From: Corynebacterium confusum
Lineage (GTDB): Bacteria > Actinomycetota > Actinomycetes > Mycobacteriales > Mycobacteriaceae
Assembly: GCF_030408715.1 (NCBI RefSeq)
Contig: NZ_CP047202.1
Span: forward strand, 1,717,907-1,781,906
Reading direction: 5' to 3'
Length of the DNA stretch: 64,000 nucleotides
Shown here one piece after another: positions 1 through 64,000 of this stretch. The notes below the pieces were generated by a model. That model did no database searches and had not been told where the DNA came from. It worked only from the letters and a program-made list of their open reading frames with translations. Each line of letters begins with the position of its first letter. Position 1 is the first letter of the stretch. The position numbers were made by a program, and so were the translations under genes.

Positions 1-228
1 GCCAAAAATCGAATGAGAGATAATTCACGTTCCACCGCCGACAAAACCGCAGGCTTGCAACTTTCGTATTACCCCCAGACGAAAATCGCTATAACGAGGG
101 GTTTTAGCACCAATGGCCGGGTGGAAGCCGGCGGTCTATCCCCCGGCATCGTTAGCAAAACCCAGGAAATTCCTGCGCGGGCAAATTTTTCTGGAATTCG
201 CGGGAACTTTCTGGAACTAAATACGACG
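1..228. other. Intergenic DNA at window edge, no gene seen
   Basis: No convincing reading frame with a ribosome-binding site is visible in the first 228 bases. In Corynebacterium the genes beyond ctaF on this side are usually ctaE-qcrCAB on the same minus strand. The stretch may therefore hold the promoter region of that operon, whose coding part lies outside the window. This placement is inferred from known gene order, and no clear -10/-35 pair was identified. Confidence 0.4.
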
Positions 229-267
229 AAGGCCCCGAGCCTCCCTCCGTGGGAGACCCGGGGCCTT
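229..267 (-). terminator. Terminator after ctaF
   Basis: An inverted repeat has outer arms AAGGCCCCG and CGGGGCCTT and inner arms CTCCC and GGGAG. It lies about 45 bp beyond the ctaF stop codon. It has no strong T tract on the minus side, so it could also act as an mRNA 3' stabiliser. Confidence 0.55.
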
Positions 268-311
268 GACGTCTAAGAAGCTGCGGGGCGCTTACGGCGC
301 GCAGTTGAAAG

Positions 312-743
312 CTAGTGCTTTTCCTTCGGCAGGCCGTACTGCAGCGAGAGCTTGGTGGTAGCCCACACCAGCATGATGGCGCCCAGAACAATCATCCAGT
401 AGTACATGAAGATGATGCCCAGGCCTAGGACCGCGATAGCCATGGTCATCATGAACGGCCAGATGGAGCTCGGGGAGAAGAAGCCCAGGATGCCGGCGGA
501 ATCCTCGGTCTCCGCCTCTTCCCAGTCCTCCGGGAGGACGTCGGAGCGGGCATCGGTGAACTGGATGTAGACCGCAAGCATCAGGGCCAGCAGGGCCGCG
601 AGGGCCATGGCGACCATGCCTGCCCACTCGGGGCCGTGGCGGTAGCCGTCGTCCTTAACGAAGTTGACGGCGAAGATGTAGACGATTTCGGCGATCAACA
701 GGTATGTGAAGATCCCGTAAAAGACTTTTGCACCTACACGCAT
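312..743 (-). CDS. ctaF: Cytochrome c oxidase subunit IV (actinobacterial CtaF)
   Basis: This 143-residue integral membrane protein is the actinobacterial-type subunit IV of the aa3 cytochrome c oxidase, part of the bc1-aa3 supercomplex. Four hydrophobic segments are visible, two in residues 5-60 and two in residues 90-135, separated by an acidic loop (around residue 75) rich in Glu and Asp. The start ATG has the ribosome-binding site AAGGAG, which overlaps the stop codon of the upstream ctaC. The two genes are thus probably translationally coupled in a ctaC-ctaF operon. The assignment rests on length, topology and adjacency to ctaC, the standard arrangement in Corynebacterium and Mycobacterium. 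Confidence 0.93.
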   Translation of the reverse strand: MRVGAKVFYGIFTYLLIAEIVYIFAVNFVKDDGYRHGPEWAGMVAMALAALLALMLAVYIQFTDARSDVLPEDWEEAETEDSAGILGFFSPSSIWPFMMTMAIAVLGLGIIFMYYWMIVLGAIMLVWATTKLSLQYGLPKEKH

Positions 744-757
744 GGTTCAATATCTCC

Positions 758-1852
758 TTATGCCTGTGCCTTGTCGTTGGCGTCAACGTAGTTGTCGCCA
801 TCCTGGGTGTCGCGCTGCGAGTTGAACGGCTGGGTCGAGGTGGCATACGGAGCTTCACCGATGTGCGCCAGGGCCTCAGAGTTCGGAGCGTCCGGGTTGT
901 CGATACGGTACTGCATGTACTCCTCGAACTTCTCCGGGGAAACGGCACGCAGCTCGAAGTTCATCATCGCGTGGTAGGTACCGCACATCTCAGCACAACG
1001 GCCGACGAAGGCGCCTTCCTTATCGATACTCTCCACCTGGAAAGCGCGCTCCTGCTGGTTGTTCTCCGGGTGTGCGTACACGTCGCGCTTGAACAGGAAC
1101 TCCGGAATCCAGAAACCGTGCGAAACATCGCCGGAAGCCAGGCGGAACTCAATCGCGGTGTTGGTCGGCAGGACCAGAACCGGAACCTCTTCGGTGGTAC
1201 CAACGGTCTCGATATCATTGAAGTTCAGGTAGGAGATGTCACCCTTGGACTTGCCGTGAATCGGGTTAGCGTTCTCGGTGCCCTCCGGGTCGATGGCGGA
1301 TTCTTCCGCCAGACGGTTGCTCTCCTCATCGGTGCCGTCGTAGTCCTGGCCACCAGCCAGCGAACCGTCGACGGCGGCGTAGCCGAACTTCCAGTTCCAC
1401 TGGTAAGCGGTCACGTCCACGGTCACCTTCGGGTCCTTATCCAGGGCGGTGACCTTCTGCTGGGTCTGGACCGTGAAGAAGAACAGGGCCGTAATGATGA
1501 TGATCGGGACAACCGTCAGCACCAACTCCAGCGGGACGTTGTACTGCAGCTGCTTCGGGAACTCGCCCTTACCCTGCTTCTTGGCCCGCTTGGCACTCCA
1601 CCGGAAGATGGCCACCAAGAACAGGCCCCACATGATGATACCGATAGTCCACGCAGCAACCCAGACCCAGATCCAGAAGTTGTACATTGCTTCTGCCTCC
1701 GGGGTAATGCCCCGCGGCCAGCCGAATCCCAGGACCTTGTTTACAGCCTCGGGGGCCTGCACATCACAGGCTGCGAGAGCACTGCCACCCAGTGCCAGTG
1801 CGCCCGCCAGACCAGCCTTTCGGGCTAGGTTGCGCTTATTACGCTGTCCCAC
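758..1852 (-). CDS. ctaC: Cytochrome c oxidase subunit II (lipoprotein, CuA site)
   Basis: Subunit II receives electrons from cytochrome c through its binuclear CuA centre and passes them to subunit I. From the chosen GTG start at 1852 (ribosome-binding site GAAAGG upstream) the protein has 364 residues. It begins with a signal peptide ending in the lipobox LAAC (Cys29), so it is probably lipid-anchored. Two transmembrane helices follow in roughly residues 50-125, then a periplasmic-side cupredoxin domain with an acidic insertion typical of Actinobacteria. The CuA ligands are visible in the motif CAEMCGTYHAMM near residue 285. A longer reading frame starts nine codons upstream but lacks a better ribosome-binding site. 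Confidence 0.96.
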   Translation of the reverse strand: MGQRNKRNLARKAGLAGALALGGSALAACDVQAPEAVNKVLGFGWPRGITPEAEAMYNFWIWVWVAAWTIGIIMWGLFLVAIFRWSAKRAKKQGKGEFPKQLQYNVPLELVLTVVPIIIITALFFFTVQTQQKVTALDKDPKVTVDVTAYQWNWKFGYAAVDGSLAGGQDYDGTDEESNRLAEESAIDPEGTENANPIHGKSKGDISYLNFNDIETVGTTEEVPVLVLPTNTAIEFRLASGDVSHGFWIPEFLFKRDVYAHPENNQQERAFQVESIDKEGAFVGRCAEMCGTYHAMMNFELRAVSPEKFEEYMQYRIDNPDAPNSEALAHIGEAPYATSTQPFNSQRDTQDGDNYVDANDKAQA

Positions 1853-1879
1853 GTGTGTTCTGCCTTTCTGTCCACACAA

Positions 1880-2236
1880 ACTTCTTAAACGCTCTCAGAG
1901 CATTCCTATCTGTCTAGGATAGTGGATCCAGCTCGCATTTCTTAGCCGAATCCCAAGAACAGTCGCGCAGACACGTTGGCCCGCGACCGTAACGGGCGAT
2001 TATGTTACATGGTCATCGGCCTCTGCCGCGGATTATGCCCTTTAACTGCGATTTCTCGCCTGTTACTCAATTCACAGACGCGTGGGCAGGTTATCATCCG
2101 AAAGTTCGCCCCTAAAGGTGGAAGCTTTCCCTCTGCCCCGCCGGGCGGCGCGGCCAGCCACCGCCCACAGGCCGCCCACAGCCAGCCGGCAGCCGCTACC
2201 TCGGAGCGCCAATAGCTATCTGCGGGCCGCGACCCG
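1880..2236. promoter_or_regulatory. Divergent intergenic region between ctaC and asnB
   Basis: About 430 bp separate the two divergent starts. The half nearest ctaC carries short hairpins (TCCTA/TAGGA and CTC/GAG arms). The half nearest asnB is very GC-rich. No gene is visible here. Promoters for both directions must lie here, but apart from the asnB -10 listed separately I could not fix them. Confidence 0.4.
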
Positions 2237-2242
2237 TAAAAT
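2237..2242 (+). promoter_or_regulatory. Candidate -10 box for asnB
   Basis: TAAAAT lies about 44 bp before the asnB start codon, giving a predicted leader of some 37 nt. No matching -35 box is obvious, which is frequent for sigma-A promoters of corynebacteria. Confidence 0.35.
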
Positions 2243-2285
2243 GCCAAGTTGTTCAGAAACTTTCTTTGCAAGGAGCGAGACCCGT

Positions 2286-4208
2286 ATGTGCGGACTTTTG
2301 AGTTTACTAGCCGCGAATCACAACGCCACGGACTACGTCCAAGCCGTTGAGGACGGACTGCCCTGTATGCGCCACCGCGGTCCGGACGCGGCCGGAACCT
2401 GGCACGACGACGACGCCGTCTTCGGGTTCAACCGCCTGTCCATCATCGACCTGGAGCACTCCCACCAGCCTCTGCGCTGGGGCCCGGCCGATGCCCCGGA
2501 CCGCTACGCCCTGACCTTCAACGGCGAGATTTACAACTACCTGGAGCTGCGCGAGGAGCTGCAGGCCGCCGGCTACACCTTTAATACGGAAGGCGACGGC
2601 GAACCCATCGTCGTCGGCTACCACCACTGGGGCACGGACGTGGTCAACCACCTGCGCGGCATGTTCGGCATCGTCATCTGGGACACCCAGACCAAGACTA
2701 TGTTCGCCACCCGGGACCAGTTCGGCATCAAGCCGCTTTACTACGCCACCACCGAGGCAGGCACCGTCTTCGCCTCCGAGATGAAGTCCATCCTGGCAAT
2801 GGCCGAGACCATTGGTCCAGACCTGAGCCTTGACAAGCGGGCTATCGAGCACTACGTCGACTTGCAGTACGTGCCGGAGCCGGAGTCCCTGCACGCCAAT
2901 ATCCGCCGCGTCGAATCCGGCTGTACCGTGACCCTGAAGCCGGGCGGCGAGGTCGTCTCCGACCGCTACTTCCGCCCCACCTTCCCGGTGCAGAAGGTCG
3001 CCAAGGGCGACGAGCAGCAGCTATTCGACCGCATCACACGCGCCCTGGAGGATTCCGTCGAGAAGCACATGCGCGCGGACGTGACTGTCGGCTCCTTCCT
3101 CTCTGGCGGCATCGACTCCACGGCTATCGCCGCGCTGGCCAAGCGCCACAACGAAGACCTGTTGACCTTTACTACCGGCTTTGAGCGCGAGGGCTACTCC
3201 GAGGTCGACGTCGCTGCGGAATCCGCCGAGGCCATCGGCGTCGAGCACATCGTCAAGATCGTCTCCCCTGAGGAGTACGCCGACGCCGTGCCGAAGATCA
3301 TGTGGTACCTGGACAACCCGGTCGCGGATCCCTCGCTGGTCCCGCTGTACTTCGTGGCCCAGGAGGCCCGCAAGCACGTCAAGGTGGTGCTGTCCGGCGA
3401 GGGCGCCGACGAGCTTTTCGGCGGCTACACAATATATAAGGAACCGCTCTCCCTGGCGCCGTTCGAGAAGATCCCCTCTCCCCTGCGCCGCGGGCTGGGC
3501 CAGCTCTCCCGCGTCCTACCGGAGGGCATGAAGGGCAAGTCCCTGCTCAACCGCGGCTCGATGACCATGGAGGAGCGCTACTACGGCAACGCCCGCTCCT
3601 TCAACTTCGAGCAGCTCCAGCGCGTCCTGCCGTGGGCGCGCCGCTCGTGGGACCACCGCGAGGTCACCGCCCCGATCTACGCCCAGTCCCAGGACTTCGA
3701 TCCGGTCGCCCGCATGCAGCACCTAGACCTGTTTACCTGGATGCGCGGCGACATCCTGGTCAAGGCGGACAAGATGAACATGGCCAACTCCCTGGAGCTG
3801 CGCGTGCCCTTCCTGGACAAGGAGGTTTTCAAGGTCGCCGAGACCATCCCGCACGACCTGAAGATTTCCCACGGGACCACCAAGTACGCACTCCGCAAGG
3901 CGCTGGAGCAGATCGTTCCGCCGCACGTGCTGCACCGCAAGAAGCTGGGCTTCCCGGTGCCCATGCGCCACTGGCTGGCCGGCGACGAGCTCTACGGCTG
4001 GGCCCAGGATCAGATCAACGCCTCGCAGACCGAGGATATCTTCAACAAGAAGGCCGTCCTGGAAATGCTCAAGGAGCACCGCGACGGCGTCAGCGACCAC
4101 TCCCGCCGCCTGTGGACGGTCCTGTCCTTTATGATCTGGCACGGCATCTTCGTCGAAGACCGCATCGATCCGCAGATCGAGCAGCGCGACTACCCGGTCA
4201 AGCTCTAA
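2286..4208 (+). CDS. asnB: Asparagine synthase, glutamine-hydrolysing (LtsA type)
   Basis: This enzyme makes asparagine, or amidates a carboxylate, from glutamine and ATP. The start ATG at 2286 is set by AGGAG at 2271-2275 and by the family requirement that Cys2 be the N-terminal nucleophile (sequence starts MCGLLS). Residues 2 to about 210 form the class II glutaminase domain. The synthetase domain follows with the PP-loop SGGIDS at residues 273-278. The length of 640 residues equals that of C. glutamicum LtsA, whose loss makes cells lysozyme- and temperature-sensitive. A peptidoglycan-precursor amidation role is therefore likely. It stands alone between the divergent cta operon and a strong shared terminator. 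Confidence 0.94.
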   Translation: MCGLLSLLAANHNATDYVQAVEDGLPCMRHRGPDAAGTWHDDDAVFGFNRLSIIDLEHSHQPLRWGPADAPDRYALTFNGEIYNYLELREELQAAGYTFNTEGDGEPIVVGYHHWGTDVVNHLRGMFGIVIWDTQTKTMFATRDQFGIKPLYYATTEAGTVFASEMKSILAMAETIGPDLSLDKRAIEHYVDLQYVPEPESLHANIRRVESGCTVTLKPGGEVVSDRYFRPTFPVQKVAKGDEQQLFDRITRALEDSVEKHMRADVTVGSFLSGGIDSTAIAALAKRHNEDLLTFTTGFEREGYSEVDVAAESAEAIGVEHIVKIVSPEEYADAVPKIMWYLDNPVADPSLVPLYFVAQEARKHVKVVLSGEGADELFGGYTIYKEPLSLAPFEKIPSPLRRGLGQLSRVLPEGMKGKSLLNRGSMTMEERYYGNARSFNFEQLQRVLPWARRSWDHREVTAPIYAQSQDFDPVARMQHLDLFTWMRGDILVKADKMNMANSLELRVPFLDKEVFKVAETIPHDLKISHGTTKYALRKALEQIVPPHVLHRKKLGFPVPMRHWLAGDELYGWAQDQINASQTEDIFNKKAVLEMLKEHRDGVSDHSRRLWTVLSFMIWHGIFVEDRIDPQIEQRDYPVKL

Positions 4209-4249
4209 CGCCGACTAGGTCCGCAGCCACAGATAGCTGCAGATAACTA

Positions 4250-4301
4250 AAGCTTTGGGCTCGGCCCCTCCCGTTGGAGGAGGGCCGAGCCCAAAGCTTT
4301 T
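4250..4301. terminator. Bidirectional terminator between asnB and the ErpA-like gene
   Basis: A long, nearly perfect inverted repeat has outer arms AAGCTTTGGGCTCGGCCC and its complement and inner arms CTCC and GGAG. It is flanked by AA before and TTTT after. It lies between two converging genes and can serve both. Confidence 0.88.
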
Positions 4302-4341
4302 ATGCGTTGCGGCGCACTGGTTGGCGCGCCGCAACGGCTAT

Positions 4342-4686
4342 TTAGTTGAAGGAATCACCGCAGGCGCAGGAACCGCCGGCATTCGGGTTGTCGATGGTGA
4401 AGCCCTGCTGCTCGATGGTGTCGGCGAAGTCGATCTTGGCGCCGGTCAGGTACGGAACGGACATCTTGTCCACGACGAGGTTCACGCCGCCGACCTGGTC
4501 GACCTTGTCGCCGTCCAGGGTGCGGTCGTCGAAGTACAGCTGGTAGCGCAGGCCGGCGCAGCCGCCCGGCTGGACAGCAATACGCAGGGACAAATCGTCG
4601 CGGCCTTCCTGATCGAGCAGGGCCTTCGCCTTGGCGGCGGCGGCCTCGGTCAGGATGACGCCAGTAGCAGATGCTGGGGCGGTCAT
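4342..4686 (-). CDS. erpA: Iron-sulfur cluster insertion protein, HesB/IscA/ErpA family
   Basis: This A-type carrier protein of 114 residues delivers Fe-S clusters to apo-enzymes. The family's three conserved cysteines are present: one in GGCAGLRY near the middle and a C-terminal CAC motif (SCACGDSF). The start ATG at 4686 has the ribosome-binding site AAGGAGT seven bases upstream. The actinobacterial orthologue lies at the same place near asnB and ctaC. The symbol erpA is used for the family. Direct proof of which client proteins it serves cannot come from sequence. Confidence 0.87.
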   Translation of the reverse strand: MTAPASATGVILTEAAAAKAKALLDQEGRDDLSLRIAVQPGGCAGLRYQLYFDDRTLDGDKVDQVGGVNLVVDKMSVPYLTGAKIDFADTIEQQGFTIDNPNAGGSCACGDSFN

Positions 4687-4878
4687 AAATACTCCTTGTT
4701 CGACTTGATTGTTCGACTGTGCGTCGTATCTTGATGCTCTCCACCACCCTACTCGCCTCACTACCGTCAAGAAAGGCTGACGTGCCAGGCGGTGGGATTA
4801 TGGCTTGTATTCATCTTCAACCGCACGGGCGCGGGCCTTATTCCACTTTGGACAAGCAACCTTGTAACCTTGGATGTT

Positions 4879-5592
4879 GTGAAACTACCGTGGCAAAAAG
4901 ACAATCAGGACGCCGCTGCAGCGGACACCGCCGACCAGTCGGCCGCGCACGCCGGCAAGGACTCGGCAGCCCAGGAGGCTAAGAGCTACCCGAAGGGCTA
5001 TACCCCGCCGAAGGGCCGGCCGACGCCGAAGCGCGCGGAGCAGGAGATCGCCAAGGGCGTTATCCGCGATCCGCACCGCATGTCTACTGCGCAGGCGCAC
5101 CAGAACCGCAAAGAGCTGAAGAAGTCCATGTCCAAGGAAGAATGGAAGGACTACAAGGCCAAGGAGCGCGAGGAGCAGCGCAAGCGCAACCGCGAGACCC
5201 AGGAGCGCATGGCCGCCGGCGACGAGCGCTACCTGCCGGCCCGCGACCGCGGCAAGGAGCGGGCTTATGCCCGCGATGTCGTCGACGTCGCCAACAGCCC
5301 GCTGCGCTTTACTATGCCCGGCGCACTCGCCCTGCTGTTGTTCATGTTCGTCGGCACGTTTGTCCCGAGCATCTCCCCGGCAGTATCCGCCGTGGGCATG
5401 GTCTTCATCCTACTCTTCGCCGTCCTGGCTATCCTGCACGGCCGCCGCGTCAACAACGCGGTGCGGATGAAGTTCCCCGGCACCACCGCTGCCGGCTTCA
5501 GCCTGGGCAGCTACGCGGTGGGGCGGGCTACCCAGCCGCGTAAGTGGCGCGTGCCGCGCCCGCGGGTCAAGCCGGGCGAGGCTCTGACCTAG
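4879..5592 (+). CDS. DUF3043 membrane protein
   Basis: This conserved actinobacterial protein of unknown function has about 237 residues from the GTG start at 4879 (sequence starts VKLPWQK). The N-terminal 130 residues are highly charged and rich in Lys, Glu and Ala. They include a Lys-Glu-Arg-rich stretch around residues 75-115 likely to be helical. Two transmembrane helices follow at about residues 145-190, then a basic C-terminal tail. It lies two bases upstream of cobT and probably shares its transcript. An in-frame ATG 29 codons upstream gives a hydrophobic extension with no ribosome-binding site and was not preferred. Confidence 0.8.
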   Translation: MKLPWQKDNQDAAAADTADQSAAHAGKDSAAQEAKSYPKGYTPPKGRPTPKRAEQEIAKGVIRDPHRMSTAQAHQNRKELKKSMSKEEWKDYKAKEREEQRKRNRETQERMAAGDERYLPARDRGKERAYARDVVDVANSPLRFTMPGALALLLFMFVGTFVPSISPAVSAVGMVFILLFAVLAILHGRRVNNAVRMKFPGTTAAGFSLGSYAVGRATQPRKWRVPRPRVKPGEALT

Positions 5593-5594
5593 TC

Positions 5595-6569
5595 ATGGTG
5601 GAGTTGCAGGCGGATAGCGCGGCCGGCATCGGCGCGACTGAAAGGCGTGAGCTCGCGGCCAAGATTGCCCTGAATCCGCAGGCCTCCGCCCTGGGGCGGA
5701 TGTCCCTGCCGGTGGTCTGGCTGGCCGGCTGCCAGCAGCGCGTCCTGCCCCAGCCGGTGGCCCGGCCGCGGGTCGTGGTCTTCGCCGGCGACAACGGCAT
5801 CGCCAACGCGGGCGCGCCGGTCTCGCAGTGGCCAGCTGACCACACCCACGACGCGGTCGAGCAGCTGTCCGCGCACGCCGGCCCGATTGAGCTTTTGGCC
5901 CAGCGCGCCGCTGCCCGCGTGCGGCTAATCCAAGCAGGCACCTCCGCCCCGATAGATAGCGCCGACGCGATGGACGCCGAACTGACCGCCTCGGCCTTCG
6001 ACATCGGTATCAAGGCCGCCAACGCCAGCGCGGACGAGGGCGATGATTTGGTGATCCCGGCCGATATCGGCGTCGGCAACAGCACCGTCGCTGCGGCAAT
6101 TGTGGGCCGCGTGACCGGCACCGAGCCGGTGGCGATCGTGCCGCGCGGCGCCCAGGTCCCGACGGAGCAGTGGAAACAACAGGTCACCGTCGTACGCGAC
6201 GCGATGTTCCGCAGCCGCGGGCTCGCCGACGAGCCGGCCGAGCTCATCCGCGTGCTGGGCTCGCCGGCGTTTGCCGCCGAGGTAGCCTTCATCGCGCAGT
6301 CAGCCGCGCGCCGCACCCCGGTGCTCATCGACGGCTCCCTCGGCGCCGTCGCGGCCATGCTGGCCGAGCGCCTGCGCCCGGGCACCCAGGAATGGGTTTT
6401 CGTAGCGACCTCCACCGCCACCCCGGCCTTCGACCGGGCCGTGGCCGATCTGGGGCACGAGCCCTGGCTGGATCTGGCGGTCACGGCTGGCCAGGGCCTC
6501 GGCGCCCTGTCCGCCCTGCCGCTGATTAATTCGGCCGTGGAACTCATCACCACGGCCCTGGCGGACTGA
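5595..6569 (+). CDS. cobT: Nicotinate-nucleotide-dimethylbenzimidazole phosphoribosyltransferase-like (CobT)
   Basis: CobT activates the lower ligand base for cobalamin by transferring phosphoribose from nicotinate mononucleotide. The protein has 324 residues. It shows the family's N-terminal motif AGDNGIANAG, the central DIGVGNST motif and a C-terminal glycine-rich stretch (TAGQGLGALSALPLI). It starts two bases after the DUF3043 stop, with a GGCGAGG-like ribosome-binding site inside that gene. It is slightly shorter than the usual 340-360 residues. No cobU or cobS is present in the window, although these usually neighbour cobT, so the lower-ligand pathway here may be only partly clustered. 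Confidence 0.88.
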   Translation: MVELQADSAAGIGATERRELAAKIALNPQASALGRMSLPVVWLAGCQQRVLPQPVARPRVVVFAGDNGIANAGAPVSQWPADHTHDAVEQLSAHAGPIELLAQRAAARVRLIQAGTSAPIDSADAMDAELTASAFDIGIKAANASADEGDDLVIPADIGVGNSTVAAAIVGRVTGTEPVAIVPRGAQVPTEQWKQQVTVVRDAMFRSRGLADEPAELIRVLGSPAFAAEVAFIAQSAARRTPVLIDGSLGAVAAMLAERLRPGTQEWVFVATSTATPAFDRAVADLGHEPWLDLAVTAGQGLGALSALPLINSAVELITTALAD

Positions 6570-6602
6570 CTCCGCGGCCGCCCCGGAGCCAGGGCCAGCG
6601 GT

Positions 6603-7703
6603 TTAGACCAGCGTGTGCAGCCACCCGTGGGTGTCGGGCTGGCTGCCGCGCTGAATGTCGGTGAGCTGCTTGCGCAACGCCATGGTGACCTGCCCCGGCT
6701 CGTTGCCGTTGATGGTGAAATCCAGGTCCTTGCCCAGCACGCGGCCGACCGGGGTGATGACGGCCGCGGTGCCGCAGGCAAAGGACTCGGTCATCTCGCC
6801 GCTGTCGACCGCCGCGTGCCACTCCTCGGCGCAGATGCGGCGCTCCTCCACCTCGTAGCCGGCGTCCTGGGCAACCTGCAACAGGGAGTCGCGGGTGATG
6901 CCGGGCAGCAGGGACCCCGACAGCGCCGGGGTGACGATCCGGGCGTTGTCGCCACTGCCGTAGACGAACATCAGGTTCATCCCGCCCATTTCCTCGATGT
7001 ACTTGCGCTCCAGCGCGTCCAGCCAGACGACCTGGTCGCAGCCCTTCTCCTCGGCTTGGGCCTGGGCCAGCAGCGAGCCCGCGTAGTTGCCTGCGAACTT
7101 CACCGCACCGGTGCCGCCGGGGGCGGCGCGGACGTAGTCGGTGGACAGCCAGACCGAAACCGGCTTCACGCCGCCGGTGAAATAGGCTCCGGCCGGGGAA
7201 GCAATGACGATATAGCGGAAAGAACTGGCCGGGTGAACGCCCAGGGAGACCTCCGTGGAGATCATGAACGGGCGCAGGTAGAGCGAGTCTTCCCCGCCGG
7301 CGGCCGGAACCCAGTCCTTATCAACGGCGACCAACTGGGCCAGGGAGTTGGTGAATTCCTCGGCAGGCAGCGGCGGCATCGCCAAGCGCTCGGCGGAGTG
7401 GATCATGCGCTGGGCGTTCTGCTCTGGGCGGAAAGTAGCCACGGTGCCGTCCGGCTGGCGGTAGGCCTTGATGCCCTCGAAGATGGCCTGGCCGTAGTGG
7501 AAGACGTTGGAGGCCGGCGACATCTCCAGGTGGCCGAAGGGGCGCACCTGGGCGTCGTGCCAGCCTTCCTCCTCGTTCCAGTCGATGGTGACCATGTGGT
7601 CGGTAAAGTAACGGCCGAACCCCGGGTTGTCGAGAATCTCGGCAATCTTTTCCGGACTGGTCGGCTGGTCGGTACGGGTTACGGTGTAATCAAGCAAAGT
7701 CAT
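6603..7703 (-). CDS. ilvE: Branched-chain amino acid aminotransferase
   Basis: This PLP-dependent fold-type IV aminotransferase catalyses the last step of Leu, Ile and Val synthesis and the first step of their breakdown. It has 366 residues from the ATG at 7703 (MTLLDYTVT), which matches the known start of corynebacterial IlvE. An in-frame ATG two codons upstream is possible. The PLP-binding lysine lies in VKFAGNYAGS near residue 202, and the family motif EEMGGMN follows. The gene is monocistronic and divergent from pepA. Confidence 0.96.
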   Translation of the reverse strand: MTLLDYTVTRTDQPTSPEKIAEILDNPGFGRYFTDHMVTIDWNEEEGWHDAQVRPFGHLEMSPASNVFHYGQAIFEGIKAYRQPDGTVATFRPEQNAQRMIHSAERLAMPPLPAEEFTNSLAQLVAVDKDWVPAAGGEDSLYLRPFMISTEVSLGVHPASSFRYIVIASPAGAYFTGGVKPVSVWLSTDYVRAAPGGTGAVKFAGNYAGSLLAQAQAEEKGCDQVVWLDALERKYIEEMGGMNLMFVYGSGDNARIVTPALSGSLLPGITRDSLLQVAQDAGYEVEERRICAEEWHAAVDSGEMTESFACGTAAVITPVGRVLGKDLDFTINGNEPGQVTMALRKQLTDIQRGSQPDTHGWLHTLV

Positions 7704-7709
7704 GTCCAC

Positions 7710-7936
7710 ACTCTACTCCGCCTTTCGGTCACCCAACCGGTTTTTATTACCAGATTTTGTGGCCGTCCGCCATCCGTCGCGTGTGCTGCCTCCCTGCCTG
7801 CGGGTGAGGACCCCACTCCCCACTTTCTGTCCCACCAGATAGGAAAACGATGGGACAAACCTTCCCCGGCCAGGGTCGCCGGCCGCTACAGTGGGGCCAT
7901 AACCTGAAATTAGGTACACCATTGACTGTTTACACT
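7710..7936. promoter_or_regulatory. ilvE-pepA divergent promoter region with pepA -10
   Basis: This 230-bp spacer holds no gene. TACACT at 7931-7936 is placed as a -10 box whose transcript would begin almost exactly at the ATG at 7943. AGGAGG at 7937-7942 directly follows. The ilvE promoter could not be pinned down. Confidence 0.4.
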
Positions 7937-7942
7937 AGGAGG

Positions 7943-9517
7943 ATGACAACCGTGGCTAAGAAGAAGTCCCCAATCGAGATCCCAGGCGCCGGCGTAGTCC
8001 CGGCCGTGAAGCTCGCCAAGAAGCTTCCGGAGAAGGCACAGGCCCTTATCATCGGCATTTTCGCCAGCGACGACGGCGTGGAGGTCCCGGCCTCCGCGGC
8101 GCTTGACGGCGACGCCCTGCGCACCGTCCTTGACCAGCTGCTGGCCGTCGGCGCCACCGGCAAGACCGGCACGGTCCACCGCATCCCGGCCCCGGAGGAA
8201 GTCGGGACCGACTCTATTGTGGCGGTCGGCCTCGGCGAGGCCGAGCAGCTGGATGATGAGACCCTGCGCCGGGCCGCCGGCTGCGCCGCCCGCGCCGTCC
8301 AGGGCCTGAACAAGGTGGGCACCACCCTGCACGAGTTCGGCCTGGCCGCCGCCGTCGAGGGCACCATCCTGGGCGGCTACGTGCACCGGGGGCTGCGCTC
8401 CGACAAGCTGCCGGCCGATAAGAAGCCGGCGACCGTCTCCTTCCTCCTGCAGGACAAGAAGGACGCGGCTACCAAGAACGAGTTCACCGCAGCCCGCGCC
8501 ATCGCCCAGGCCACCGTCTTCGCGCGCGACTTGGTCAACTGCCCGTCCAACGAGCTCTACCCGTCCGTCTACGCGGACATCCTGTCCTCCCACGCCACCG
8601 CCGCCGGCCTGGACGTCGAGGTGCTCGACGAAAAGCAGCTGAAGAAGGAAGGCTTCGGCGGCATCCTGTCCGTGGGTCAGGGCTCGGCCCGCCCGCCGCG
8701 GCTGGTGCGCCTTTCCTGGAAGCCGTCCAAGGCCAAGCGCCACGTCGCGCTGGTCGGCAAGGGCATCACCTTCGACACCGGCGGCATTTCTCTCAAGCCG
8801 GGCGCCGGCATGTGGGACATGATCATGGACATGGGCGGTTCAGCCGCCGTGGTCGCCGCTACCCTGGCCGCGGCCTACCTCAAGCTGGACGTCGCGGTCA
8901 CCGCAACCATTCCGCTGGCTGAGAACATGCCGTCTGGTTCCGCCACCCGCCCGGGCGATGTCATCACCCACTACGGCGGCACCACCTCCGAGGTACTCAA
9001 CACCGACGCGGAGGGCCGCCTGGTGCTGGCCGACGCCATCGCGCGCGCCAGCGAGGACAAGCCGGACTACCTCATCGACACCGCCACCCTGACCGGCGCC
9101 CAGATGGTCGCGCTGGGCAAGCGCACCGCCGGCGTCATGGGCACGGAGGAATTCCGCGACGAGGTCGCGCGCATCGGCCGCCGCGTGGGCGAAAACGCCT
9201 GGGCTGTGCCGCTGCTGGAAGAGCACAACGAGTCGTTGAAGTCGGATAACGCCGACATCCGCAACATCAACGCCCAGCGCGAAGGCGGCATGCAGTTCGC
9301 CGGCACTTACCTGGAGCACTTCGTCGGCGAGGGCATCAACTGGGCCCACATCGACGTCGCTGGCCCGGCCTGGAACGGCGACGGCGCCCGCGGCTACACC
9401 CCCAAGCGCGCCACCGGCGTGCCGACCCGCACCATCATCGCCGTGCTGGAGCAGGTCGCCGGCGCGGGCAGCACCGATGCCCCGGAGACCGCCGAGGCCA
9501 ACGACACCGAGGATTAA
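7943..9517 (+). CDS. pepA: Leucyl aminopeptidase (M17)
   Basis: This M17 metallo-aminopeptidase cleaves N-terminal residues from peptides in the cytoplasm. The signature NTDAEGRLVLADA and the metal-binding stretch GKGITFDTGGI are both present, followed by DMGGSAAV. The protein is about 524 residues long, normal for the family. Two starts are plausible. The ATG at 7943 fits a leaderless transcript from the -10 TACACT. The GTG at 7952 has a perfect AGGAGG nine bases upstream. The difference is three codons. It is followed by a strong terminator. Confidence 0.94.
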   Translation: MTTVAKKKSPIEIPGAGVVPAVKLAKKLPEKAQALIIGIFASDDGVEVPASAALDGDALRTVLDQLLAVGATGKTGTVHRIPAPEEVGTDSIVAVGLGEAEQLDDETLRRAAGCAARAVQGLNKVGTTLHEFGLAAAVEGTILGGYVHRGLRSDKLPADKKPATVSFLLQDKKDAATKNEFTAARAIAQATVFARDLVNCPSNELYPSVYADILSSHATAAGLDVEVLDEKQLKKEGFGGILSVGQGSARPPRLVRLSWKPSKAKRHVALVGKGITFDTGGISLKPGAGMWDMIMDMGGSAAVVAATLAAAYLKLDVAVTATIPLAENMPSGSATRPGDVITHYGGTTSEVLNTDAEGRLVLADAIARASEDKPDYLIDTATLTGAQMVALGKRTAGVMGTEEFRDEVARIGRRVGENAWAVPLLEEHNESLKSDNADIRNINAQREGGMQFAGTYLEHFVGEGINWAHIDVAGPAWNGDGARGYTPKRATGVPTRTIIAVLEQVAGAGSTDAPETAEANDTED

Positions 9518-9520
9518 TCC

Positions 9521-9916
9521 TTAAGAATCCGGATTTTCGCCGCGCTCGAACCGAGCGCGGCGAATTTTTTGTTCTTCCCGCTTGCGCAGGATGCGGTCAC
9601 GCTCCATCTTGCGGCGCATCCGCTCGGGGTAACCGGTCTCCTCGACGTCGTAGACCGGGCAGTCCAGCAGCCGCGCCACGGCGTCGATTCCCTTCGGGCC
9701 CCCGATGCGCCGACGGATGAAGTCGCCGCCCTCGTCGACGACGACCACCGACATTTCGTTGACGATGGTCTCCGGCTCCACGAAGGCCTCGACCCAGCCG
9801 CGGGGGCGCGCCCAGTCCTGCAGATCGCGCGCGTCCTGCTCACGGATGGTTTCCCCGGGGGCGCGGGGCGGCTTCAGCGGGGACTTCGAGCGACGTCGGC
9901 GGAAAGGGTTGAACAC
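9521..9916 (-). CDS. Conserved hypothetical protein, basic, 131 aa
   Basis: Function is unknown. This small basic protein starts with an Arg/Lys-rich segment (MFNPFRRRRSK) and ends in a Lys-Arg-Glu-rich helix. Between them is a compact region with an acidic strand (VVVVDEGGDFIRRR). The likely start is the GTG at 9916, with TAGGAT eight bases upstream, suggesting a leaderless mRNA. It is convergent with pepA, and its last codons encode one arm of the terminator hairpin. Genes of this kind occur at the same position in other corynebacteria, from my memory of gene order. Confidence 0.65.
   Translation of the reverse strand: MFNPFRRRRSKSPLKPPRAPGETIREQDARDLQDWARPRGWVEAFVEPETIVNEMSVVVVDEGGDFIRRRIGGPKGIDAVARLLDCPVYDVEETGYPERMRRKMERDRILRKREEQKIRRARFERGENPDS
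9536..9570 (+). terminator. Terminator after pepA
   Basis: A 13-bp perfect stem TTCGCCGCGCTCG pairs with its complement around a three-base loop AAC, followed by six T. This is a textbook intrinsic terminator. It overlaps the 3' end of the convergent 131-residue gene. Confidence 0.92.
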
Positions 9917-10088
9917 AGCACACTATCCTAGTGGTGTAGACAGTTTCCTGGTAACTCACACCTTGTCTGGTCAGCCTGTGGAGCGAAACACCGGATTAGG
10001 GGTGAGATAATGCGCGACGAATTGACCGAACCGGTAGGCTGTTGACAAAAGGTTTGTTATTTCCAACTTTCGAGGAGTCTTAATTCTC

Positions 10089-12167
10089 ATGGCGCACTCC
10101 GTTGAGATGCCCGAACTGGGCGAATCCGTAACTGAAGGCACTATTACTCAGTGGCTCAAGTCTGTGGGCGACACCGTCGAGGTCGACGAGCCGTTGCTCG
10201 AGGTCTCCACCGACAAGGTCGATACCGAAATCCCTTCCCCGGTTGCGGGTACCCTCCTAGAGATTAAGGCCGACGAGGACGACACCATCGAGGTCGGCGA
10301 GGTCATCGCCACCATCGGCGACGAGGGCGAGTCTGCGGACTCCAGCGAGTCCCAGGACGACTCCGCCCAGGCGGGCCAGGACGACGCTGAGGCTGAGTCC
10401 AAGGAAGATGAGTCCAAGTCCGAGGAGTCCTCCGCCAAGGATTCCGACGCTTCCGGGGATGCCACCGACGTCGAGATGCCGGAGCTGGGCGAGTCCGTCA
10501 CCGAGGGCACCATCACCCAGTGGCTGAAGTCCGTCGGCGACACCGTCGAGGTCGACGAGCCGCTGCTCGAGGTCTCCACCGACAAGGTCGACACCGAAAT
10601 CCCTTCCCCGGTCGCCGGCACCCTGCAGGAAATCCTGGCCGACGAGGACGACACCATCGAGGTCGGCGAAGTCATCGCCCGCATCGGCGACGGCTCCGCC
10701 CCGGCCAAGTCCAACGACTCCGACTCCAAGGCCGAGGCCAAGGAAGAAGAGCCGAAGAAGGAAGAAAAGGCCGAGGAGTCCTCCGCCAAGGATTCCGACG
10801 CTTCCGGGGATGCCACCGACGTCGAGATGCCGGAGCTGGGCGAGTCCGTCACCGAGGGCACCATCACCCAGTGGCTGAAGTCCGTCGGCGACACCGTCGA
10901 GGTCGACGAGCCGCTGCTCGAGGTCTCCACCGACAAGGTCGATACCGAAATCCCTTCCCCGGTTGCGGGTACCCTCCTGGAGATTAAGGCCGACGAGGAC
11001 GACACCATCGAGGTCGGCGAAGTCATCGCCCGCATCGGCGACGGCTCCGCCCCGGCCAAGTCCAACGACTCCGACTCCAAGGCCGAGGCCACGGAAGAAG
11101 AGCCGAAGAAGGAAGAAAAGGCCGAGGAGTCCTCCGCCAAGGAGGAGAAGAAGGACGAGGCCCCGAAGAAGGACGAGTCCTCCGCTAAGAACACCTCCGC
11201 GAAGATCAACAACGGCGACAACGTCCCGTACGTGACTCCGCTGGTGCGCAAGCTGGCTGACAAGCACGGCGTCGACCTGAACTCCGTGGAAGGCACCGGC
11301 GTCGGCGGCCGCATCCGCAAGCAGGACGTGCTGGCTGCTGCCGGCGAGGGCGAGGCCCCGAAGTCCGGCTCCGATAAGGCTGCTTCCGGTAAGTCCGGCG
11401 AGCGCGCCAACTGGTCCACCAAGTCCGTGGATCCGGAGAAGCAGGAGCTCATCGGCACCACTCAGAAGGTCAACCGCATCCGCGAAATCACCGCCTCCAA
11501 GATGGTCGAGGCGCTGCAAATTTCCGCGCAGCTGACCCATGTCCAGGAAGTCGACGTCACCGCGGTGGCCGACATGCGCAAGAAGAACAAGCAGGCGTTC
11601 ATCGACAAGTACGGCGCCAACCTGTCCTACCTGCCGTTCATCGTGAAGGCCACCGTCGAAGCGCTGGTCTCCCACCCGAACGTCAACGCCTCCTACAACC
11701 CGGAGACCAAGGAGATGACCTACCACGCGGACGTGAACGTGGCCATCGCCGTTGACACCCCGCGCGGCCTGCTCACCCCGGTCATCCACAAGGCGCAGGA
11801 CAAGACCCTGCCGGAGATCGCCCAGGCCATCGCCGAGCTGGCTGACAAGGCCCGCAACAACAAGCTGAAGCCGAACGACCTGACCGGTGCTACCTTCACC
11901 GTGACCAACATCGGCTCCGAGGGCGCCCTGCTGGACACCCCGATCCTGGTTCCGCCACAGGCCGGCATCCTGGGCACCGCGGCTATCACCAAGCGCCCGG
12001 TAGTGGTCAACGACGACGGCCAGGACGCCATCGCTATCCGCCAAATGTGCTACCTGCCGTTCACCTACGACCACCAGGTGGTTGACGGTGCTGACGCCGG
12101 TCGCTTCATCACCACCATCAAGGACCGCCTGGAGACCGCGGACTTCGAGTCCGACCTGGCTCTCTAA
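10089..12167 (+). CDS. sucB: Dihydrolipoamide acyltransferase (E2) with three lipoyl domains
   Basis: E2 is the core acyltransferase of pyruvate dehydrogenase. In Corynebacterium it serves a mixed pyruvate/2-oxoglutarate dehydrogenase complex, and the gene is called aceF or sucB. The protein has 692 residues. Three almost identical lipoyl domains have lipoyl lysines in STDKVDTEI at 43, 166 and 283, separated by acidic Ser/Glu/Lys-rich linkers. A peripheral-subunit-binding domain spans about residues 380-417. The catalytic domain ends with the active-site motif DHQVVDGAD, His662 and Asp666. The ribosome-binding site GAGGAG lies 11 bases before the ATG. The gene is followed by a terminator, then by other lipoate-dependent genes. 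Confidence 0.95.
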   Translation: MAHSVEMPELGESVTEGTITQWLKSVGDTVEVDEPLLEVSTDKVDTEIPSPVAGTLLEIKADEDDTIEVGEVIATIGDEGESADSSESQDDSAQAGQDDAEAESKEDESKSEESSAKDSDASGDATDVEMPELGESVTEGTITQWLKSVGDTVEVDEPLLEVSTDKVDTEIPSPVAGTLQEILADEDDTIEVGEVIARIGDGSAPAKSNDSDSKAEAKEEEPKKEEKAEESSAKDSDASGDATDVEMPELGESVTEGTITQWLKSVGDTVEVDEPLLEVSTDKVDTEIPSPVAGTLLEIKADEDDTIEVGEVIARIGDGSAPAKSNDSDSKAEATEEEPKKEEKAEESSAKEEKKDEAPKKDESSAKNTSAKINNGDNVPYVTPLVRKLADKHGVDLNSVEGTGVGGRIRKQDVLAAAGEGEAPKSGSDKAASGKSGERANWSTKSVDPEKQELIGTTQKVNRIREITASKMVEALQISAQLTHVQEVDVTAVADMRKKNKQAFIDKYGANLSYLPFIVKATVEALVSHPNVNASYNPETKEMTYHADVNVAIAVDTPRGLLTPVIHKAQDKTLPEIAQAIAELADKARNNKLKPNDLTGATFTVTNIGSEGALLDTPILVPPQAGILGTAAITKRPVVVNDDGQDAIAIRQMCYLPFTYDHQVVDGADAGRFITTIKDRLETADFESDLAL
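10430..11131 (+). repeat. 351-bp tandem DNA repeat coding for lipoyl domains 2 and 3
   Basis: Two adjacent units of 351 bp (about 10430-10780 and 10781-11131) are nearly identical at the DNA level, linker included. The first lipoyl domain (about 10095-10320) is a more diverged third copy. Within unit 2, the stretch starting GATACCGAAATC at about 10941 matches the first lipoyl copy rather than unit 1, which points to sequence exchange between the copies. Confidence 0.9.
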
Positions 12168-12206
12168 GCCACGACCTTGAGCCGCCGGCCACCCCTGGGC
12201 GGCCCG

Positions 12207-12262
12207 AGCCCCCGTTGACTTTTCCTATGAGTTTAAGGAAAAGGAAACGGGGGCTTCGTTTT
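12207..12262 (+). terminator. Terminator after sucB
   Basis: Arms AGCCCCCGTT and AACGGGGGCT enclose a second stem, CTTTTCCT with AGGAAAAG. The T-rich tail TTCGTTTTT follows. Confidence 0.82.
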
Positions 12263-12390
12263 TAGCCGGCTACCCCCGCGACCCCCTTTCGGGACGAATT
12301 CGGTCACAGTTTTTCGGCTCAGTTGGAGATATCACTAACCCCCACACGCGGGGCCGACGTCCCCCGCCCCGCAACGGGGTGTGGTTAATG

Positions 12391-12443
12391 CGCTCGGGTT
12401 GGGGGTAAAAACGACCCGGGCGTGTGGCGCAGAACAATATACT
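12391..12443 (+). promoter_or_regulatory. Putative gcvP promoter with overlapping hairpin
   Basis: TATACT at 12438-12443 is a good -10 box 47 bp before the gcvP ATG. Immediately upstream, CGCTCGGGT (12391-12399) and ACCCGGGCG (12414-12422) form an inverted repeat covering the expected -35 region. This could be an operator or a DNA cruciform. No glycine-riboswitch core is present in the leader. Confidence 0.4.
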
Positions 12444-12490
12444 GGTGTTCCGTATGGCCGTTTTGCCTACCCAATCAAGGAGTAACGCTA

Positions 12491-15346
<2,856 letters not shown>

Positions 15347-16459
15347 ATGTCCGATCTACGCAATTCCCCGCTGCATGCTGAGCACGAGAAGCTCGGCGCC
15401 AGCTTCACCGCCTTCGGGCCGTGGAACATGCCGCTAAAGTACGCCAACGAGCTGGACGAGCACCGCGCCGTGCGCGAGGCCGCCGGCCTGTTCGACCTGT
15501 CGCACATGGGCGAAATCTGGGTCACCGGCCCAGATGCGGCCAAGTTCCTGACCTACGCGCTCATCTCCAACCTGGAGACCGTCAAGGTGGGTAAGGCCAA
15601 GTACTCCATGGTCGCCGCCGAAGACGGCGGGATCATCGATGACCTCATCTCCTACCGCTTCGAGGAGGAGAAGTTCCTGGTGGTGCCGAACGCCGGCAAC
15701 ACCCAGGTGGTCTGGGAGGCCTTCCAGGAGCGCTCGCAAGGCTTCGACGTGCAGCTCAAGAACGAGTCGCAGGATGTGGCGATGATCGCCGTCCAGGGCC
15801 CGAAGGCCGCTGAGATCCTCGTCCCCTTGGTCGAGGACAACAAGCAGGACGCCGTCTACGAGCTGGGCTACTACGCCGCCACCATGGGCAAGGTGGCCCG
15901 CAAGTTCGCCATCATCGCCCGCACCGGTTACACCGGCGAGGACGGCTTCGAGCTCATCGTCTACAACGCGGACGCCCCGGAGCTGTGGAACGAGCTGCTG
16001 CGCGCCGGCGAAGAATACGGCCTCAAGCCCTGCGGCCTGGCCGCGCGCGACTCCCTGCGCTTGGAGGCCGGCATGCCGCTCTACGGCAACGAGCTCTCCC
16101 GCGACATCACCCCGGTCGAAGCCGGCATGTCCCGTGCCTTCGCCAAGAAGGAAGCGGACTTCGTGGGGGCGGAGACCATACGTGCGCGCGCTGCTGAGGG
16201 CCCACAGCAGGTCATCACCGGCCTGGAGTCCTCCCAGCGCCGCGCGGCCCGCTCCGGCGCCGAGGTCTACGTGGGCGAGGCCCACGTGGGCACCGTGACC
16301 TCCGGCCAGCCCTCCCCGACGCTGGGTCACCCGGTCGCCCTCGCGCTGCTGGATACCTCCGCAGGTCTCGAGCCCGGTGCCGAGGTGGAGGTCGACATCC
16401 GCGGCAAGCGCTACCCGTTTACCGTAACGGCCTTGCCGTTTTACAAGCGGGACAAGTAA
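15347..16459 (+). CDS. gcvT: Aminomethyltransferase, glycine cleavage T protein
   Basis: The T protein releases ammonia and transfers the one-carbon unit from the aminomethyl-lipoyl H protein to tetrahydrofolate. The 370-residue product has the N-terminal folate-binding region (LFDLSHMGEI) and the motif GYTGEDGFEL. The start ATG touches the gcvP stop codon, and its ribosome-binding site AAAAGGAG lies inside the gcvP end, showing tight translational coupling. The C-terminal end is normal. Confidence 0.96.
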   Translation: MSDLRNSPLHAEHEKLGASFTAFGPWNMPLKYANELDEHRAVREAAGLFDLSHMGEIWVTGPDAAKFLTYALISNLETVKVGKAKYSMVAAEDGGIIDDLISYRFEEEKFLVVPNAGNTQVVWEAFQERSQGFDVQLKNESQDVAMIAVQGPKAAEILVPLVEDNKQDAVYELGYYAATMGKVARKFAIIARTGYTGEDGFELIVYNADAPELWNELLRAGEEYGLKPCGLAARDSLRLEAGMPLYGNELSRDITPVEAGMSRAFAKKEADFVGAETIRARAAEGPQQVITGLESSQRRAARSGAEVYVGEAHVGTVTSGQPSPTLGHPVALALLDTSAGLEPGAEVEVDIRGKRYPFTVTALPFYKRDK

Positions 16460-16516
16460 AACCGTTCTAAAATAAAGCCCGATAACGCCCGATCCTTTCA
16501 GAAAGGACTTTTACCC

Positions 16517-16906
16517 ATGGCCAACCTGCCTGATAACTACTCCTACTCCGAGGACCACGAGTGGCTGGCTGCCGCTCCGGACGACGTCGTGGGCAAGACC
16601 GTCCGCGTGGGCATCACCTCGGTCGCCACTGAACGCCTGGGCGAGGTCGTCTTCGCCGAGCTGCCGGCCGTCGGCGATTCCATCACCGCAGGCGACTCCT
16701 GCGGCGAGGTCGAGTCCACCAAGTCCGTCTCCGACCTGTTCGCTCCGGTCACCGGCACCGTGACCGCCGTGAACGAGGGCGTGCACGATGACTACTCCGT
16801 CATCAACAACGATCCCTTCGGCGAAGGCTGGCTCTTCGAGGTCGAAGTCTCCGAGGCCGGCGAGCTGATGACCGCCGCCGACTACGCCGCCGCCAACGGC
16901 ATCTAA
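16517..16906 (+). CDS. gcvH: Glycine cleavage system H protein
   Basis: This 129-residue lipoyl carrier shuttles the aminomethyl group between the P, T and L proteins. The lipoylation site is Lys69 in VESTKSVSD. The ribosome-binding site GAAAGGA precedes the ATG. It ends the gcv operon and is followed by lipB, whose product can attach the octanoyl group to this very protein. That functional link explains the clustering. Confidence 0.96.
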   Translation: MANLPDNYSYSEDHEWLAAAPDDVVGKTVRVGITSVATERLGEVVFAELPAVGDSITAGDSCGEVESTKSVSDLFAPVTGTVTAVNEGVHDDYSVINNDPFGEGWLFEVEVSEAGELMTAADYAAANGI

Positions 16907-16945
16907 GCTCCATCTCCGCCGCGCGCTGGCCCCGCACCAGCGCCC

Positions 16946-17018
16946 GCGCCCCCGGCTAGGCCGGTAACCCGCCCGTGGATTTACACGGACGCGCTACCGC
17001 TTGCTGGGGGCGCTTTTG
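16946..17018 (+). terminator. Probable terminator after gcvH
   Basis: GCGCCCCCGGC (16946-16956) pairs with GCTGGGGGCGC (17003-17013), 11 bp with one G-T pair, followed by TTTTGTG. The loop is long (46 nt) and contains a further small stem. Confidence 0.5.
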
Positions 17019-17042
17019 TGTACCCAGTTGGACAGCCGCCCG

Positions 17043-17070
17043 TGGACTCCCGGGCCAAGCGAATTACAAT
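17043..17070 (+). promoter_or_regulatory. lipB promoter (leaderless)
   Basis: TGGACT at 17043-17048 and TACAAT at 17065-17070 (spacer 16) precede the lipB ATG by only eight bases. No Shine-Dalgarno sequence is present, so the mRNA probably starts at or next to the ATG. Confidence 0.5.
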
Positions 17071-17078
17071 GGGTATCT

Positions 17079-17915
17079 ATGACTGCACCGCGCGATCCTT
17101 TCTTCCCCGCCGACCGCTCCATTCGCGCCGACAACGCGCCTTTGGATATCCGCCACCTGGGGCGGATGGACTACCAGGAAGCTTGGGACCTGCAGGCCGA
17201 TCTGGCCAAGCAGCGCGCCCAGGGGGATATCGGGGACACAGTGCTGGTGGTCGAGCACCCCAGCGTTTACACGGCCGGCAAGCGCACCATGGAATCCGAC
17301 ATGCCGGATAACGGCCAGCCCGTCATCACTGTCGACCGCGGCGGCCGGATCACCTGGCACGGGGAAGGCCAGCTCGTGGTCTACCCCATCATCCGCCTGG
17401 CCGAGCCCGTCGACGTGGTCGACTACGTCCGCCGGCTGGAGGAAGCCACCATCCAGACCGTGCGGCAGATGGGGGTCACCACCGCCGGGCGCATCGACGG
17501 CCGCTCCGGGGTCTGGGTGCCGTCCACCACGGAGCCGAAGGACCCGCAGGCCCCGCACCGCGACCGCAAGATCGCCGCGCTGGGCATCCGCATTACCCGC
17601 GGGGTGACCATGCACGGCCTAGCCCTGAACTGCTGCAACACGCTCGAGTTCTACGAGCACATCGTGGCCTGCGGCATCGACGACGCCGACGTGACCACGT
17701 TGTCTCTTGAGCTCGGCCGCCACGTCGGCCTAGAGGAGGCCACCGAGCCGTTGCTGGGTGCGCTTGACGATGCCCTCTCGGGCCGCCTCGTCGTCGCCGA
17801 CCACACCTTCGGCTCCGCGCCGGATCCGACCAAGCTAGCTAACGAGGCCCGCCGGCGCGCCCGCCAGCAGGCCGCCACCCCCGAACGAACGACCCCGGCA
17901 GCTAACCAGGAATGA
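17079..17915 (+). CDS. lipB: Octanoyl-ACP:protein transferase LipB
   Basis: LipB moves octanoate from acyl carrier protein to the lipoyl domains of E2 and GcvH, the first step of lipoate assembly. The 278-residue protein has the family motifs [12 protein letters not shown], the lysine of KIAALGI (Lys164) and the catalytic cysteine in [10 protein letters not shown] (Cys198). It has a short N-terminal extension and a C-terminal tail of about 30 residues rich in Arg/Ala/Thr beyond the usual core. It is followed by lipA, as in most actinobacteria. Confidence 0.95.
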
Positions 17916-18007
17916 TCACACCGCTTTCGTGGTTGTGACTGAGGCATCCCCGGGGTGCCGGACGCCCCGAAGCACCGGACATTTTCCACTTCGCCAACTC
18001 AACAACG

Positions 18008-18013
18008 TAGGGT
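18008..18013 (+). promoter_or_regulatory. lipA -10 box (leaderless start)
   Basis: TAGGGT lies seven bases before the lipA GTG. There is no ribosome-binding site, consistent with a separate leaderless transcript for lipA. Confidence 0.42.
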
Positions 18014-18020
18014 AGACAAC

Positions 18021-19073
18021 GTGACTATTAAGCCTGAAGGACGCAAGCTGCTACGCATCGAGAAAAAGAATGCGGAATCTCCGATCGAGCAGAAACCCCG
18101 ATGGATCCGTAACCAGGTGCGCACCGGCCCTGGCTACGAAGATATGCGCAACCGCGTCGCCGGCGCCTCCCTGCACACGGTCTGCCAGGAGGCCGGTTGC
18201 CCCAACATCCACGAATGCTGGGAATCCCGCGAGGCCACCTTCCTCATCGGCGGCGACTCCTGTACCCGCCGCTGCGATTTCTGCGATATCAAGACTGGCA
18301 AGCCGGACGCCTTGGACACGGACGAGCCGCGCCGCGTGGCCGAAAACATCCGGGAGATGGACCTGAACTACACGACCATCACCGGCGTGACCCGCGACGA
18401 CCTGCCGGACGAGGGCGCGTGGCTCTACGCCGAGGTGGTGCGCAAGATCCACGAGCTGAACCCGCACACCGGCGTGGAAAACCTCACCCCGGATTTCTCC
18501 GGCAAGCCGGACCTGTTGCAGGAAGTCTTCGAGGCCGAGCCGGAGGTCTTCGCCCACAACCTGGAGACGGTCCCGCGCATCTTCCGCCGCATCCGACCGG
18601 CCTTCCGCTACGAACGCTCCCTGGACGTTATCCGCCAGGCGCACGACTACGGGCTTATCACCAAGTCCAACCTCATCCTCGGCATGGGCGAGACCGCCGA
18701 GGAGATCGAGGAGGCCCTGCGCGACCTGCGCTCGGCCGGCTGCGACATCATCACCATTACCCAGTACCTGCGTCCCGGCCCGCGCTTCCACCCCATCGAG
18801 CGCTGGGTCCGCCCGGAGGAGTTCGTCTCCCACTCGAAGCTCGCTAAGTCCTTGGGCTTCGGCGGCGTCATGTCCGGACCGCTGGTGCGCTCCTCCTACC
18901 GCGCCGGCCGCCTGTATGTTCAGGCCATGGAGGCCCGCGGCCGCGAGCTGCCCGCCCACCTGTCCCACCTGGCCGAGACCTCGAAGGGCGCTACCGCCCA
19001 GGAGGCCTCCACGTTGCTGGACAAGTACGGCCCGTCCGAGGAGACCCCGGTGACCGCTCGCGTCAAGAGCTAA
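18021..19073 (+). CDS. lipA: Lipoyl synthase
   Basis: This radical SAM enzyme inserts two sulfur atoms into protein-bound octanoate. Two Fe-S cysteine sets are visible: the auxiliary-cluster motif [12 protein letters not shown] and the radical SAM motif CTRRCDFC. From the GTG at 18021 ([12 protein letters not shown]) it has 350 residues, matching the start of other corynebacterial LipA proteins. A longer frame begins 22 codons upstream with no supporting signal. Acting after LipB, it completes the cofactor of SucB and GcvH encoded just upstream. Confidence 0.96.
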
Positions 19074-19123
19074 GCCACCGCCAGGTACTCATCTGTCTAC
19101 CTTTTAGCTGACTTCTAACCGTT

Positions 19124-19155
19124 ACGGGGCCGCGCGAAAGCGCGGCCCCGTTTCC
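19124..19155 (+). terminator. Terminator after lipA
   Basis: A 12-bp perfect stem ACGGGGCCGCGC closes on a GAAA tetraloop, followed by TTTCC. Confidence 0.85.
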
Positions 19156-19174
19156 AGTTTGTGGGCACACCCTT

Positions 19175-19180
19175 TAGAGT
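19175..19180 (+). promoter_or_regulatory. -10 box of the DUF4191 gene
   Basis: TAGAGT lies seven bases before the ATG at 19188, another leaderless arrangement. Confidence 0.42.
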
Positions 19181-19187
19181 AGAGGGC

Positions 19188-19973
19188 ATGGCACAGGGAA
19201 ATACTAAGGCCGATCTCAAGGCCGCAAAGAAGGCAGAGAAGCAAGCCAAGCGCGAAAGAGGCAAGCAGACGCGCCGCCAGATGTGGCAGGCGTTCCAGAT
19301 GCAGCGCAAGCAGGATAAGGCTCTTATCCCGCTGATGCTGCTGGCCTTCTTGGGCCTGGGCCTGCTCTTCTTCCTCATCGGCATGCTTTTCAACGGGCAG
19401 TGGTTCATGCTGCCCATCGGCCTGGCGCTCGGCGCGCTGCTGGCCATGTTCATCTTTACCCGCCGCCTCGAGCGCGACATGTACAAAAAGGTCGAGGACC
19501 AGAAGGGCGTGGCCGGCTACGCGCTGGAGAACCAGCTGCGCAACACCATCGGCATCGTCTGGAAGGTCGAGCAGGGCATCGCGGTGACCCGCCACCAGGA
19601 CCTGGTCCACCGGGTCATCGGTAACCCGGGCGTCGTGCTGGTCTGCGAAGGCGACAAGAAGCGCCTGGCCGCGACCGTGGGACAGCTGAAAAAGCGCATC
19701 GACAAGCTCGCCGCCGGCGTGCCGGTCTACGAGGTCTACGTCGGTGAAGGCGAGGGCGAGGTGCCGCTGGCCAAGCTGCGCAGCCACATCATGCGCCTGC
19801 CGCGTAACTACAACAAGAACGAGGTCTACGCCAACGCCCGTCGCATCGAGGCCATGGATTCCCTGCCAGGCCAGATGCCGGGCGTGCCCAAGGGCCCTAT
19901 GCCCCAGCAGGCCCGCAACATGTCCGGCATGAACCGCCGCATGCGCCGCGCCGCCGGCCGCAAGAAGAAATAA
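19188..19973 (+). CDS. DUF4191 membrane protein
   Basis: This conserved actinobacterial membrane protein of 261 residues has unknown function and always lies close to lipA and glnA. The first 45 residues are strongly basic (Lys/Arg/Ala). Two transmembrane helices follow at about residues 48-95 (PLMLLAFLGLGLLFFLIG and the next segment). A soluble domain then extends to an Arg/Lys-rich C-terminus. The start ATG at 19188 follows a -10 box by seven bases. No enzymatic motif is visible. Confidence 0.82.
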   Translation: MAQGNTKADLKAAKKAEKQAKRERGKQTRRQMWQAFQMQRKQDKALIPLMLLAFLGLGLLFFLIGMLFNGQWFMLPIGLALGALLAMFIFTRRLERDMYKKVEDQKGVAGYALENQLRNTIGIVWKVEQGIAVTRHQDLVHRVIGNPGVVLVCEGDKKRLAATVGQLKKRIDKLAAGVPVYEVYVGEGEGEVPLAKLRSHIMRLPRNYNKNEVYANARRIEAMDSLPGQMPGVPKGPMPQQARNMSGMNRRMRRAAGRKKK

Positions 19974-19994
19974 GGTCCCCGCGCCAGATAAAAT

Positions 19995-20049
19995 CGGCGC
20001 CCGCCTCCTTCCCGAATGAGCTCGGGATGGGAGGCGGGCGCCGTTGTTT
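19995..20049. terminator. Bidirectional terminator between DUF4191 and RDD genes
   Basis: A 14-bp stem CGGCGCCCGCCTCC with its complement encloses an inner CCCGA/TCGGG stem, followed by TTGTTTTTT. Confidence 0.88.
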
Positions 20050-20069
20050 TTTACGGGCCGGGCTGCGCT

Positions 20070-20543
20070 TTAGGCCATGATGACCGTGGTGCCAGTGCCG
20101 CGGTCGTGCATGCCGCGCCCGTCGGCGTCAACCATGGCGGCCGGGAAGAAGACGGCCGTGAGCAGCGTACGCACGGCCGCGCGCCAGAAGCCCACGCGGG
20201 TGCCGGGGGCGTCGACGCGGGCCACGCCCATGCCCAGCACCGACATTCCGGGGGTACGGGCAAAGAGCCAGCCGCAGACGATGCCCAGGATGACCCAAAT
20301 GCCATACCCCAGGGTGGCGGCCGCGCCGAGGGCGTCGGTGAACTGGGTGATGATAATGGCCAGGACCATGCTGATGCCCCAGTCGATCAGCACCCCGCCG
20401 GCGCGGCGCATGACCGAAGCCTGCGCGCCGGAACCGCTTTTCGGCAGGCCAAGCAGCTCCCCGGGCCACCGAGAGACTGCTTCGGCGGAATCATATTCAC
20501 CGGGAATGCTGGGGCCGTCCAGCCACGTTTTCTTTTCAGCCAT
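20070..20543 (-). CDS. RDD-family membrane protein
   Basis: This 157-residue membrane protein belongs to the RDD family, whose biochemical role is uncertain; some members have been linked to ion transport. After about 45 soluble residues, helices occur around residues 50-72 (VLIDWGISMVLAIIITQFT) and 75-95. The region TPGMSVLGMGVARVD fits the family's C-terminal half. It converges with DUF4191 and diverges from glnA. The actinobacterial gene order lipA-DUF4191-RDD-glnA is conserved. Confidence 0.82.
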   Translation of the reverse strand: MAEKKTWLDGPSIPGEYDSAEAVSRWPGELLGLPKSGSGAQASVMRRAGGVLIDWGISMVLAIIITQFTDALGAAATLGYGIWVILGIVCGWLFARTPGMSVLGMGVARVDAPGTRVGFWRAAVRTLLTAVFFPAAMVDADGRGMHDRGTGTTVIMA

Positions 20544-20602
20544 GCCCCCTAATCTAGCGGGGTTGGAAGGCAGAAGAAAACCCCGCTGGGAAATCCTAAA
20601 AC

Positions 20603-20616
20603 CTATAGGCCAATAG
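20603..20616. promoter_or_regulatory. AmtR box upstream of glnA
   Basis: CTAT, six bases (AGGCCA), then ATAG exactly match the core of the AmtR operator defined in C. glutamicum (CTAT-N6-ATAG). AmtR represses nitrogen-assimilation genes under nitrogen sufficiency. It lies about 100 bp before the glnA ATG, next to a possible -35 TTGTTA (20622-20627) and the candidate -10 boxes TCATAT (20646-20651) and TAAAAT (20668-20673). Confidence 0.65.
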
Positions 20617-20718
20617 GTGGTTTGTTAAAGTGGTAAGGCAATCCCTCATATGTCTCAAGGCAGCGCGTAAAATCTTTGCCTAGAGCCCATTTTTATCTCA
20701 ATATTCAGGAGTATGACC

Positions 20719-22155
20719 ATGGCTTTCGAGACCGTTCAGGACATCGTAAAGTTTATTCAGGACGAAGACGTCCGCTTTGTCGATATCCGCTTTACCGATG
20801 TTCCGGGCATCGAGCACCACTTCAGCATCCCCTCCTCCGAGTTCGACGAGGACGCCGCCGCCGAGGGCCTAGCCTTCGACGGCTCTTCCATTCGCGGGTT
20901 CACCTCCATCGACGAATCCGACATGACCCTGCTGCCGGATCCGTCCTCTGCCATGATCGACCCGTTCCGCACCGAGAAGACCCTGAACATCAAGTGCTTC
21001 GTGCACGACCCGTTCACCCTCGAGCCCTTCTCCCGCGACCCGCGCAACATCGCCCGCAAGGCCGAGGAGTACCTCAACTCCACCGGTATCGCTGACACCT
21101 GCTTCTTCGGCGCGGAGGCCGAGTTCTACGTCTTCGACTCGGTGCGCTACTCCACCGACGTCCACGAGGGATTCTTCAAGGTCGACTCCGACGAGGGCTG
21201 GTGGAACCGCAGCGCCGAGACCAACATCGACGGCACCCCGAACACCGGCTACAAGACCCGTGTGAAGGGCGGCTACTTCCCCACCGCACCGTACGACAAG
21301 ACCGGCGAAGTCCGCGACGCCATGGTCCGCAACCTGCAGGACGCCGGCTTCGACGTCGAGCGCTTCCACCACGAGGTCGGCACCGGCGGTCAGAACGAGA
21401 TCAACTACCGCTTCAATTCCATGCTGCACGCGGCCGACGATGTCCAGTCCTTCAAGTACATCATCAAGAACACCGCCGCGGCCTACGGCAAGACCGCTAC
21501 CTTCATGCCCAAGCCGCTAGCCGGCGACAACGGCTCCGGCATGCACGCCCACATGTCCCTGTGGAAGGACGGCACCCCGCTCTTCCACGACGAGTCCGGC
21601 TACGGCGGCCTGTCTGACACCGCCCGCTACTACATCGGCGGCATCCTGCACCACGCCGGCGCAGTTTTGGCCTTTACCAACCCGACGCTGAACTCCTACC
21701 ACCGCCTGGTGCCTGGCTTCGAGGCCCCCATCAACCTGGTCTACTCGCAGCGTAACCGCTCTGCGGCCATCCGCATCCCGATTACCGGCTCCAACCCGAA
21801 GGCCAAGCGCATCGAGTTCCGCGCCCCGGACCCGTCCGGCAACCCGTACTTGGGCTTTGCCGCCATGATGCTGGCCGGCATCGACGGCGTGAAGAACCGC
21901 CTGGAGCCGCACGCCCCGGTCGACAAGGATCTCTACGAGCTCCCGCCGGAGGAGGCCGCCTCCATCCCGCAGGCCCCGACCTCCCTGGAGGCCTCCCTGG
22001 AGGCCCTGCGCAACGACATGGACTTCCTGACCGAGGGCGACGTCTTCACCGAGGACCTCATCGAGTCCTACATTAAGCTCAAGGAAGACGAGGAAATCAC
22101 CCCGGCCCGCCTGCGTCCGACCCCGCTCGAGTACGAAATGTACTTCGACTGCTAG
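20719..22155 (+). CDS. glnA: Glutamine synthetase type I (adenylylated)
   Basis: This enzyme makes glutamine from glutamate, ammonia and ATP. From the ATG at 20719 ([10 protein letters not shown]) it has 478 residues. That start is preferred over the ATG two codons earlier because GGAG at 20708-20711 is then seven bases away and the sequence matches known corynebacterial GlnA. The catalytic loops are intact ([27 protein letters not shown]). The adenylylation site is Tyr406 in [10 protein letters not shown], the target of GlnE encoded about 15 kb further on. Regulation by AmtR is likely from the box upstream. Confidence 0.97.
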
Positions 22156-22181
22156 TTCCCAAGGTACAGTTACCTAACTGA

Positions 22182-22262
22182 CCTGCGGTTATTTTCATAA
22201 CCGCTAGGTAAAGGTCAACCCCTCGACAATTCTGACGAAAGTCGAGGGGTTTACCATTTTTC
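22182..22262 (+). terminator. Terminator region after glnA
   Basis: Two hairpins are visible. GCGGTTAT/ATAACCGC sits around 22182-22204. AACCCCTCGAC (22217-22227) pairs with GTCGAGGGGTT (22241-22251), then a T-rich tail CATTTTT. Confidence 0.85.
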
Positions 22263-22392
22263 GTACCAACGACGGACTGGTTTCTGCTCGAATGGTCCCG
22301 TTCTCGCCCGTTTTGATTGCTATTTCCAGCACCCGATCACGACTGCTAGGCCACAGCCCCCCCTGACAAGTTCCAAGAGGGCTCGCGACTTC

Positions 22393-22980
22393 TTATACTG
22401 CCTCGTCATACTGTGGCAGGACGTTCGCACCCGCAATCTCGATACTGTCCTCACATACGTTACCCTTGTGCGGGCGCCCACCCCGAAACGGTCTTCGACC
22501 AGGACCTTCGTCCACTTTCCTGCCCAGGTAGCACTTCATCCGCTCGCCCTCACTAATAACGACCATGCCCTTCAAACTGGGGTTGAGCGTTTCGATAAGG
22601 TTGCGAGGTTTACGGCAACCCTGTGCCCACTCCTTGGTATAGGAGGGAGGTCCTTGCTGGGCGTAATTATGAAAACGATCACGCTTGTAGATATTGACCA
22701 ACACAGAGGTGTGGGAGCAAGTCTTGCCGGACGTATTCACCTTGTCCAAGACGTGTCTTGGCAGTGGCATAGGCAGCTGACCCGACGCGGTTTTCTTGGC
22801 TACCGCTTCGTGACCCCGTTTGGTGCCGGTCCGAAGTGGGCAGAGCACCTTGCCGGACAGTACTGGACACTCGAATCGTCGGATACCCGAAACCGAGACT
22901 CAGCAGCTGCTACGCGACCCTGGCACCTCGAAGCTAGGAGTGGGATCATTTTAGCTTCAGGAAATTGCCGAGCTAGTTTC
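22393..22980 (-). pseudogene. Transposase-like remnant, frameshifted
   Basis: An open frame at 22393-22848 codes for 151 residues with the stretch EWAQGCRKPRNLIETLNPSL. It resembles the C-terminal RN-x-x-E-x-x-N-x-x-LK signature of a transposase-like family common in actinobacteria. Upstream, in a different frame on the same strand, the segment SVQYCPARC ends at a stop. It resembles the YCP motif that precedes the C-terminal region in that family. This pattern suggests a decayed gene with at least one frameshift. The family match comes from memory of the motif and is uncertain. The first methionine-like codon at 22848 lacks a convincing ribosome-binding site. Confidence 0.42.
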
Positions 22981-22982
22981 GC

Positions 22983-23204
22983 CTAGATTAGACGATCCAC
23001 AGCGTCCCAAAAGGACTTCCGCGTTCGAGTACATAACGGTAGTCCTAAGACTCGAAACGCAAGAGACTCCAGTGGGCACCGCAAACGCTCATAACTCTCC
23101 ACCGACAGCTGCAGATTCCCTGCGCTGACAAACACTGGCGAGACGATATGAACGATGGTGTTTACTCGGGTCGCAGGCGTGGGCATGAATTGTCCGGTTT
23201 TCAT
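22983..23204 (-). CDS. Doubtful small ORF, 73 aa
   Basis: An open frame beginning MKTGQFMPTP contains a mildly hydrophobic middle section and ends in an Arg/Lys-rich tail. There is no recognised domain. It sits in the accessory island between the transposase-like remnant and the ABC-F gene. It may be a piece of a decayed gene rather than a functional one. Confidence 0.2.
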   Translation of the reverse strand: MKTGQFMPTPATRVNTIVHIVSPVFVSAGNLQLSVESYERLRCPLESLAFRVLGLPLCTRTRKSFWDAVDRLI

Positions 23205-23249
23205 CTCTGTCTTTTAATCACTAGCGCTCCCGTGTGTGCAGGCATTCCT

Positions 23250-24896
23250 CTACAGCCTCGGCAGTACGATTTTTTGAGAGAATCCGATCTCGGCACAAAA
23301 CTCTTCGTCATGGCTGACTACAACTAACGCTCCTTGGTAAGACTGCAGCACTTCAGCTAACCAATTTACGGTCGGAATATCCAAGTTGTTTGTCGGTTCA
23401 TCGAGGATCAATAGCTTTGGAGGAGGATCTCTCAAAAGCTCGCAAGCAAAAGCCACCCTAAAACGCTCGCCTCCGGACAATGCGTTGACGTGAGCGTGGA
23501 CATCGTCATCGCGGAACAACAACTCAGCCAATTTATTCCGCAGCCGTTGCGGTTCAATTCGCCGGTTGGCCTCCGTGACAACCTCCCACACGGTCTTGTC
23601 TTCTGGGAGGGATATTGCCTGAGGCAAATAGCCAAATTCCCCCAACACATAATCAACGCTATAACGTCCGGCAAGCTTCGGCTCTTGACCTACGATGCTC
23701 CGGAGAAGAGTAGTCTTACCAGCTCCATTAGCACCTGCGATGCGCAGCTTCTCCGGCCCCATGATCGTCACCATGGCCGGGCAGGTCTCAGTAGCCAACG
23801 CTGGATCGTTTAGACTGAGTTGCAATACTTTCGTCCTATAAGCTAGGACAGTATCCTCGAGGTCAATATAGACCTTTTCTTCCTCTCTCAGGTGCAACTG
23901 CGCCTTTTGTACGTTTCGCCTCGAACGTTCCAGCGCCTGCTTCTGCCCCGCTTTTCGCTTCGCAGACTTCTTTTCGTGACGATTTTTGTCATTTCCCAGC
24001 GCCATTCCAGGTTTCCGTTTACTCTTCGAGAACTGCCGGCCACGGCGGGCGTCCCGGGCAAGGCGGGTCTGTAAAGCCTGTTGCTCCCGTACCTGTCGCC
24101 GCTCTTCTTGACGCGCATCCTTGAGGTCGTGAGCAGCATGCTCTTGCTCCTGCCGAATAACCTCTTGATACGCCTCGTAGTTTCCCTCAAAAACTCGCAA
24201 CTGCCCGTCGTAGAGCTCTGCTATTCGATCGACGGAATGGAGGAGTTGCCGGTCATGACTCGCAACCAATGCGGAAACATTGGCGGTTTGAAGCATAGCC
24301 ATGAGTCGTTTACGTGCGCCCGTGTCTAAATTGTTCGTAGGCTCATCCAACAAGAGATAGTCGGGGCCACCAAGCAATACAGCGCACAGAGCAATCTGCA
24401 TTGTTTCGCCCCCAGACAAAGAAGTAACCGGTCGTCGAAAAAACTCCAATGGCGACGTCCCTTCCCCGTCGTCCGAATCCAATAAATAACTTAAACCATA
24501 GCGAGAAAGCTCAGCTAGGATCTGCTCCGGCACATCCCAATCATCCCCGACGCGCTCGAACAGAGCTTCATCATAAGCTCCGGATTCCAACGCACTCAGT
24601 GCATCGATTAAGTCCCTTATCCCGAACATATCCGCGATCGTTTTCGCATCAGCTATGTCCAACTTTTGCGGCAAGTACGCTACTGAGTCGGGGACTTGAA
24701 AGTTACCCGAGGAAGCATTGAGGTTACCGTTGAGTACACGCAAGAGGCTCGTTTTGCCCGATCCGTTGGTTCCGATTAAGCCGGTCACGCCGCGGCCAAG
24801 ATGGCCCGTAACATGCGAAAAACAAGGGGTCCCGTTGGACCAAGTCAACCCCAAGTCTTGAAAAGAAATTGAAGATTGTGAATCAGAAAATCGCAC
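23250..24896 (-). CDS. ABC-F ATPase, probable ribosome-protection antibiotic resistance protein
   Basis: ABC-F proteins have two ATPase domains and no membrane part, and several free the ribosome of macrolides, lincosamides, streptogramins or pleuromutilins. This 548-residue protein has Walker A GTNGSGKTS (42-50), signature LSGGE (160-164) and Walker B LLLDEPTNNLD in domain 1. Domain 2 has GANGAGKTT (388-396), LSGGE (473-477) and LLILDEPTNNLD. Both catalytic Glu residues are present. The charged linker (about 240-350, very rich in Arg, Lys, Glu) is the region that reaches the peptidyl-transferase centre in relatives. The start is GTG at 24896 with GAAAGG ten bases upstream. The gene is of lower GC than its neighbours and has an elaborate leader. 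Resistance is inferred; a housekeeping ABC-F role is possible. Confidence 0.85.
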   Translation of the reverse strand: MRFSDSQSSISFQDLGLTWSNGTPCFSHVTGHLGRGVTGLIGTNGSGKTSLLRVLNGNLNASSGNFQVPDSVAYLPQKLDIADAKTIADMFGIRDLIDALSALESGAYDEALFERVGDDWDVPEQILAELSRYGLSYLLDSDDGEGTSPLEFFRRPVTSLSGGETMQIALCAVLLGGPDYLLLDEPTNNLDTGARKRLMAMLQTANVSALVASHDRQLLHSVDRIAELYDGQLRVFEGNYEAYQEVIRQEQEHAAHDLKDARQEERRQVREQQALQTRLARDARRGRQFSKSKRKPGMALGNDKNRHEKKSAKRKAGQKQALERSRRNVQKAQLHLREEEKVYIDLEDTVLAYRTKVLQLSLNDPALATETCPAMVTIMGPEKLRIAGANGAGKTTLLRSIVGQEPKLAGRYSVDYVLGEFGYLPQAISLPEDKTVWEVVTEANRRIEPQRLRNKLAELLFRDDDVHAHVNALSGGERFRVAFACELLRDPPPKLLILDEPTNNLDIPTVNWLAEVLQSYQGALVVVSHDEEFCAEIGFSQKIVLPRL

Positions 24897-24904
24897 AGGA
24901 AGAT

Positions 24905-24971
24905 GCCCTTTCTACAAGCCGATAGTCCAGCTGAGGGCACAAGCTGCGCCCTCAGCAATTGCGGAAAAGGC
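24905..24971 (-). promoter_or_regulatory. Putative translation attenuator of the ABC-F gene
   Basis: On the minus strand GCCTTTTC (24971-24964) follows directly after the stop codon of a five-codon upstream ORF. It can pair over eight positions (one G-U) with GAAAGGGC (24912-24905), which is the ABC-F ribosome-binding site. Nested between them is a 9-bp perfect hairpin GCTGAGGGC/GCCCTCAGC (24956-24948 with 24938-24930). A ribosome stalled on the upstream ORF would cover GCCTTTTC and free the binding site. The hairpin lacks a T tract, so translation control is more likely than transcription termination. Confidence 0.6.
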
Positions 24972-24989
24972 TTAAATCTTCACTGGCAT
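24972..24989 (-). CDS. Upstream leader ORF MPVKI
   Basis: ATG CCA GTG AAG ATT TAA, five codons and a stop, lies 76 bp before the ABC-F start codon, with a weak GGAA upstream of the ATG. Very short leader peptides are used by many macrolide-type resistance genes as drug-dependent ribosome stall sites. The reading frame is seen directly; its translation is inferred. Confidence 0.45.
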   Translation of the reverse strand: MPVKI

Positions 24990-25046
24990 AGCTTCCGTAG
25001 GAAATAGTTACTGGCCCACCTTACAACACGCGCTGCCGGTCTGCCA

Positions 25047-25202
25047 TCACCTTGACACTGATTTGGGCTCTTGAGGCTCGGCTGAAGGCCCTTCCTTGCA
25101 GAAGCCAACGAAGAGGAAGAAGTAGTCTAGAGGCACCATCAGGAGCACGGCAGACAGCATGATGTCCGCCCATAGTCCGATGTACTGGCCCAGGGCGTTT
25201 AG
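25047..25202 (-). other. Hydrophobic open frame downstream of the exonuclease gene
   Basis: The minus strand reads as an open frame through and beyond the exonuclease stop codon, shifted in frame. It encodes a hydrophobic stretch (MLSAVLLMVPLDYFFLFVGF) and a polar tail ending at 25047. It has no good ribosome-binding site. It may be the torn end of a membrane-protein gene left at the island boundary, a tiny membrane peptide, or chance. Confidence 0.25.
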
Positions 25203-28200
25203 GGCCGGCTGGTACGGATGAGATCCGCCAGTCGGTCCTGGCGCCGGTGGCCGAGAATGGCCACGGAACGCCGTACCGGCGCGTCCGGGCGGCACCCCAG
25301 GGCAGAGTTGATGACGGCCATCTTGTCCTGGTGCGCGCCGCCGACAGGAGCCAGCCCCATCGCGTTGAGCACCTCGTCAAGGCCTTCCAGTCCCGCCCGG
25401 CGCGGCTCGGCCGGGGTTACCTCGCAGCCGGCGCCAAGCCGCAGCCACACGCGCTGCCCGGGCTCGGCGCCCAGCTCCTCGAGAAAACGCCGGATGGTCG
25501 ACAGGGACGCCTGCCGCAGGCGGTTTACGCGCAGGCTGACCGCGCCCAGGTGGCTAGGCCACTGCTGCTCACCTCCTACGGGCACGCCGAATTCCGCGGC
25601 GATGCCGGCCGAGACGCCAAACCCAGACCCACGCAGGTGGTCGCTGGTCACCTCCAGCAGCAGGTGCCACGCGCCGTCGAAGTGAGCAAGCCCGCGCGAT
25701 TCCTGGATGTCCGCATCCAGTAGCTCGGGCGCCCGCTCGGTCTTGCGCACCACCCCGTCGACGGTCTCGAGGTCGCCGCTGTCGGCATAGGCGCGAATGG
25801 AGTTCTCACTGACATTGAGGCGGCCTGCTTCGGCGAACAGCTCCTCGAGTGTCACCTCGCCGCGCTCCTCGACCCGCTGAGCGATCCAGTCGGCCAAGCT
25901 GCGGTATTCGTCCAGGCCCCACTCGGCGAGCCCGTAGGAGCCATTGCCCACGCGGTGAGCCCTCGGATCGACGGCCAGCTGGTTGCGCACGCCTCGCACG
26001 TCGTCGCCGGTGATCTCAGCGATTTCTTCCGCCGTCATGGGTTCGCCGTGCAGCAACAGCATGGCGCAGGACCGGCCGCCCTGTGAATTGGACACCAGAA
26101 GGTAGTCGCCCACCCGAAGCGCCGTGCGCAACAGTCTGGCCAACCCAGTCCAGGCTTCTTCCGGGATTCCGTGATCGCGGCGGAACTCGGGCAGGTTTAT
26201 CAGCCCGTAGCCGTCGGCCGCGGCCTCCACCAGCGCGGGGAATTCCTCCAGGAACCCGGGCCGCGCCAGCAACTGGCCGTCCATTTCCCACAGGCCGAAG
26301 ACGGCGCGCAGCACCTCCTCAGGGCTGCCCCCGAGTGTCGTGTGGCCGTCCCGGAACCCCGGCCACTGCTTGTCGAGCTCGGCTGCGTCCCGGACTGTCC
26401 CGATGTTTTCGGCCAGGCGCTGCGCGGTGGCGCGTGCCAGCTCGCAATCGCTATCGACGGCCTCCCGCAGCGCTTTTTCGATCTGGCGCACGCGCTCGCG
26501 GGTCAGGCCCAGGGCTTGGCCCACCTCATCGAGCGTGGCCCCGCCGACCCAGCGCTCACGCACGATGGTCAGTTTTCGTATGTCCGCGCCGCACGCGGCT
26601 GCGATTTCTTCCACGCAGTCGTCCCACAAACGCTGCAGGCTGCGGGCATGGTCGTAGTCCGGGTAGACCGCAGCGGGCAGCTCCAGCGGTCCGTTTAGGC
26701 CCAGCCAGCCCAACGCGCGCTCCGTGGCGTCGTTCGTGCCCGCGGCATCCTCGTCGGCGTACACGCTGGTGGTCACGTCCGCCGCATCCGCGGCCCCGCT
26801 TTCCGCCGCGGGGTCGGTGGGAGCTTCCGGGGTATCTAGGGCATCGAGGGCGGCGAGCACGACGGTCTCCACGAGCTGGTGGAGCTTGACCTTACCGACG
26901 CCGGGCAGATCGCCCAGTTCGTGCACGGTGGCCTCCAGCATGACCGGGAAGCGGCTCTGCCACAACGCCGAGGCCTTGCGCACTGAGGAATTGTTGAACT
27001 CCAGCGGAGTATTCACCGCCAGTACCGGCGACAGCTCCACCAGCGGGGTGCTGGCATGGGAGCGCACCCACCCGCGGGCGATGGCGGCGGTGATCGCCTC
27101 GGCCTGGCTGCCCAGGTAGTCCAGCTGGTCCCCGAACCAGGGGAAGAGCGTATTCGCCGCCCCGCCCGGCGCTGCTGCCGGCCCCGTGGCTTCCTCGGCG
27201 GCGGGTGCGGCTGGGCTAGGCGATGCCGACGGTACTACGCCCTCATCCACCTCCGGGGCGCCAACCGCCGCGGGGACCGCACCCAGGGCCTTGAGCAGCT
27301 GTCCGAAGGTCTTCTCGTCGACGATGGGAACGCCCAGGCTGCGCGCCTTCTTCGCCTTGCCGCTCATCGAGTCCGGGTTGGCCGAGACCACGAGTACCGA
27401 GCGCTTGGTCACCCCGCCGACGTCCAGCCCGGCGGCCCGGGCGCGCGACTCCCAGGTCTCGCGGGGTAGATCCAGCGCGCCGGTGAAGGTCACCCGGTCT
27501 CCCGGGGCAAGGTGGACACCCACGGTGGCTTCCCCGGTCACGGGGCGGGCGACCAATTCGCCCACGAGCTCGTCCGGCAGGCCCAGCTGCGCGGCGAGTT
27601 CGGTCAGGACTTGCTGCTCGGCGGGCGTGACCACGCCGTCCAGCCAGGCCTCGACGGCCAGCTGGCGCAGGAAATCCTCGTGGATATCGAGCACGTCCTG
27701 CAGGCCCAGGCCCGACTCTAAGGCGGAGGCCTCCAGGGTTTTGAGCTCCGAAGCCGACAACTTCTTGTCGGCCAGTGCCGCGGCCAGGTGTCCGCGGTAG
27801 GTCTGCCCCTCCGCACCGCCGGCCGGCGGCAGCAGCTGGGCCAGGCGCGCCAACCAGGCCTGTGGCTCCTCGGCGGCCTTCGCGGCATCGTCGCGGGTCA
27901 GCAGCGCCGCCGGTTGCGCTGCGCCGACCTGACCGGGTGCAGCGATGGCCAGCCCCACGCCCGCGGGAACGGGCACGCCGTAATCACGGACCATACACCG
28001 CAGCAAGGCGGCGGTGGCCTCCGCGTCCGCAAGGGCGGAGTGCGCCCGACGGTTGGAAATGCCCACCGCGTCCAGCGCCTCGGCCAGCTTGCGCTTACCG
28101 AGTGCCTGGTGGCTCAGGACCTGGGTGTCCACGACGCTGGATTTACTTACTGCCAGTGGGATCCCCAGGCGCCCGAACTCGTAGCCCAGGAAACGGACCT

Positions 28201-28483
28201 CGAAAGGCGCGTTGTGGGCCACCAGCACGCGGCCGCTCAGCGCCGCCGCGAACCGGCCCGCGATGTCCGCGAACCGCGGCGCCGCCACCAGATCGGAGGC
28301 GGACAGCTGGTGGACGAAGCTGTTGGGGACGTCCCGGTCCGGCTGGACGAGGGTCTCGAAGGCGCCCTCGACGCGGAAGTTATGGTCCAACAGCACGGCC
28401 CCGATTTCAATGATCCGGTCGGTCGCCCCGAAGCCGGTTGTCTCAAAGTCAACGACCGCGTATCCCGGTAAAGACACTGCCAT
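25199..28483 (-). CDS. Composite DnaQ-like exonuclease / BRCT / sigma-4-like DNA-binding protein
   Basis: The protein has 1094 residues from the ATG at 28483 (ribosome-binding site AGGTGG). Residues 5-170 form a DEDDh 3'-5' exonuclease: Asp12 and Glu14 in VVDFETTGF, HNAPFEVRFL at 90-99, and the His/Asp of HSALADAEA near 150. The usual Asp of the second motif is Glu here. Residues 205-310 look like a TerB-type helical domain, 327-402 a BRCT domain. After a Pro/Ala linker, a helix-hairpin-helix near 517-546 resembles the RNA polymerase alpha C-terminal domain. A sigma region 4-like helix-turn-helix follows at 640-675 (LTRERVRQIEKAL). Winged-helix-like segments occupy about 810-855 and 860-915. 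The product may process DNA at transcription complexes, but this is inference. It abuts the accessory island at its 3' end. Confidence 0.75.
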   Translation of the reverse strand: MAVSLPGYAVVDFETTGFGATDRIIEIGAVLLDHNFRVEGAFETLVQPDRDVPNSFVHQLSASDLVAAPRFADIAGRFAAALSGRVLVAHNAPFEVRFLGYEFGRLGIPLAVSKSSVVDTQVLSHQALGKRKLAEALDAVGISNRRAHSALADAEATAALLRCMVRDYGVPVPAGVGLAIAAPGQVGAAQPAALLTRDDAAKAAEEPQAWLARLAQLLPPAGGAEGQTYRGHLAAALADKKLSASELKTLEASALESGLGLQDVLDIHEDFLRQLAVEAWLDGVVTPAEQQVLTELAAQLGLPDELVGELVARPVTGEATVGVHLAPGDRVTFTGALDLPRETWESRARAAGLDVGGVTKRSVLVVSANPDSMSGKAKKARSLGVPIVDEKTFGQLLKALGAVPAAVGAPEVDEGVVPSASPSPAAPAAEEATGPAAAPGGAANTLFPWFGDQLDYLGSQAEAITAAIARGWVRSHASTPLVELSPVLAVNTPLEFNNSSVRKASALWQSRFPVMLEATVHELGDLPGVGKVKLHQLVETVVLAALDALDTPEAPTDPAAESGAADAADVTTSVYADEDAAGTNDATERALGWLGLNGPLELPAAVYPDYDHARSLQRLWDDCVEEIAAACGADIRKLTIVRERWVGGATLDEVGQALGLTRERVRQIEKALREAVDSDCELARATAQRLAENIGTVRDAAELDKQWPGFRDGHTTLGGSPEEVLRAVFGLWEMDGQLLARPGFLEEFPALVEAAADGYGLINLPEFRRDHGIPEEAWTGLARLLRTALRVGDYLLVSNSQGGRSCAMLLLHGEPMTAEEIAEITGDDVRGVRNQLAVDPRAHRVGNGSYGLAEWGLDEYRSLADWIAQRVEERGEVTLEELFAEAGRLNVSENSIRAYADSGDLETVDGVVRKTERAPELLDADIQESRGLAHFDGAWHLLLEVTSDHLRGSGFGVSAGIAAEFGVPVGGEQQWPSHLGAVSLRVNRLRQASLSTIRRFLEELGAEPGQRVWLRLGAGCEVTPAEPRRAGLEGLDEVLNAMGLAPVGGAHQDKMAVINSALGCRPDAPVRRSVAILGHRRQDRLADLIRTSRP

Positions 28484-28566
28484 ATTCGCACCACCTATAG
28501 TTCGTATATCCAACGGCCGGCTTTGATTGACGCCAAAGCCACCACTTCAGTATCCCACGGTCGTGC

Positions 28567-28572
28567 TAGGTT
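28567..28572 (+). promoter_or_regulatory. -10 box, leaderless start of the 124-residue gene
   Basis: TAGGTT lies seven bases before the ATG at 28580, with no ribosome-binding site. Confidence 0.4.
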
Positions 28573-28579
28573 CGTTTCC

Positions 28580-28954
28580 ATGTTCAACCCCCTAACCTTC
28601 GTCGCCCTGGATACCGCCGACGTGGCGGCGGTGCGGCAGGTACTAGGCCCGCTGAAACGCGACGGGATTTACCTCACCCGCCCGGGGCTGGTGCTGGAGA
28701 CGTCCTGGCTGGGCGATGACGCCCGCGACGTCTACGCGACGGCGTGGGCGTGGGGCGCGGACGATGCCGCCCTGTTCTACGCGCTGGCTGCCCGCGGCCG
28801 GCTGCTGGTCACCCCGGCGCGGGGGGCGGTCGACATCGTCGTCTGCGGGCGGATCCATAGCCGCCAAGAGGTCGACAACGGCATCGATAGCTTCGCCTTC
28901 GCCGACAGCCCCGAGCAACTGCGGGAGCTTATCGGCCCACCTAGTTGCGCTTAG
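28580..28954 (+). CDS. Conserved hypothetical protein, 124 aa
   Basis: No family was recognised. The sequence is a compact alpha/beta-looking protein starting MFNPLTFVALD, with strands such as GRLLVTPARGAVDIVV and an acidic C-terminal half. The -10 box seven bases upstream supports the ATG at 28580 as the start of a leaderless mRNA. It diverges from the exonuclease gene and its end overlaps the convergent Nudix gene by 14 bases. Confidence 0.65.
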   Translation: MFNPLTFVALDTADVAAVRQVLGPLKRDGIYLTRPGLVLETSWLGDDARDVYATAWAWGADDAALFYALAARGRLLVTPARGAVDIVVCGRIHSRQEVDNGIDSFAFADSPEQLRELIGPPSCA

Positions 28955-29471
28955 CGTAACCGATCCGAGGGCGGAAGCCAGCGGGGTGCTTCATCTGCGC
29001 GACGGCGTCCGCGATCACCATGCGGTGGCGGGCGTTGAGCGACTGCGGCAGCTGAGCCACTGAGAACCAGCCGACCTCGGTGTTCTCGTCGTCGGCGAGG
29101 TGCGGGACGGCATCGTCAGGCACACTGAGCCGCAGGGTGGTGTCCATGAACAGGCACTTGTCGCCGTTGCCGTATTCCACGGGGCCGACCTGACCGACGC
29201 CCAGGAGGGCCTCGACGCGGGCCTCCAGGCCGACTTCCTCGGCGACCTCCCGAATCGCGGTGGTGCTGATCTCCTCGCCCGGCTCAGCGATGCCGGCCAC
29301 CGGGGCCCACTTGTCATTGTCGGCACGGCGGGCCAGCAACACCGTGGGCACCTCCCACAGCGGGGCGCCCTCCGGGACGCCGCGCACGATGACGGCGGTC
29401 ACGGCGGGCAGGAAGAGCTGGTCGTGGCCGATCTTTTCACGCAGGGACACGATGAAATCCGGGGTTGCCAT
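28941..29471 (-). CDS. Nudix hydrolase
   Basis: This 176-residue Nudix pyrophosphatase carries a complete Nudix box (GIAEPGEEISTTAIREVAEE then VGL), the metal-binding helix of the family. The substrate is probably a nucleoside diphosphate derivative. NADH, ADP-ribose and oxidised nucleotides are all possible, and sequence does not decide. The C-terminus ends in a basic segment (RPRIGYAKRN). The gene lies 27 bp downstream of the protease gene on the same strand and may be co-transcribed. Confidence 0.88.
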   Translation of the reverse strand: MATPDFIVSLREKIGHDQLFLPAVTAVIVRGVPEGAPLWEVPTVLLARRADNDKWAPVAGIAEPGEEISTTAIREVAEEVGLEARVEALLGVGQVGPVEYGNGDKCLFMDTTLRLSVPDDAVPHLADDENTEVGWFSVAQLPQSLNARHRMVIADAVAQMKHPAGFRPRIGYAKRN

Positions 29472-29498
29472 ACCCCTAGCCTACGGCACCGCGCGGCC

Positions 29499-30410
29499 TT
29501 AGTGGGTGGCGGCGTCGGCGCGGGCCACCTCGCCCCACAGGCCGTCGGCTAACCGCTGGACCTCCACCGCCGGGGTGAAGGAGACCTCCATGTCCGGGTA
29601 GTCCTCGCAGGTCGTTCCCCCATCCATGCGCTCGGTGGTGCCGGAGACCAAGCCGATGATGACGGGCCGGCCATCCCGCTCGGCGTAAACGGGCCCGCCC
29701 GAGTCACCCGTGCGGACGCACATGCGGGCGCGCGCGGACTCGGATTCGAGCTGCTCGCCGTCGGCATTGAGCTTGCTCAGCTCCGGCAGGTGGGTGACCT
29801 CCCCGCAGGTCTTATGGGTGGATCCGCCTAGCTTGCAGGCCTGGTCCGGCAGCTGCGCCAGCTGCGTGGCGATATTGGTCTCCAAGGACTCGGCGGTGTG
29901 GAAGGGAATCTGCCCCGAGGTTCCCGCCTCATTGAGCTCGATAAAGGCCACGTCCAGGTGGTGGGTGTCCGGGGCGTAGAAATCCGAGTAGACCACCTGG
30001 CCGACCGGCTCCGCGGGATAGGAAAACTCGCCGTACTCATCCGCGGCCCACACCTGGTCGCCGACCTTGCCGCAGTGCGATGCCGTCACGGCAATGCTCC
30101 GGCCCTCGGGCAGGCTGAAGGAGTAGGCGACGGTGCACAGCTGGTAGCTGAAGTACTCCCCCGGCTGCGGCGTCTGCGCGGACAGGTGGATGGCCGCGCC
30201 CGGTGGCACGGGTGCGAACTGTGGGGTCAGGATCTCGTCCTCGCGCGGCGGGATGTCCGTCTGCTCCGCCGCCGCGCCCAGATCCGTCGCGGGCGCGGTA
30301 CGCTGGCTGCTCTCCTCCAGCGGGTCTACCGCGGGTAGGCTGCACGCGCTGCTAAGCCCCACGACCGCGGCGGCCGCGAGGGCCACGCGGCTAGCTCTGC
30401 GATGCACCAT
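29499..30410 (-). CDS. Secreted trypsin-like serine protease (lipoprotein)
   Basis: This chymotrypsin-fold serine protease of 303 residues starts at the ATG at 30410. The signal peptide ends in LSSAC, a plausible lipobox, so it may be lipid-anchored outside the cell. The catalytic triad is visible as His in VTASHCG, Asp in HHLDVAFIE and Ser in TGDSGGPVY. Two further Cys pairs (QACKLGG/HKTCGE and the pair around the active Ser) suggest disulfides. It starts inside the 44-codon gene upstream (20-base overlap), so the pair is likely coupled to thrC transcription. An in-frame start 17 codons earlier adds a basic stretch and is less likely. Confidence 0.87.
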   Translation of the reverse strand: MVHRRASRVALAAAAVVGLSSACSLPAVDPLEESSQRTAPATDLGAAAEQTDIPPREDEILTPQFAPVPPGAAIHLSAQTPQPGEYFSYQLCTVAYSFSLPEGRSIAVTASHCGKVGDQVWAADEYGEFSYPAEPVGQVVYSDFYAPDTHHLDVAFIELNEAGTSGQIPFHTAESLETNIATQLAQLPDQACKLGGSTHKTCGEVTHLPELSKLNADGEQLESESARARMCVRTGDSGGPVYAERDGRPVIIGLVSGTTERMDGGTTCEDYPDMEVSFTPAVEVQRLADGLWGEVARADAATH

Positions 30411-30525
30411 CGTCCGGGGTGGTCTCGTCCTCTTCCTCGGCCGCTTGGGCACGTAGGTCACGCAGGAACTTCTCCGGATCGAATTCCGTGTGGTACTCGG
30501 GCCCAGCGAACTGTTCCTGTGCCAT
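30391..30525 (-). CDS. Small acidic protein, 44 aa, between thrC and the protease gene
   Basis: This short gene starts two bases after the thrC stop codon with an excellent ribosome-binding site (GGAGGT, inside the last thrC codons). It ends 20 bases inside the protease gene. The product begins MAQEQFAGPEYHTEFDP and becomes strongly acidic (EEEDE) towards its C-terminus. Spacing, ribosome-binding site and codon use indicate a real, translationally coupled gene that length cut-offs easily miss. Function is unknown. Confidence 0.72.
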   Translation of the reverse strand: MAQEQFAGPEYHTEFDPEKFLRDLRAQAAEEEDETTPDDGASQS

Positions 30526-30527
30526 TG

Positions 30528-31970
30528 TTAGACCTCCGTGGTGTCAATCGAGCGGGTGATGTAGTCCTTGACCGCGGCGGCATCGTTAGGCAAGTCCGCC
30601 ACGGTACGTTCCGCATCCAGGATACCGGCAAAACGCTCGGGCACCTCCGGCTCCCGGCCGGTGGCCTCCCGGATGGTGTCGGCGAACTTGACCGGCAGGG
30701 CCGTCTCCAGGCAGACGATCGGGGTCTCCACGCCGGCTGCCTGGGCCGCGCGGGCGGCCTTGACGCCGTCGGCAGTGTGCGGGTCGATGAGCACCCCGTA
30801 GCGCTCGTCGACGTCCGCGATGGTGGCCAGCCGGTCCGCGTGCGTAGAGCTGGCGGAGGTGAAGCCGAACTTGTCCCGGGCGTCTTCTAAAAGCTCCGGG
30901 GGCACGGAGAAGCCGCCCTCCTTGACCTTCGTGCCGAACCAGTCGGCCACCTGGGCGGCGTCCCGGCCGGTCAGGTCGAAGACGAAGCGCTCGAAGTTGG
31001 ACGCGCGGGAGATATCCATCGACGGCGAGGAGGTCTTGAAGGTCTCCGCGGCCGGGCGCGGGCGGTAGTTGCCCGTGCGGAAGAACTCGTCCAGCACGTC
31101 GTTCTCGTTGGTCGCCACCACCAGGGTGTCGATGGGCAGACCCATTTGGCGGGCGATGTGGCCGGCGCAGATGTCACCGAAGTTGCCCGTGGGCACGGAG
31201 AAGGAGACCTTCTGCTGGTTGTTGTCGGTCACCCGCAGCCAGCAGGAGACGTAATAGACCACCTGGGCCAGAAGCCGCGCCCAGTTGATGGAGTTGACCG
31301 CACCGATCCGGTAGTCGCGCTTGAACTGCGCGTCCGCGGAGACGGCCTTGACCACGTCCTGGCAGTCGTCGAAGACGCCGTCCAGCGCGATGTTGAAGAT
31401 ATTGGGGTCGTCCAACCCGAACATCTGCGCCTGCTGGAACGGGGTCATGCGCCCGGCCGGGGTCAGCATGAAGACCCGGATGCCGGGGCGGCCGCGCATG
31501 GCGTATTCCGCCGAGGATCCGGTGTCGCCGGAGGTCGCGCCCAGGATGTTAAGCGTCTCTTCCCGGCGCGCCAGCTCGAACTCGAAGAGCTCGCCGAGCA
31601 GCTGCATGGCCATGTCCTTAAACGCGGCCGTCGGCCCCTCCGACAGGTGGCCGATGAAAAGACCGTCGCCCAGCTCGGTGACCGGCACGATCTCCTCGGA
31701 AGCGAACTTCGGGTAGGTATAAGCGCGCGCGGCGATCTGCTCCAGGTCTGCCGGGTCGATATCGTCGATATAAAGCTTCAGGACCTCGGCGGCGACCGCG
31801 GCGTAGCCTTCCTTATCGGCCAGGGCGCGCCAGCTGCTCAGCAGCTCGTCATCCAGCTGCGGGTAATGCTCCGGGAGATAGAGGCCGCCATCCGGGGCGA
31901 GCCCGCCTAGCAGAATGTCGGTAAATTTGGCCGGAACCTGGTCCACATCACGCGTCGAAATATAATCCAC
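30528..31970 (-). CDS. thrC: Threonine synthase
   Basis: This PLP enzyme converts O-phosphohomoserine to threonine. The 480-residue protein has the PLP lysine in PTAAFKDMAMQLL and the phosphate-binding motif SGDTGSSA. The length matches corynebacterial ThrC. The start is GTG at 31970, with TAGACT seven bases upstream and no Shine-Dalgarno sequence, so the mRNA is probably leaderless. The downstream small gene and the protease gene are likely read on the same transcript. Confidence 0.95.
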   Translation of the reverse strand: MDYISTRDVDQVPAKFTDILLGGLAPDGGLYLPEHYPQLDDELLSSWRALADKEGYAAVAAEVLKLYIDDIDPADLEQIAARAYTYPKFASEEIVPVTELGDGLFIGHLSEGPTAAFKDMAMQLLGELFEFELARREETLNILGATSGDTGSSAEYAMRGRPGIRVFMLTPAGRMTPFQQAQMFGLDDPNIFNIALDGVFDDCQDVVKAVSADAQFKRDYRIGAVNSINWARLLAQVVYYVSCWLRVTDNNQQKVSFSVPTGNFGDICAGHIARQMGLPIDTLVVATNENDVLDEFFRTGNYRPRPAAETFKTSSPSMDISRASNFERFVFDLTGRDAAQVADWFGTKVKEGGFSVPPELLEDARDKFGFTSASSTHADRLATIADVDERYGVLIDPHTADGVKAARAAQAAGVETPIVCLETALPVKFADTIREATGREPEVPERFAGILDAERTVADLPNDAAAVKDYITRSIDTTEV

Positions 31971-31977
31971 GCGGCTA

Positions 31978-31983
31978 AGTCTA
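31978..31983 (-). promoter_or_regulatory. thrC -10 box (leaderless)
   Basis: On the minus strand TAGACT (here AGTCTA on the plus strand) lies about seven bases before the thrC GTG at 31970. Confidence 0.42.
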
Positions 31984-32064
31984 GCGGTTAACGGTGTACT
32001 CGGGCCCCTTTTTATCCCTCGCTTTGGGCGCGCCCACAGCCGCGGCTTCCACGCCGGTCCCCAG

Positions 32065-32092
32065 TCGACAATATTTCGTGCGGTAGTAGACT
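32065..32092 (+). promoter_or_regulatory. Promoter of the MFS transporter gene (leaderless)
   Basis: TCGACA (32065-32070), a 16-bp spacer, and TAGACT (32087-32092) lie eight bases before the ATG at 32101. No ribosome-binding site is present. Confidence 0.55.
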
Positions 32093-32100
32093 AAGCGGCC

Positions 32101-33432
32101 ATGTCGACTCCTGAGAATCACCGCCCCAACCCGCGGGAAGTCATCACCACCAAGGCGCTGTATGTCTGGGTGGCCGCGGTGCTGGTCTACATCGTGGCGA
32201 TTACCGGGCGCACCTCCTTCGGCGTGGCCGGCGTCGACGCCATCGAGCGCTTCAGCGTCGACGCCTCCCGGATCGCAGTGTTCACCTCCGTGCAGGTCGG
32301 CGTCTACGCCCTGGCCCAGATCCCCACCGGCATCGCCATCGACCGCTTCGGCCCCCGCAACATGTTGGTCGTCGGCGCGGTGGTGATGGGTATTGGCCAA
32401 GTCATCTTGGGCTTTACCACCAACTACTGGGCGGCCATCGGCGCCCGCGTGCTCATCGGCGGCGGGGATGCGACCGCGTTCCTGTCGGTCATGCGCATCC
32501 TGCCCTACTGGTTCCCGCTGCACCGCACGCCGATGCTCACTCAGGTCACCGGCTCCATGGGCCAGCTGGGTCAGTTTATCTCCGCGGTCCCCTTCCTCTG
32601 GTTGCTGGGGGCCACCGGCTGGACGGCGGCGTTTGTCAGCCTAGGCGCGGTGGGTATCATCATCGCGCTGGCCGCGGCGGTCGCGGTGGCCGATTCCCCG
32701 GAAAAGGCCGGCGTCTACGAGGAACAGGTCGTCGAGGTCCAGCCCAACTCCCAGGCGCTGTCCATCCCCCAGCGCCTGAAATCCGTGGTGACCTCCCCGG
32801 TGGCCTGGCAGGCGTTTTTCATCCACTACTCCAACTTGTTCTTCCAGATCGTCGTGGTGATGATGTGGGGCGTGCCGCTGATGACGCTGGGCATGGGCCT
32901 GTCGGAGGCCTCCGCCGGCCTGGTTCTCACTATTAACTCCGTCTTCCTCGTGCTCATCGGCCCGCTGCACGGCAAGATCTCCGCGCGCACGGGCAATGCC
33001 CGCGACCTGATAGCCGTCGGATTTTCCACGCTGCACGTGCTGTTCTGGGCGTGGTTCTTTTCCGCTTCGGAACCGCGCGGTTTGGCCGCGGCCCTGTGCT
33101 TCGCTTTCATCATCGCCCTGTGCTGCCCGTCCGCGAACTACGGCTTCGACCTGGTCCGCGAGCACCTAGGCCGCGACGTGGTGGCCACCGCCACCGGCCT
33201 GGGCAACATGGGCGGCTTCATAGCCGGCATGCTGGGTGCGCAGTCCTTCGCCTTCCTTCTGGATTCCCATTCCCAAGGCGCGGCCTACGAGTGGGGCGAT
33301 TTCCGCTACGCCGCGTGGGCCGTCCTGGCGGTGTGGTCAGTCGGCGTTATTGGCATTCTGGTCACCCGCTGGCTGCGCCGCGGCGAAGAAGAGCGCGGCC
33401 CGCGCATCCGCATCACCCGCCTGCCGGAATAA
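32101..33432 (+). CDS. Major facilitator superfamily transporter
   Basis: This 443-residue carrier has about twelve predicted membrane helices in two bundles, with the MFS loop 2-3 motif (GIAIDRFGPRNMLVVGA) after helix 2. The substrate is unknown. It resembles nitrate/cyanate-type and drug:H+ antiporter members only in general form. The gene is divergent from thrC with its own leaderless promoter. A GC-rich hairpin follows at 33449-33472. Confidence 0.88.
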   Translation: MSTPENHRPNPREVITTKALYVWVAAVLVYIVAITGRTSFGVAGVDAIERFSVDASRIAVFTSVQVGVYALAQIPTGIAIDRFGPRNMLVVGAVVMGIGQVILGFTTNYWAAIGARVLIGGGDATAFLSVMRILPYWFPLHRTPMLTQVTGSMGQLGQFISAVPFLWLLGATGWTAAFVSLGAVGIIIALAAAVAVADSPEKAGVYEEQVVEVQPNSQALSIPQRLKSVVTSPVAWQAFFIHYSNLFFQIVVVMMWGVPLMTLGMGLSEASAGLVLTINSVFLVLIGPLHGKISARTGNARDLIAVGFSTLHVLFWAWFFSASEPRGLAAALCFAFIIALCCPSANYGFDLVREHLGRDVVATATGLGNMGGFIAGMLGAQSFAFLLDSHSQGAAYEWGDFRYAAWAVLAVWSVGVIGILVTRWLRRGEEERGPRIRITRLPE

Positions 33433-33448
33433 CCGCTTCCGGCGGCTC

Positions 33449-33472
33449 GCCGCGCGGTTTAAGCCGCGCGGC
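33449..33472. terminator. Hairpin between MFS and AAA ATPase genes
   Basis: GCCGCGCGG and CCGCGCGGC form a perfect 9-bp stem around TTTAAG, between two converging genes. There is no long T tract. Confidence 0.55.
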
Positions 33473-33480
33473 AAGCCTGG

Positions 33481-34236
33481 TCAGTTGTCCTCTTCGTCTA
33501 GCTCCGGGCGGGTCAAAAACTCCGCAACCGCTTCCGGGGCCTCGATGAATTCCTGGGTGGCCCGGTACGCATCGGTGTCGCGGTAGGCCACGTCCTGCAC
33601 GCCGAAGTCGTCGAACTGGAAGATCTGCGCCCTGGGCGTGCCCAGCAGGATGGGCGAATGCGTGGCGATGAGGAACTGAGCGCCCCGCTGGACGGCCTGG
33701 TCGATTTCGGCGAGCAGCGCCATCTGGCGGATGACCGACAGGCCCGCCTCCGGCTCGTCCATGAGATAGAGCCCGCGGCCGTCAACGTATTCGCCGAGGA
33801 TGTCGAAGACGGATTCGCCGTGGGAGCGTTTCATCAGGTCCACGCCCCGAGCGAGGTTGTTGCGCCCGGCGGCCCGCTCAGACTCGTCGCGCAGCAGGTC
33901 GAAGTGGGTCTCGTTGCGCAGGTAGTACCCGCGCAGGAGCGTCTCATCGAAGCGCAAGGCCAACCAGTGGGACAGCTCCGACTCCGTGTTGGTCCCCCTC
34001 ACCGCTTCGGGCTGCAGTGGGCCGCCCCGCCCGCTGAAACCGGCGCTCAGGGCGATGGCCTCCAGCAGCGTGGATTTGCCGGCGCCGTTTTCGCCGGCGA
34101 AGAACGTCACCGGGCTGCGAAAATCGATTTTACCGAACTCCTGCAGGTAACGGGTTATCGGCAGCTGCCAGACATAGGCGCTACTCGCGCGGTGCCGGCG
34201 CTGCTCGAAAGTCCGGAACGCTACCGTTGTCAGCAT
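33481..34236 (-). CDS. AAA ATPase, ABC/SMC-like (AAA_21 type)
   Basis: This 251-residue soluble ATPase has Walker A GENGAGKST and Walker B GLYLMDEPEAGLS, followed by the D-loop-like LS and a histidine switch in LIATHSPILLG. Its fold resembles RecF/SMC/OLD-type ABC ATPases, and the coiled-coil insert is short. No partner nuclease or effector lies next to it. The following gene is a small membrane protein. Comparable stand-alone ATPases are common and of unknown function. Confidence 0.83.
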   Translation of the reverse strand: MLTTVAFRTFEQRRHRASSAYVWQLPITRYLQEFGKIDFRSPVTFFAGENGAGKSTLLEAIALSAGFSGRGGPLQPEAVRGTNTESELSHWLALRFDETLLRGYYLRNETHFDLLRDESERAAGRNNLARGVDLMKRSHGESVFDILGEYVDGRGLYLMDEPEAGLSVIRQMALLAEIDQAVQRGAQFLIATHSPILLGTPRAQIFQFDDFGVQDVAYRDTDAYRATQEFIEAPEAVAEFLTRPELDEEDN

Positions 34237-34254
34237 GTCGGGCCACGACCTTCC

Positions 34255-34524
34255 CTAGTAGAGTCCGCGCAGCCGGGCAGGCAGCGCGTTCGCCATCCTT
34301 TCAGCCAGCCCAGTCTCGGCGCCGCCAGGGGGCAGGGCGCTGGCTGGGTGCAGCCCTACCCTACTGGTAAAAGGCAGGTACGTTTCGACGTTTCTGGCTC
34401 CGGCCACCACGAAGTCGTTGACCGTGGCCGCTATGGCCACGCCGCCCAAGATGGGCACTCCCAGCGCGACTGCCAGCATGCCGAGCGTTTGCCAACGCCT
34501 GCGGGCGGTGTAAGAACAGGACAT
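34255..34524 (-). CDS. Small membrane or exported protein, 89 aa
   Basis: No family was recognised. The product starts with a basic segment and a hydrophobic stretch (TLGMLAVALGVPILGGVAIAA) that could be a signal peptide or a membrane anchor, followed by a polar tail. The ATG has AAAGG nine bases upstream. It lies 18 bp before the AAA ATPase gene on the same strand and probably shares a transcript with it. Confidence 0.6.
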   Translation of the reverse strand: MSCSYTARRRWQTLGMLAVALGVPILGGVAIAATVNDFVVAGARNVETYLPFTSRVGLHPASALPPGGAETGLAERMANALPARLRGLY

Positions 34525-34661
34525 AAACGTTACCTTTCCGTAATCTTCTAAGGGAAAGAATAAGCGTCGCGTCTGTGTGGGCGGTGGCGACTTCCTGCTA
34601 TCTCGCTGCCGGTTGCCCGGCCCTGCCCGGTCGTGCCCCGCGGGGGCGGATGCAGCCCGCG

Positions 34662-35186
34662 CTACTGGCCGTCGTTGCTGGCGACCAGCGGGCCGGACTG
34701 GCCCTCGATGAGCCCCTCGTCGAAGGCCTTGAGCACCGCTTGGGCCTCGTCCTCGTTCAGGCGGCCCTCGCTGACGGCGGTGTCCATGACGGCCTCGAGC
34801 TCCTCCCGGGACTGCTCCCGGCTATCGCCCGCCTCGAAGGCCTGCTTGGGCATGGCGGCCTCCGGGATGCCCAGGGCTTCGGCCAGCTCAACCAAGCGGT
34901 AGCCCGGGCGCGGTTCCTCGTCGTCGGCGTCCTCGGGCGCGGTGGTCTCCGGCCCGGTAACCTGCGAGGCGGCGTCGCCGACCGTGCGCCCCTGGTGCGT
35001 GGTGTTCAGCGGCCACATGAACCAGGCCGCCACCAGGGCGAAAATTAGGGCCAGCACGACCACGGCGCCGGCGACGACCCACTGCTGACGATGCGCGTCC
35101 GCCTGCCCGCTGACCGCCCGCGCGGCCCCAGCCGGCTCCTCCGCCCGAGTGGGCTGAGAGGGCGCGGTGGGTTCTGTTCCTGCCAT
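34662..35186 (-). CDS. Single-pass membrane protein, 174 aa
   Basis: Function is unknown. A Pro/Ala/Glu-rich cytoplasmic N-terminus of about 35 residues is followed by one membrane helix (WVVAGAVVVLALIFALVAAW). An acidic extracytoplasmic domain of about 110 residues with helical character follows. The ribosome-binding site AAGGGG precedes the ATG. Genes of similar build occur near glnE in other corynebacteria, but no domain name was recognised. Confidence 0.7.
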   Translation of the reverse strand: MAGTEPTAPSQPTRAEEPAGAARAVSGQADAHRQQWVVAGAVVVLALIFALVAAWFMWPLNTTHQGRTVGDAASQVTGPETTAPEDADDEEPRPGYRLVELAEALGIPEAAMPKQAFEAGDSREQSREELEAVMDTAVSEGRLNEDEAQAVLKAFDEGLIEGQSGPLVASNDGQ

Positions 35187-35260
35187 GCTGGCCCCTTGCC
35201 TGAACTAAGAGAGAATCGAATAAACAAATACTAGTGCTGAACTCTCGGGAATTCTAGCGC

Positions 35261-35584
35261 CTAGAAGTGCCCGAAGCTATCACCGCGGCGCGGCGGTTCC
35301 TGCCGACCGCTCAAGATATCGATCACGCTGCGGATGGCCGGCTCGCCCACCGGGCCGAAGTTGGGCTTGCGCTCGTCGACGCCACGGCCGTCCTCATCGA
35401 CCACCTGGTGGGGCCTGTCCGGGCGGTGGTGGCTGGTCGGGCCCTCGATGGTGATGACAAGCTTGTCGTCTTCTACCTTCAGCTCCGTGTCCGCGCCCGC
35501 GCCGGCCGCGCGCGCCGAGTCCATAAATCCGCTTAAGTCGCGAAAGGTAGCCGCCGAAAGATCCAAAGAAATCTGCAGTGCCAT
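35261..35584 (-). CDS. Conserved hypothetical protein, 107 aa
   Basis: No known domain was recognised. The N-terminal half is amphipathic (MALQISLDLSAATFRDL) followed by a predicted strand pair around ELKVEDDKLVITIEG. The C-terminal half is polar and Pro/Arg/Asp-rich. The ribosome-binding site GAGGAG is strong, and a candidate -10 box TAGACT at 35694-35699 gives a leader of about 100 nt. It is in the same direction as glnE, about 210 bp beyond the glnE stop codon. Confidence 0.62.
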   Translation of the reverse strand: MALQISLDLSAATFRDLSGFMDSARAAGAGADTELKVEDDKLVITIEGPTSHHRPDRPHQVVDEDGRGVDERKPNFGPVGEPAIRSVIDILSGRQEPPRRGDSFGHF

Positions 35585-35693
35585 GGTGTTTTCTCCTCTA
35601 CTACTGGTCCGCTGTTTGTGGGGCTAAGTCGCTGTGGTGCCGCGTCCGCGGTGGGGCCACGTGGTGGGCCGGCCACCGTGGACGGCACGTCCC

Positions 35694-35699
35694 AGTCTA
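35694..35699 (-). promoter_or_regulatory. -10 box upstream of the 107-residue gene
   Basis: TAGACT on the minus strand, in the 210-bp spacer between glnE and the 107-residue gene. The rest of the spacer holds no gene. Confidence 0.4.
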
Positions 35700-35794
35700 G
35701 GAAGGCTAACGCCGCTTGCCTAGGCAAAAGCCGACTTTGCCAGCAAAATCAGGGCGAAATCCGGGCGACCCCCTAGGGGCATTGCTGCCGCTTG

Positions 35795-38700
35795 CTAGTC
35801 GTGCTCGAAGGATTCAGCCTCGCCCCAGAAAACCTCGTCGACCACCCGGCGGGCGTGCCGGGTCAGCTTCAGGTAGGCCTCCAGGAATTCCTGGTTGTCC
35901 TCCGGCGCCCAGCCGACCGCACCGGCCACCTGGGCCAGCTGCGGGCCCGGCTGCGGCAGCTGGTCCACGCGCTTGCCGCGGACCAGGACCAGGGCGTTGC
36001 GGGCATCGGTAGCCATCAGCCATGCCTCCCGCAGGCTGGAGACCTGCTCGGAGTCAAGCACCTCGCATTCCTCCAGCGCGTCGAGTCCCCGCAGCGTCGA
36101 CGGGTCGTGCAGCTGGGTGAATTCGTGCGCGTGCATCATGGTCAGCAGCTGGACTGTCCACTCGATGTCGGTCAGCGCGCCGCGACCCAGCTTGGTGTGG
36201 GTGTTGCGGTCCGCCCCACGCGGCAGGCGCTCGTTGTCCACGCGGGCCTTCATCCGCCGGATGGCGCGGATGGTGGACTCGCTCACGCCCTCGCTGGGAT
36301 ACCGGAAGCGGTCGATGACCTCCAGGAACTTCTCCCCTACGTCCTTGTCGCCGGCCACGAAGGCCGCGCGCAGCAGCGCCTGCATCTCCCAGGGCTCGCC
36401 CCACTGGTCGTAGTAGCGCTCGTAGGAGGCGATCGTGCGCACCACCGCCCCGGACCGCCCCTCCGGGCGCAGGCCCAGGTCGACCTCCAGGGGCGGATCA
36501 TCCGAGGGCTTGGACAGCCGGCGCCGCATCTTGTCCACGATCCCGATTGCCCACTTGATAGCGGCGGTCTCGTCCACGCCCGGCGCGGGTTCGGCCACTA
36601 TCATCACGTCCGCGTCCGAGCCGAAGCCCAGTTCCATACCTCCCAGCCGGCCCATGCCGATAACGGCGATCCGCGCCGGCGGGCGCACCGGCTGCGTGGC
36701 CGATGCCCCGTCGGCATCGTCAGCACCTTCCGTGCCGTCGGGGTCTCCGGCGGTTTCGGCTGCCGCTGCTTCCTGAGCGCGCAGCCAGGCGCGGATCTCG
36801 GCGCGCAGGGCGGCTTCCAGCACCGCGTCCCAGACCAGGGATAGGTCCCGGCAGACCTGCTCGACCGGCATGAAGCCCAGCAGGTCCGCGGCGGCGATAC
36901 GGGCGAGCTCCACCCGGCGCAGAGAACGCGCCACGGCCACCGCCTTGTCCGGGTCGGCGTGCCGCTTGGTGGAGTTGACCAGGGCTTTGAAGGCCTGCTC
37001 CGGCTGGGCGTCCATGAGCTTCGGCCCGGCGGCGCCATCGGAGAGCAGCTTGACGGTATCCGGCGCGGCGATGATGAGGTCCGCGGTGTACGGCGAGGTC
37101 CCTAGGATCTTCATCAACCGCTGGCCGACGATGCCCTCGTCCCGCAGCATCCGCAAAAACCAGGTGCGGTCAAAGGCTGCCTCCGACAGCTTGCGGTAGT
37201 TGAGCAGCCCCATGTCCGGATCAGCGGTGGAAGACAGCCACTCCATCAGCGTAGGCAGCAAGATCGCCTGGATCTTGGCTTTGCGAGAGCTGCCCGCCGC
37301 CAGCGAGGTCAGGTGTTCGAAGGCGCGGTCCGGGTAGTTATAGCCCAGGGCGGCCAGCTGCAGCTTCGCGGCCTCGGGCGAGAGCTTGAGCTCCGCGGAA
37401 CTCATGGAGACCACCGAGTGCAGCAGCGGGCGGTAGAACAGGCGCGAGTGCAGCTGCGAAATCCGGTGGCGGATAGTCCGCAGCGTCGTCGCCATCATCT
37501 GGGCGGCGGAGCGCTGGCCCGTGGGCGTGAAACCGGAGATCTTGGCCAGCCACTTCCACGCGTCCGCGTCATCGTTGGGCGGCATGGTGTGGGTGCGGCG
37601 GAACCGCTCCAGCTGCAGGCGGTGTTCGAGAAGCCGCAGGAACTCATAGGCCTCGATGAGCTGGTTGCCGTCCTCGCGGCCCACGTACCCGGCGCTGACC
37701 AGGGCGGCCAGGGCATCGACGGTAGACAGCACGCGCAGGCTCTCGTCGGAGCGGCCGTGGACCAGCTGCAGCAGCTGGATGGCAAACTCCACGTCCCGCA
37801 GACCGCCCGAGCCCAGCTTCAGCTCCCGGGCGCGCAGGTCCTCAGGCACGTTGTCCAGCACCCGGCGGCGCATGGCCTGCACGTCTTCCACGAAGGACTC
37901 GCGCTGGGAGGCCGACCAAACCAACGGCCCGATGCGCTCCAGGTAGTCCTGGCCCAGCGGCAGGTAGCCGGTCTGCGGGCGGGCCTTGAGCAGCGCCTGG
38001 AACTCCCAGGTGTGCGCCCAGCGCTGGTAGTACTTCACGTGCGAGTCCAGCGTGCGTACCAAGGCCCCGGACTTGCCCTCCGGACGGAGGTTCGCATCCA
38101 CCTCGAAGAAGCACTTGGTGCCAATCTGGATGAACTTCGAAGCCACCCGGGTGGCCTTGCTCAACCTGGCATCACCCTCCTCGCTCAAGGGCTCGGCCAC
38201 GAAGATGACGTCGACGTCGGAAATGTAATTAAGCTCCCCGGCCCCGCACTTGCCCATCGCGATGACGGCCAGCTGGCTATCCAGCGGTTCTTCGCCGTAG
38301 ACGGTTGCCGTGGCCACCGCCAGCGCCGCGGTCAGCCCCGCGTCTGCCAGCGCCGTGGTCAGCCGGGTGACTGTTGAGTATTCGATGCGCGGCTGCGGGC
38401 GGGACTGCCCCTTGCGCGAATAAAACGTGCCCGCCAGGTCGTGACTGGCCACGCGCATCATCAGCGTCCGGTAGGTCGACTTCAGCGCCCGCGTGGCGTC
38501 TTGACCCGTCGTGCCGGCAACGTAGCTGCCCGGGGTGGTTAGCTGCGCGCTCGCCGTGTCCGGCCGGTCGAGTTCGGCCGCGAACTGCGCGGGGCGGGCA
38601 TCGACCGCGCCCAAAAGCTGCGCGAGCATCTCCTCCGGCTCCGGCAAGGGCTCGGCCAGCTGGCGCCAGAGCTCCGGCTCGGCGGCCAGGTGATCCCCCA

Positions 38701-38968
38701 GCGCCGTCGATGCCCCCAGAAGCGCCAGCAGGCGCACCCGCAGCGCCTCGTTCGCGCGCATCTGCTGGTCCAGCTCGCGGCCGGAATCATCCAGACCCTG
38801 ATAAAGGCGCATCACCGTATTCAGCGCCAGATCCGGGTCCCCGGCGGCGGCCAGGCACCAGAGCAGCTCGGTGGATTCGGCGTTGTTCCAGCCCAACCAC
38901 TCCAGGTCGGCAGCCGCGTTCGCCCGCGTCAGCCCCAGGGTGGCCGGGGAAGGTACCGTCGCGCGCAC
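35795..38968 (-). CDS. glnE: Glutamine synthetase adenylyltransferase/deadenylase
   Basis: GlnE adds and removes AMP on the tyrosine of GlnA and so tunes nitrogen assimilation. The 1057-residue protein has two nucleotidyltransferase domains, recognised by GELNYISDVDVIFV in the N-terminal half and GGMELGFGSDADVMIV in the C-terminal half, with helical PII-uridylyltransferase-like regions after each. The GTG at 38968 is preferred because GAAAGGGG then lies nine bases away. A TTG two codons earlier is possible but would have the ribosome-binding site only four bases away. It lies 34 bp downstream of glnA2, with which it likely forms an operon. Confidence 0.95.
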   Translation of the reverse strand: MRATVPSPATLGLTRANAAADLEWLGWNNAESTELLWCLAAAGDPDLALNTVMRLYQGLDDSGRELDQQMRANEALRVRLLALLGASTALGDHLAAEPELWRQLAEPLPEPEEMLAQLLGAVDARPAQFAAELDRPDTASAQLTTPGSYVAGTTGQDATRALKSTYRTLMMRVASHDLAGTFYSRKGQSRPQPRIEYSTVTRLTTALADAGLTAALAVATATVYGEEPLDSQLAVIAMGKCGAGELNYISDVDVIFVAEPLSEEGDARLSKATRVASKFIQIGTKCFFEVDANLRPEGKSGALVRTLDSHVKYYQRWAHTWEFQALLKARPQTGYLPLGQDYLERIGPLVWSASQRESFVEDVQAMRRRVLDNVPEDLRARELKLGSGGLRDVEFAIQLLQLVHGRSDESLRVLSTVDALAALVSAGYVGREDGNQLIEAYEFLRLLEHRLQLERFRRTHTMPPNDDADAWKWLAKISGFTPTGQRSAAQMMATTLRTIRHRISQLHSRLFYRPLLHSVVSMSSAELKLSPEAAKLQLAALGYNYPDRAFEHLTSLAAGSSRKAKIQAILLPTLMEWLSSTADPDMGLLNYRKLSEAAFDRTWFLRMLRDEGIVGQRLMKILGTSPYTADLIIAAPDTVKLLSDGAAGPKLMDAQPEQAFKALVNSTKRHADPDKAVAVARSLRRVELARIAAADLLGFMPVEQVCRDLSLVWDAVLEAALRAEIRAWLRAQEAAAAETAGDPDGTEGADDADGASATQPVRPPARIAVIGMGRLGGMELGFGSDADVMIVAEPAPGVDETAAIKWAIGIVDKMRRRLSKPSDDPPLEVDLGLRPEGRSGAVVRTIASYERYYDQWGEPWEMQALLRAAFVAGDKDVGEKFLEVIDRFRYPSEGVSESTIRAIRRMKARVDNERLPRGADRNTHTKLGRGALTDIEWTVQLLTMMHAHEFTQLHDPSTLRGLDALEECEVLDSEQVSSLREAWLMATDARNALVLVRGKRVDQLPQPGPQLAQVAGAVGWAPEDNQEFLEAYLKLTRHARRVVDEVFWGEAESFEHD

Positions 38969-39002
38969 AGTCAATTGCCCCTTTCGTTTGGGTATTAAAG
39001 GC

Positions 39003-40340
39003 TTAGTAGTTCAGGTTGTGGCGCAGCTCGAAGGAGGTGATCTGGCGCTGGTAGGCGTGCCACTCATCCCACTTCGAGCGCAGGAAGAACTCGAAGACGT
39101 GCTCGCCCATGACCTCGGCCATGAAATCGGACTTTTCCAGGTGGCGCAGCGCCTGGTCCAGCGACATGGGCAGGTCCTTGTAGCCCATCGCCCGGCGCTC
39201 CCGACGTGTCAGCTGGTGCACGTCGTCCTCGGCTGGGTCGCCTAGCTCGTAGCCTTCCCGGATGCCCTTGAGCCCGGCGGCCAGCAGGACGGCGTAGCCC
39301 AGGTAAGGGTTCATCGCGGAATCCACTGAGCGGATCTCCACCCGGCGCGACTCCTCCTTGGTCAGTCGGTAGGTCGGCACGCGGACCAGCGCGGAGCGGT
39401 TGGACACGCCCCAGGTCGCCGAGCCCGGGGCCTCCGAGCCGAACATCAGGCGCTTATACGAGTTGACCCACTGGTTCGTCACCGCGGACATCTCATTGGC
39501 GTGCTCCAGGATGCCGGCGATGAACTGCTTGGCCGTCGTCGACAGCGAAAACTCATCGTCCGGGTCGTGGAAGGCGTTGGACTCGCCCTCGAACAGGGAC
39601 AGGTGGGTGTGCATGCCGGAGCCGGAGTATTCCTCGAAGGGCTTGGGCATGAACGTGCCGCGCACGCCCAGGTCGGCGGCGACCTTCTTGATGACGTAGC
39701 GGAAGGTCATGATGGAATCCGCCATGGTGATAACGTCTGCGTGCCGCAGGTCGATCTCCTGCTGGCCTGGCGCGGTCTCGTGGTGGCTGAACTCCGTGGC
39801 GATGCCGAGTTCCTCCAGGTACAACATGGCCTGGCGGCGGAAGCGCGGGGCGGCGTCCTGGGTGGCCTGATCGAAATAGCCGCCGTTATCGGTCGGCAGC
39901 AGGTCTTCTTCCTCGGGACGCTGCTGCAGTAGGTAGAACTCGATTTCCGGCGAGGCCATGCAGGTAAAGCCCTCGTTGGCCGCCGCGGTGACCTGCCGGC
40001 GAAGGATGTGGCGCGGGTCCACCATCGACGGCTGCCCGTCGGGCTGGGCGATGTCGCAGAACATCCGCGCGGACTGCAGCTCCGGCTCGTCGCGGTCGAA
40101 GGGCATGATCTGGAACGTGGACGGATCCGGCAGCGCGATTGTGTCGGATTCCGAGATGCGCGAGAAACCTTCCACGGAGGATCCGTCAAAGCCCACGCCT
40201 TCCTCGAAGGCGGATTCCAGCTCGGAGGGGCTCATCACCACGGACTTGAGCGCGCCCAGGATATCGGTGAACCACAGGCGGATAAACCGGATATCTCGCT
40301 CTTCGACGGTACGCAGCACGAATTCATGTTGGCTGTTCAT
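39003..40340 (-). CDS. glnA2: Glutamine synthetase type I, second copy (non-adenylylated type)
   Basis: This 445-residue homologue of glutamine synthetase starts at the ATG at 40340 (MNSQHEFVLRT). It has the GS catalytic motifs (GSGMHTHLSLF, GSEAPGSATWGVSNRSA) but lacks the tyrosine loop LYELP found in GlnA, so GlnE cannot regulate it in the same way. In C. glutamicum the corresponding glnA2 contributes little to ammonia assimilation. The order glnA2-glnE on one strand is conserved in Corynebacterium and Mycobacterium. Confidence 0.93.
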   Translation of the reverse strand: MNSQHEFVLRTVEERDIRFIRLWFTDILGALKSVVMSPSELESAFEEGVGFDGSSVEGFSRISESDTIALPDPSTFQIMPFDRDEPELQSARMFCDIAQPDGQPSMVDPRHILRRQVTAAANEGFTCMASPEIEFYLLQQRPEEEDLLPTDNGGYFDQATQDAAPRFRRQAMLYLEELGIATEFSHHETAPGQQEIDLRHADVITMADSIMTFRYVIKKVAADLGVRGTFMPKPFEEYSGSGMHTHLSLFEGESNAFHDPDDEFSLSTTAKQFIAGILEHANEMSAVTNQWVNSYKRLMFGSEAPGSATWGVSNRSALVRVPTYRLTKEESRRVEIRSVDSAMNPYLGYAVLLAAGLKGIREGYELGDPAEDDVHQLTRRERRAMGYKDLPMSLDQALRHLEKSDFMAEVMGEHVFEFFLRSKWDEWHAYQRQITSFELRHNLNY

Positions 40341-40560
40341 GGAATCCACCTTAGTAGGCCGGCCGGGCCGTAGTGGGCTTTGTCGCGGACCAGTCCGGTG
40401 GGCCATTGCAGGGTGGTCACATCGCCCGACCACCACCAATAAGCGGGGGTAGCAAGCAGGGGAAGCTGCCACCGCTGCCCCACGCCCGGCGTGGTCGGAT
40501 AAGGCCACTACAGCACCTAGCGCACTCACTAACGTTTAGACGAAAGGACCCTTTAGCCCC

Positions 40561-41598
40561 ATGCGTTTTAGCTACCACCGCCGCCTTGAGCAACTAGCCG
40601 ATTTCCTCATCCTCGTCGCCCGCGCCGGCTGGCGACCGGACGACCTCATCCACATCTGTGGGCCCTATACCCACCAGATGGTCTTTTATGCCGCCGCCCG
40701 CATCCCGGCGCACGTGACCAGCCCGGCGCTACGGCACGCCTGGTTGACCATCGGGCCGCCGACCGATCCCACCGTCCCGGACGAGGTGATCGACCAGCTC
40801 TTTGAGGATTTCAAGTCCCTGCCTAGCCTGCCGGACTGGGAGCTTTTGGATCCTTCCCAGGCAGCCGAGGCCGCCATGACGTCGGCGCAGCGCAAGGCCG
40901 CCGGCAAGGTGGAGGCCCTGCTGCGCAAGGCCGAGTCCACTGAGTTTATGGATGAGGCCGAAACACTGATCGCCAAGGCGCAGCAGCTGCGCCAGGAATA
41001 CCGCCTGGCGGAGGCCTCCGCCGGCGGCGAGTCGGCGACGAGCTGTATTGCCCACCGCGTGCACCTGCATGCGCCCTGGGTGGCTTATCAGGCCGTCTTG
41101 CTCAGCGCTGTCGCCGCGGCGAACTCGGTGACCGCCCTGCTGGTGGACAAGCGCGGCCTGGCCGTGCTGGTGGGCGCTGCCGACGACTGCGCGCACACCG
41201 CAGACTTGTTTGCCAACCTCAACCGCCAGTGCGACTGGCACATGCGCAACGGCGCGGACGCGGAAATGGCCAAGCACTTCAGCCAGACCGCCTCCTACCG
41301 CCGCAGCTTCCGCCTGTCCTATGCCGCCCGCATCTCCGAGCTCCTCGAGGAGGCCAACCGCGCCGGTGCGGCCAGCGCCGACGGGGACGCGGAGGGCGAC
41401 GACCTCCTGCCCGTCCTGGCCGAGCGCATGGCCGCCGCCCAGGAGGCCCTGCAGCAGGTCTACCCGCACACCAGCCAGTCGAGCCTGTCGATGAACAACC
41501 CGCTGGGCGCCGGCGCCGGGGCCAGCGCCGCGGAGCGCTCCCACCTGAGCGGCGACTCCTCCGGACTCGCGCCCCACCAGCGCGCGCTGAGCGCCTAG
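40561..41598 (+). CDS. DUF2786 domain protein
   Basis: This 345-residue protein of unknown function has a DUF2786 motif in the middle: TSAQRKAAGKVEALLRKAES followed by a second helix with DEAETLIAKAQQL. The N-terminal 100 residues and the Cys/His-containing C-terminal region (SCIAHRVHLHAPW, DDCAHTADLFANL) are shared with other actinobacterial relatives. The ATG at 40561 has AAAGGACC about 13 bases upstream. It diverges from glnA2. Confidence 0.82.
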   Translation: MRFSYHRRLEQLADFLILVARAGWRPDDLIHICGPYTHQMVFYAAARIPAHVTSPALRHAWLTIGPPTDPTVPDEVIDQLFEDFKSLPSLPDWELLDPSQAAEAAMTSAQRKAAGKVEALLRKAESTEFMDEAETLIAKAQQLRQEYRLAEASAGGESATSCIAHRVHLHAPWVAYQAVLLSAVAAANSVTALLVDKRGLAVLVGAADDCAHTADLFANLNRQCDWHMRNGADAEMAKHFSQTASYRRSFRLSYAARISELLEEANRAGAASADGDAEGDDLLPVLAERMAAAQEALQQVYPHTSQSSLSMNNPLGAGAGASAAERSHLSGDSSGLAPHQRALSA

Positions 41599-41747
41599 CC
41601 CCTGTTGTGGGGCCTTAGGCGGGCTCGGTGATTGTCTACGTTGCCCGGATTCCGCGCCGGCGGGTTATGGCCCCGGCACGCATAAATATTCAGCCGGGTA
41701 TGATCACCGCTAAGAGGCACAGCAGTCTTTACAAGGAAAGGGCACCC

Positions 41748-43466
41748 ATGGCAACCAGCAGTTTCCTCGAGATCGAGGCGAAGTTCGCAGTCGCGGAATC
41801 CACCCCCACCCCGGATCTGACGCGCCTGGCCCACGTCGCCGGGTATGGGGAATCCACCGAACAGTCCCTATCCGCCATCTACTACGACACCGAGGACCTG
41901 CGGCTGACCCGCAACAAAATCACCCTGCGGCGCCGCACCGGCGGCAAGGACGACGGCTGGCACATCAAGCTGCCCGGCTCGACCGGTCGCACCGAGGTCC
42001 GCGCCGAGCTCGGCGAGCCCGTCGACGGCGAATACCGCGTCCCGGCGGAGCTGCTTAGCCATGTCCGCGCCATCGTGCGCAACCACCCGGTCTCCCCCAT
42101 CGCCCAGGTTGATAACAACCGCACGGAGACCCTGCTGCTGGGCGACGACGGCCGCCCGGTCGCCGAGTTCTGCGACGACCACGTCACCGCTTGGAGCTTC
42201 CTGCCCGGCGGCCAGCAGTCCACCTGGCGCGAGTGGGAGCTGGAGCTGGCCGCAGAAACCGCCGGCACCGACCACGGCAGCGAGATCATCCGATCTGCTA
42301 CCTCCCTGCTCATCGGCGCCGGGGCCCGGGTGTCCGCCTCCCCGTCGAAGCTGTCGTCTGCCCTCGGCCGCTCCAAGGACCAGGCCCCGCTTCCCCCGGC
42401 CCTGCGTACCCCGGACGTGGAGGAGGACTCCCCGGCGGCAGCCGTCGTCGAGGCCCTGCAGGCCAACCGCGACAAGCTGGTCGAATACGACCCGAAAGTC
42501 CGCGCCGACGAGTGGGATTCCGTCCACCAGATGCGCGTGGCCACCCGCGAGCTGCGCAGCCACCTGCAGACCTTCCACGGGATCGTGGCTGGCCCGGAGA
42601 TCGAAAAGATCGAGGCCAACCTCAAGGAGCTGGCCGCCATGCTGGGCGTTGCCCGCGACGCCGAAGTCGTCGAGGAACGCTGGCAGTCCCTGCTGGAGGA
42701 GGAAGACTCCGACACCCTGGACGACAACACCCGTCGGCACATCGCCCACGACATGGGCACCGCCTACCGCCGCGCCCACCGGCGCGTCATCGGCGCGCTC
42801 AACTCCGACCGCTACCTCGAGCTGCTCGACTCCCTCGACCAGCTGCTGGTCCACCCGCCCGTCGTGGAGGCCGAGCCGGCCGAAACCGAGCCGGAGGCAG
42901 AAACCGCGCCGGAGACCACGAAGGAAGCGGCCGCCGGCACCACCGCCCCGGCCGAGGCGGAGTCCGACAAGCCGGAGCAGACCGAGCAGACCAAGCAGGC
43001 CGAGCAGACCGAGCCCGAGGACATGGAAACCGTCATGGCGCGGCACCTGGCCAAGGCCTACCGCAAGCTGGTCAAGCGACACGAAAAGGCGGTTATCAAC
43101 TGGGATAATGACGAGCTCAGCTTGCACGAGCGCGAAGACTACTTCCATGACATGCGCAAGGCCGCCAAGAAGCTGCGCTACGCCGCTGAGGCAGCAGGCT
43201 CGGCGACCAAGCTCAAGACCAAGCGCCTCTACAAGGCCTGCAAGCAGATGCAGTCGGTGCTGGGCGACTTCCAGGACTCGGTGACCTCCCGCGACAAGCT
43301 GCTAGAGCTCGCACAAGCAGCCCGCAGCCGGGGTGAGGACACCTTCGGCTACGGGCTGCTGTACCAGCGCGAACGCCAGATTGGCCTGGAGGCGCTGGAG
43401 GACTACTCCGAGTCCTTCGATCAGATTAAGGCGGCGTTCAAGCCGCTGAAGAAGAAGCTGAAGTAG
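41748..43466 (+). CDS. CYTH-CHAD domain protein (polyphosphate/triphosphate-related)
   Basis: This 572-residue protein has an N-terminal CYTH domain (residues 5-195), recognised by the EIEAKF motif that binds triphosphate. A CHAD domain follows (about 230-570) with conserved His residues in HQMRVATRELRSHL and YFHDMRKAAKKLRYA. CYTH domains hydrolyse triphosphates and CHAD domains bind polyphosphate granules. Unusually, the CHAD domain is split around residues 370-425 by an insert rich in Glu, Thr, Gln and Pro. The start ATG at 41748 has AAGGAAAGGG upstream. It converges head-on with a small gene, one base apart. Confidence 0.88.
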   Translation: MATSSFLEIEAKFAVAESTPTPDLTRLAHVAGYGESTEQSLSAIYYDTEDLRLTRNKITLRRRTGGKDDGWHIKLPGSTGRTEVRAELGEPVDGEYRVPAELLSHVRAIVRNHPVSPIAQVDNNRTETLLLGDDGRPVAEFCDDHVTAWSFLPGGQQSTWREWELELAAETAGTDHGSEIIRSATSLLIGAGARVSASPSKLSSALGRSKDQAPLPPALRTPDVEEDSPAAAVVEALQANRDKLVEYDPKVRADEWDSVHQMRVATRELRSHLQTFHGIVAGPEIEKIEANLKELAAMLGVARDAEVVEERWQSLLEEEDSDTLDDNTRRHIAHDMGTAYRRAHRRVIGALNSDRYLELLDSLDQLLVHPPVVEAEPAETEPEAETAPETTKEAAAGTTAPAEAESDKPEQTEQTKQAEQTEPEDMETVMARHLAKAYRKLVKRHEKAVINWDNDELSLHEREDYFHDMRKAAKKLRYAAEAAGSATKLKTKRLYKACKQMQSVLGDFQDSVTSRDKLLELAQAARSRGEDTFGYGLLYQRERQIGLEALEDYSESFDQIKAAFKPLKKKLK

Positions 43467-43467
43467 G

Positions 43468-43680
43468 CTACTTATCCCACTGGGCGGGCTTGCCCCAGTC
43501 GTCTTCTGCTTCCTCGGCTTCATCGGCCGCGGCGTTGCGCTCCGCCGCGGTCTTGAGCGCGTTGCGGGCCTCTTCCTCGGACGAGTACGGCCCCATCCGG
43601 TTGTCCCAGGAATCCTGCGGGCCCTGGGTAACCTCACCGGTGGACGGGTTGAAATACCATTGCGAATCCTGCTCGGCCAT
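43468..43680 (-). CDS. Small conserved protein, 70 aa, SPOR-like repeat fold
   Basis: This short acidic protein starts MAEQDSQWYFNPSTGEV. Its layout (an aromatic strand, then a helix EEEARNALKTAAERNA) resembles small SPOR-like proteins often found in corynebacteria. The ribosome-binding site AAGGAGG precedes the ATG. Its role is unknown. Confidence 0.62.
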   Translation of the reverse strand: MAEQDSQWYFNPSTGEVTQGPQDSWDNRMGPYSSEEEARNALKTAAERNAAADEAEEAEDDWGKPAQWDK

Positions 43681-43898
43681 GGACTAATCCTCCTTGGTTG
43701 ACGGGGTTTATTAAGCGATTTAGCGCGGGTTATCGCCCGCGGGATCCCACAGTACTCATCGGGAGTTGTCCGCGCCGCTAGAATGTTTCTGTTAGGACTT
43801 CTCGCCTGCCCGCGCCTCATCCACGCTCTATCTACGTCATCGACGTCGCTGGCGCCGGGCCGGCGAGTGCGACCGCTAATGAAGGAGTATCCCCCGCA

Positions 43899-45170
43899 AT
43901 GCCATTTTGGCCCGCCCCGACCGACCACGTCGTCGACAAAGCCCGCGCTGCCCACCACCAACGCGTGGGTATGGAAGCCGCCCACGTGGCCAGTGCGCCG
44001 GCGACCTGGTTGCTCATCGGTGAGCACGTTGACCACTACGGGGGCATCGTTGCCGCAGGGCTTTCCGATCTGCGCGCCGCGGCGGCGGTTAGCCCGCGCG
44101 AGGATTCGACCATCACCGTGAGCTACCGCGTCGATGGCCCCGGCGAGCCCCAGGTGCGCGAAGAATCGACGACGCTCGACACCCTGTCACAGCTGGCCGC
44201 GGCGCAGCAGCCCGGCGTCGACGAGGCCGGCCAGCCGGTCCCGCCGCCGTTCCCGACGGGTGGGCTGGCCGAGCGCTTCGGCGGCGTGGTCAGCACGATG
44301 GTCTCCCGGCAGTTGCTCTCCCGCGAGACCACCGGCGTGGACATCACCGTGGTCACCGACATCCCGTCCTACTCCGGCCTGGGTGGGCTGGCAGCCGCCG
44401 ATGTCGCCGTGGCCCTGTCCATGCTGGGCGGCAACGAGGCTCCCCACGATGCCCCGCTTCGCGCCCGCCTGGCCGAGGTCTGCTCCCAGGCCGTCGATTC
44501 CTTCGCGGCCCTGCCGGCACTGCGCGCCCGCCACACCGCGGCCCTGCGCGGCAACGGCCGGCAGATTTCCATCATCGACTACGCCGACGGTTCCGTCACC
44601 CAGGCCCCGCACCCGCTGGGCGACAAGCTGCACGCCTTCGTGGTCGCGGTCCCGGACTCCACCCCGGACCCGCAGATCGGGGTGGATCTGCGCATCCGCC
44701 AGCGCTTCGTCGACAACGCCTGCCACGCTTTCGGCGCGGAGAGCCTGCGCCTGCTACCGGACGCGTCCTCGCGCGTTCTGGACTGGTTGGATGCGGTCCA
44801 CGAGGTGCACCCAGAACAGGACCACCCCGAGCACGCCGATGCCGCCAGCTGGCTCGGTTTCTACACCGGCGAGACCGACCGCGCCCTGGGCATCGCGCGC
44901 TCGCTGCGCTCCCGCCGCGGCGCGGACTTGCTGCCGCTTCTCCACCAGTCGCAGTCGGCGCTGGGCAGCATCTATCACCTGCCGGTGGCCGCCGAGGTCG
45001 CCGAGCTGGTCACGGCCCGCGGCGCGGTGGCCGCACGGGCGGCCGCGGCCGGCGTGGCTAACTCGGTCATCGCCTACGTGCCCGCCGAACGCGCGCAGAA
45101 TTTCTCTCAGGATCTCGCCGACGACGGCCTGCTCGTCGTCCCGGTCAACCCCGGCGAGCCCGCCGCCTAA
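43899..45170 (+). CDS. Galactokinase-like GHMP kinase
   Basis: This 423-residue GHMP-superfamily protein has the galactokinase N-terminal signature in altered form (GEHVDHYGG instead of GEHTDYNGG). The ATP-binding motif is strongly altered (SGLGGLAAADVAVAL instead of the usual GLSSSAA core). Other GHMP features such as a C-terminal glycine/alanine stretch (RAAAAGVANSVIAYVP) are present. The start ATG has GAAGGAG 11 bases upstream. No other galactose genes are nearby, so the substrate may differ from galactose or kinase activity may be reduced. A -10 box TAGAAT at 43779-43784 would give a leader of about 110 nt. Confidence 0.75.
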   Translation: MPFWPAPTDHVVDKARAAHHQRVGMEAAHVASAPATWLLIGEHVDHYGGIVAAGLSDLRAAAAVSPREDSTITVSYRVDGPGEPQVREESTTLDTLSQLAAAQQPGVDEAGQPVPPPFPTGGLAERFGGVVSTMVSRQLLSRETTGVDITVVTDIPSYSGLGGLAAADVAVALSMLGGNEAPHDAPLRARLAEVCSQAVDSFAALPALRARHTAALRGNGRQISIIDYADGSVTQAPHPLGDKLHAFVVAVPDSTPDPQIGVDLRIRQRFVDNACHAFGAESLRLLPDASSRVLDWLDAVHEVHPEQDHPEHADAASWLGFYTGETDRALGIARSLRSRRGADLLPLLHQSQSALGSIYHLPVAAEVAELVTARGAVAARAAAAGVANSVIAYVPAERAQNFSQDLADDGLLVVPVNPGEPAA

Positions 45171-45194
45171 TCGACCGGTCCTAGTCGGCCGGTT

Positions 45195-46607
45195 CTAGTC
45201 AGCCGGCCAGGCGAATTTCACCGCGCGCTCTTCCGGCTCCGCGGTGACCAGGGAAACCGAGGTCTCGCTGCCCGGCTCGGGCGCGCCCACGCACTGCCCG
45301 ATGACCGGCGGCTCGTTGACCAAAAGGCGGGCGGTCTCGCGCTCGGCGTTGCTGGAGAGCACCACCGCCGAGAAATTCGTGCCCGCCCACGGCTCCAGGA
45401 CCGTGGCCTCGGTCAGCTGCAGGCAGGCCTTGTCCACCTGGGAGGCCAACTGGGAGCTCCGCCGCATCGATGCCACCGCCTCCTCGCCGTCCGCCTGCAC
45501 CCACTCGGGGACGTCGGTGCCGGCGCAGATTGCCAGGCAGACCTCCAACCCGAACCGGTCGATGAGCCGGCGCAGCGGCGCGGTCACGTGCGCGTAATAG
45601 CCGCCGATGCCCGCGTGGATCTGCCCCTCGTCGCGCCCCAGCAGGGCGTAGTCCGCCCCGCGCAGTAGCCGCAGGGCTTCGCGCATGACCGCCATCCCCC
45701 GAGGTGAGCTGGCATCCACCCCGCGCAGGAACTCGGAGATGCTAAGCTCGCCCAACTCGAAGCCCAGGGCGCGGGCCTCGGCGCGGAACTCCTCCTCGGC
45801 CTCGGGGCTAGCACCTGGCAGGGTGCGCAGGAAACCCACGCCGTGGCTGTGCATGAGCTGGCCCGCGCACATGCCGGCCATCAGGGAAATCTCGGAGTTA
45901 TAGTCCATGACCTCGTGGCGCGGCTCGATCTCTAGCTCGAAGCGCCCGTCGGCGTCTTCGACGACCCGCTGCGACGGGATGCGCAGCGAAATCGCCTCGC
46001 GCCGCAGCGCGGAGGCCTGCCGCAGCTGGCCTACCTCCGGCAGCAGGCGGATGGCCGAGTTCATCCGCCCGTGCACTAAGTCCTCGTGGACGCCGTCGTA
46101 GTCCAGCCGCGCCCGGGAGCGTACGAGGGCGCGCTCGACGAAGAAGTCAGTCACCTCCCCGTCCGTGTCCAGGTCGAAGCTAAAGAGCACGGCCGGCCGG
46201 TCCACGCCCTCCAGCAAAGACGCGCGGTCCTCGGACAGCACGGGCGGGTGCAGGCGGGCCGGCGAATCCGGCAGGTAGATGGTCTGGCCGCGGGCCATGG
46301 CCTCCGCGTGCACGGTCGCCGGCGCCTCTTCGCCGGTCCCGCCCAGCCAGGCGCCCACGTCGGCGATGGCGTAGTAGACGCGGTAGCCGCCCGCGGTCCC
46401 GCTGGTGATGTAGACGGCCTGGTCCAAGTCCCTGGAGCCCGGCGGGTCGATGGTGACCAACGGTAGGTCGCGGGCATCCCGGCGGCTGGCGGCAAATTGA
46501 TCGACCGCCGCGCGGGCCTGGTCGGTGACGTGTTCGTCGAAGTCGCGGGAGACCTGGAATTCCGCGGCGACGTTATCAAAGTCCAGCGGCGCAGCATACA
46601 GCTTCAT
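45195..46607 (-). CDS. RNB-domain ribonuclease (RNase II/R family)
   Basis: This 470-residue 3'-5' exoribonuclease has the RNB catalytic region DPPGSRDLDQAVYI with its metal-binding Asp residues, and the downstream motif HAHVTAPLRRLIDRFG-like (read here as YYAHVTAPLRRLIDRF). It lacks most of the N-terminal cold-shock domains of RNase II, which is common for the actinobacterial version. It is convergent with the galactokinase-like gene. Confidence 0.9.
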   Translation of the reverse strand: MKLYAAPLDFDNVAAEFQVSRDFDEHVTDQARAAVDQFAASRRDARDLPLVTIDPPGSRDLDQAVYITSGTAGGYRVYYAIADVGAWLGGTGEEAPATVHAEAMARGQTIYLPDSPARLHPPVLSEDRASLLEGVDRPAVLFSFDLDTDGEVTDFFVERALVRSRARLDYDGVHEDLVHGRMNSAIRLLPEVGQLRQASALRREAISLRIPSQRVVEDADGRFELEIEPRHEVMDYNSEISLMAGMCAGQLMHSHGVGFLRTLPGASPEAEEEFRAEARALGFELGELSISEFLRGVDASSPRGMAVMREALRLLRGADYALLGRDEGQIHAGIGGYYAHVTAPLRRLIDRFGLEVCLAICAGTDVPEWVQADGEEAVASMRRSSQLASQVDKACLQLTEATVLEPWAGTNFSAVVLSSNAERETARLLVNEPPVIGQCVGAPEPGSETSVSLVTAEPEERAVKFAWPAD

Positions 46608-46681
46608 ACCGGCTCATTGTTCCACAGGCGCCCCACTCCCGCGCGCCAGTGTGAGCAACGGAAAATGAAAAGGTGTGGGGC

Positions 46682-47102
46682 GAATGAGCCGGCCTGTGAG
46701 CCGGATTCTGTCCGCGCGGGGCGGTTGCCCGTCCCCGGCGTGGTAAACATCCATCTGGGTCGACCATTGCTGGCCGCCTCAAGCAGCTACCTTCAGGCTC
46801 GGGCGAGCAGCCCTCAAACACCTGATCGGGCCTGCCCAAAAGGCAGGCCGTGATGCCTTGCTCCCGGTGGGGTTTACCCAGCCACCCCAGTCACCTGGGG
46901 TGCTGGTGCGCTCTTAACGCACCGTTTCACCCTTACCTGGATTGCTCCAGGCGGTCTACTTTCTGTTGCACTTGCCCGCGGGTTGCCCCGGGTTGCTGTT
47001 AGCAACCACCGTGCTCTGTGGAGTCCGGACTTTCCTCGGTGCCTGCCTGCCCCAACGCGTGGGGCGGTTCATTTGCCGCGTTTACCCGGCCGACTCATTC
47101 GC
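46682..47102 (-). ncRNA. rnpB: RNase P RNA (class A)
   Basis: The catalytic RNA of RNase P, which trims tRNA 5' ends. On the minus strand the conserved block GAGGAAAGTCCGGACT lies near the 5' part and ACAGAATCCGGCT near the 3' end. The ends pair as a 13-bp P1 stem: GAATGAGTCGGCC (from 47100) with GGCCGGCTCATTC (ending 46682). The promoter -10 at 47110-47115 places the 5' end within two or three bases of 47102. The length of about 420 nt is normal for actinobacteria. The 3' side runs into CACACCTTTTCATTTT, a probable termination zone. Confidence 0.95.
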
Positions 47103-47109
47103 GCGCTTT

Positions 47110-47139
47110 AGTCTAGTCCGCGCGCGGGCCGGCGTGAAA
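47110..47139 (-). promoter_or_regulatory. rnpB promoter
   Basis: On the minus strand TAGACT (47115-47110) is followed seven bases later by the 5' end of RNase P RNA. TTTCAC (47139-47134) is a candidate -35. Confidence 0.55.
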
Positions 47140-47140
47140 A

Positions 47141-48325
47141 TTAGCTCTGGCCCGCATCCAGCCCAGACAGGTGGCCGGCGTCGTTGACGCAGCGCACCAG
47201 CGTGCCGTCGTCCCAGAACTCCACCTCGGACAGCGAGGCAAGATCCAAAAAGAAGCGATCGAACAGGCTGGGCCCGCCGCCCAGGCCCTGCGCGACAAGC
47301 GACTTGATCGGGTTGACGTGGCTCACCAGCACGATGGTCTTGCCCGCATAGCGCTTGACTAGCTTCTCCCGCGCCTGACGCACCCGGCGGTGCAGCTGCT
47401 GCAGGGATTCCCCGCCCGGTGTGGACACCGCGGTGTCTTCCAGCCATGTTGCGTGCAGTTGCGGGTCGCGCTCGTGGGCCTGGTTAAAGGTCAGTTTCTC
47501 CCAGCCGCCGAAGTCGAGCTCGATGAGCCCGTCGTCGGTGCCCACGTCCAGGCCTAGGACCTCGCCGACGGCCCGGGCGGTTTCCTGGCACCGGCCCAGC
47601 GGGGAGGCCACCACCGCCGCGATCTGGCCGTCCTCGCCCGTGCCGAAGCGGCTGGCCAGGGCCTGCGCGGCGGCTAGGGCCTGGCGGCGGCCGAGCTCGG
47701 TCAGCGGCGGGTTGGAGTGTCCGGAGTACTGGCGCTGTGCCGACATCTTGGTTTGCCCGTGGCGCAGCAGCACCAGCCGCGTGGCTTCCCCGCGCTCGCC
47801 CAGCCAGTCGCTGGGCGCCGGCCCGCCGTGCTCGGTCGTGCCCGCGGCGTCGTCGTCCGTACCCGCATCGCCCTCGATGCCGCCTTCGATGCCGCCGATG
47901 ATGCCGACCGCGTGGCCGGCGGCCGCCGCGTCCATGGCGTCGTTGGACAGGGCGTCGGCGACCTTGTTCTTGGCGCGCGGCACCCAGGCCAGCTGGAAGT
48001 CATCCAGACCGGCTACCAGCTTGTGCGCCTGCATGGCCAGCTTCTGCATGTCGGGGTGCTTGATCTTCCAACGCCCGTTCATCTGCTCGACGACGAGCTT
48101 GGAGTCCATGTAGAACTCGACCTCGGTGGCGCCGAGCTCGCGGGCGGCCTCCAGCCCACGCAGCAGGCCGTTGTACTCGGCGACGTTATTGGTCGACTGC
48201 GTGCCGACCACGTAGGCGATGGTGCGCAGCACCTCGCGGCCGTCGGCGGCGTAGACCACCGTGCCGGAACCGGCCACCCCGGGGTTGCCGCGGGATCCGC
48301 CGTCGGCGTAGATGATTACCTTCAT
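47141..48325 (-). CDS. Bifunctional RNase HI / phosphoglycerate mutase-like phosphatase
   Basis: This 394-residue fusion has an N-terminal type I RNase H domain (Asp8 in IYADGGSRGNPG, Glu in NNVAEYNGL, Asp in EFYMDSKL, Asp in KNKVADALSND). A Gly/Asp-rich linker joins it to a C-terminal histidine phosphatase domain (LVLLRHGQT, with the second His in VSHVNPIK). The M. tuberculosis counterpart Rv2228c has RNase H and acid phosphatase (CobC-like) activities. It is the last gene of a run read from 50.2 kb on the minus strand (Nif3-like, zinc ribbon, RNase H). Confidence 0.94.
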   Translation of the reverse strand: MKVIIYADGGSRGNPGVAGSGTVVYAADGREVLRTIAYVVGTQSTNNVAEYNGLLRGLEAARELGATEVEFYMDSKLVVEQMNGRWKIKHPDMQKLAMQAHKLVAGLDDFQLAWVPRAKNKVADALSNDAMDAAAAGHAVGIIGGIEGGIEGDAGTDDDAAGTTEHGGPAPSDWLGERGEATRLVLLRHGQTKMSAQRQYSGHSNPPLTELGRRQALAAAQALASRFGTGEDGQIAAVVASPLGRCQETARAVGEVLGLDVGTDDGLIELDFGGWEKLTFNQAHERDPQLHATWLEDTAVSTPGGESLQQLHRRVRQAREKLVKRYAGKTIVLVSHVNPIKSLVAQGLGGGPSLFDRFFLDLASLSEVEFWDDGTLVRCVNDAGHLSGLDAGQS

Positions 48326-48337
48326 GGCACCGGCCGC

Positions 48338-49057
48338 CTAGGACTGTCGGATGAGGTAGGTGCCGCACTCGGGGCACTGCGGGACTTCGTCGTCCGGCGC
48401 GTTGCGCACCGCGGACTGGTCCGCCGGCGGGAGCACGATGAAGCAGCCGCCGCAGGACTTCTGCGCCTTGAACTCGGCGGCGCCGACGTTGTTTTCGGCG
48501 CGCTGGTCGTCGAAAATCCGCAGCGCCTCGCCCGGCAGCTGACCGCGCAGCTGCTCGATTTCCACGCGCGGGGCCGGCTGGTTGGCGGTCGCGGCCTGGG
48601 CGGCCTCCGCGGCACGGCGGGCCACGTCGAGCTTGCGGGCGGCCTCGTCGCGCTGCGCGCCCTGGGAATCGCGGTTGTTGCGCAGGGCGTGGATCTCGTT
48701 GTGGGCTTCCTGCAGTTCGCTCATCAGGTCAGCAATGCGCGACTTCGCCGCGTAGCGGTCGTGCTCCAAGTCGCGGCGTTTGTCCGGATCCAGCTCGGCG
48801 GACAGCTGCTTGCGGTCGTCGCGCTCGCGGGCGCGCAGCTTGCGCTCGTCGGCCTGGATGCGCAGGATCTCGTTTTCCATATCGTCCACGGCCATTTGGG
48901 CGGATCCCGCGGAATCCACCAGGCGGGCGTACTCGCGTTCGGCGCTAGCCAGCTCCTCCTGCTCCGGGCTCTGGCGATCCTCGGCGCCGAAGTCGACAGC
49001 GCGCTGCAGATTGGCCAGCTTCAGCAGCACGGCCTGGCTTTCAGGTTGCAGCTTCAT
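48338..49057 (-). CDS. Coiled-coil protein with C-terminal zinc ribbon
   Basis: This 239-residue conserved actinobacterial protein has a long charged coiled coil (residues 15-180) followed by a CxxC...CxxC zinc ribbon: SCGGCFIV and QCPECGTYL. The start ATG at 49057 lies five bases after the Nif3-like gene's stop. Its role is unknown. The neighbouring RNase HI gene is translated just downstream (12-bp gap). Confidence 0.87.
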   Translation of the reverse strand: MKLQPESQAVLLKLANLQRAVDFGAEDRQSPEQEELASAEREYARLVDSAGSAQMAVDDMENEILRIQADERKLRARERDDRKQLSAELDPDKRRDLEHDRYAAKSRIADLMSELQEAHNEIHALRNNRDSQGAQRDEAARKLDVARRAAEAAQAATANQPAPRVEIEQLRGQLPGEALRIFDDQRAENNVGAAEFKAQKSCGGCFIVLPPADQSAVRNAPDDEVPQCPECGTYLIRQS

Positions 49058-49062
49058 GTCCT

Positions 49063-50208
49063 TTATTCTCCTTCCGAATGTAGCGACACGGTCCACGGAT
49101 CGGTGCGAATCTCTAGGACTTCGCAGTCTAGCCCGGTCTTGCCGGCGACCACGTCGCGGGCCTGGTAAGTCCAGGGGAACTCGCTGGCCCAGTGCGCGGT
49201 GTCGATGACCGCGGGGCCGCCGGCGCGCAGGTGCTCGTCGACGGGGTGGTGCCGCAGATCCGAGGTCACATAAACGTCGACGCCTAGTTTAGCCGCCTGG
49301 TCCAGGAAGCTATCGCCGGCACCGGAACTAACAGCCACGGTCTGGACGAGCTGGTCCGGATCCCCGGCCGCGCGCACGCCCCAGACGGTCTCCGGCAGGG
49401 CGTTAGCCACCTGCTGGGTAAATTCCCGCAGCGTCATCGGCTCCGGCAGGCGGCCCACCCGCCCCAGGCCGCAGGCCTCGTCCAGGTCCACGGGGTTGGC
49501 GGTCTCGACGACATCGAAGGCGGGGACCTCGTAGGGGTGGGCATCGATAAGTGCGGCCTGGATGGCGCTGCGCCGGGACGACGGCGCGACGAATTCCACG
49601 CGGGTCTCGGCCCCGCGGTGAAGGGTGCCGACCTCGCCTTCGGTGGGGTTGGCCCCCGGCAGAGGCTCGAACTGGCCGGTGCCGGCGATGTCGAAGGAGC
49701 AGGCGCGGTAGTTGCCGATCTGGCCGGCCCCGGCGGCAAAGAGGGCCTCCTTGAGGCGGTCGGCAGCGTCGGCCGGTACGTGCACTCCCCACTTGTCCAT
49801 GACGTCCGGGTCCTTGACCACGATGGGGCGGCCCGGGGTGATGCCGACCAGCTCGGCCAGCTTGTCGTTGACGCCGGGGCGGGCGGAGTCGGCGTTGGTG
49901 TGGGCGGCATACAGGGCCACGCCCCCGCTGAGCAGGGTGTGGACGACCTTGCCCTTCGGCGTGTTCGCGGCCACCGAGGTCACCCCGCGCAGCAGCAGCG
50001 GGTGGTGGACGACGAGCAGCTGCGCGCCGGCATCGACAGCCGCCTGGGCGACCTCGAGGGTGCAATCCAGGGCGAAGGCCACCTTGGTGACCGGGGCGTC
50101 TGGGTCGCCGCAGACCAGGCCGACGGCGTCCCATTGTTCCGCCAGCGCCGGCGGGTAGGCCGAATCCAGGTGGTGGCAGACTTCTCCCACGGTGGCCGTA
50201 GTGGTCAT
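49063..50208 (-). CDS. Nif3-like dinuclear metal centre protein
   Basis: This 381-residue protein belongs to the NIF3/GTP cyclohydrolase I type 2-like family. It has metal ligands in LVVHHPLLLRG and HWASEFP near the C-terminus and the inserted PII-like domain between the two halves, as in the longer bacterial forms. Function is not established; it is sometimes annotated as a GTP cyclohydrolase 1 type 2 homologue. The ribosome-binding site AAAGGAG precedes the ATG. It is the first gene of the minus-strand run. Confidence 0.9.
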   Translation of the reverse strand: MTTTATVGEVCHHLDSAYPPALAEQWDAVGLVCGDPDAPVTKVAFALDCTLEVAQAAVDAGAQLLVVHHPLLLRGVTSVAANTPKGKVVHTLLSGGVALYAAHTNADSARPGVNDKLAELVGITPGRPIVVKDPDVMDKWGVHVPADAADRLKEALFAAGAGQIGNYRACSFDIAGTGQFEPLPGANPTEGEVGTLHRGAETRVEFVAPSSRRSAIQAALIDAHPYEVPAFDVVETANPVDLDEACGLGRVGRLPEPMTLREFTQQVANALPETVWGVRAAGDPDQLVQTVAVSSGAGDSFLDQAAKLGVDVYVTSDLRHHPVDEHLRAGGPAVIDTAHWASEFPWTYQARDVVAGKTGLDCEVLEIRTDPWTVSLHSEGE

Positions 50209-50319
50209 ACTTTTTATGCTCCTTTAGCGTTGGCAGGTCCTAACGGTATATCCTAACTGCGTTCTACGGTTGTGTAAGCAGCCCCCACTAATCGAGCTAA
50301 AGGTGAGAATTCCCCGCTG

Positions 50320-50814
50320 ATGGTTGTTTCTGAGACTGATCCCCGCCTCCACATCGTCTTCGTCTGCACGGGCAATATCTGCCGCTCCCCCATGGCCGAG
50401 GTCATCATCCACGACTCCGTGGAGTCCGCCGGGCTTGACGATGCCGCCCGAATCACCTCCTGCGGCCTCGGCGGCTGGCACGTCGGCCAGGGCGCCGACA
50501 AGCGCGCCATCGCCGAACTGCGCCGCGGCGGCTACGACGGCAGCTCCCACCGCGCCAGCCAGCTGGCCGCCGAGGACCTGGACGCCGACCTCATCGTCGC
50601 CCTGGACACCGGTCACCGGGAGACCCTGCGTCAGCAGGCGCCGGACCCGGACAAGGTCGTCCTGCTGCGCGACTTCGACCCGGATTCCGCCCCGGATTCC
50701 TCCGTGGCTGATCCTTTCTACGGCGACGAGGAGGATTTCGCCCGCACCCGCCAGGCCATCGAGGCCGCCGCCGACGGGCTGATGGCTTGGATTCGCGACC
50801 ATGCCCGTGACTAG
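50320..50814 (+). CDS. ptpA: Low-molecular-weight protein tyrosine phosphatase
   Basis: This 164-residue cytoplasmic phosphatase has the signature VCTGNICRSPMAE (nucleophile Cys and P-loop Arg) and the general acid in the DPD-like loop VADPFYGDEEDF. The ATG at 50320 has AAAGGTGAG 12 bases upstream. It overlaps by a few bases the -10 box of the following SURF1 gene. In mycobacteria the orthologue lies in the same order. Confidence 0.93.
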   Translation: MVVSETDPRLHIVFVCTGNICRSPMAEVIIHDSVESAGLDDAARITSCGLGGWHVGQGADKRAIAELRRGGYDGSSHRASQLAAEDLDADLIVALDTGHRETLRQQAPDPDKVVLLRDFDPDSAPDSSVADPFYGDEEDFARTRQAIEAAADGLMAWIRDHARD

Positions 50815-50817
50815 ACT
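50812..50817 (+). promoter_or_regulatory. SURF1 gene -10 box (leaderless)
   Basis: TAGACT overlaps the ptpA stop codon and lies eight bases before the GTG at 50826. Confidence 0.42.
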
Positions 50818-50825
50818 GGGTATTT

Positions 50826-51851
50826 GTGGGTACTCGGACTAAGCAGACTGCGCCGGACAGCGAGCCGGTGCGCGCGCGGCAGCAGACGTCGTGGTGGAAG
50901 ACTTTCCTCAGGCCCAGCTGGGTTTTCCTGCTGCTGTTCGTGATCGTGTTTTCCTACCTGGCCTTCACGGTGTTAGCACCCTGGCAGCTGGGGAAGGACG
51001 ACGACATCGTCGAGCGCAATGAGCACATCACCGCAGCCTACGAGAAGGACCCTGTCCCCGCCGACGAGATCCTGGGCGACAGCGGCGCCATCGAAGGCGG
51101 CGAGGAGTGGTCGCGGGTTATCCTGCGCGGGCAGTACCTGCCGGACGACGAGGTGCTGGTGCGCCTGCGGCCGGTAGCCTCCGGACCGTCCTACCAGTCC
51201 CTGGTCCCCTTCCGCACCGACGGCGGCCAGACCATCCTGGTCAACCGCGGCTGGGTGCCGGCCGGCGAGGCCAACGCCGTGCCCGAGATCGCCCCCGCCC
51301 CCAGCGGGCCGCAGAAGATCATCGGCATGGTCCGCCGGCACGAGGCCGAGCACTCCTCCGCCCCGGTCGAGCGCGACGGCTACCCCCAGGTCTATTCCAT
51401 CAACCCGCCCCAGGTAGGCGAGCTTATCGATGCCGACCTTGGCCTCGACTACGTCCAGCTCACCGAGGATCAGCCGGGCGTGCTCAACCCCATCCCGATC
51501 CCGCAGATGGACCGCGGCAACCACCTGTCCTACGGCTTCCAGTGGATAGCCTTCGGCATCATGGCCCCGCTGGGCCTGGGCTATTTTGTCTGGGCCGAAA
51601 TCCGCGAGCGGCGCCGCGTCCGCGACGAAGAAGCCGAGATGGCCCAGCTGGACGCCGCCGACGCGCAAGGTGGCCCGGCCGGTGACCCGGCCGCAGCCGC
51701 TGGTTCGACCGCAGCCGCCGAGGCGGAGACCGCGGACGCCAAGGCCGAGGCCGCCGCCGACGCCCACGAGCGCCGCATGCGCGCCCGCTACGGCGGCTCC
51801 AAGCCGGACTTCTACTCGAAGTTCGCCAAGCGAAATAAGGAGAGGTTCTAG
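50826..51851 (+). CDS. SURF1 family protein (cytochrome oxidase assembly)
   Basis: This 341-residue protein of the SURF1 family helps assemble the aa3 cytochrome c oxidase. One membrane helix is near residues 28-50 (FLLLFVIVFSYLAFTVLAPW) and a second near 240-258 (WIAFGIMAPLGLGYF). The SURF1 core lies between them (GQYLPDDEVLV, FRTDGGQTILVNRGWVP). The C-terminal 80 residues are Ala/Glu-rich and unlike the core. The start is GTG with a -10 box upstream. It links functionally to ctaC/ctaF at the other end of the window. Confidence 0.93.
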   Translation: MGTRTKQTAPDSEPVRARQQTSWWKTFLRPSWVFLLLFVIVFSYLAFTVLAPWQLGKDDDIVERNEHITAAYEKDPVPADEILGDSGAIEGGEEWSRVILRGQYLPDDEVLVRLRPVASGPSYQSLVPFRTDGGQTILVNRGWVPAGEANAVPEIAPAPSGPQKIIGMVRRHEAEHSSAPVERDGYPQVYSINPPQVGELIDADLGLDYVQLTEDQPGVLNPIPIPQMDRGNHLSYGFQWIAFGIMAPLGLGYFVWAEIRERRRVRDEEAEMAQLDAADAQGGPAGDPAAAAGSTAAAEAETADAKAEAAADAHERRMRARYGGSKPDFYSKFAKRNKERF

Positions 51852-51869
51852 CGCGCAACGCACGCAAAC

Positions 51870-52919
51870 CTAAACCTCCGCGCGCTCGAAGAGCACCGGG
51901 CGTAGCCAGCGCGCGACGAAAACGAGCGCCACGAGGACGGGAACCTCGACCAGCGGCCCGATGGTCCCGGCGAGCGCTTCGCCCGAGGCCGCCCCGAAAG
52001 TGCCAATCGCCACGGCGATAGCCAGCTCGAAATTGTTACCCGCCGCAGTAAACGCGACCGATGCCGACTGCTCGTAGCCCATGCCCACGGCCTTGGCCAG
52101 CGCCAGTGCCACGGCGAACATCAGCAGGAAGTAGGCAACGAGAGGCAGCGCCACCCGAGCGACCGCCCACGGGTTGTCCACCACCCGCTGGCCCTGGAGG
52201 GTAAACAGCAAAACGATGGTATATAGCAGGCCGATGAGAGCCAGCGGAGAAATCTTGGGGAGGAACTTCTCTTCGTACCACGAGCGCCCCTTCGCCCGTT
52301 CCCCCACTATCCGGGTGACGACGCCGGCCACCAGCGGGATGCCCAGAAAGACGAGCACGGATCGCACGATGGCACTCAACGAAAACTCCGCGCTGACTGT
52401 CTGCCAGCCCAGCCAGCCGGGTAGGACCTCGAGGTAAAACCAGCCGAGGACCCCGAACATCGCGATCTGAAACAGGGAGTTGCCCGCGACGAGGACTGCG
52501 GTGGCATCGCGATCCGCGCAGGACAGGTCCGACCAGACCAGAACCATCGCAATACACCGGGCCAAGCCCACGATGATCACACCGGTACGCAGCGCCGGTT
52601 CATCGGCCAGGAAAATCCACGCCAGTGCGAACATCAGGGCGGGGCCCACCAACCAATTGAGCACGATGGACAGCCCCATCAGGCGGGCGTCGGCGGCGAT
52701 CCGCTTGGCCTTGTCGTAGCGCACCTTCGCCAGAGGCGGGTACATCATCACCAGCAGTCCGATGGCGATGGGCAGCGAGACCCCGCCGATCTCCCAGGAC
52801 TCCAGTGCGCGACTGAGCCCGGGCACCCAGTGGCTTAGAGCGACGCCGAGGAGCATCGCGGCCAGGATCCAGACAGGCAAATATCGGTCGAGGAAGGACA
52901 TCCGTGGGGCAGAGGGCAT
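51870..52919 (-). CDS. arsB: Arsenite efflux transporter, ACR3 family
   Basis: This 349-residue carrier has about ten membrane helices and exports arsenite. The family's conserved Cys near the middle is in LARCIAMVLVW, followed by SCADRD. The ATG at 52919 or the one at 52901 (MSFLDRYLPVW) could be the start. It is divergent from arsR with a shared operator between them. Confidence 0.93.
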   Translation of the reverse strand: MPSAPRMSFLDRYLPVWILAAMLLGVALSHWVPGLSRALESWEIGGVSLPIAIGLLVMMYPPLAKVRYDKAKRIAADARLMGLSIVLNWLVGPALMFALAWIFLADEPALRTGVIIVGLARCIAMVLVWSDLSCADRDATAVLVAGNSLFQIAMFGVLGWFYLEVLPGWLGWQTVSAEFSLSAIVRSVLVFLGIPLVAGVVTRIVGERAKGRSWYEEKFLPKISPLALIGLLYTIVLLFTLQGQRVVDNPWAVARVALPLVAYFLLMFAVALALAKAVGMGYEQSASVAFTAAGNNFELAIAVAIGTFGAASGEALAGTIGPLVEVPVLVALVFVARWLRPVLFERAEV

Positions 52920-52943
52920 GCGTACCAGCTTTCCGAGTCTTTA

Positions 52944-52965
52944 AATATCGACGTTTATCGATATT
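52944..52965. promoter_or_regulatory. ArsR operator
   Basis: AATATCGA (52944-52951), six bases, TCGATATT (52958-52965): a perfect 8-bp inverted repeat 25 bp from the arsB start. It is a likely binding site for ArsR controlling both genes. Confidence 0.6.
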
Positions 52966-53008
52966 AAGCTATCGCGCCGCCCCACCGCGGTCAATAGCAC
53001 CGGAGCGC

Positions 53009-53014
53009 TATCCT
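53009..53014 (+). promoter_or_regulatory. arsR -10 box (leaderless)
   Basis: TATCCT lies seven bases before the arsR ATG, with no ribosome-binding site at normal distance. Confidence 0.4.
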
Positions 53015-53021
53015 TAGCACC

Positions 53022-53363
53022 ATGTCCTGTCACACGCCCCCGCACCCCCAGCCCGAGTGTTGCGCGCTTGGCAGCGGGCCGCTCAGCGATGCCGAGGCTA
53101 ACCGCTACGCCACCACCTTCAAAGTCTTGGGTGATCCCGCCCGGCTGACAATCCTATCTCACCTAGCCGCCGCCGGCTGCCCACCCACGGACGTCACCGC
53201 CCTCACCGAGATGCTGGGGATGTCGCAGTCAACCGTGTCCTATCATCTTAAAAAGCTCTGCGACGCCGGCCTCCTCCACCGCCGCCGCCACGGCCGCCGC
53301 GTCGTCCACGAGGTCGTCCCGGACGCCTTCGCCGACCTGCGCGGCGTACTCCAGATCGGCTAG
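53022..53363 (+). CDS. arsR: Arsenic-responsive repressor, ArsR family
   Basis: This 113-residue winged-helix repressor releases DNA when it binds arsenite. The recognition helix region is MLGMSQSTVSYHLKKL. Metal ligands of the C. glutamicum type are visible: Cys13 and Cys14 (PECCALG) and Cys53 (AAGCPPT), offset by two from the known Cys15/Cys16/Cys55. This suggests direct arsenite/antimonite sensing. It is divergent from arsB. Confidence 0.92.
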   Translation: MSCHTPPHPQPECCALGSGPLSDAEANRYATTFKVLGDPARLTILSHLAAAGCPPTDVTALTEMLGMSQSTVSYHLKKLCDAGLLHRRRHGRRVVHEVVPDAFADLRGVLQIG

Positions 53364-53416
53364 GAACGACGAGCCCCACCCCTCGCCAGGTGCCATCCAA
53401 GGGTGTTGAGCTGCAA

Positions 53417-53450
53417 AAGGCCCTCCCGGGTTCGGGAGGGCCTTGGTTCT
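53417..53450. terminator. Terminator between arsR and tRNA-Val
   Basis: A 12-bp perfect stem AAGGCCCTCCCG with its complement around a four-base loop. On the minus strand it is followed by TTGCAG after CCTTTT, so it may mainly serve the tRNA. Confidence 0.75.
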
Positions 53451-53451
53451 G

Positions 53452-53524
53452 TGCGGCCTACAGGGCTCGAACCTGTGACCTATTGGGTGTAAACCAATTG
53501 CTCTTCCAGCTGAGCTAAAGCCGC
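53452..53524 (-). tRNA. tRNA-Val (anticodon TAC)
   Basis: On the minus strand a full cloverleaf is readable. The acceptor GCGGCTT pairs with AGGCCGC. The anticodon stem ATTGG/CCAAT has loop TTTACAC with anticodon TAC (valine), and the T arm is ACAGG/CCTGT with loop TTCGAGC. The discriminator base is A. The CCA end is not encoded. Confidence 0.94.
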
Positions 53525-53580
53525 AATACGCGAAAAGCGCTTTACAAAGACTAGCCCGACGCCGCGAGCTAGTGCAAATT

Positions 53581-53604
53581 CACCCCGCCAGCTGGCGGTG
53601 GGGT
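53581..53604 (-). terminator. Terminator after the DUF3052 gene
   Basis: CCCCGCC and GGCGG with flanking GGGG form a hairpin around AGCT, directly after the stop codon. On the minus strand AATTTGC follows. Confidence 0.55.
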
Positions 53605-53605
53605 C

Positions 53606-54034
53606 TTATTTCTTGGTGTAGCCGCGGCCGACCAGGCAGCTGCCCTGCCAGTCGCCGAGGCGCTCCGCCTTGGTTTGGACTAGGCCGGCCTGCTGGGCGG
53701 ACTCGGAGATTTCACCCGGGGCGACGGTGCCCGGCTTGCCCGCACCCGGGGTCAGCAGCCAGATGACCCCGCCCTCGCCCAGCGGGCGCAGGGAGTCGAC
53801 CAGCCCGTCAACCAGGTCGCCGTCCCCGTCGCGCCACCACAGCACGACGGCGTCACACAGTTCGTCATTTTCTTCTTCGAGGAAATCTTCCCCGATAACG
53901 TCTTCGACGGATTCGGAGATTGCCGGATCGCAATCCTCGTCCCATCCAAGCTCTAGGGCAACCATGCCTTTGTCGATGCCCAACACCTTCGCGTAGTCAG
54001 CATGGTCGTTGGTTACGCCCGCAGCGTCCGCCAC
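53606..54034 (-). CDS. DUF3052 family protein
   Basis: This 142-residue acidic soluble protein has unknown function and is widely conserved in actinobacteria next to aceE. It contains the family stretch WLLTPGAGKPGTVAPGEI and a conserved acidic helix (VEDVIGEDFLEEENDE). The start is GTG at 54034 with AGGAGGAC nine bases upstream. It is divergent from aceE across about 290 bp. Confidence 0.86.
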   Translation of the reverse strand: MADAAGVTNDHADYAKVLGIDKGMVALELGWDEDCDPAISESVEDVIGEDFLEEENDELCDAVVLWWRDGDGDLVDGLVDSLRPLGEGGVIWLLTPGAGKPGTVAPGEISESAQQAGLVQTKAERLGDWQGSCLVGRGYTKK

Positions 54035-54325
54035 TGAAATTGTCCTCCTGTGTGTTTAGGGTCCTGGCGCTTCACCAGGCTGTGTCAGGTAGCACTCTAC
54101 CGCTTAATACTGCAGTTTTCTCACTGTCGCCCTAATTGTGCCCTAGTTGCGGTTTCCACCTCTTCCCAGCCCGCGACTTAACAGGCTTCACAGATTGACC
54201 ATTCCCACTGCACAACGGCACAAATAAAAGCGTAGGTACGATTTGCAACAGCCCGGCCCGCGCGCGCGTAGATAAAGCGCGTATTCTGGACGGCAAAGTG
54301 CTTAACTTACTTCAGGAGGCTTTTA
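54035..54325. promoter_or_regulatory. aceE-DUF3052 divergent promoter region
   Basis: This 290-bp spacer holds no gene. Candidate aceE signals are TATTCT at 54282-54287 and TAGATA at 54269-54274, the latter 20 bp after TTGCAA (54243-54248). No operator could be assigned with confidence. Confidence 0.35.
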
Positions 54326-57079
54326 ATGGCTGAAAAGGACGCCCTGCAGGGGGACTCCAACTTCCCGCTGATTCGCGACGGCGTCGCGTCTTACCTGCAC
54401 GATAAGGACCCGGAAGAAACCCGCGAGTGGATGCAGTCCCTCGACGGCCTGCTGGACTCTTCCGATCCGGAACGCGCCCGCTACCTCATGCTCCGCCTGT
54501 TGGAGCGCGCCACCGCTAAGCGCGTGCAACTGCCCGCGCTGACCTCGACGGACTTCGTCAACACCATCCCGACCTCGCTGGAGCCGGAATTCCCGGGCGA
54601 CGAGGAGCTGGAAAAGCGGTACCGCCGCTGGATCCGCTGGAACGCCGCCATCATGGTGCACCGCGCGCAGCGCCCGGGCATCGGCGTGGGCGGCCACATC
54701 TCCACCTACGCCGGCGCGGCCCCGCTCTACGAGGTCGGCCTGAACCACTTCTTCAAGGGCAAGGATGATCCGTCCGGCGGCGACCAGATCTTCTTCCAGG
54801 GTCACGCTTCCCCGGGCATGTACGCCCGCGCCTACCTGGAAGGCCGCCTTACCGAGGACGACCTGGACGGCTTCCGCCAGGAGGTCTCCCGCGGCGAGGG
54901 CGAGGGCCTGCCGTCCTACCCGCACCCGCGCCTGATGCCGTGGTTCTGGGAGTTCCCGACCGTGTCCATGGGTCTGGGCCCGGCCAACGCCATCTACCAG
55001 GCTCGCTTCAACAAGTACCTGGAGCAGCGCGGCATCAAGGACACCTCCAAGCAGCACGTTTGGGCCTTCCTGGGCGACGGCGAGATGGACGAACCCGAGT
55101 CCCGCGGCCTGCTGCAGATGGCCTCTCTCTACGAGCTGGACAACCTGACCTTCGTGGTCAACTGCAACCTGCAGCGTCTGGACGGCCCGGTCCGCGGCAA
55201 CACCCAGATCATCCAGGAGCTGGAGTCCTTCTTCCGCGGCGCCGGCTGGTCCGTCATCAAGGTCATCTGGGGCCGCGGCTGGGACAAGTTGCTCGAGGCC
55301 GACAAGGACGGCGCCCTGGTCAACGTCATGAACACCACCTCCGACGGCGACTACCAGACCTTCAAGGCTAACGATGGCGCCTACGTCCGCGAGCACTTCT
55401 TCGGCCGCGACGAGCGCACCCTGAAGCTGGTCGAGGATCTCTCCGACGACGAGATCTGGTCCCTGCGCCGCGGCGGCCACGACTACCGCAAGATCTACGC
55501 CGCCTACGCGCAGGCGCTGGACAACCACGGCACCGGCAAGCCGACCGTCATCCTGGCCCACACCATCAAGGGCTACGGCCTGGGCCACAACTTCGAGGGC
55601 CGCAACGCCACCCACCAGATGAAGAAGCTGACGCTGGAGGACCTGAAGCTCTTCCGCGACAAGCAGGACATCCCGATCTCCGACGAGGAGCTGGAAAAGG
55701 ATCCGTACCTGCCGCCGTACTTCCACCCGGGCAACGACGCCCCGGAGGTCAAGTACATGCTCGAGCGCCGCAAGGAGCTCGGCGGCTTCCTGCCGGAGCG
55801 CCGCGTGGACTACACCCCGCTGAAGGTGCCGGAGCTGTCCAAGCTGCGGTCCGTGATGAAGGGCTCCGGCAAGCAGGAAGTGGCCACCACCATGGCGCTG
55901 GTGCGCACCTTCAAGGAGCTCATGCGCGACAAGGAGCTGGGCAAGCGCGTCGTGCCGATCATCCCGGACGAGGCCCGCACCTTCGGCATGGACTCCTGGT
56001 TCCCGACGATGAAGATCTGGAACCCGCGCGGCCAGAACTACGTGCCGGTGGACCACGACCTGATGCTGTCCTACCGCGAGGCCACCGACGGCCAGATCAT
56101 GCACGAGGGCATCTCCGAGGCCGGCGCGTCCGCCAGCTTCACCGCGGCGGCAACCTCGTACGCCACCCAGGGTGAGCCGATGATCCCGCTGTACATCTTC
56201 TACTCGATGTTCGGCTTCCAGCGCACTGGCGATGCCTTCTGGGCCGTCGCCGACCAGATGGGCCGCGGCTTCCTCATCGGCGCGACCGCCGGCCGCACCA
56301 CCCTGACCGGTGAGGGCCTGCAGCACATGGACGGCCACTCCCCGGTCCTGGCCTCGACCAACCCGGCCATCGTCTCCTACGATCCGGCGTTCAGCTTCGA
56401 GGTGGCCCACCTGGTCCACCGCGGCATCGAGCGCATGTACGGCGAGGGCGAGGGCGAGAACGTCATCTACTACCTCACCGTCTACAACGAGCCGGTCCAT
56501 CAGCCGGCCGCTCCAGAGGACCTGGACGTCGAGGGCCTGCACGGCGGTATCTACCACTACAACACCGCCGAGGGCGGCTCCCTGCCGGCCAACATCCTGG
56601 CTTCCGGCGTGGGCGTGCACGAGGCCCTCAAGGCCCAGGAGATCCTGGCCCGGGACTACGATGTCAAGGCCAAGCTGTTCTCCGTGACCTCCTGGACCGA
56701 GCTGGCCCGCGATGGCGCCCGCCGCAACCAGGAGGCCCTGCGCACCGGCAGCGAGCCGACCGAGGCTTTCGCCACCAAGCAGCTCAAGGACCACGAGGGC
56801 CCGTTCGTCGGTGTGTCCGACTTCGCCACGGATCTGCAGGAACAGATTCGCCCCTACGTGCCGGGTACTTACATCGTGCTAGGCGCGGACGGTTTCGGTT
56901 TCTCCGATACCCGCGAGGCCGCTCGCCGCTACTTCAACACCGATGCCGAATCCATCGTCGTCGGCGTCCTGGAGGGCTTGGCCCGCGACGGCAAGGTTGA
57001 CCGCGACGTGGTAAAGAAGGCCGCCAGCGACCTCAAGCTGGACGACCCGACCAGCACCACCCCGAGCGACAGCGAATAA
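54326..57079 (+). CDS. aceE: Pyruvate dehydrogenase E1 component (homodimeric)
   Basis: E1 decarboxylates pyruvate with thiamine diphosphate and acetylates the lipoyl arms of the E2 encoded by sucB/aceF about 42 kb away. The 917-residue protein has the TPP motif [12 protein letters not shown]...NCNLQRLDG and the length typical of homodimeric AceE. The ribosome-binding site AGGAGG lies about ten bases before the ATG. Actinobacteria keep aceE separate from the E2 gene, as here. A terminator follows. Confidence 0.97.
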
Positions 57080-57096
57080 TCCCGCTAAGCCGGCAA

Positions 57097-57145
57097 AAGC
57101 CCCACTTCCTAGCGCTTAACAGCGCTGCAGGAGGTGGGGCTTCGT
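57097..57145 (+). terminator. Terminator after aceE
   Basis: AAGCCCCAC and GTGGGGCTT with inner AGCGC/GCGCT form a long hairpin. Confidence 0.72.
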
Positions 57146-57169
57146 GCTGCCTCGGGCCGAAAGACCGGC

Positions 57170-58183
57170 TTAGACGTCGCTGTAGTTATCGAGGAGCCGG
57201 CTCAGGCACTCGGCGACCTTCTCCGGTTCCTCCAGGATGACCATGTGCCCGGACTCTTCGACGATCTCGAGGTCGGCCTGCGGCCAGTGGTTCAGGATCA
57301 CCTCGGACTGGCTGCGCGGGGTGACGATATCCAGCCCGCCGACGACGACGGTGCCCGGCAGGCCGGACAGCCGCTCCTGCGCGGCGAACTCGCGGTGCTC
57401 CACCAAGTCGTCGAAGAAGCCGACGAAGGAATCCAGTGGGGTGTCCAGCAGCATCGCGGCGTGGAATTGGATGCGCTCCATCCGCGGAAAGCCGGCCGCC
57501 AGCAGCGCCAGCACGGGCGCGGCGAACTGCGCGACCTCGTAGCGCATGTTGTTCATCTTCTCCGGCAGGCGGTCGCAGACCTTGTACAGCCCTTGCATCA
57601 GCGCCGAGTTCAGCACCAGGGCCACCCCGCGCGCGGAGAACCGGCGCATGGAGGTCGAGACCAGCAAAGCGCTATCGATGCGCCCGTAGGTCTTCTCGTC
57701 GCAGCGCCGAATCAGGTTGAGCGCGACCATCCCGCCCAGGGAGTGCCCGACGATGACCAGCCGGCCCTGCGGGGCGCGCTCGCGCACGACGGCGAGCACG
57801 TCGTCGGCCGCCGAGCTGATCGAGCAGTCCTCGCTGGGCACCGTGGCCGATTGCCCGTGCCCACGCAGGTCGACCAGGAGGCTTTTGAACCGCGGGTAGT
57901 GCTCGCGCAGGTAGTCGACCTGCGCGTAGAAGCTCTCGGCGGCCAGGGTGTAGCCGTGGATGAAGACGACGGTGACGTCGGCATCGTCAGCGCCTGCCTC
58001 ATACCAGGCGATATCGATGCCGTTGCCCGTGCTGGTCCCCTCCGCCAGCAGGTTGGTAAGCCCGGGCGCAGTGCGGTGATCGTGCAGTTGCTCGTAGGCT
58101 TTACGCAGCTGCCGGCGGCCGGACGGCAGGAACCGCTTGCCCCAACTGCGAGCGATGATCTCGGCCTGGTATCTCCTTCTCAT
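57170..58183 (-). CDS. Alpha/beta hydrolase
   Basis: This 337-residue soluble hydrolase has the nucleophile elbow GHSLGGM, the oxyanion region FIHGYTLAAES and the catalytic His in ESGHMVILE near the C-terminus. The substrate is unknown; esters or lipids are plausible. The first 30 residues are basic (MRRRYQAEIIARSWGKR), which may associate with membranes. TAGGAT lies 11 bases before the ATG. It diverges from the acyl carrier protein gene. Confidence 0.87.
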   Translation of the reverse strand: MRRRYQAEIIARSWGKRFLPSGRRQLRKAYEQLHDHRTAPGLTNLLAEGTSTGNGIDIAWYEAGADDADVTVVFIHGYTLAAESFYAQVDYLREHYPRFKSLLVDLRGHGQSATVPSEDCSISSAADDVLAVVRERAPQGRLVIVGHSLGGMVALNLIRRCDEKTYGRIDSALLVSTSMRRFSARGVALVLNSALMQGLYKVCDRLPEKMNNMRYEVAQFAAPVLALLAAGFPRMERIQFHAAMLLDTPLDSFVGFFDDLVEHREFAAQERLSGLPGTVVVGGLDIVTPRSQSEVILNHWPQADLEIVEESGHMVILEEPEKVAECLSRLLDNYSDV

Positions 58184-58224
58184 GTCGAGTAATAATCCTA
58201 TCCGAACCGCCGCGTTTGACCTAC

Positions 58225-58230
58225 TAGACT
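58225..58230 (+). promoter_or_regulatory. acyl carrier protein gene -10 box (leaderless)
   Basis: TAGACT lies seven bases before the ATG at 58238. Confidence 0.42.
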
Positions 58231-58237
58231 AGGTCCC

Positions 58238-58540
58238 ATGGCCAACGATCTCACCGCGCAACTTCAGGCGCACTTTTCCTCCGGCCCGGCCGAGGAGTCC
58301 ACTTCCTCGGCGGGCGACACCTACGGCGAGCTGTGCCAGCTCATCGAGTCGGTCACGGGGGTGGATGCCGACGACATCGAGCGCGATAAGCCGCTCGCGG
58401 ACGTCGACCTGCGCTCGCTGACGATGATCGAGCTGACCGTCAAGGCCGAAGAAAAATTCAAGGTCCGGCTCGACGAGGAGACCGTTCTGGGCTTTTCGAC
58501 CGTCGGCGATTTCGTGAACTATGTGGAGCAACACCGATGA
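58238..58540 (+). CDS. Acyl carrier protein
   Basis: This 100-residue acyl carrier protein has an unusual N-terminal extension of about 25 residues. The phosphopantetheine serine is Ser60, but the usual DSL motif is RSL (DLRSLTMIEL). The neighbouring helix II (ELTVKAEEKFKVRLDEE) is typical of the family. Its last four bases ATGA overlap the HAD phosphatase start codon, so the two are translationally coupled. It lies close to aceE but far from known fatty acid synthase genes. Confidence 0.82.
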   Translation: MANDLTAQLQAHFSSGPAEESTSSAGDTYGELCQLIESVTGVDADDIERDKPLADVDLRSLTMIELTVKAEEKFKVRLDEETVLGFSTVGDFVNYVEQHR

Positions 58541-59310
58541 TTTCCTACCTGTCTGACATGGACGGCGTGCTCATCCGCGAAGGCGAGATGGTCCCCGGCG
58601 CCGACCGCTTTCTGCAGGCCCTCTACGACAACGGCATCGAGTTCATGGTGCTGACGAACAACTCGATGTCCACGCCGCGGGACCTGTCCGCGCGGCTGGC
58701 GAATACGGGTCTGCGCATCCCGCCGGAGCGCATCTGGACCTCAGCGACCGCGACCGCGACCTTCCTGTCCACGCAGGTCAAGGACGGCACCGCCTACGTC
58801 ATCGGCGAGTCCGGGCTGACCACCGCCCTGCACGAGGCCGGCTGGATCCTCACCGACGCGGACCCGGAGTTCGTCGTGCTGGGCGAGACCCGCACGTATT
58901 CCTTCGAGGCGATCACCACCGCCATCAACCTGATCCGGGGCGGCTCGCGGTTCATTGCTACCAACCCGGACGTGACCGGTCCCGCCCCGCAGGGCGTGCT
59001 GCCGGCCACGGGCTCGGTCGCCGCGCTGATTACGACGGCCACGGGCCGTCAGCCGTACTACATCGGCAAGCCGAACCCAGTGATGATGCGCTCGGCGCTG
59101 AACCACATCGGCGCCCACTCGGAGGACACCGTGATGATTGGTGATCGCATGGACACCGACGTCAAGGCCGGCATTGAGGCAGGTTTGCGCACCGTGCTGG
59201 TGCGCTCCGGCATTACTGACGATGCCGAGGTCACCCGCTACCCCTACCGCCCCACGGCGGTCAAGGACTCGGTTGCCGACCTAGCCGGCAACGTCCTCGA
59301 ACCCTTCTAG
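58537..59310 (+). CDS. HAD-IIA family phosphatase (NagD-like)
   Basis: This 257-residue HAD phosphatase of the IIA (NagD/phosphoglycolate phosphatase-like) group has motif 1 SDMDGVLIREG, motif 2 in VLTNNSMST, motif 3 Lys in IGKPNPVMM and motif 4 MIGDRMDTDV. The start codon overlaps the acyl carrier protein stop (ATGA). The tight coupling suggests that it acts in the same process, possibly on a phosphorylated carrier, intermediate or lipid. That is inference only. Its end overlaps the next gene on the minus strand by 30 bases. Confidence 0.88.
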   Translation: MISYLSDMDGVLIREGEMVPGADRFLQALYDNGIEFMVLTNNSMSTPRDLSARLANTGLRIPPERIWTSATATATFLSTQVKDGTAYVIGESGLTTALHEAGWILTDADPEFVVLGETRTYSFEAITTAINLIRGGSRFIATNPDVTGPAPQGVLPATGSVAALITTATGRQPYYIGKPNPVMMRSALNHIGAHSEDTVMIGDRMDTDVKAGIEAGLRTVLVRSGITDDAEVTRYPYRPTAVKDSVADLAGNVLEPF

Positions 59311-59730
59311 CTGCGCGCTAAAGCCATAAGCGCCCGCCAGCTGGCTCAGCTCGGCGGCAAAGTCAGTCAACTCCTCACGGGTGCCGGTGAGCACCTGCCG
59401 GCAGCCGACCCCGCAGGGCGTGCCGGTGGCCCGTCCGGCGGCCAGCGCGACGATATTGTCGCCGGGGTAGTCCTTGTGCCAGCGGGTGCACCACTGGGCG
59501 GTCAGGGGGTCGTCGCCGGGCACGACGAATTCGGACTCGGACTGGATGACGCGCGCCATCAGGTCCTCGACCACGGGCCGCAGGCCCACGGGCATGCCGG
59601 AAATCCGCAGGACCGTAGTCAACGTCGCGGCCGCGGCCGTTCGCGGCACGACCCCGATGGGGCCGGCCGGCCAAGAAGTGGCATCCGCCGAAGACGCGGT
59701 GATGCCGGTGGGTGTTACGCATGTACTCAA
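59281..59730 (-). CDS. Hypothetical protein, 149 aa
   Basis: No family was recognised. The TTG at 59730 (LSTCVTPTG) is preferred as start because GGAG lies 11 bases upstream. A start 25 codons earlier has no such support. The product is mostly alpha/beta with a conserved-looking C-terminal helix pair (CRWHKDYPGDNIVAL-like region and the segment AAELSQLAGAYGF). Its 3' end overlaps the convergent HAD gene. Confidence 0.55.
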   Translation of the reverse strand: MSTCVTPTGITASSADATSWPAGPIGVVPRTAAAATLTTVLRISGMPVGLRPVVEDLMARVIQSESEFVVPGDDPLTAQWCTRWHKDYPGDNIVALAAGRATGTPCGVGCRQVLTGTREELTDFAAELSQLAGAYGFSAQLEGFEDVAG

Positions 59731-59847
59731 AGCCGAATCTCCTCCGCGGAGTAGCCCCGCCACCGACTCCCTCCCCGACACAGATATGCCGTGTCGCGCC
59801 CGCACGCGGGTTGAAAGCCAGGTACGAGAAGCTGCGCGCTGACAAGC

Positions 59848-59886
59848 GGAAATCCCTCACGGAACTTCCTGGCGGAACCTCCTGCC
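59848..59886. repeat. 13-bp tandem repeat, three diverged units
   Basis: GGAAATCCCTCAC, GGAACTTCCTGGC and GGAACCTCCTGCC follow one another without gaps. Confidence 0.6.
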
Positions 59887-60033
59887 AGAAACGCGCAACC
59901 GGGGCGTCGTTTAGTGGCGCAAGACGAGCATCGTCTTCCCCAACGAACTCGAATGCGTTACCTGACTTAGTCTCCCCTCACACCCGTCACATCAGCAACT
60001 CTAAACCACTACTTCAGTCCCCCGTTTACTCAA

Positions 60034-60052
60034 CCTCAAGTACAACTTGAGC
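60034..60052. promoter_or_regulatory. SoxR/MerR-type palindrome
   Basis: CCTCAAGT, ACA, ACTTGAG: arms identical to those of the SoxR operator (CCTCAAGTTAACTTGAGG) with one extra base between them. It could be the operator of a MerR-family regulator, but no such regulator gene is in the window and the promoter it would control is unclear. Confidence 0.4.
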
Positions 60053-60083
60053 CCCACCCCGGTGGCGTGGGGTCCCCAGGCGC

Positions 60084-60122
60084 GGGCTGGTCCGACGGGC
60101 TGTTCCGGCGGGCTGCTCCGCT
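60084..60122. repeat. 13-bp tandem repeat, three units
   Basis: GGGCTGGTCCGAC, GGGCTGTTCCGGC and GGGCTGCTCCGCT, contiguous, in non-coding DNA. Confidence 0.7.
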
Positions 60123-60163
60123 GGGACCGAACCACCCCCTAGAGCCTGCCGTCTGCACTGCAC

Positions 60164-60979
60164 TTATTCCGACTGGCCGGTCAGCTCGGCGTAGATGGCC
60201 GCGTTGGTCTCGGCCCACAGCGGCTTGGCCCAGTCGCCGAAGTCGCGGTCGGTCAGCGCGACCATGGCGTGCTCTCCTGCTACCCAGAGGTAGGTTCCCG
60301 ACATCCCGAAGTGCCCCGCGGTCTCCTCCGGCATGTTCTTCCCGGTCCAGTGCGGGTCCTTCGACCCGCGCAGCTCGAAGCCCAGTCCCCACGGGCAGGG
60401 CTTGTGCATCCCGTAGCCGGGCACGATGCCGCGCAGCTCCGGATACTGCACCGTCCGCATCTCCTCCGCCGTCGACGGGTCCAGCAGCTGCGGGTTGAGC
60501 ACCTCGCGGGCGAAGGCGGCCAGGTCGTCGACGGTGGAGACCAAGCCGTGGCCGGCCGAGCCCTCCAACGCGGTACCCTCCATGCCCAGCGGCTCGAGCA
60601 CGCCCTCGCGCAGATAGTCGGCAAAGTCCATCTCAGCCGCCGCCCCCACGATCTCGGCCGCCCACTCGTAGCCGGCCGAGGAATAGATGCGCCGCTCGCC
60701 CACCGGCTTCTGCGACTCGCGGGAATCAAAGCCCACCCCGGAGGCGTGCGTCAGCAGGTGGCGCAGCGTCGAGCCTTCGGGCCCAGCGGCCTGGTCGAGC
60801 TCGACTGCGCCCTCCTCGACGGCGAGCATCACCCCGTAGGCGACAACGAGCTTGGTCACCGACGCCACCGGATACCGCCGGCTGGTATCCCCTACCGAAT
60901 CGACTACCTCGCCGCCGCGCAGCACCTGCGCAGCAACGTTGTCGACGGGCCACTGGTCAAGATGTTCACGCAGACTCAT
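60164..60979 (-). CDS. Serine hydrolase of the beta-lactamase/DD-peptidase fold
   Basis: This 271-residue protein has the SxxK motif (VASVTKLVVAYG) and the YxS/N motif (RIYSSAGYEWAAE) of class C beta-lactamase-like serine hydrolases. No signal peptide is seen, so it probably acts in the cytoplasm as an esterase or peptidase. The gene is followed by the secreted lipase gene upstream on the same strand (36-bp gap). Confidence 0.87.
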   Translation of the reverse strand: MSLREHLDQWPVDNVAAQVLRGGEVVDSVGDTSRRYPVASVTKLVVAYGVMLAVEEGAVELDQAAGPEGSTLRHLLTHASGVGFDSRESQKPVGERRIYSSAGYEWAAEIVGAAAEMDFADYLREGVLEPLGMEGTALEGSAGHGLVSTVDDLAAFAREVLNPQLLDPSTAEEMRTVQYPELRGIVPGYGMHKPCPWGLGFELRGSKDPHWTGKNMPEETAGHFGMSGTYLWVAGEHAMVALTDRDFGDWAKPLWAETNAAIYAELTGQSE

Positions 60980-61015
60980 GCCTTCCCAGCGTACCGGGGC
61001 CCGGCCGGTCAGGGT

Positions 61016-61909
61016 TTAAGAGCCGCACGCGGCGGCATCGGGCTGCTCGCCGGCGCCGCGCTGCAGGCCCCACAGGATAAGCGCCTGGGCGGAGGCGTCG
61101 CGCGGCAACTGCGGGTGCTCGGGGCTCGCGCCGCAGGTCTCGCCCAGGTCGACGTTGACGACGTCCGCGCCCGCGACCGCCTCCAGCTGCGACGAGCTGT
61201 TCGGAGTCACCGTCTTGTCCGCCGGCGAGTAAATCGAGGTGTATTTGACGCCCGCGGTGGTATCCGGCAGGGCGTTGAGCTTTTCGATAAACGGCGAGCC
61301 GATCACCTGCTGAATCGCGGCTGTGGAGGCCAAGAAGCCTGCCAGGTTCGGCACGGCGGTGATAATCGGCCCGAGGAAGTCCAGCGCCCCGCCCAGCGTG
61401 GTGCCGTGGTAGTTGCCGCCGATGGCCACCACCCGGGCGACCGTGCCCTCGTCGCCGTAGATCTGCTCATAGGTCTTGGTGTGCATCCCGCCCTGGCTGT
61501 GCCCGACGAGGTTGACCTTCTCGGCGCCGGTGGCCTGGCGCACGTAGCGGATCTGCTCGGCCACTTCCCGGCCGGACTCATCCAGGTCCCCGATCGCCTT
61601 CAGGGAAGGTATGGCGTTCTGCAGGGTGACGTCGTCGGCGCCGTAGTCGAAGGCCCACACGCACATGCCGGCGTCCTGCAGCTGCGGGATGAGACTCTCC
61701 CAGTTGCTGGCGTTGTCCGAGGTGCCGTGGAGCAGCACGACGGGCTCGTCCACCTCGCCGGTGGCCTGGCAGGTCGGGTCGTTGATACCGAAGCTTTCGT
61801 CCACCGACGTCTCAAACGGCGCTGCCGATGCCGCCACCGCCTGCCCGGCCCCCGCCGCCAGGGTGGCGGCCACGACGGCAGCCACCACTGCCCCACGCTG
61901 TGTGCGCAT
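61016..61909 (-). CDS. Secreted lipase (alpha/beta hydrolase)
   Basis: This 297-residue exported lipase has a clear signal peptide (cleavage after AVA, about residue 28), the nucleophile motif GHSQGGMHTK and two probable disulfides. It resembles the corynebacterial triacylglycerol lipase/esterase family. The ribosome-binding site GAAAGGA precedes the ATG, and TATATT (61939-61944, minus strand) is a candidate -10. It likely hydrolyses host or environmental lipids. It shares direction with the downstream serine hydrolase gene. Confidence 0.9.
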   Translation of the reverse strand: MRTQRGAVVAAVVAATLAAGAGQAVAASAAPFETSVDESFGINDPTCQATGEVDEPVVLLHGTSDNASNWESLIPQLQDAGMCVWAFDYGADDVTLQNAIPSLKAIGDLDESGREVAEQIRYVRQATGAEKVNLVGHSQGGMHTKTYEQIYGDEGTVARVVAIGGNYHGTTLGGALDFLGPIITAVPNLAGFLASTAAIQQVIGSPFIEKLNALPDTTAGVKYTSIYSPADKTVTPNSSSQLEAVAGADVVNVDLGETCGASPEHPQLPRDASAQALILWGLQRGAGEQPDAAACGS

Positions 61910-62050
61910 AATATGTCCTTTCCCAAAGAGAGATGCTGAATATAATTCAATTCATCCTACCGCCTGGGAACGCTGGCGGCAGGCCGGACAAAACAGATAG
62001 TGCCCGACGTCATGCCCGAAGCCCAGCCGCGGCGGACTCAACCCCGAATG

Positions 62051-63141
62051 CTAGTCCGCGAAGGGGTAATCCGTGTACCCACGGGCGCCGTTGGCGTAGA
62101 AGGTGGCCTGCTCCGGGGTGTTGAGCGCTAACCCTTCCTTCCAGCGGCGCACGATGTCCGGGTTGCCGATGATTTCGCGCCCCACCGAGACGGCATCGAC
62201 GTAGTCGAGCCGCTGCATGGCCTCGGCGTCGGGCAGCTCGGTCAGCTGGGCAAACCCGTTGTTCATCAGCACGCGCGTGCGCCCGTTGCGGCGGGTGCGG
62301 CGGGCCAGGTCGGCGACCAACTCGTCGGTCGGGTCGGAGTGCAGGATGGACAGGTAGGCCACCCCGAGCTCGGCCAGCTCGTCGACGAAGCGGCCGTAGA
62401 CCTCCGCCACGTCCGCGCGATCGTCTTCAATAACGCCCTGCACGTTGTGCTCCGGGGAGATGCGCACGCCGACGCGGTCGGCGCCGATCTCCTCGACGAC
62501 CGCCCGCGCCACGGCCAGCGGGAAGCGCAGTCGGTTGTCCGCACTGCCGCCGAAATCATCCGTGCGTTGGTTGGACGACGGAGCCAAGAACTCGTGCAGC
62601 AGGTAGCCGTTGGCGTTGTGGATCTCGATGCCGTCCACCCCGGCATCGACAGCCCGGCGCGCCGCGGCCCGGAAATCGCCTACGATGCGCTCCATCTCCG
62701 CGATCTCCAGCTCCCGCGGGGTTACCGCGTCCTGATTGCCGTCGAAGGTGTGGATCTGGGCGCCGGAGCAGATGGCGGACGGGGCCACCGGCTCCGCGCC
62801 CTCGGTCAGGTCGGGTGGCACACGCGGCCGCCGTGCATGACCTGCATAAACATCACGCCGTCGGCGGCATGGACGGCCTCGGCGACGTGCTGCCAGCCGG
62901 CCTGCTGGGTATCGTTAGTGATTCCGGCCTGGCCGGGGAAGGCGCGCGAGTCCAGCGACGGGAAGACGCCCTCCGTCACGATAAGCCCCAACGATGCCCG
63001 CTGCGCGTGGTACTGCGCGTGCAGCTCGGTCGGCACGCCGCTGCGCCCGGCGCGCTGGCGGGTCATGGCGGCCATCGTGATGCGGTTGGGCAGGGTGTGG
63101 CGCCCGAGTTCTAAGGGCGCGAAAAGATTCGAAGACTCCAT
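62051..63141 (-). pseudogene. Old Yellow Enzyme-type flavin oxidoreductase with a frameshift
   Basis: This NADH:flavin oxidoreductase (OYE family) gene is split by a one-base deletion. The first part (from the ATG at 63141) reads to the motif QVMHGGRVCHP and then hits a stop. The second part continues in another frame with DLTEGAEPVAPSAI and runs to the normal C-terminus (EGLALNTPEQ...YPFAD). The expected codons CACCCGGACCTG read CACCCGACCTG at about 62811/62812, so a G is missing. The active-site region HNANGYLLHEFL and the FMN region VGREIIGNPD are otherwise intact. It is either a recent pseudogene or a sequencing error. Confidence 0.85.
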
Positions 63142-63169
63142 GTGGGAGCAAACTTCCGAACCTTAGATT

Positions 63170-64000
63170 TTATTCCTTTTCATTCACGTAGAACGTTTGC
63201 TTGTTGACGAACTCGTCCATGGCCAGAGGGGATAGCTCGCGGCCGTAGCCGGAATTCTTAATCCCGCCGAAGGGCAGCTCGGGGGCCGAGGCTTGCGGGA
63301 TGTTGACGTGAATCATGCCGGTCTCGATCTGGGAGGCGACGTGCTTGGCGCGCTCCTCGTCCGTGGAGAAGACCGCCCCGCCCAGGCCGTAGCGGGAGTC
63401 GTTGGCCAGCGCGATGGCCTCTTCCTCGCTGCCGACGCGGTAGATTTCCGCCACCGGGCCGAAGAACTCGGTGTAGTAGGACTCCGAGCCGACCGGCACG
63501 TCCGTGAGCACCGCCGGGGAATAGTAGGCGCCGACCTCGGCCAGTTCGCCGCCGACGTGTAAGCGCGCGCCGGCCTCCACGGCTTCTTTGACCTGCTGGT
63601 CGAGGGTCTCGGCCGCCGCGCGTGAGGACAGCGGGTAGTACTTGCCCTCGGCCCCGTCCAGCGGGTCGCCGGGCTGGTAATCCTTCGCGATGCGCCCCAT
63701 CTCCGCCACGAAGTCATCGTAGATGTCATTCAGCACGATGATGCGCTTGTTGGAGGTGCAGGCCTGCCCGGTGTTCGCCAGGCGCTTGTCCCAGGCTTGG
63801 CGGGCGGCGGCCGGGATGTCGGCGGCGTCCAGCACGATGTAGGCGTCGGTGCCGCCCAGCTCAAGGACGCACTTCTTCAGCGCCTTGCCCGCCTGCGCGG
63901 CCACGGCCGATCCGGCGCGCTCCGAGCCGGTCAGGGAGACCCCGCGCACCCGCGGATCGGCGATAATCGTCGAGACTTGGTCGTGGGTGGCGTAGAGGTT
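63170..64000 (-). CDS. Aldehyde dehydrogenase, partial (5' end outside window)
   Basis: This is the C-terminal 276 residues of an NAD(P)-dependent aldehyde dehydrogenase, most like the succinate-semialdehyde dehydrogenase group. It has the catalytic Glu in LELGGTDAYIVL and Cys in NTGQACTSNKR, and the C-terminal motif FGGIKNSGYGRE. The reading frame is open to the window edge. It lies 28 bp before the broken OYE gene on the same strand, suggesting a former operon for aldehyde or enone detoxification. Confidence 0.92.
   Translation of the reverse strand, partial: NLYATHDQVSTIIADPRVRGVSLTGSERAGSAVAAQAGKALKKCVLELGGTDAYIVLDAADIPAAARQAWDKRLANTGQACTSNKRIIVLNDIYDDFVAEMGRIAKDYQPGDPLDGAEGKYYPLSSRAAAETLDQQVKEAVEAGARLHVGGELAEVGAYYSPAVLTDVPVGSESYYTEFFGPVAEIYRVGSEEEAIALANDSRYGLGGAVFSTDEERAKHVASQIETGMIHVNIPQASAPELPFGGIKNSGYGRELSPLAMDEFVNKQTFYVNEKE

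What the first reader, a model, noticed from the sequence alone, without database searches (positions are those of the whole stretch)
24897..25000. Leader-peptide translation attenuator before the ABC-F gene
The minus strand shows a five-codon ORF (MPVKI) whose stop codon is directly followed by GCCTTTTC. That octamer is complementary (one G-U pair) to GAAAGGGC, the ribosome-binding site of the ABC-F gene. A perfect 9-bp hairpin is nested between the two. This is the geometry of drug-inducible attenuation: a ribosome stalled on the tiny ORF would hide GCCTTTTC and open the binding site. Short leader peptides of this kind control erm and several ABC-F genes. The sequence MPVKI matches no leader I know, so the inducer may be new.
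Basis: partly seen in the sequence, partly recalled or inferred. Interest (0 to 1): 0.82.

Follow-up and report, generated by a model that had tools for sequence, protein, structure and literature searches.

The report
Three-codon leader controlling ribosome-protection gene
In a Corynebacterium genome, a tiny three-codon reading frame just before a likely antibiotic-resistance gene appears to act as a drug sensor: its RNA folds over the gene's start, and a ribosome halted there by a drug would unlock it, a known type of switch seen here in a new lineage.

Summary
In detail: ATG-CCA-GTG-AAG-ATT-TAA, GCCTTTTC, a nested hairpin, and GAAAGGGC at the ABC-F ribosome-binding site. The pairing is larger than reported: about 30 pairs join the leader ORF and its own binding site to the ABC-F binding site and GTG start (z -4.2). 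Shuffles rarely match it (2 and 0 of 1000).

Relatives decide it. Leader mini-ORFs precede ABC-F relatives in Corynebacterium, and native leader/gene arms pair better than swapped arms (0 of 100,000 permutations, 17 representatives). Relatives point to GTG, not ATG, as the start: MKI, three codons, rather than MPVKI.

That matches known ABC-F leaders: MIN (vmlR), MR[I/M] (cplR), MK[L/Q] (vmlR2), MLV (are5sc). For these, papers report or infer stalling near the start codon by lincosamides, streptogramin A and pleuromutilins, so the peptide does not suggest a new inducer.

Best explanation: a translational attenuator (no terminator-like site found), probably induced by those drugs; this is inference. 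The modelled release is partial, and column covariation was not shown. New member of a known kind. Side finding: in 20 of 20 distinct ATG-start MKI-x-S/A leaders the predicted promoter makes the leader ORF leaderless.

The parts
25018..25047 (-). candidate promoter: -35 ATGGCA (25047-25042), 18 nt, -10 TAAGGT (25023-25018); start of transcription expected near 25011
   Evidence: weak consensus match, best within about 75 nt upstream; not flagged by the stricter scan; TAAAGT in the other genome L009; 34 nt from -10 to GTG as in L090 (34), L107 (35), L092 (36)
24992..24996 (-). leader Shine-Dalgarno GGAAG
   Evidence: sequence; same element before GTG in L090 and L107
24972..24983 (-). leader ORF GTG-AAG-ATT-TAA (MKI), most likely reading
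   Evidence: 8 nt after GGAAG; GTG/ATG-AAG core shared with relatives
   Evidence: present, but ATG is 2 nt from the SD and is not kept in L150, L090 or L107
24959..24997 (-). 5' arm of the long-range stem (leader SD, ORF, stop, GCCTTTTC 24971-24964)
   Evidence: MFE and centroid
24930..24956 (-). nested 12-pair hairpin, loop 24944-24942
   Evidence: MFE; two substitutions in L009 both keep pairing, each one-sided (G-U to A-U, G-C to G-U)
24884..24917 (-). 3' arm of the long-range stem: ABC-F SD GAAAGGGC (24912-24905), GTG start (24896-24894), first codons
   Evidence: MFE
23250..24896 (-). ABC-F ATPase, TiaA (ARE5)-like ribosomal protection protein, 548 aa

Best explanation
The 5' leader is a translational attenuator. 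Without drug, the leader ORF GTG-AAG-ATT-TAA (MKI) and the bases around it pair with the ABC-F Shine-Dalgarno and GTG start and hide them; a ribosome reads only three codons and leaves, and the stem re-forms. When a drug that blocks the peptidyl transferase centre (most likely a lincosamide, streptogramin A or pleuromutilin) holds the ribosome at the leader start, its footprint covers the 5' arm, the long stem cannot form, and the ABC-F binding site is left with only a weaker local hairpin, so more protein is made. Shown: the ORF, the complementarity, its statistics, and the recurrence of the architecture in relatives. Inferred: transcription start, translation of the leader, stalling, drug identity, resistance function of the ABC-F protein.
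For: Fold -51.4, z -4.18. A ribosome modelled on the leader start (footprint -13 to +16) lowers the cost of opening the ABC-F binding site from 14.4 to 8.4 kcal/mol in the window and 16.9 to 7.5 in L009; 42 of 52 leaders ease by at least 3, median 8.8. 5'-arm shuffles reach the window's pairing 0 of 100 times; 33 of 52 leaders had 5 or fewer of 100. Native arms beat swapped arms among 17 representatives, 0 of 100,000 permutations; the window pair is best in its row and column. In the 8 leaders of the MLT/M/K-F/I-RVSA type, a ribosome at the start codon lowers the cost from 15-18 to 3.5-7 kcal/mol while one at the last codon leaves it at 15.6-18.3, as start-codon stalling predicts. Of the 23 best-matching loci from other genera (ABC-F 40-43% identity), 20 have a leader of 3-5 codons such as MLS, MLF, MIS. 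Two Streptomyces relatives at about 41% identity carry the leader MVGDDDISG, which the tiaA paper toeprinted (section 7 read). No terminator-like site in 24850-25250.
Against: Modelled release is partial: the binding site still costs 8.4 kcal/mol, and the GTG itself becomes less accessible (0.33 to 0.09) while the SD rises (0.01 to 0.39). 10 of 52 leaders ease by less than 3 kcal/mol, five more by only 3.1-3.5; 11 of 52 had more than 20 of 100 shuffles as good. Column covariation is not shown: RNAalifold found no two-sided change in A2 or A3. In the swap test native was best in its row for 5 of 17 and in its column for 7 of 17, and relatedness is not accounted for. 2 of 40 window genes give similar release values. 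MKI itself was seen only here and in one other genome (L009/L089). Leader ORFs in relatives were chosen by eye; by duplex energy alone the chosen ORF was not among the top three in some loci (for example L090, L099, L144, L147). MRK was a weaker tripeptide than MIN in vmlR, so sequence may matter somewhat.
Confidence: 0.72

Rival explanations
1. Transcription attenuation: the nested hairpin or a Rho site ends transcription unless a ribosome stalls on the leader, as in vmlR, are5sc and lmrC.
For: Published for several ARE ABC-F genes (passages). Strong GC-rich nested hairpin; actinobacterial terminators may lack a U tract (recalled).
Against: No terminator-like site; the hairpin stays folded whether or not the leader is occupied, so it is no switch by itself; the pairing hides the start site directly. 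[quoted passage not shown]
Confidence: 0.15
2. The ORF starts at ATG (MPVKI) and a macrolide-type, peptide-specific stall at codons 3-5 induces the gene.
For: ATG is present and in frame in both genomes; any stall position within the ORF opens the site about equally (8.2-9.9 kcal/mol).
Against: ATG is 2 nt from the SD; not kept in L150, L090, L107; peptide ends differ widely among relatives (MKI, MKIFS, MKISQ, MKIARRTA); five residues is short for tunnel-dependent arrest (recalled).
Confidence: 0.12
3. The stem only sets a low constant level of translation, or couples the gene to the leader by re-initiation; no drug sensing.
For: No expression data; release in the model is partial; one other window gene has a similar geometry.
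Against: Leader ORFs and arm complementarity recur in many diverged ABC-F loci.
Confidence: 0.1

Closest known systems
cplR (C. difficile) leader, uORF MR[I/M]; vmlR2 leader, uORF MK[L/Q] (PMC10201436, passages)
   Same: three-codon M-basic-X leader before an ARE ABC-F gene; for cplR the SD is accessible only on stalling, and translational attenuation alone was sufficient in a mutant reporter
   Different: Firmicutes; cplR also has transcriptional attenuation, and no terminator-like site was found here
vmlR leader, uORF MIN (PMC9226507, passages)
   Same: three codons, lincomycin induction, leader inside the repressing stem, SD-sequestering hairpin
   Different: terminator/antiterminator switch in addition
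are5sc (MLV) and tiaA (MVGDDDISG) leaders (PMC12421871, section 7 and passages)
   Same: actinobacterial ARE5 genes; ABC-F of the tiaA-leader-bearing relatives about 41% identical to this one; stalling at the leader start codon by LSAP drugs, not erythromycin; tiaA apparently regulated at translation
   Different: are5sc regulated at transcription; different leader sequence and structure
Corynebacterium erm(X) leader (PMC3350403, passages)
   Same: drug-resistance gene of Corynebacterium with a short leader peptide gene, suggested there to act by translational attenuation
   Different: rRNA methylase, erythromycin suggested as inducer, not an ABC-F gene
ermC and msrD leaders (recalled; for msrD only listings and the start of an abstract seen)
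   Same: stalled ribosome on a leader peptide frees a downstream gene
   Different: peptide-specific macrolide arrest

Membership tests
Three-codon-leader (LSAP-sensing) ABC-F attenuators | very short leader ORF with its own ribosome-binding site before an ABC-F gene | tested here: met
Three-codon-leader (LSAP-sensing) ABC-F attenuators | RNA structure that hides the gene start and is incompatible with a ribosome on the leader | tested here: met
   (release partial)
Three-codon-leader (LSAP-sensing) ABC-F attenuators | leader ORF kept in relatives | tested here: met
   52 of 56 distinct Corynebacterium leaders assigned an ORF, by eye; 20 of 23 loci from other genera; lengths and sequences vary, exact MKI only in this and one other genome
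Three-codon-leader (LSAP-sensing) ABC-F attenuators | start-codon stalling and induction by LSAP drugs | not testable with these tools
   needs toeprinting and reporters
Transcription attenuators of ABC-F genes | intrinsic terminator alternating with an antiterminator | tested here: not met
   no terminator-like site; nested hairpin unchanged by leader occupancy; Rho or U-less termination not tested
Macrolide (erm/msr type) leader peptides | conserved arrest motif several residues into the peptide | tested here: not met
   peptide ends vary; within the MK group only the first two or three residues are shared
ARE5 ABC-F (TiaA/LmrC) proteins | full-length similarity to characterised members | tested here: inconclusive
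   about 41% to Streptomyces genes whose leader equals the published tiaA leader; NCBIfam ribosomal-protection ABC-F model 311.6 bits, below its 380 cut-off; no tree built

The most novel reading that the evidence does not exclude
Corynebacterium ABC-F genes use a translational attenuator in which the start region of a tiny leader ORF pairs directly with the start region of the resistance gene, so that only one of the two starts can be open, and a ribosome held at the leader start releases the gene. In one clade, also on plasmids pA505 and pLEW279b, the leader ORF is leaderless: the mRNA would begin at or next to the leader AUG, making a 5'-terminal drug sensor read by leaderless initiation. 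Leaderless leader peptides are already reported in this genus for ilvB (PMC5784534, passages), so the new part would be their use as drug sensors.
Probability: 0.4. Interest if true: 0.56.

Novelty: new member of a known kind. Interest (0 to 1): 0.45.

Why it matters
Short leader ORFs switch ABC-F ribosome protection in Firmicutes and Streptomyces; this extends the scheme to Corynebacterium, including two plasmids (one of C. jeikeium). It predicts inducible rather than constant resistance to lincosamides, streptogramin A and pleuromutilins. The leaderless variant, if real, makes it testable whether start-codon-stalling drugs hold 5'-terminal starts well enough to control a gene.

Tried and rejected
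Column covariation: RNAalifold on 17 MKI-x-type leaders (4 pairs) and 14 ML/MF-type leaders (16 pairs) found no two-sided change; the sub-clades use different registers, so an arm-swap test was used instead. A first impression that L009 shows a compensatory change in the nested hairpin (notebook) was wrong: the two substitutions lie in different pairs and are each one-sided (corrected). The notebook remark that the upstream flank differs (62%) came from an ungapped comparison and is wrong: the upstream flank matches L009 at 97.5% (23129-25726, which includes the gene) and 92.6% (26256-28409), with a gap between. Downstream of the gene, however, the last 2.9 kb of L009 has no match to the window, so whether the insertion site is the same on that side is open. 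The related-loci scan kept 80 of 180 loci, one close (99%), the rest at 33% or less. Rfam: one hit, below its gathering score. PDB: 6 distinct sequences at E <= 1e-40, namely YbiT, PoxtA, EttA and Uup; no structure was predicted. L150 was aligned with wrong coordinates; that row was discarded.

Full report
What is there. On the minus strand, 24989-24972 reads ATG CCA GTG AAG ATT TAA, followed by GCCTTTTC (24971-24964), a hairpin, and GAAAGGGC (24912-24905), which ends 8 nt before the GTG start (24896) of a 548-aa ABC-F gene. RNA folding of 25010-24870 gives -51.4 kcal/mol, z -4.18, 0 of 200 shuffles as good. The stem joins 24997-24959 to 24917-24884 and encloses a 12-pair hairpin. It buries the leader Shine-Dalgarno GGAAG, the leader ORF, the ABC-F Shine-Dalgarno and two of the three bases of the ABC-F start codon.

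Chance. Of 1000 dinucleotide shuffles of the leader, 254 held an SD-preceded mini-ORF, 2 matched the window in closing and releasing the binding site, and 0 matched the arm duplex. Among 40 window genes tested (ORFs of 150 aa or more, guessed starts), 2 had a release of 6 kcal/mol or more: the ABC-F gene and a gene at 33658-34551. Alone, the element is suggestive.

Relatives. Of 242 genomes of the genus, 64 have an ABC-F match at E <= 1e-60, the window's own included. Upstream DNA was taken for 63 of these. Sixty-four loci were examined, because one genome is present twice (L009, L089); 63 had a usable start and gave 56 distinct leaders, and 52 were assigned a leader ORF by eye. Types are MKI (window, L009), MKIFS/MKIRS/MKISA/MKIHS, MKISQ, MKIARRTA/MKTARRTA, MKIAACF, MKNFALSA, MNSEVLVK, MKNLRVPAAEQQR/MKNLRVPAAAKQR, MLTFRVSA/MLIRRVFA and kin, and longer MLI- or MLN-type leaders. 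33 of 52 had 5 or fewer of 100 arm shuffles reaching the native pairing, 11 of 52 had more than 20, and the window had 0. In the ribosome model 42 of 52 leaders ease the ABC-F site by at least 3 kcal/mol; the other 10 are L111, L134, L090, L142, L143, L144, L146, L147, L148 and L149. In the swap test among 17 representatives that I chose, native arms averaged -22.5 and swapped arms -16.0; 0 of 100,000 permutations were as good; native was best in its row for 5 of 17 and in its column for 7 of 17; the window pair (-30.5) was best in both. The permutation takes no account of relatedness. RNAalifold gave no two-sided changes.

Which start codon. GTG 24983 lies 8 nt after GGAAG; ATG 24989 lies 2 nt after it. 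L090 (GGAAGAACAGTGAAGAAC), L107 (GGAAGACCAGTGAACAGC) and L150 (ACGCCAGTGAAGATC) keep the GTG but not the ATG. The best promoter match in the window (ATGGCA-18-TAAGGT) ends 34 nt before GTG; of 24 GTG-type leaders listed, 20 have 34-39 nt (exceptions L091 59, L102 21, L133 49, L135 65). The window's match is weak and the stricter scan found none; a transcriptome paper on C. diphtheriae reports a conserved -10 and only a weakly conserved -35 (PMC5784534, passages).

Mechanism. With the leader occupied at its start, the window's binding site costs 8.4 instead of 14.4 kcal/mol to open and keeps a weaker local hairpin. SD accessibility rises from 0.01 to 0.39, but that of the start codon falls from 0.33 to 0.09. 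Release is thus partial in this crude model. In the 8 leaders MLT/M/K-F/I-RVSA, of the two positions tested (first and last codon) only a ribosome at the first opens the site (15-18 to 3.5-7, against 15.6-18.3); the six MLIRRVFA leaders and L091 are intermediate at the last codon. That fits drugs that stall at the start codon. No terminator-like site was found in 24850-25250.

Known systems. PMC10201436 (passages) gives uORFs MR[I/M] for CplR, MK[L/Q] for VmlR2, MIN for VmlR and MAGN for LsaA, which it considers likely to be stalled by pleuromutilin, lincosamide, streptogramin A and nucleoside antibiotics with little context specificity, and reports translational attenuation sufficient in a mutant reporter. 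PMC9226507 (passages) shows that translation of the vmlR MIN uORF is needed for induction; MDN and MDK work as well, MRK less well. PMC12421871 (section 7) shows inhibition of the MLV (are5sc, shown with an AUG-mutated start) and MVGDDDISG (tiaA) leaders by LSAP drugs and not erythromycin, at the start codon. Two Streptomyces plasmid relatives of the window gene (40.9% and 40.7% identity; L182, L184) carry exactly MVGDDDISG; a third (39.5%, L183) carries MVIAGDDDITG. A scan of 301 genomes of the family found matches in 239; of the 23 best loci from other genera, 20 have a leader of 3-5 codons such as MLS, MLF, MIS or MLL, all but one with TTG start. So MKI is a new member of an established kind. 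I found no report of an ABC-F leader in Corynebacterium: the titles listed (20 of 72, 20 of 28, 20 of 98, 15 of 168, 11 of 11, 15 of 43 papers) name none; PMC12421871, PMC6723617 and PMC10219788 contain the word Corynebacterium 0 times in the main text; passages of PMC3350403, PMC5784534 and PMC4046766 speak of erm(X), tet(W) and amino-acid leaders only. Subscription papers are not covered.

Side finding. In 20 of 20 distinct MKI-x-S/A leaders with ATG start, the predicted -10 ends 7-8 nt before the ATG (the -10 could lie anywhere in about 75 nt). In 5 of the 20 the -35 is TTGACA or TTGACG at 17 nt; in the rest it is weaker. This predicts a leaderless leader ORF. Plasmids pA505 and pLEW279b carry such a leader. 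Leaderless transcripts are common in the genus, and the ilvB leader of C. diphtheriae is itself leaderless (PMC5784534, passages). For the ABC-F leaders this is prediction only.

Context. The ABC-F region has about 51-55% GC against about 62-72% on either side, which suggests acquisition. The other genome carries the gene beside the same upstream gene; its downstream flank does not match the window. The genome has 4 WhiB-family matches; no link to this gene was tested.

Noticed in passing
L099, L105, L114, L119, L121 and kin; plasmid loci L180 and L181, upstream of the ABC-F gene: Leader ORFs MKIRS/MKIFS/MKISA/MKIHS have a predicted -10 that ends 7-8 nt before the ATG (20 of 20 distinct), so they look leaderless.
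   Followed up: partly
L154-L174, about 54-88 nt before the ABC-F start: Other genera of the family carry 3-5 codon leaders, nearly all with TTG start, many after GATCGGAG (MLS, MLF, MIS, MLL; 20 of 23 loci).
   Followed up: partly
L133/L135 and L090/L107/L134/L144-L149 leaders: L133/L135 have a nested hairpin with an apparent two-sided G-C to A-U change; the others look like three-segment attenuators in which a middle segment can pair with the leader end or the gene SD (read by eye).
   Followed up: no
window 33658-34551 (+), about 83 nt upstream of the start chosen: A second window gene has a mini-ORF (VSR) whose occupancy would ease its binding site by 7.2 kcal/mol; start uncertain, may be chance.
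   Followed up: no
window about 22000-25250: GC drops to 51-55% between a glutamine synthetase gene and an exonuclease-like gene in a GC-rich chromosome; the ABC-F gene looks acquired.
   Followed up: partly
L182, L183, L184: Streptomyces plasmid relatives have a second ABC-F gene directly after the first.
   Followed up: no
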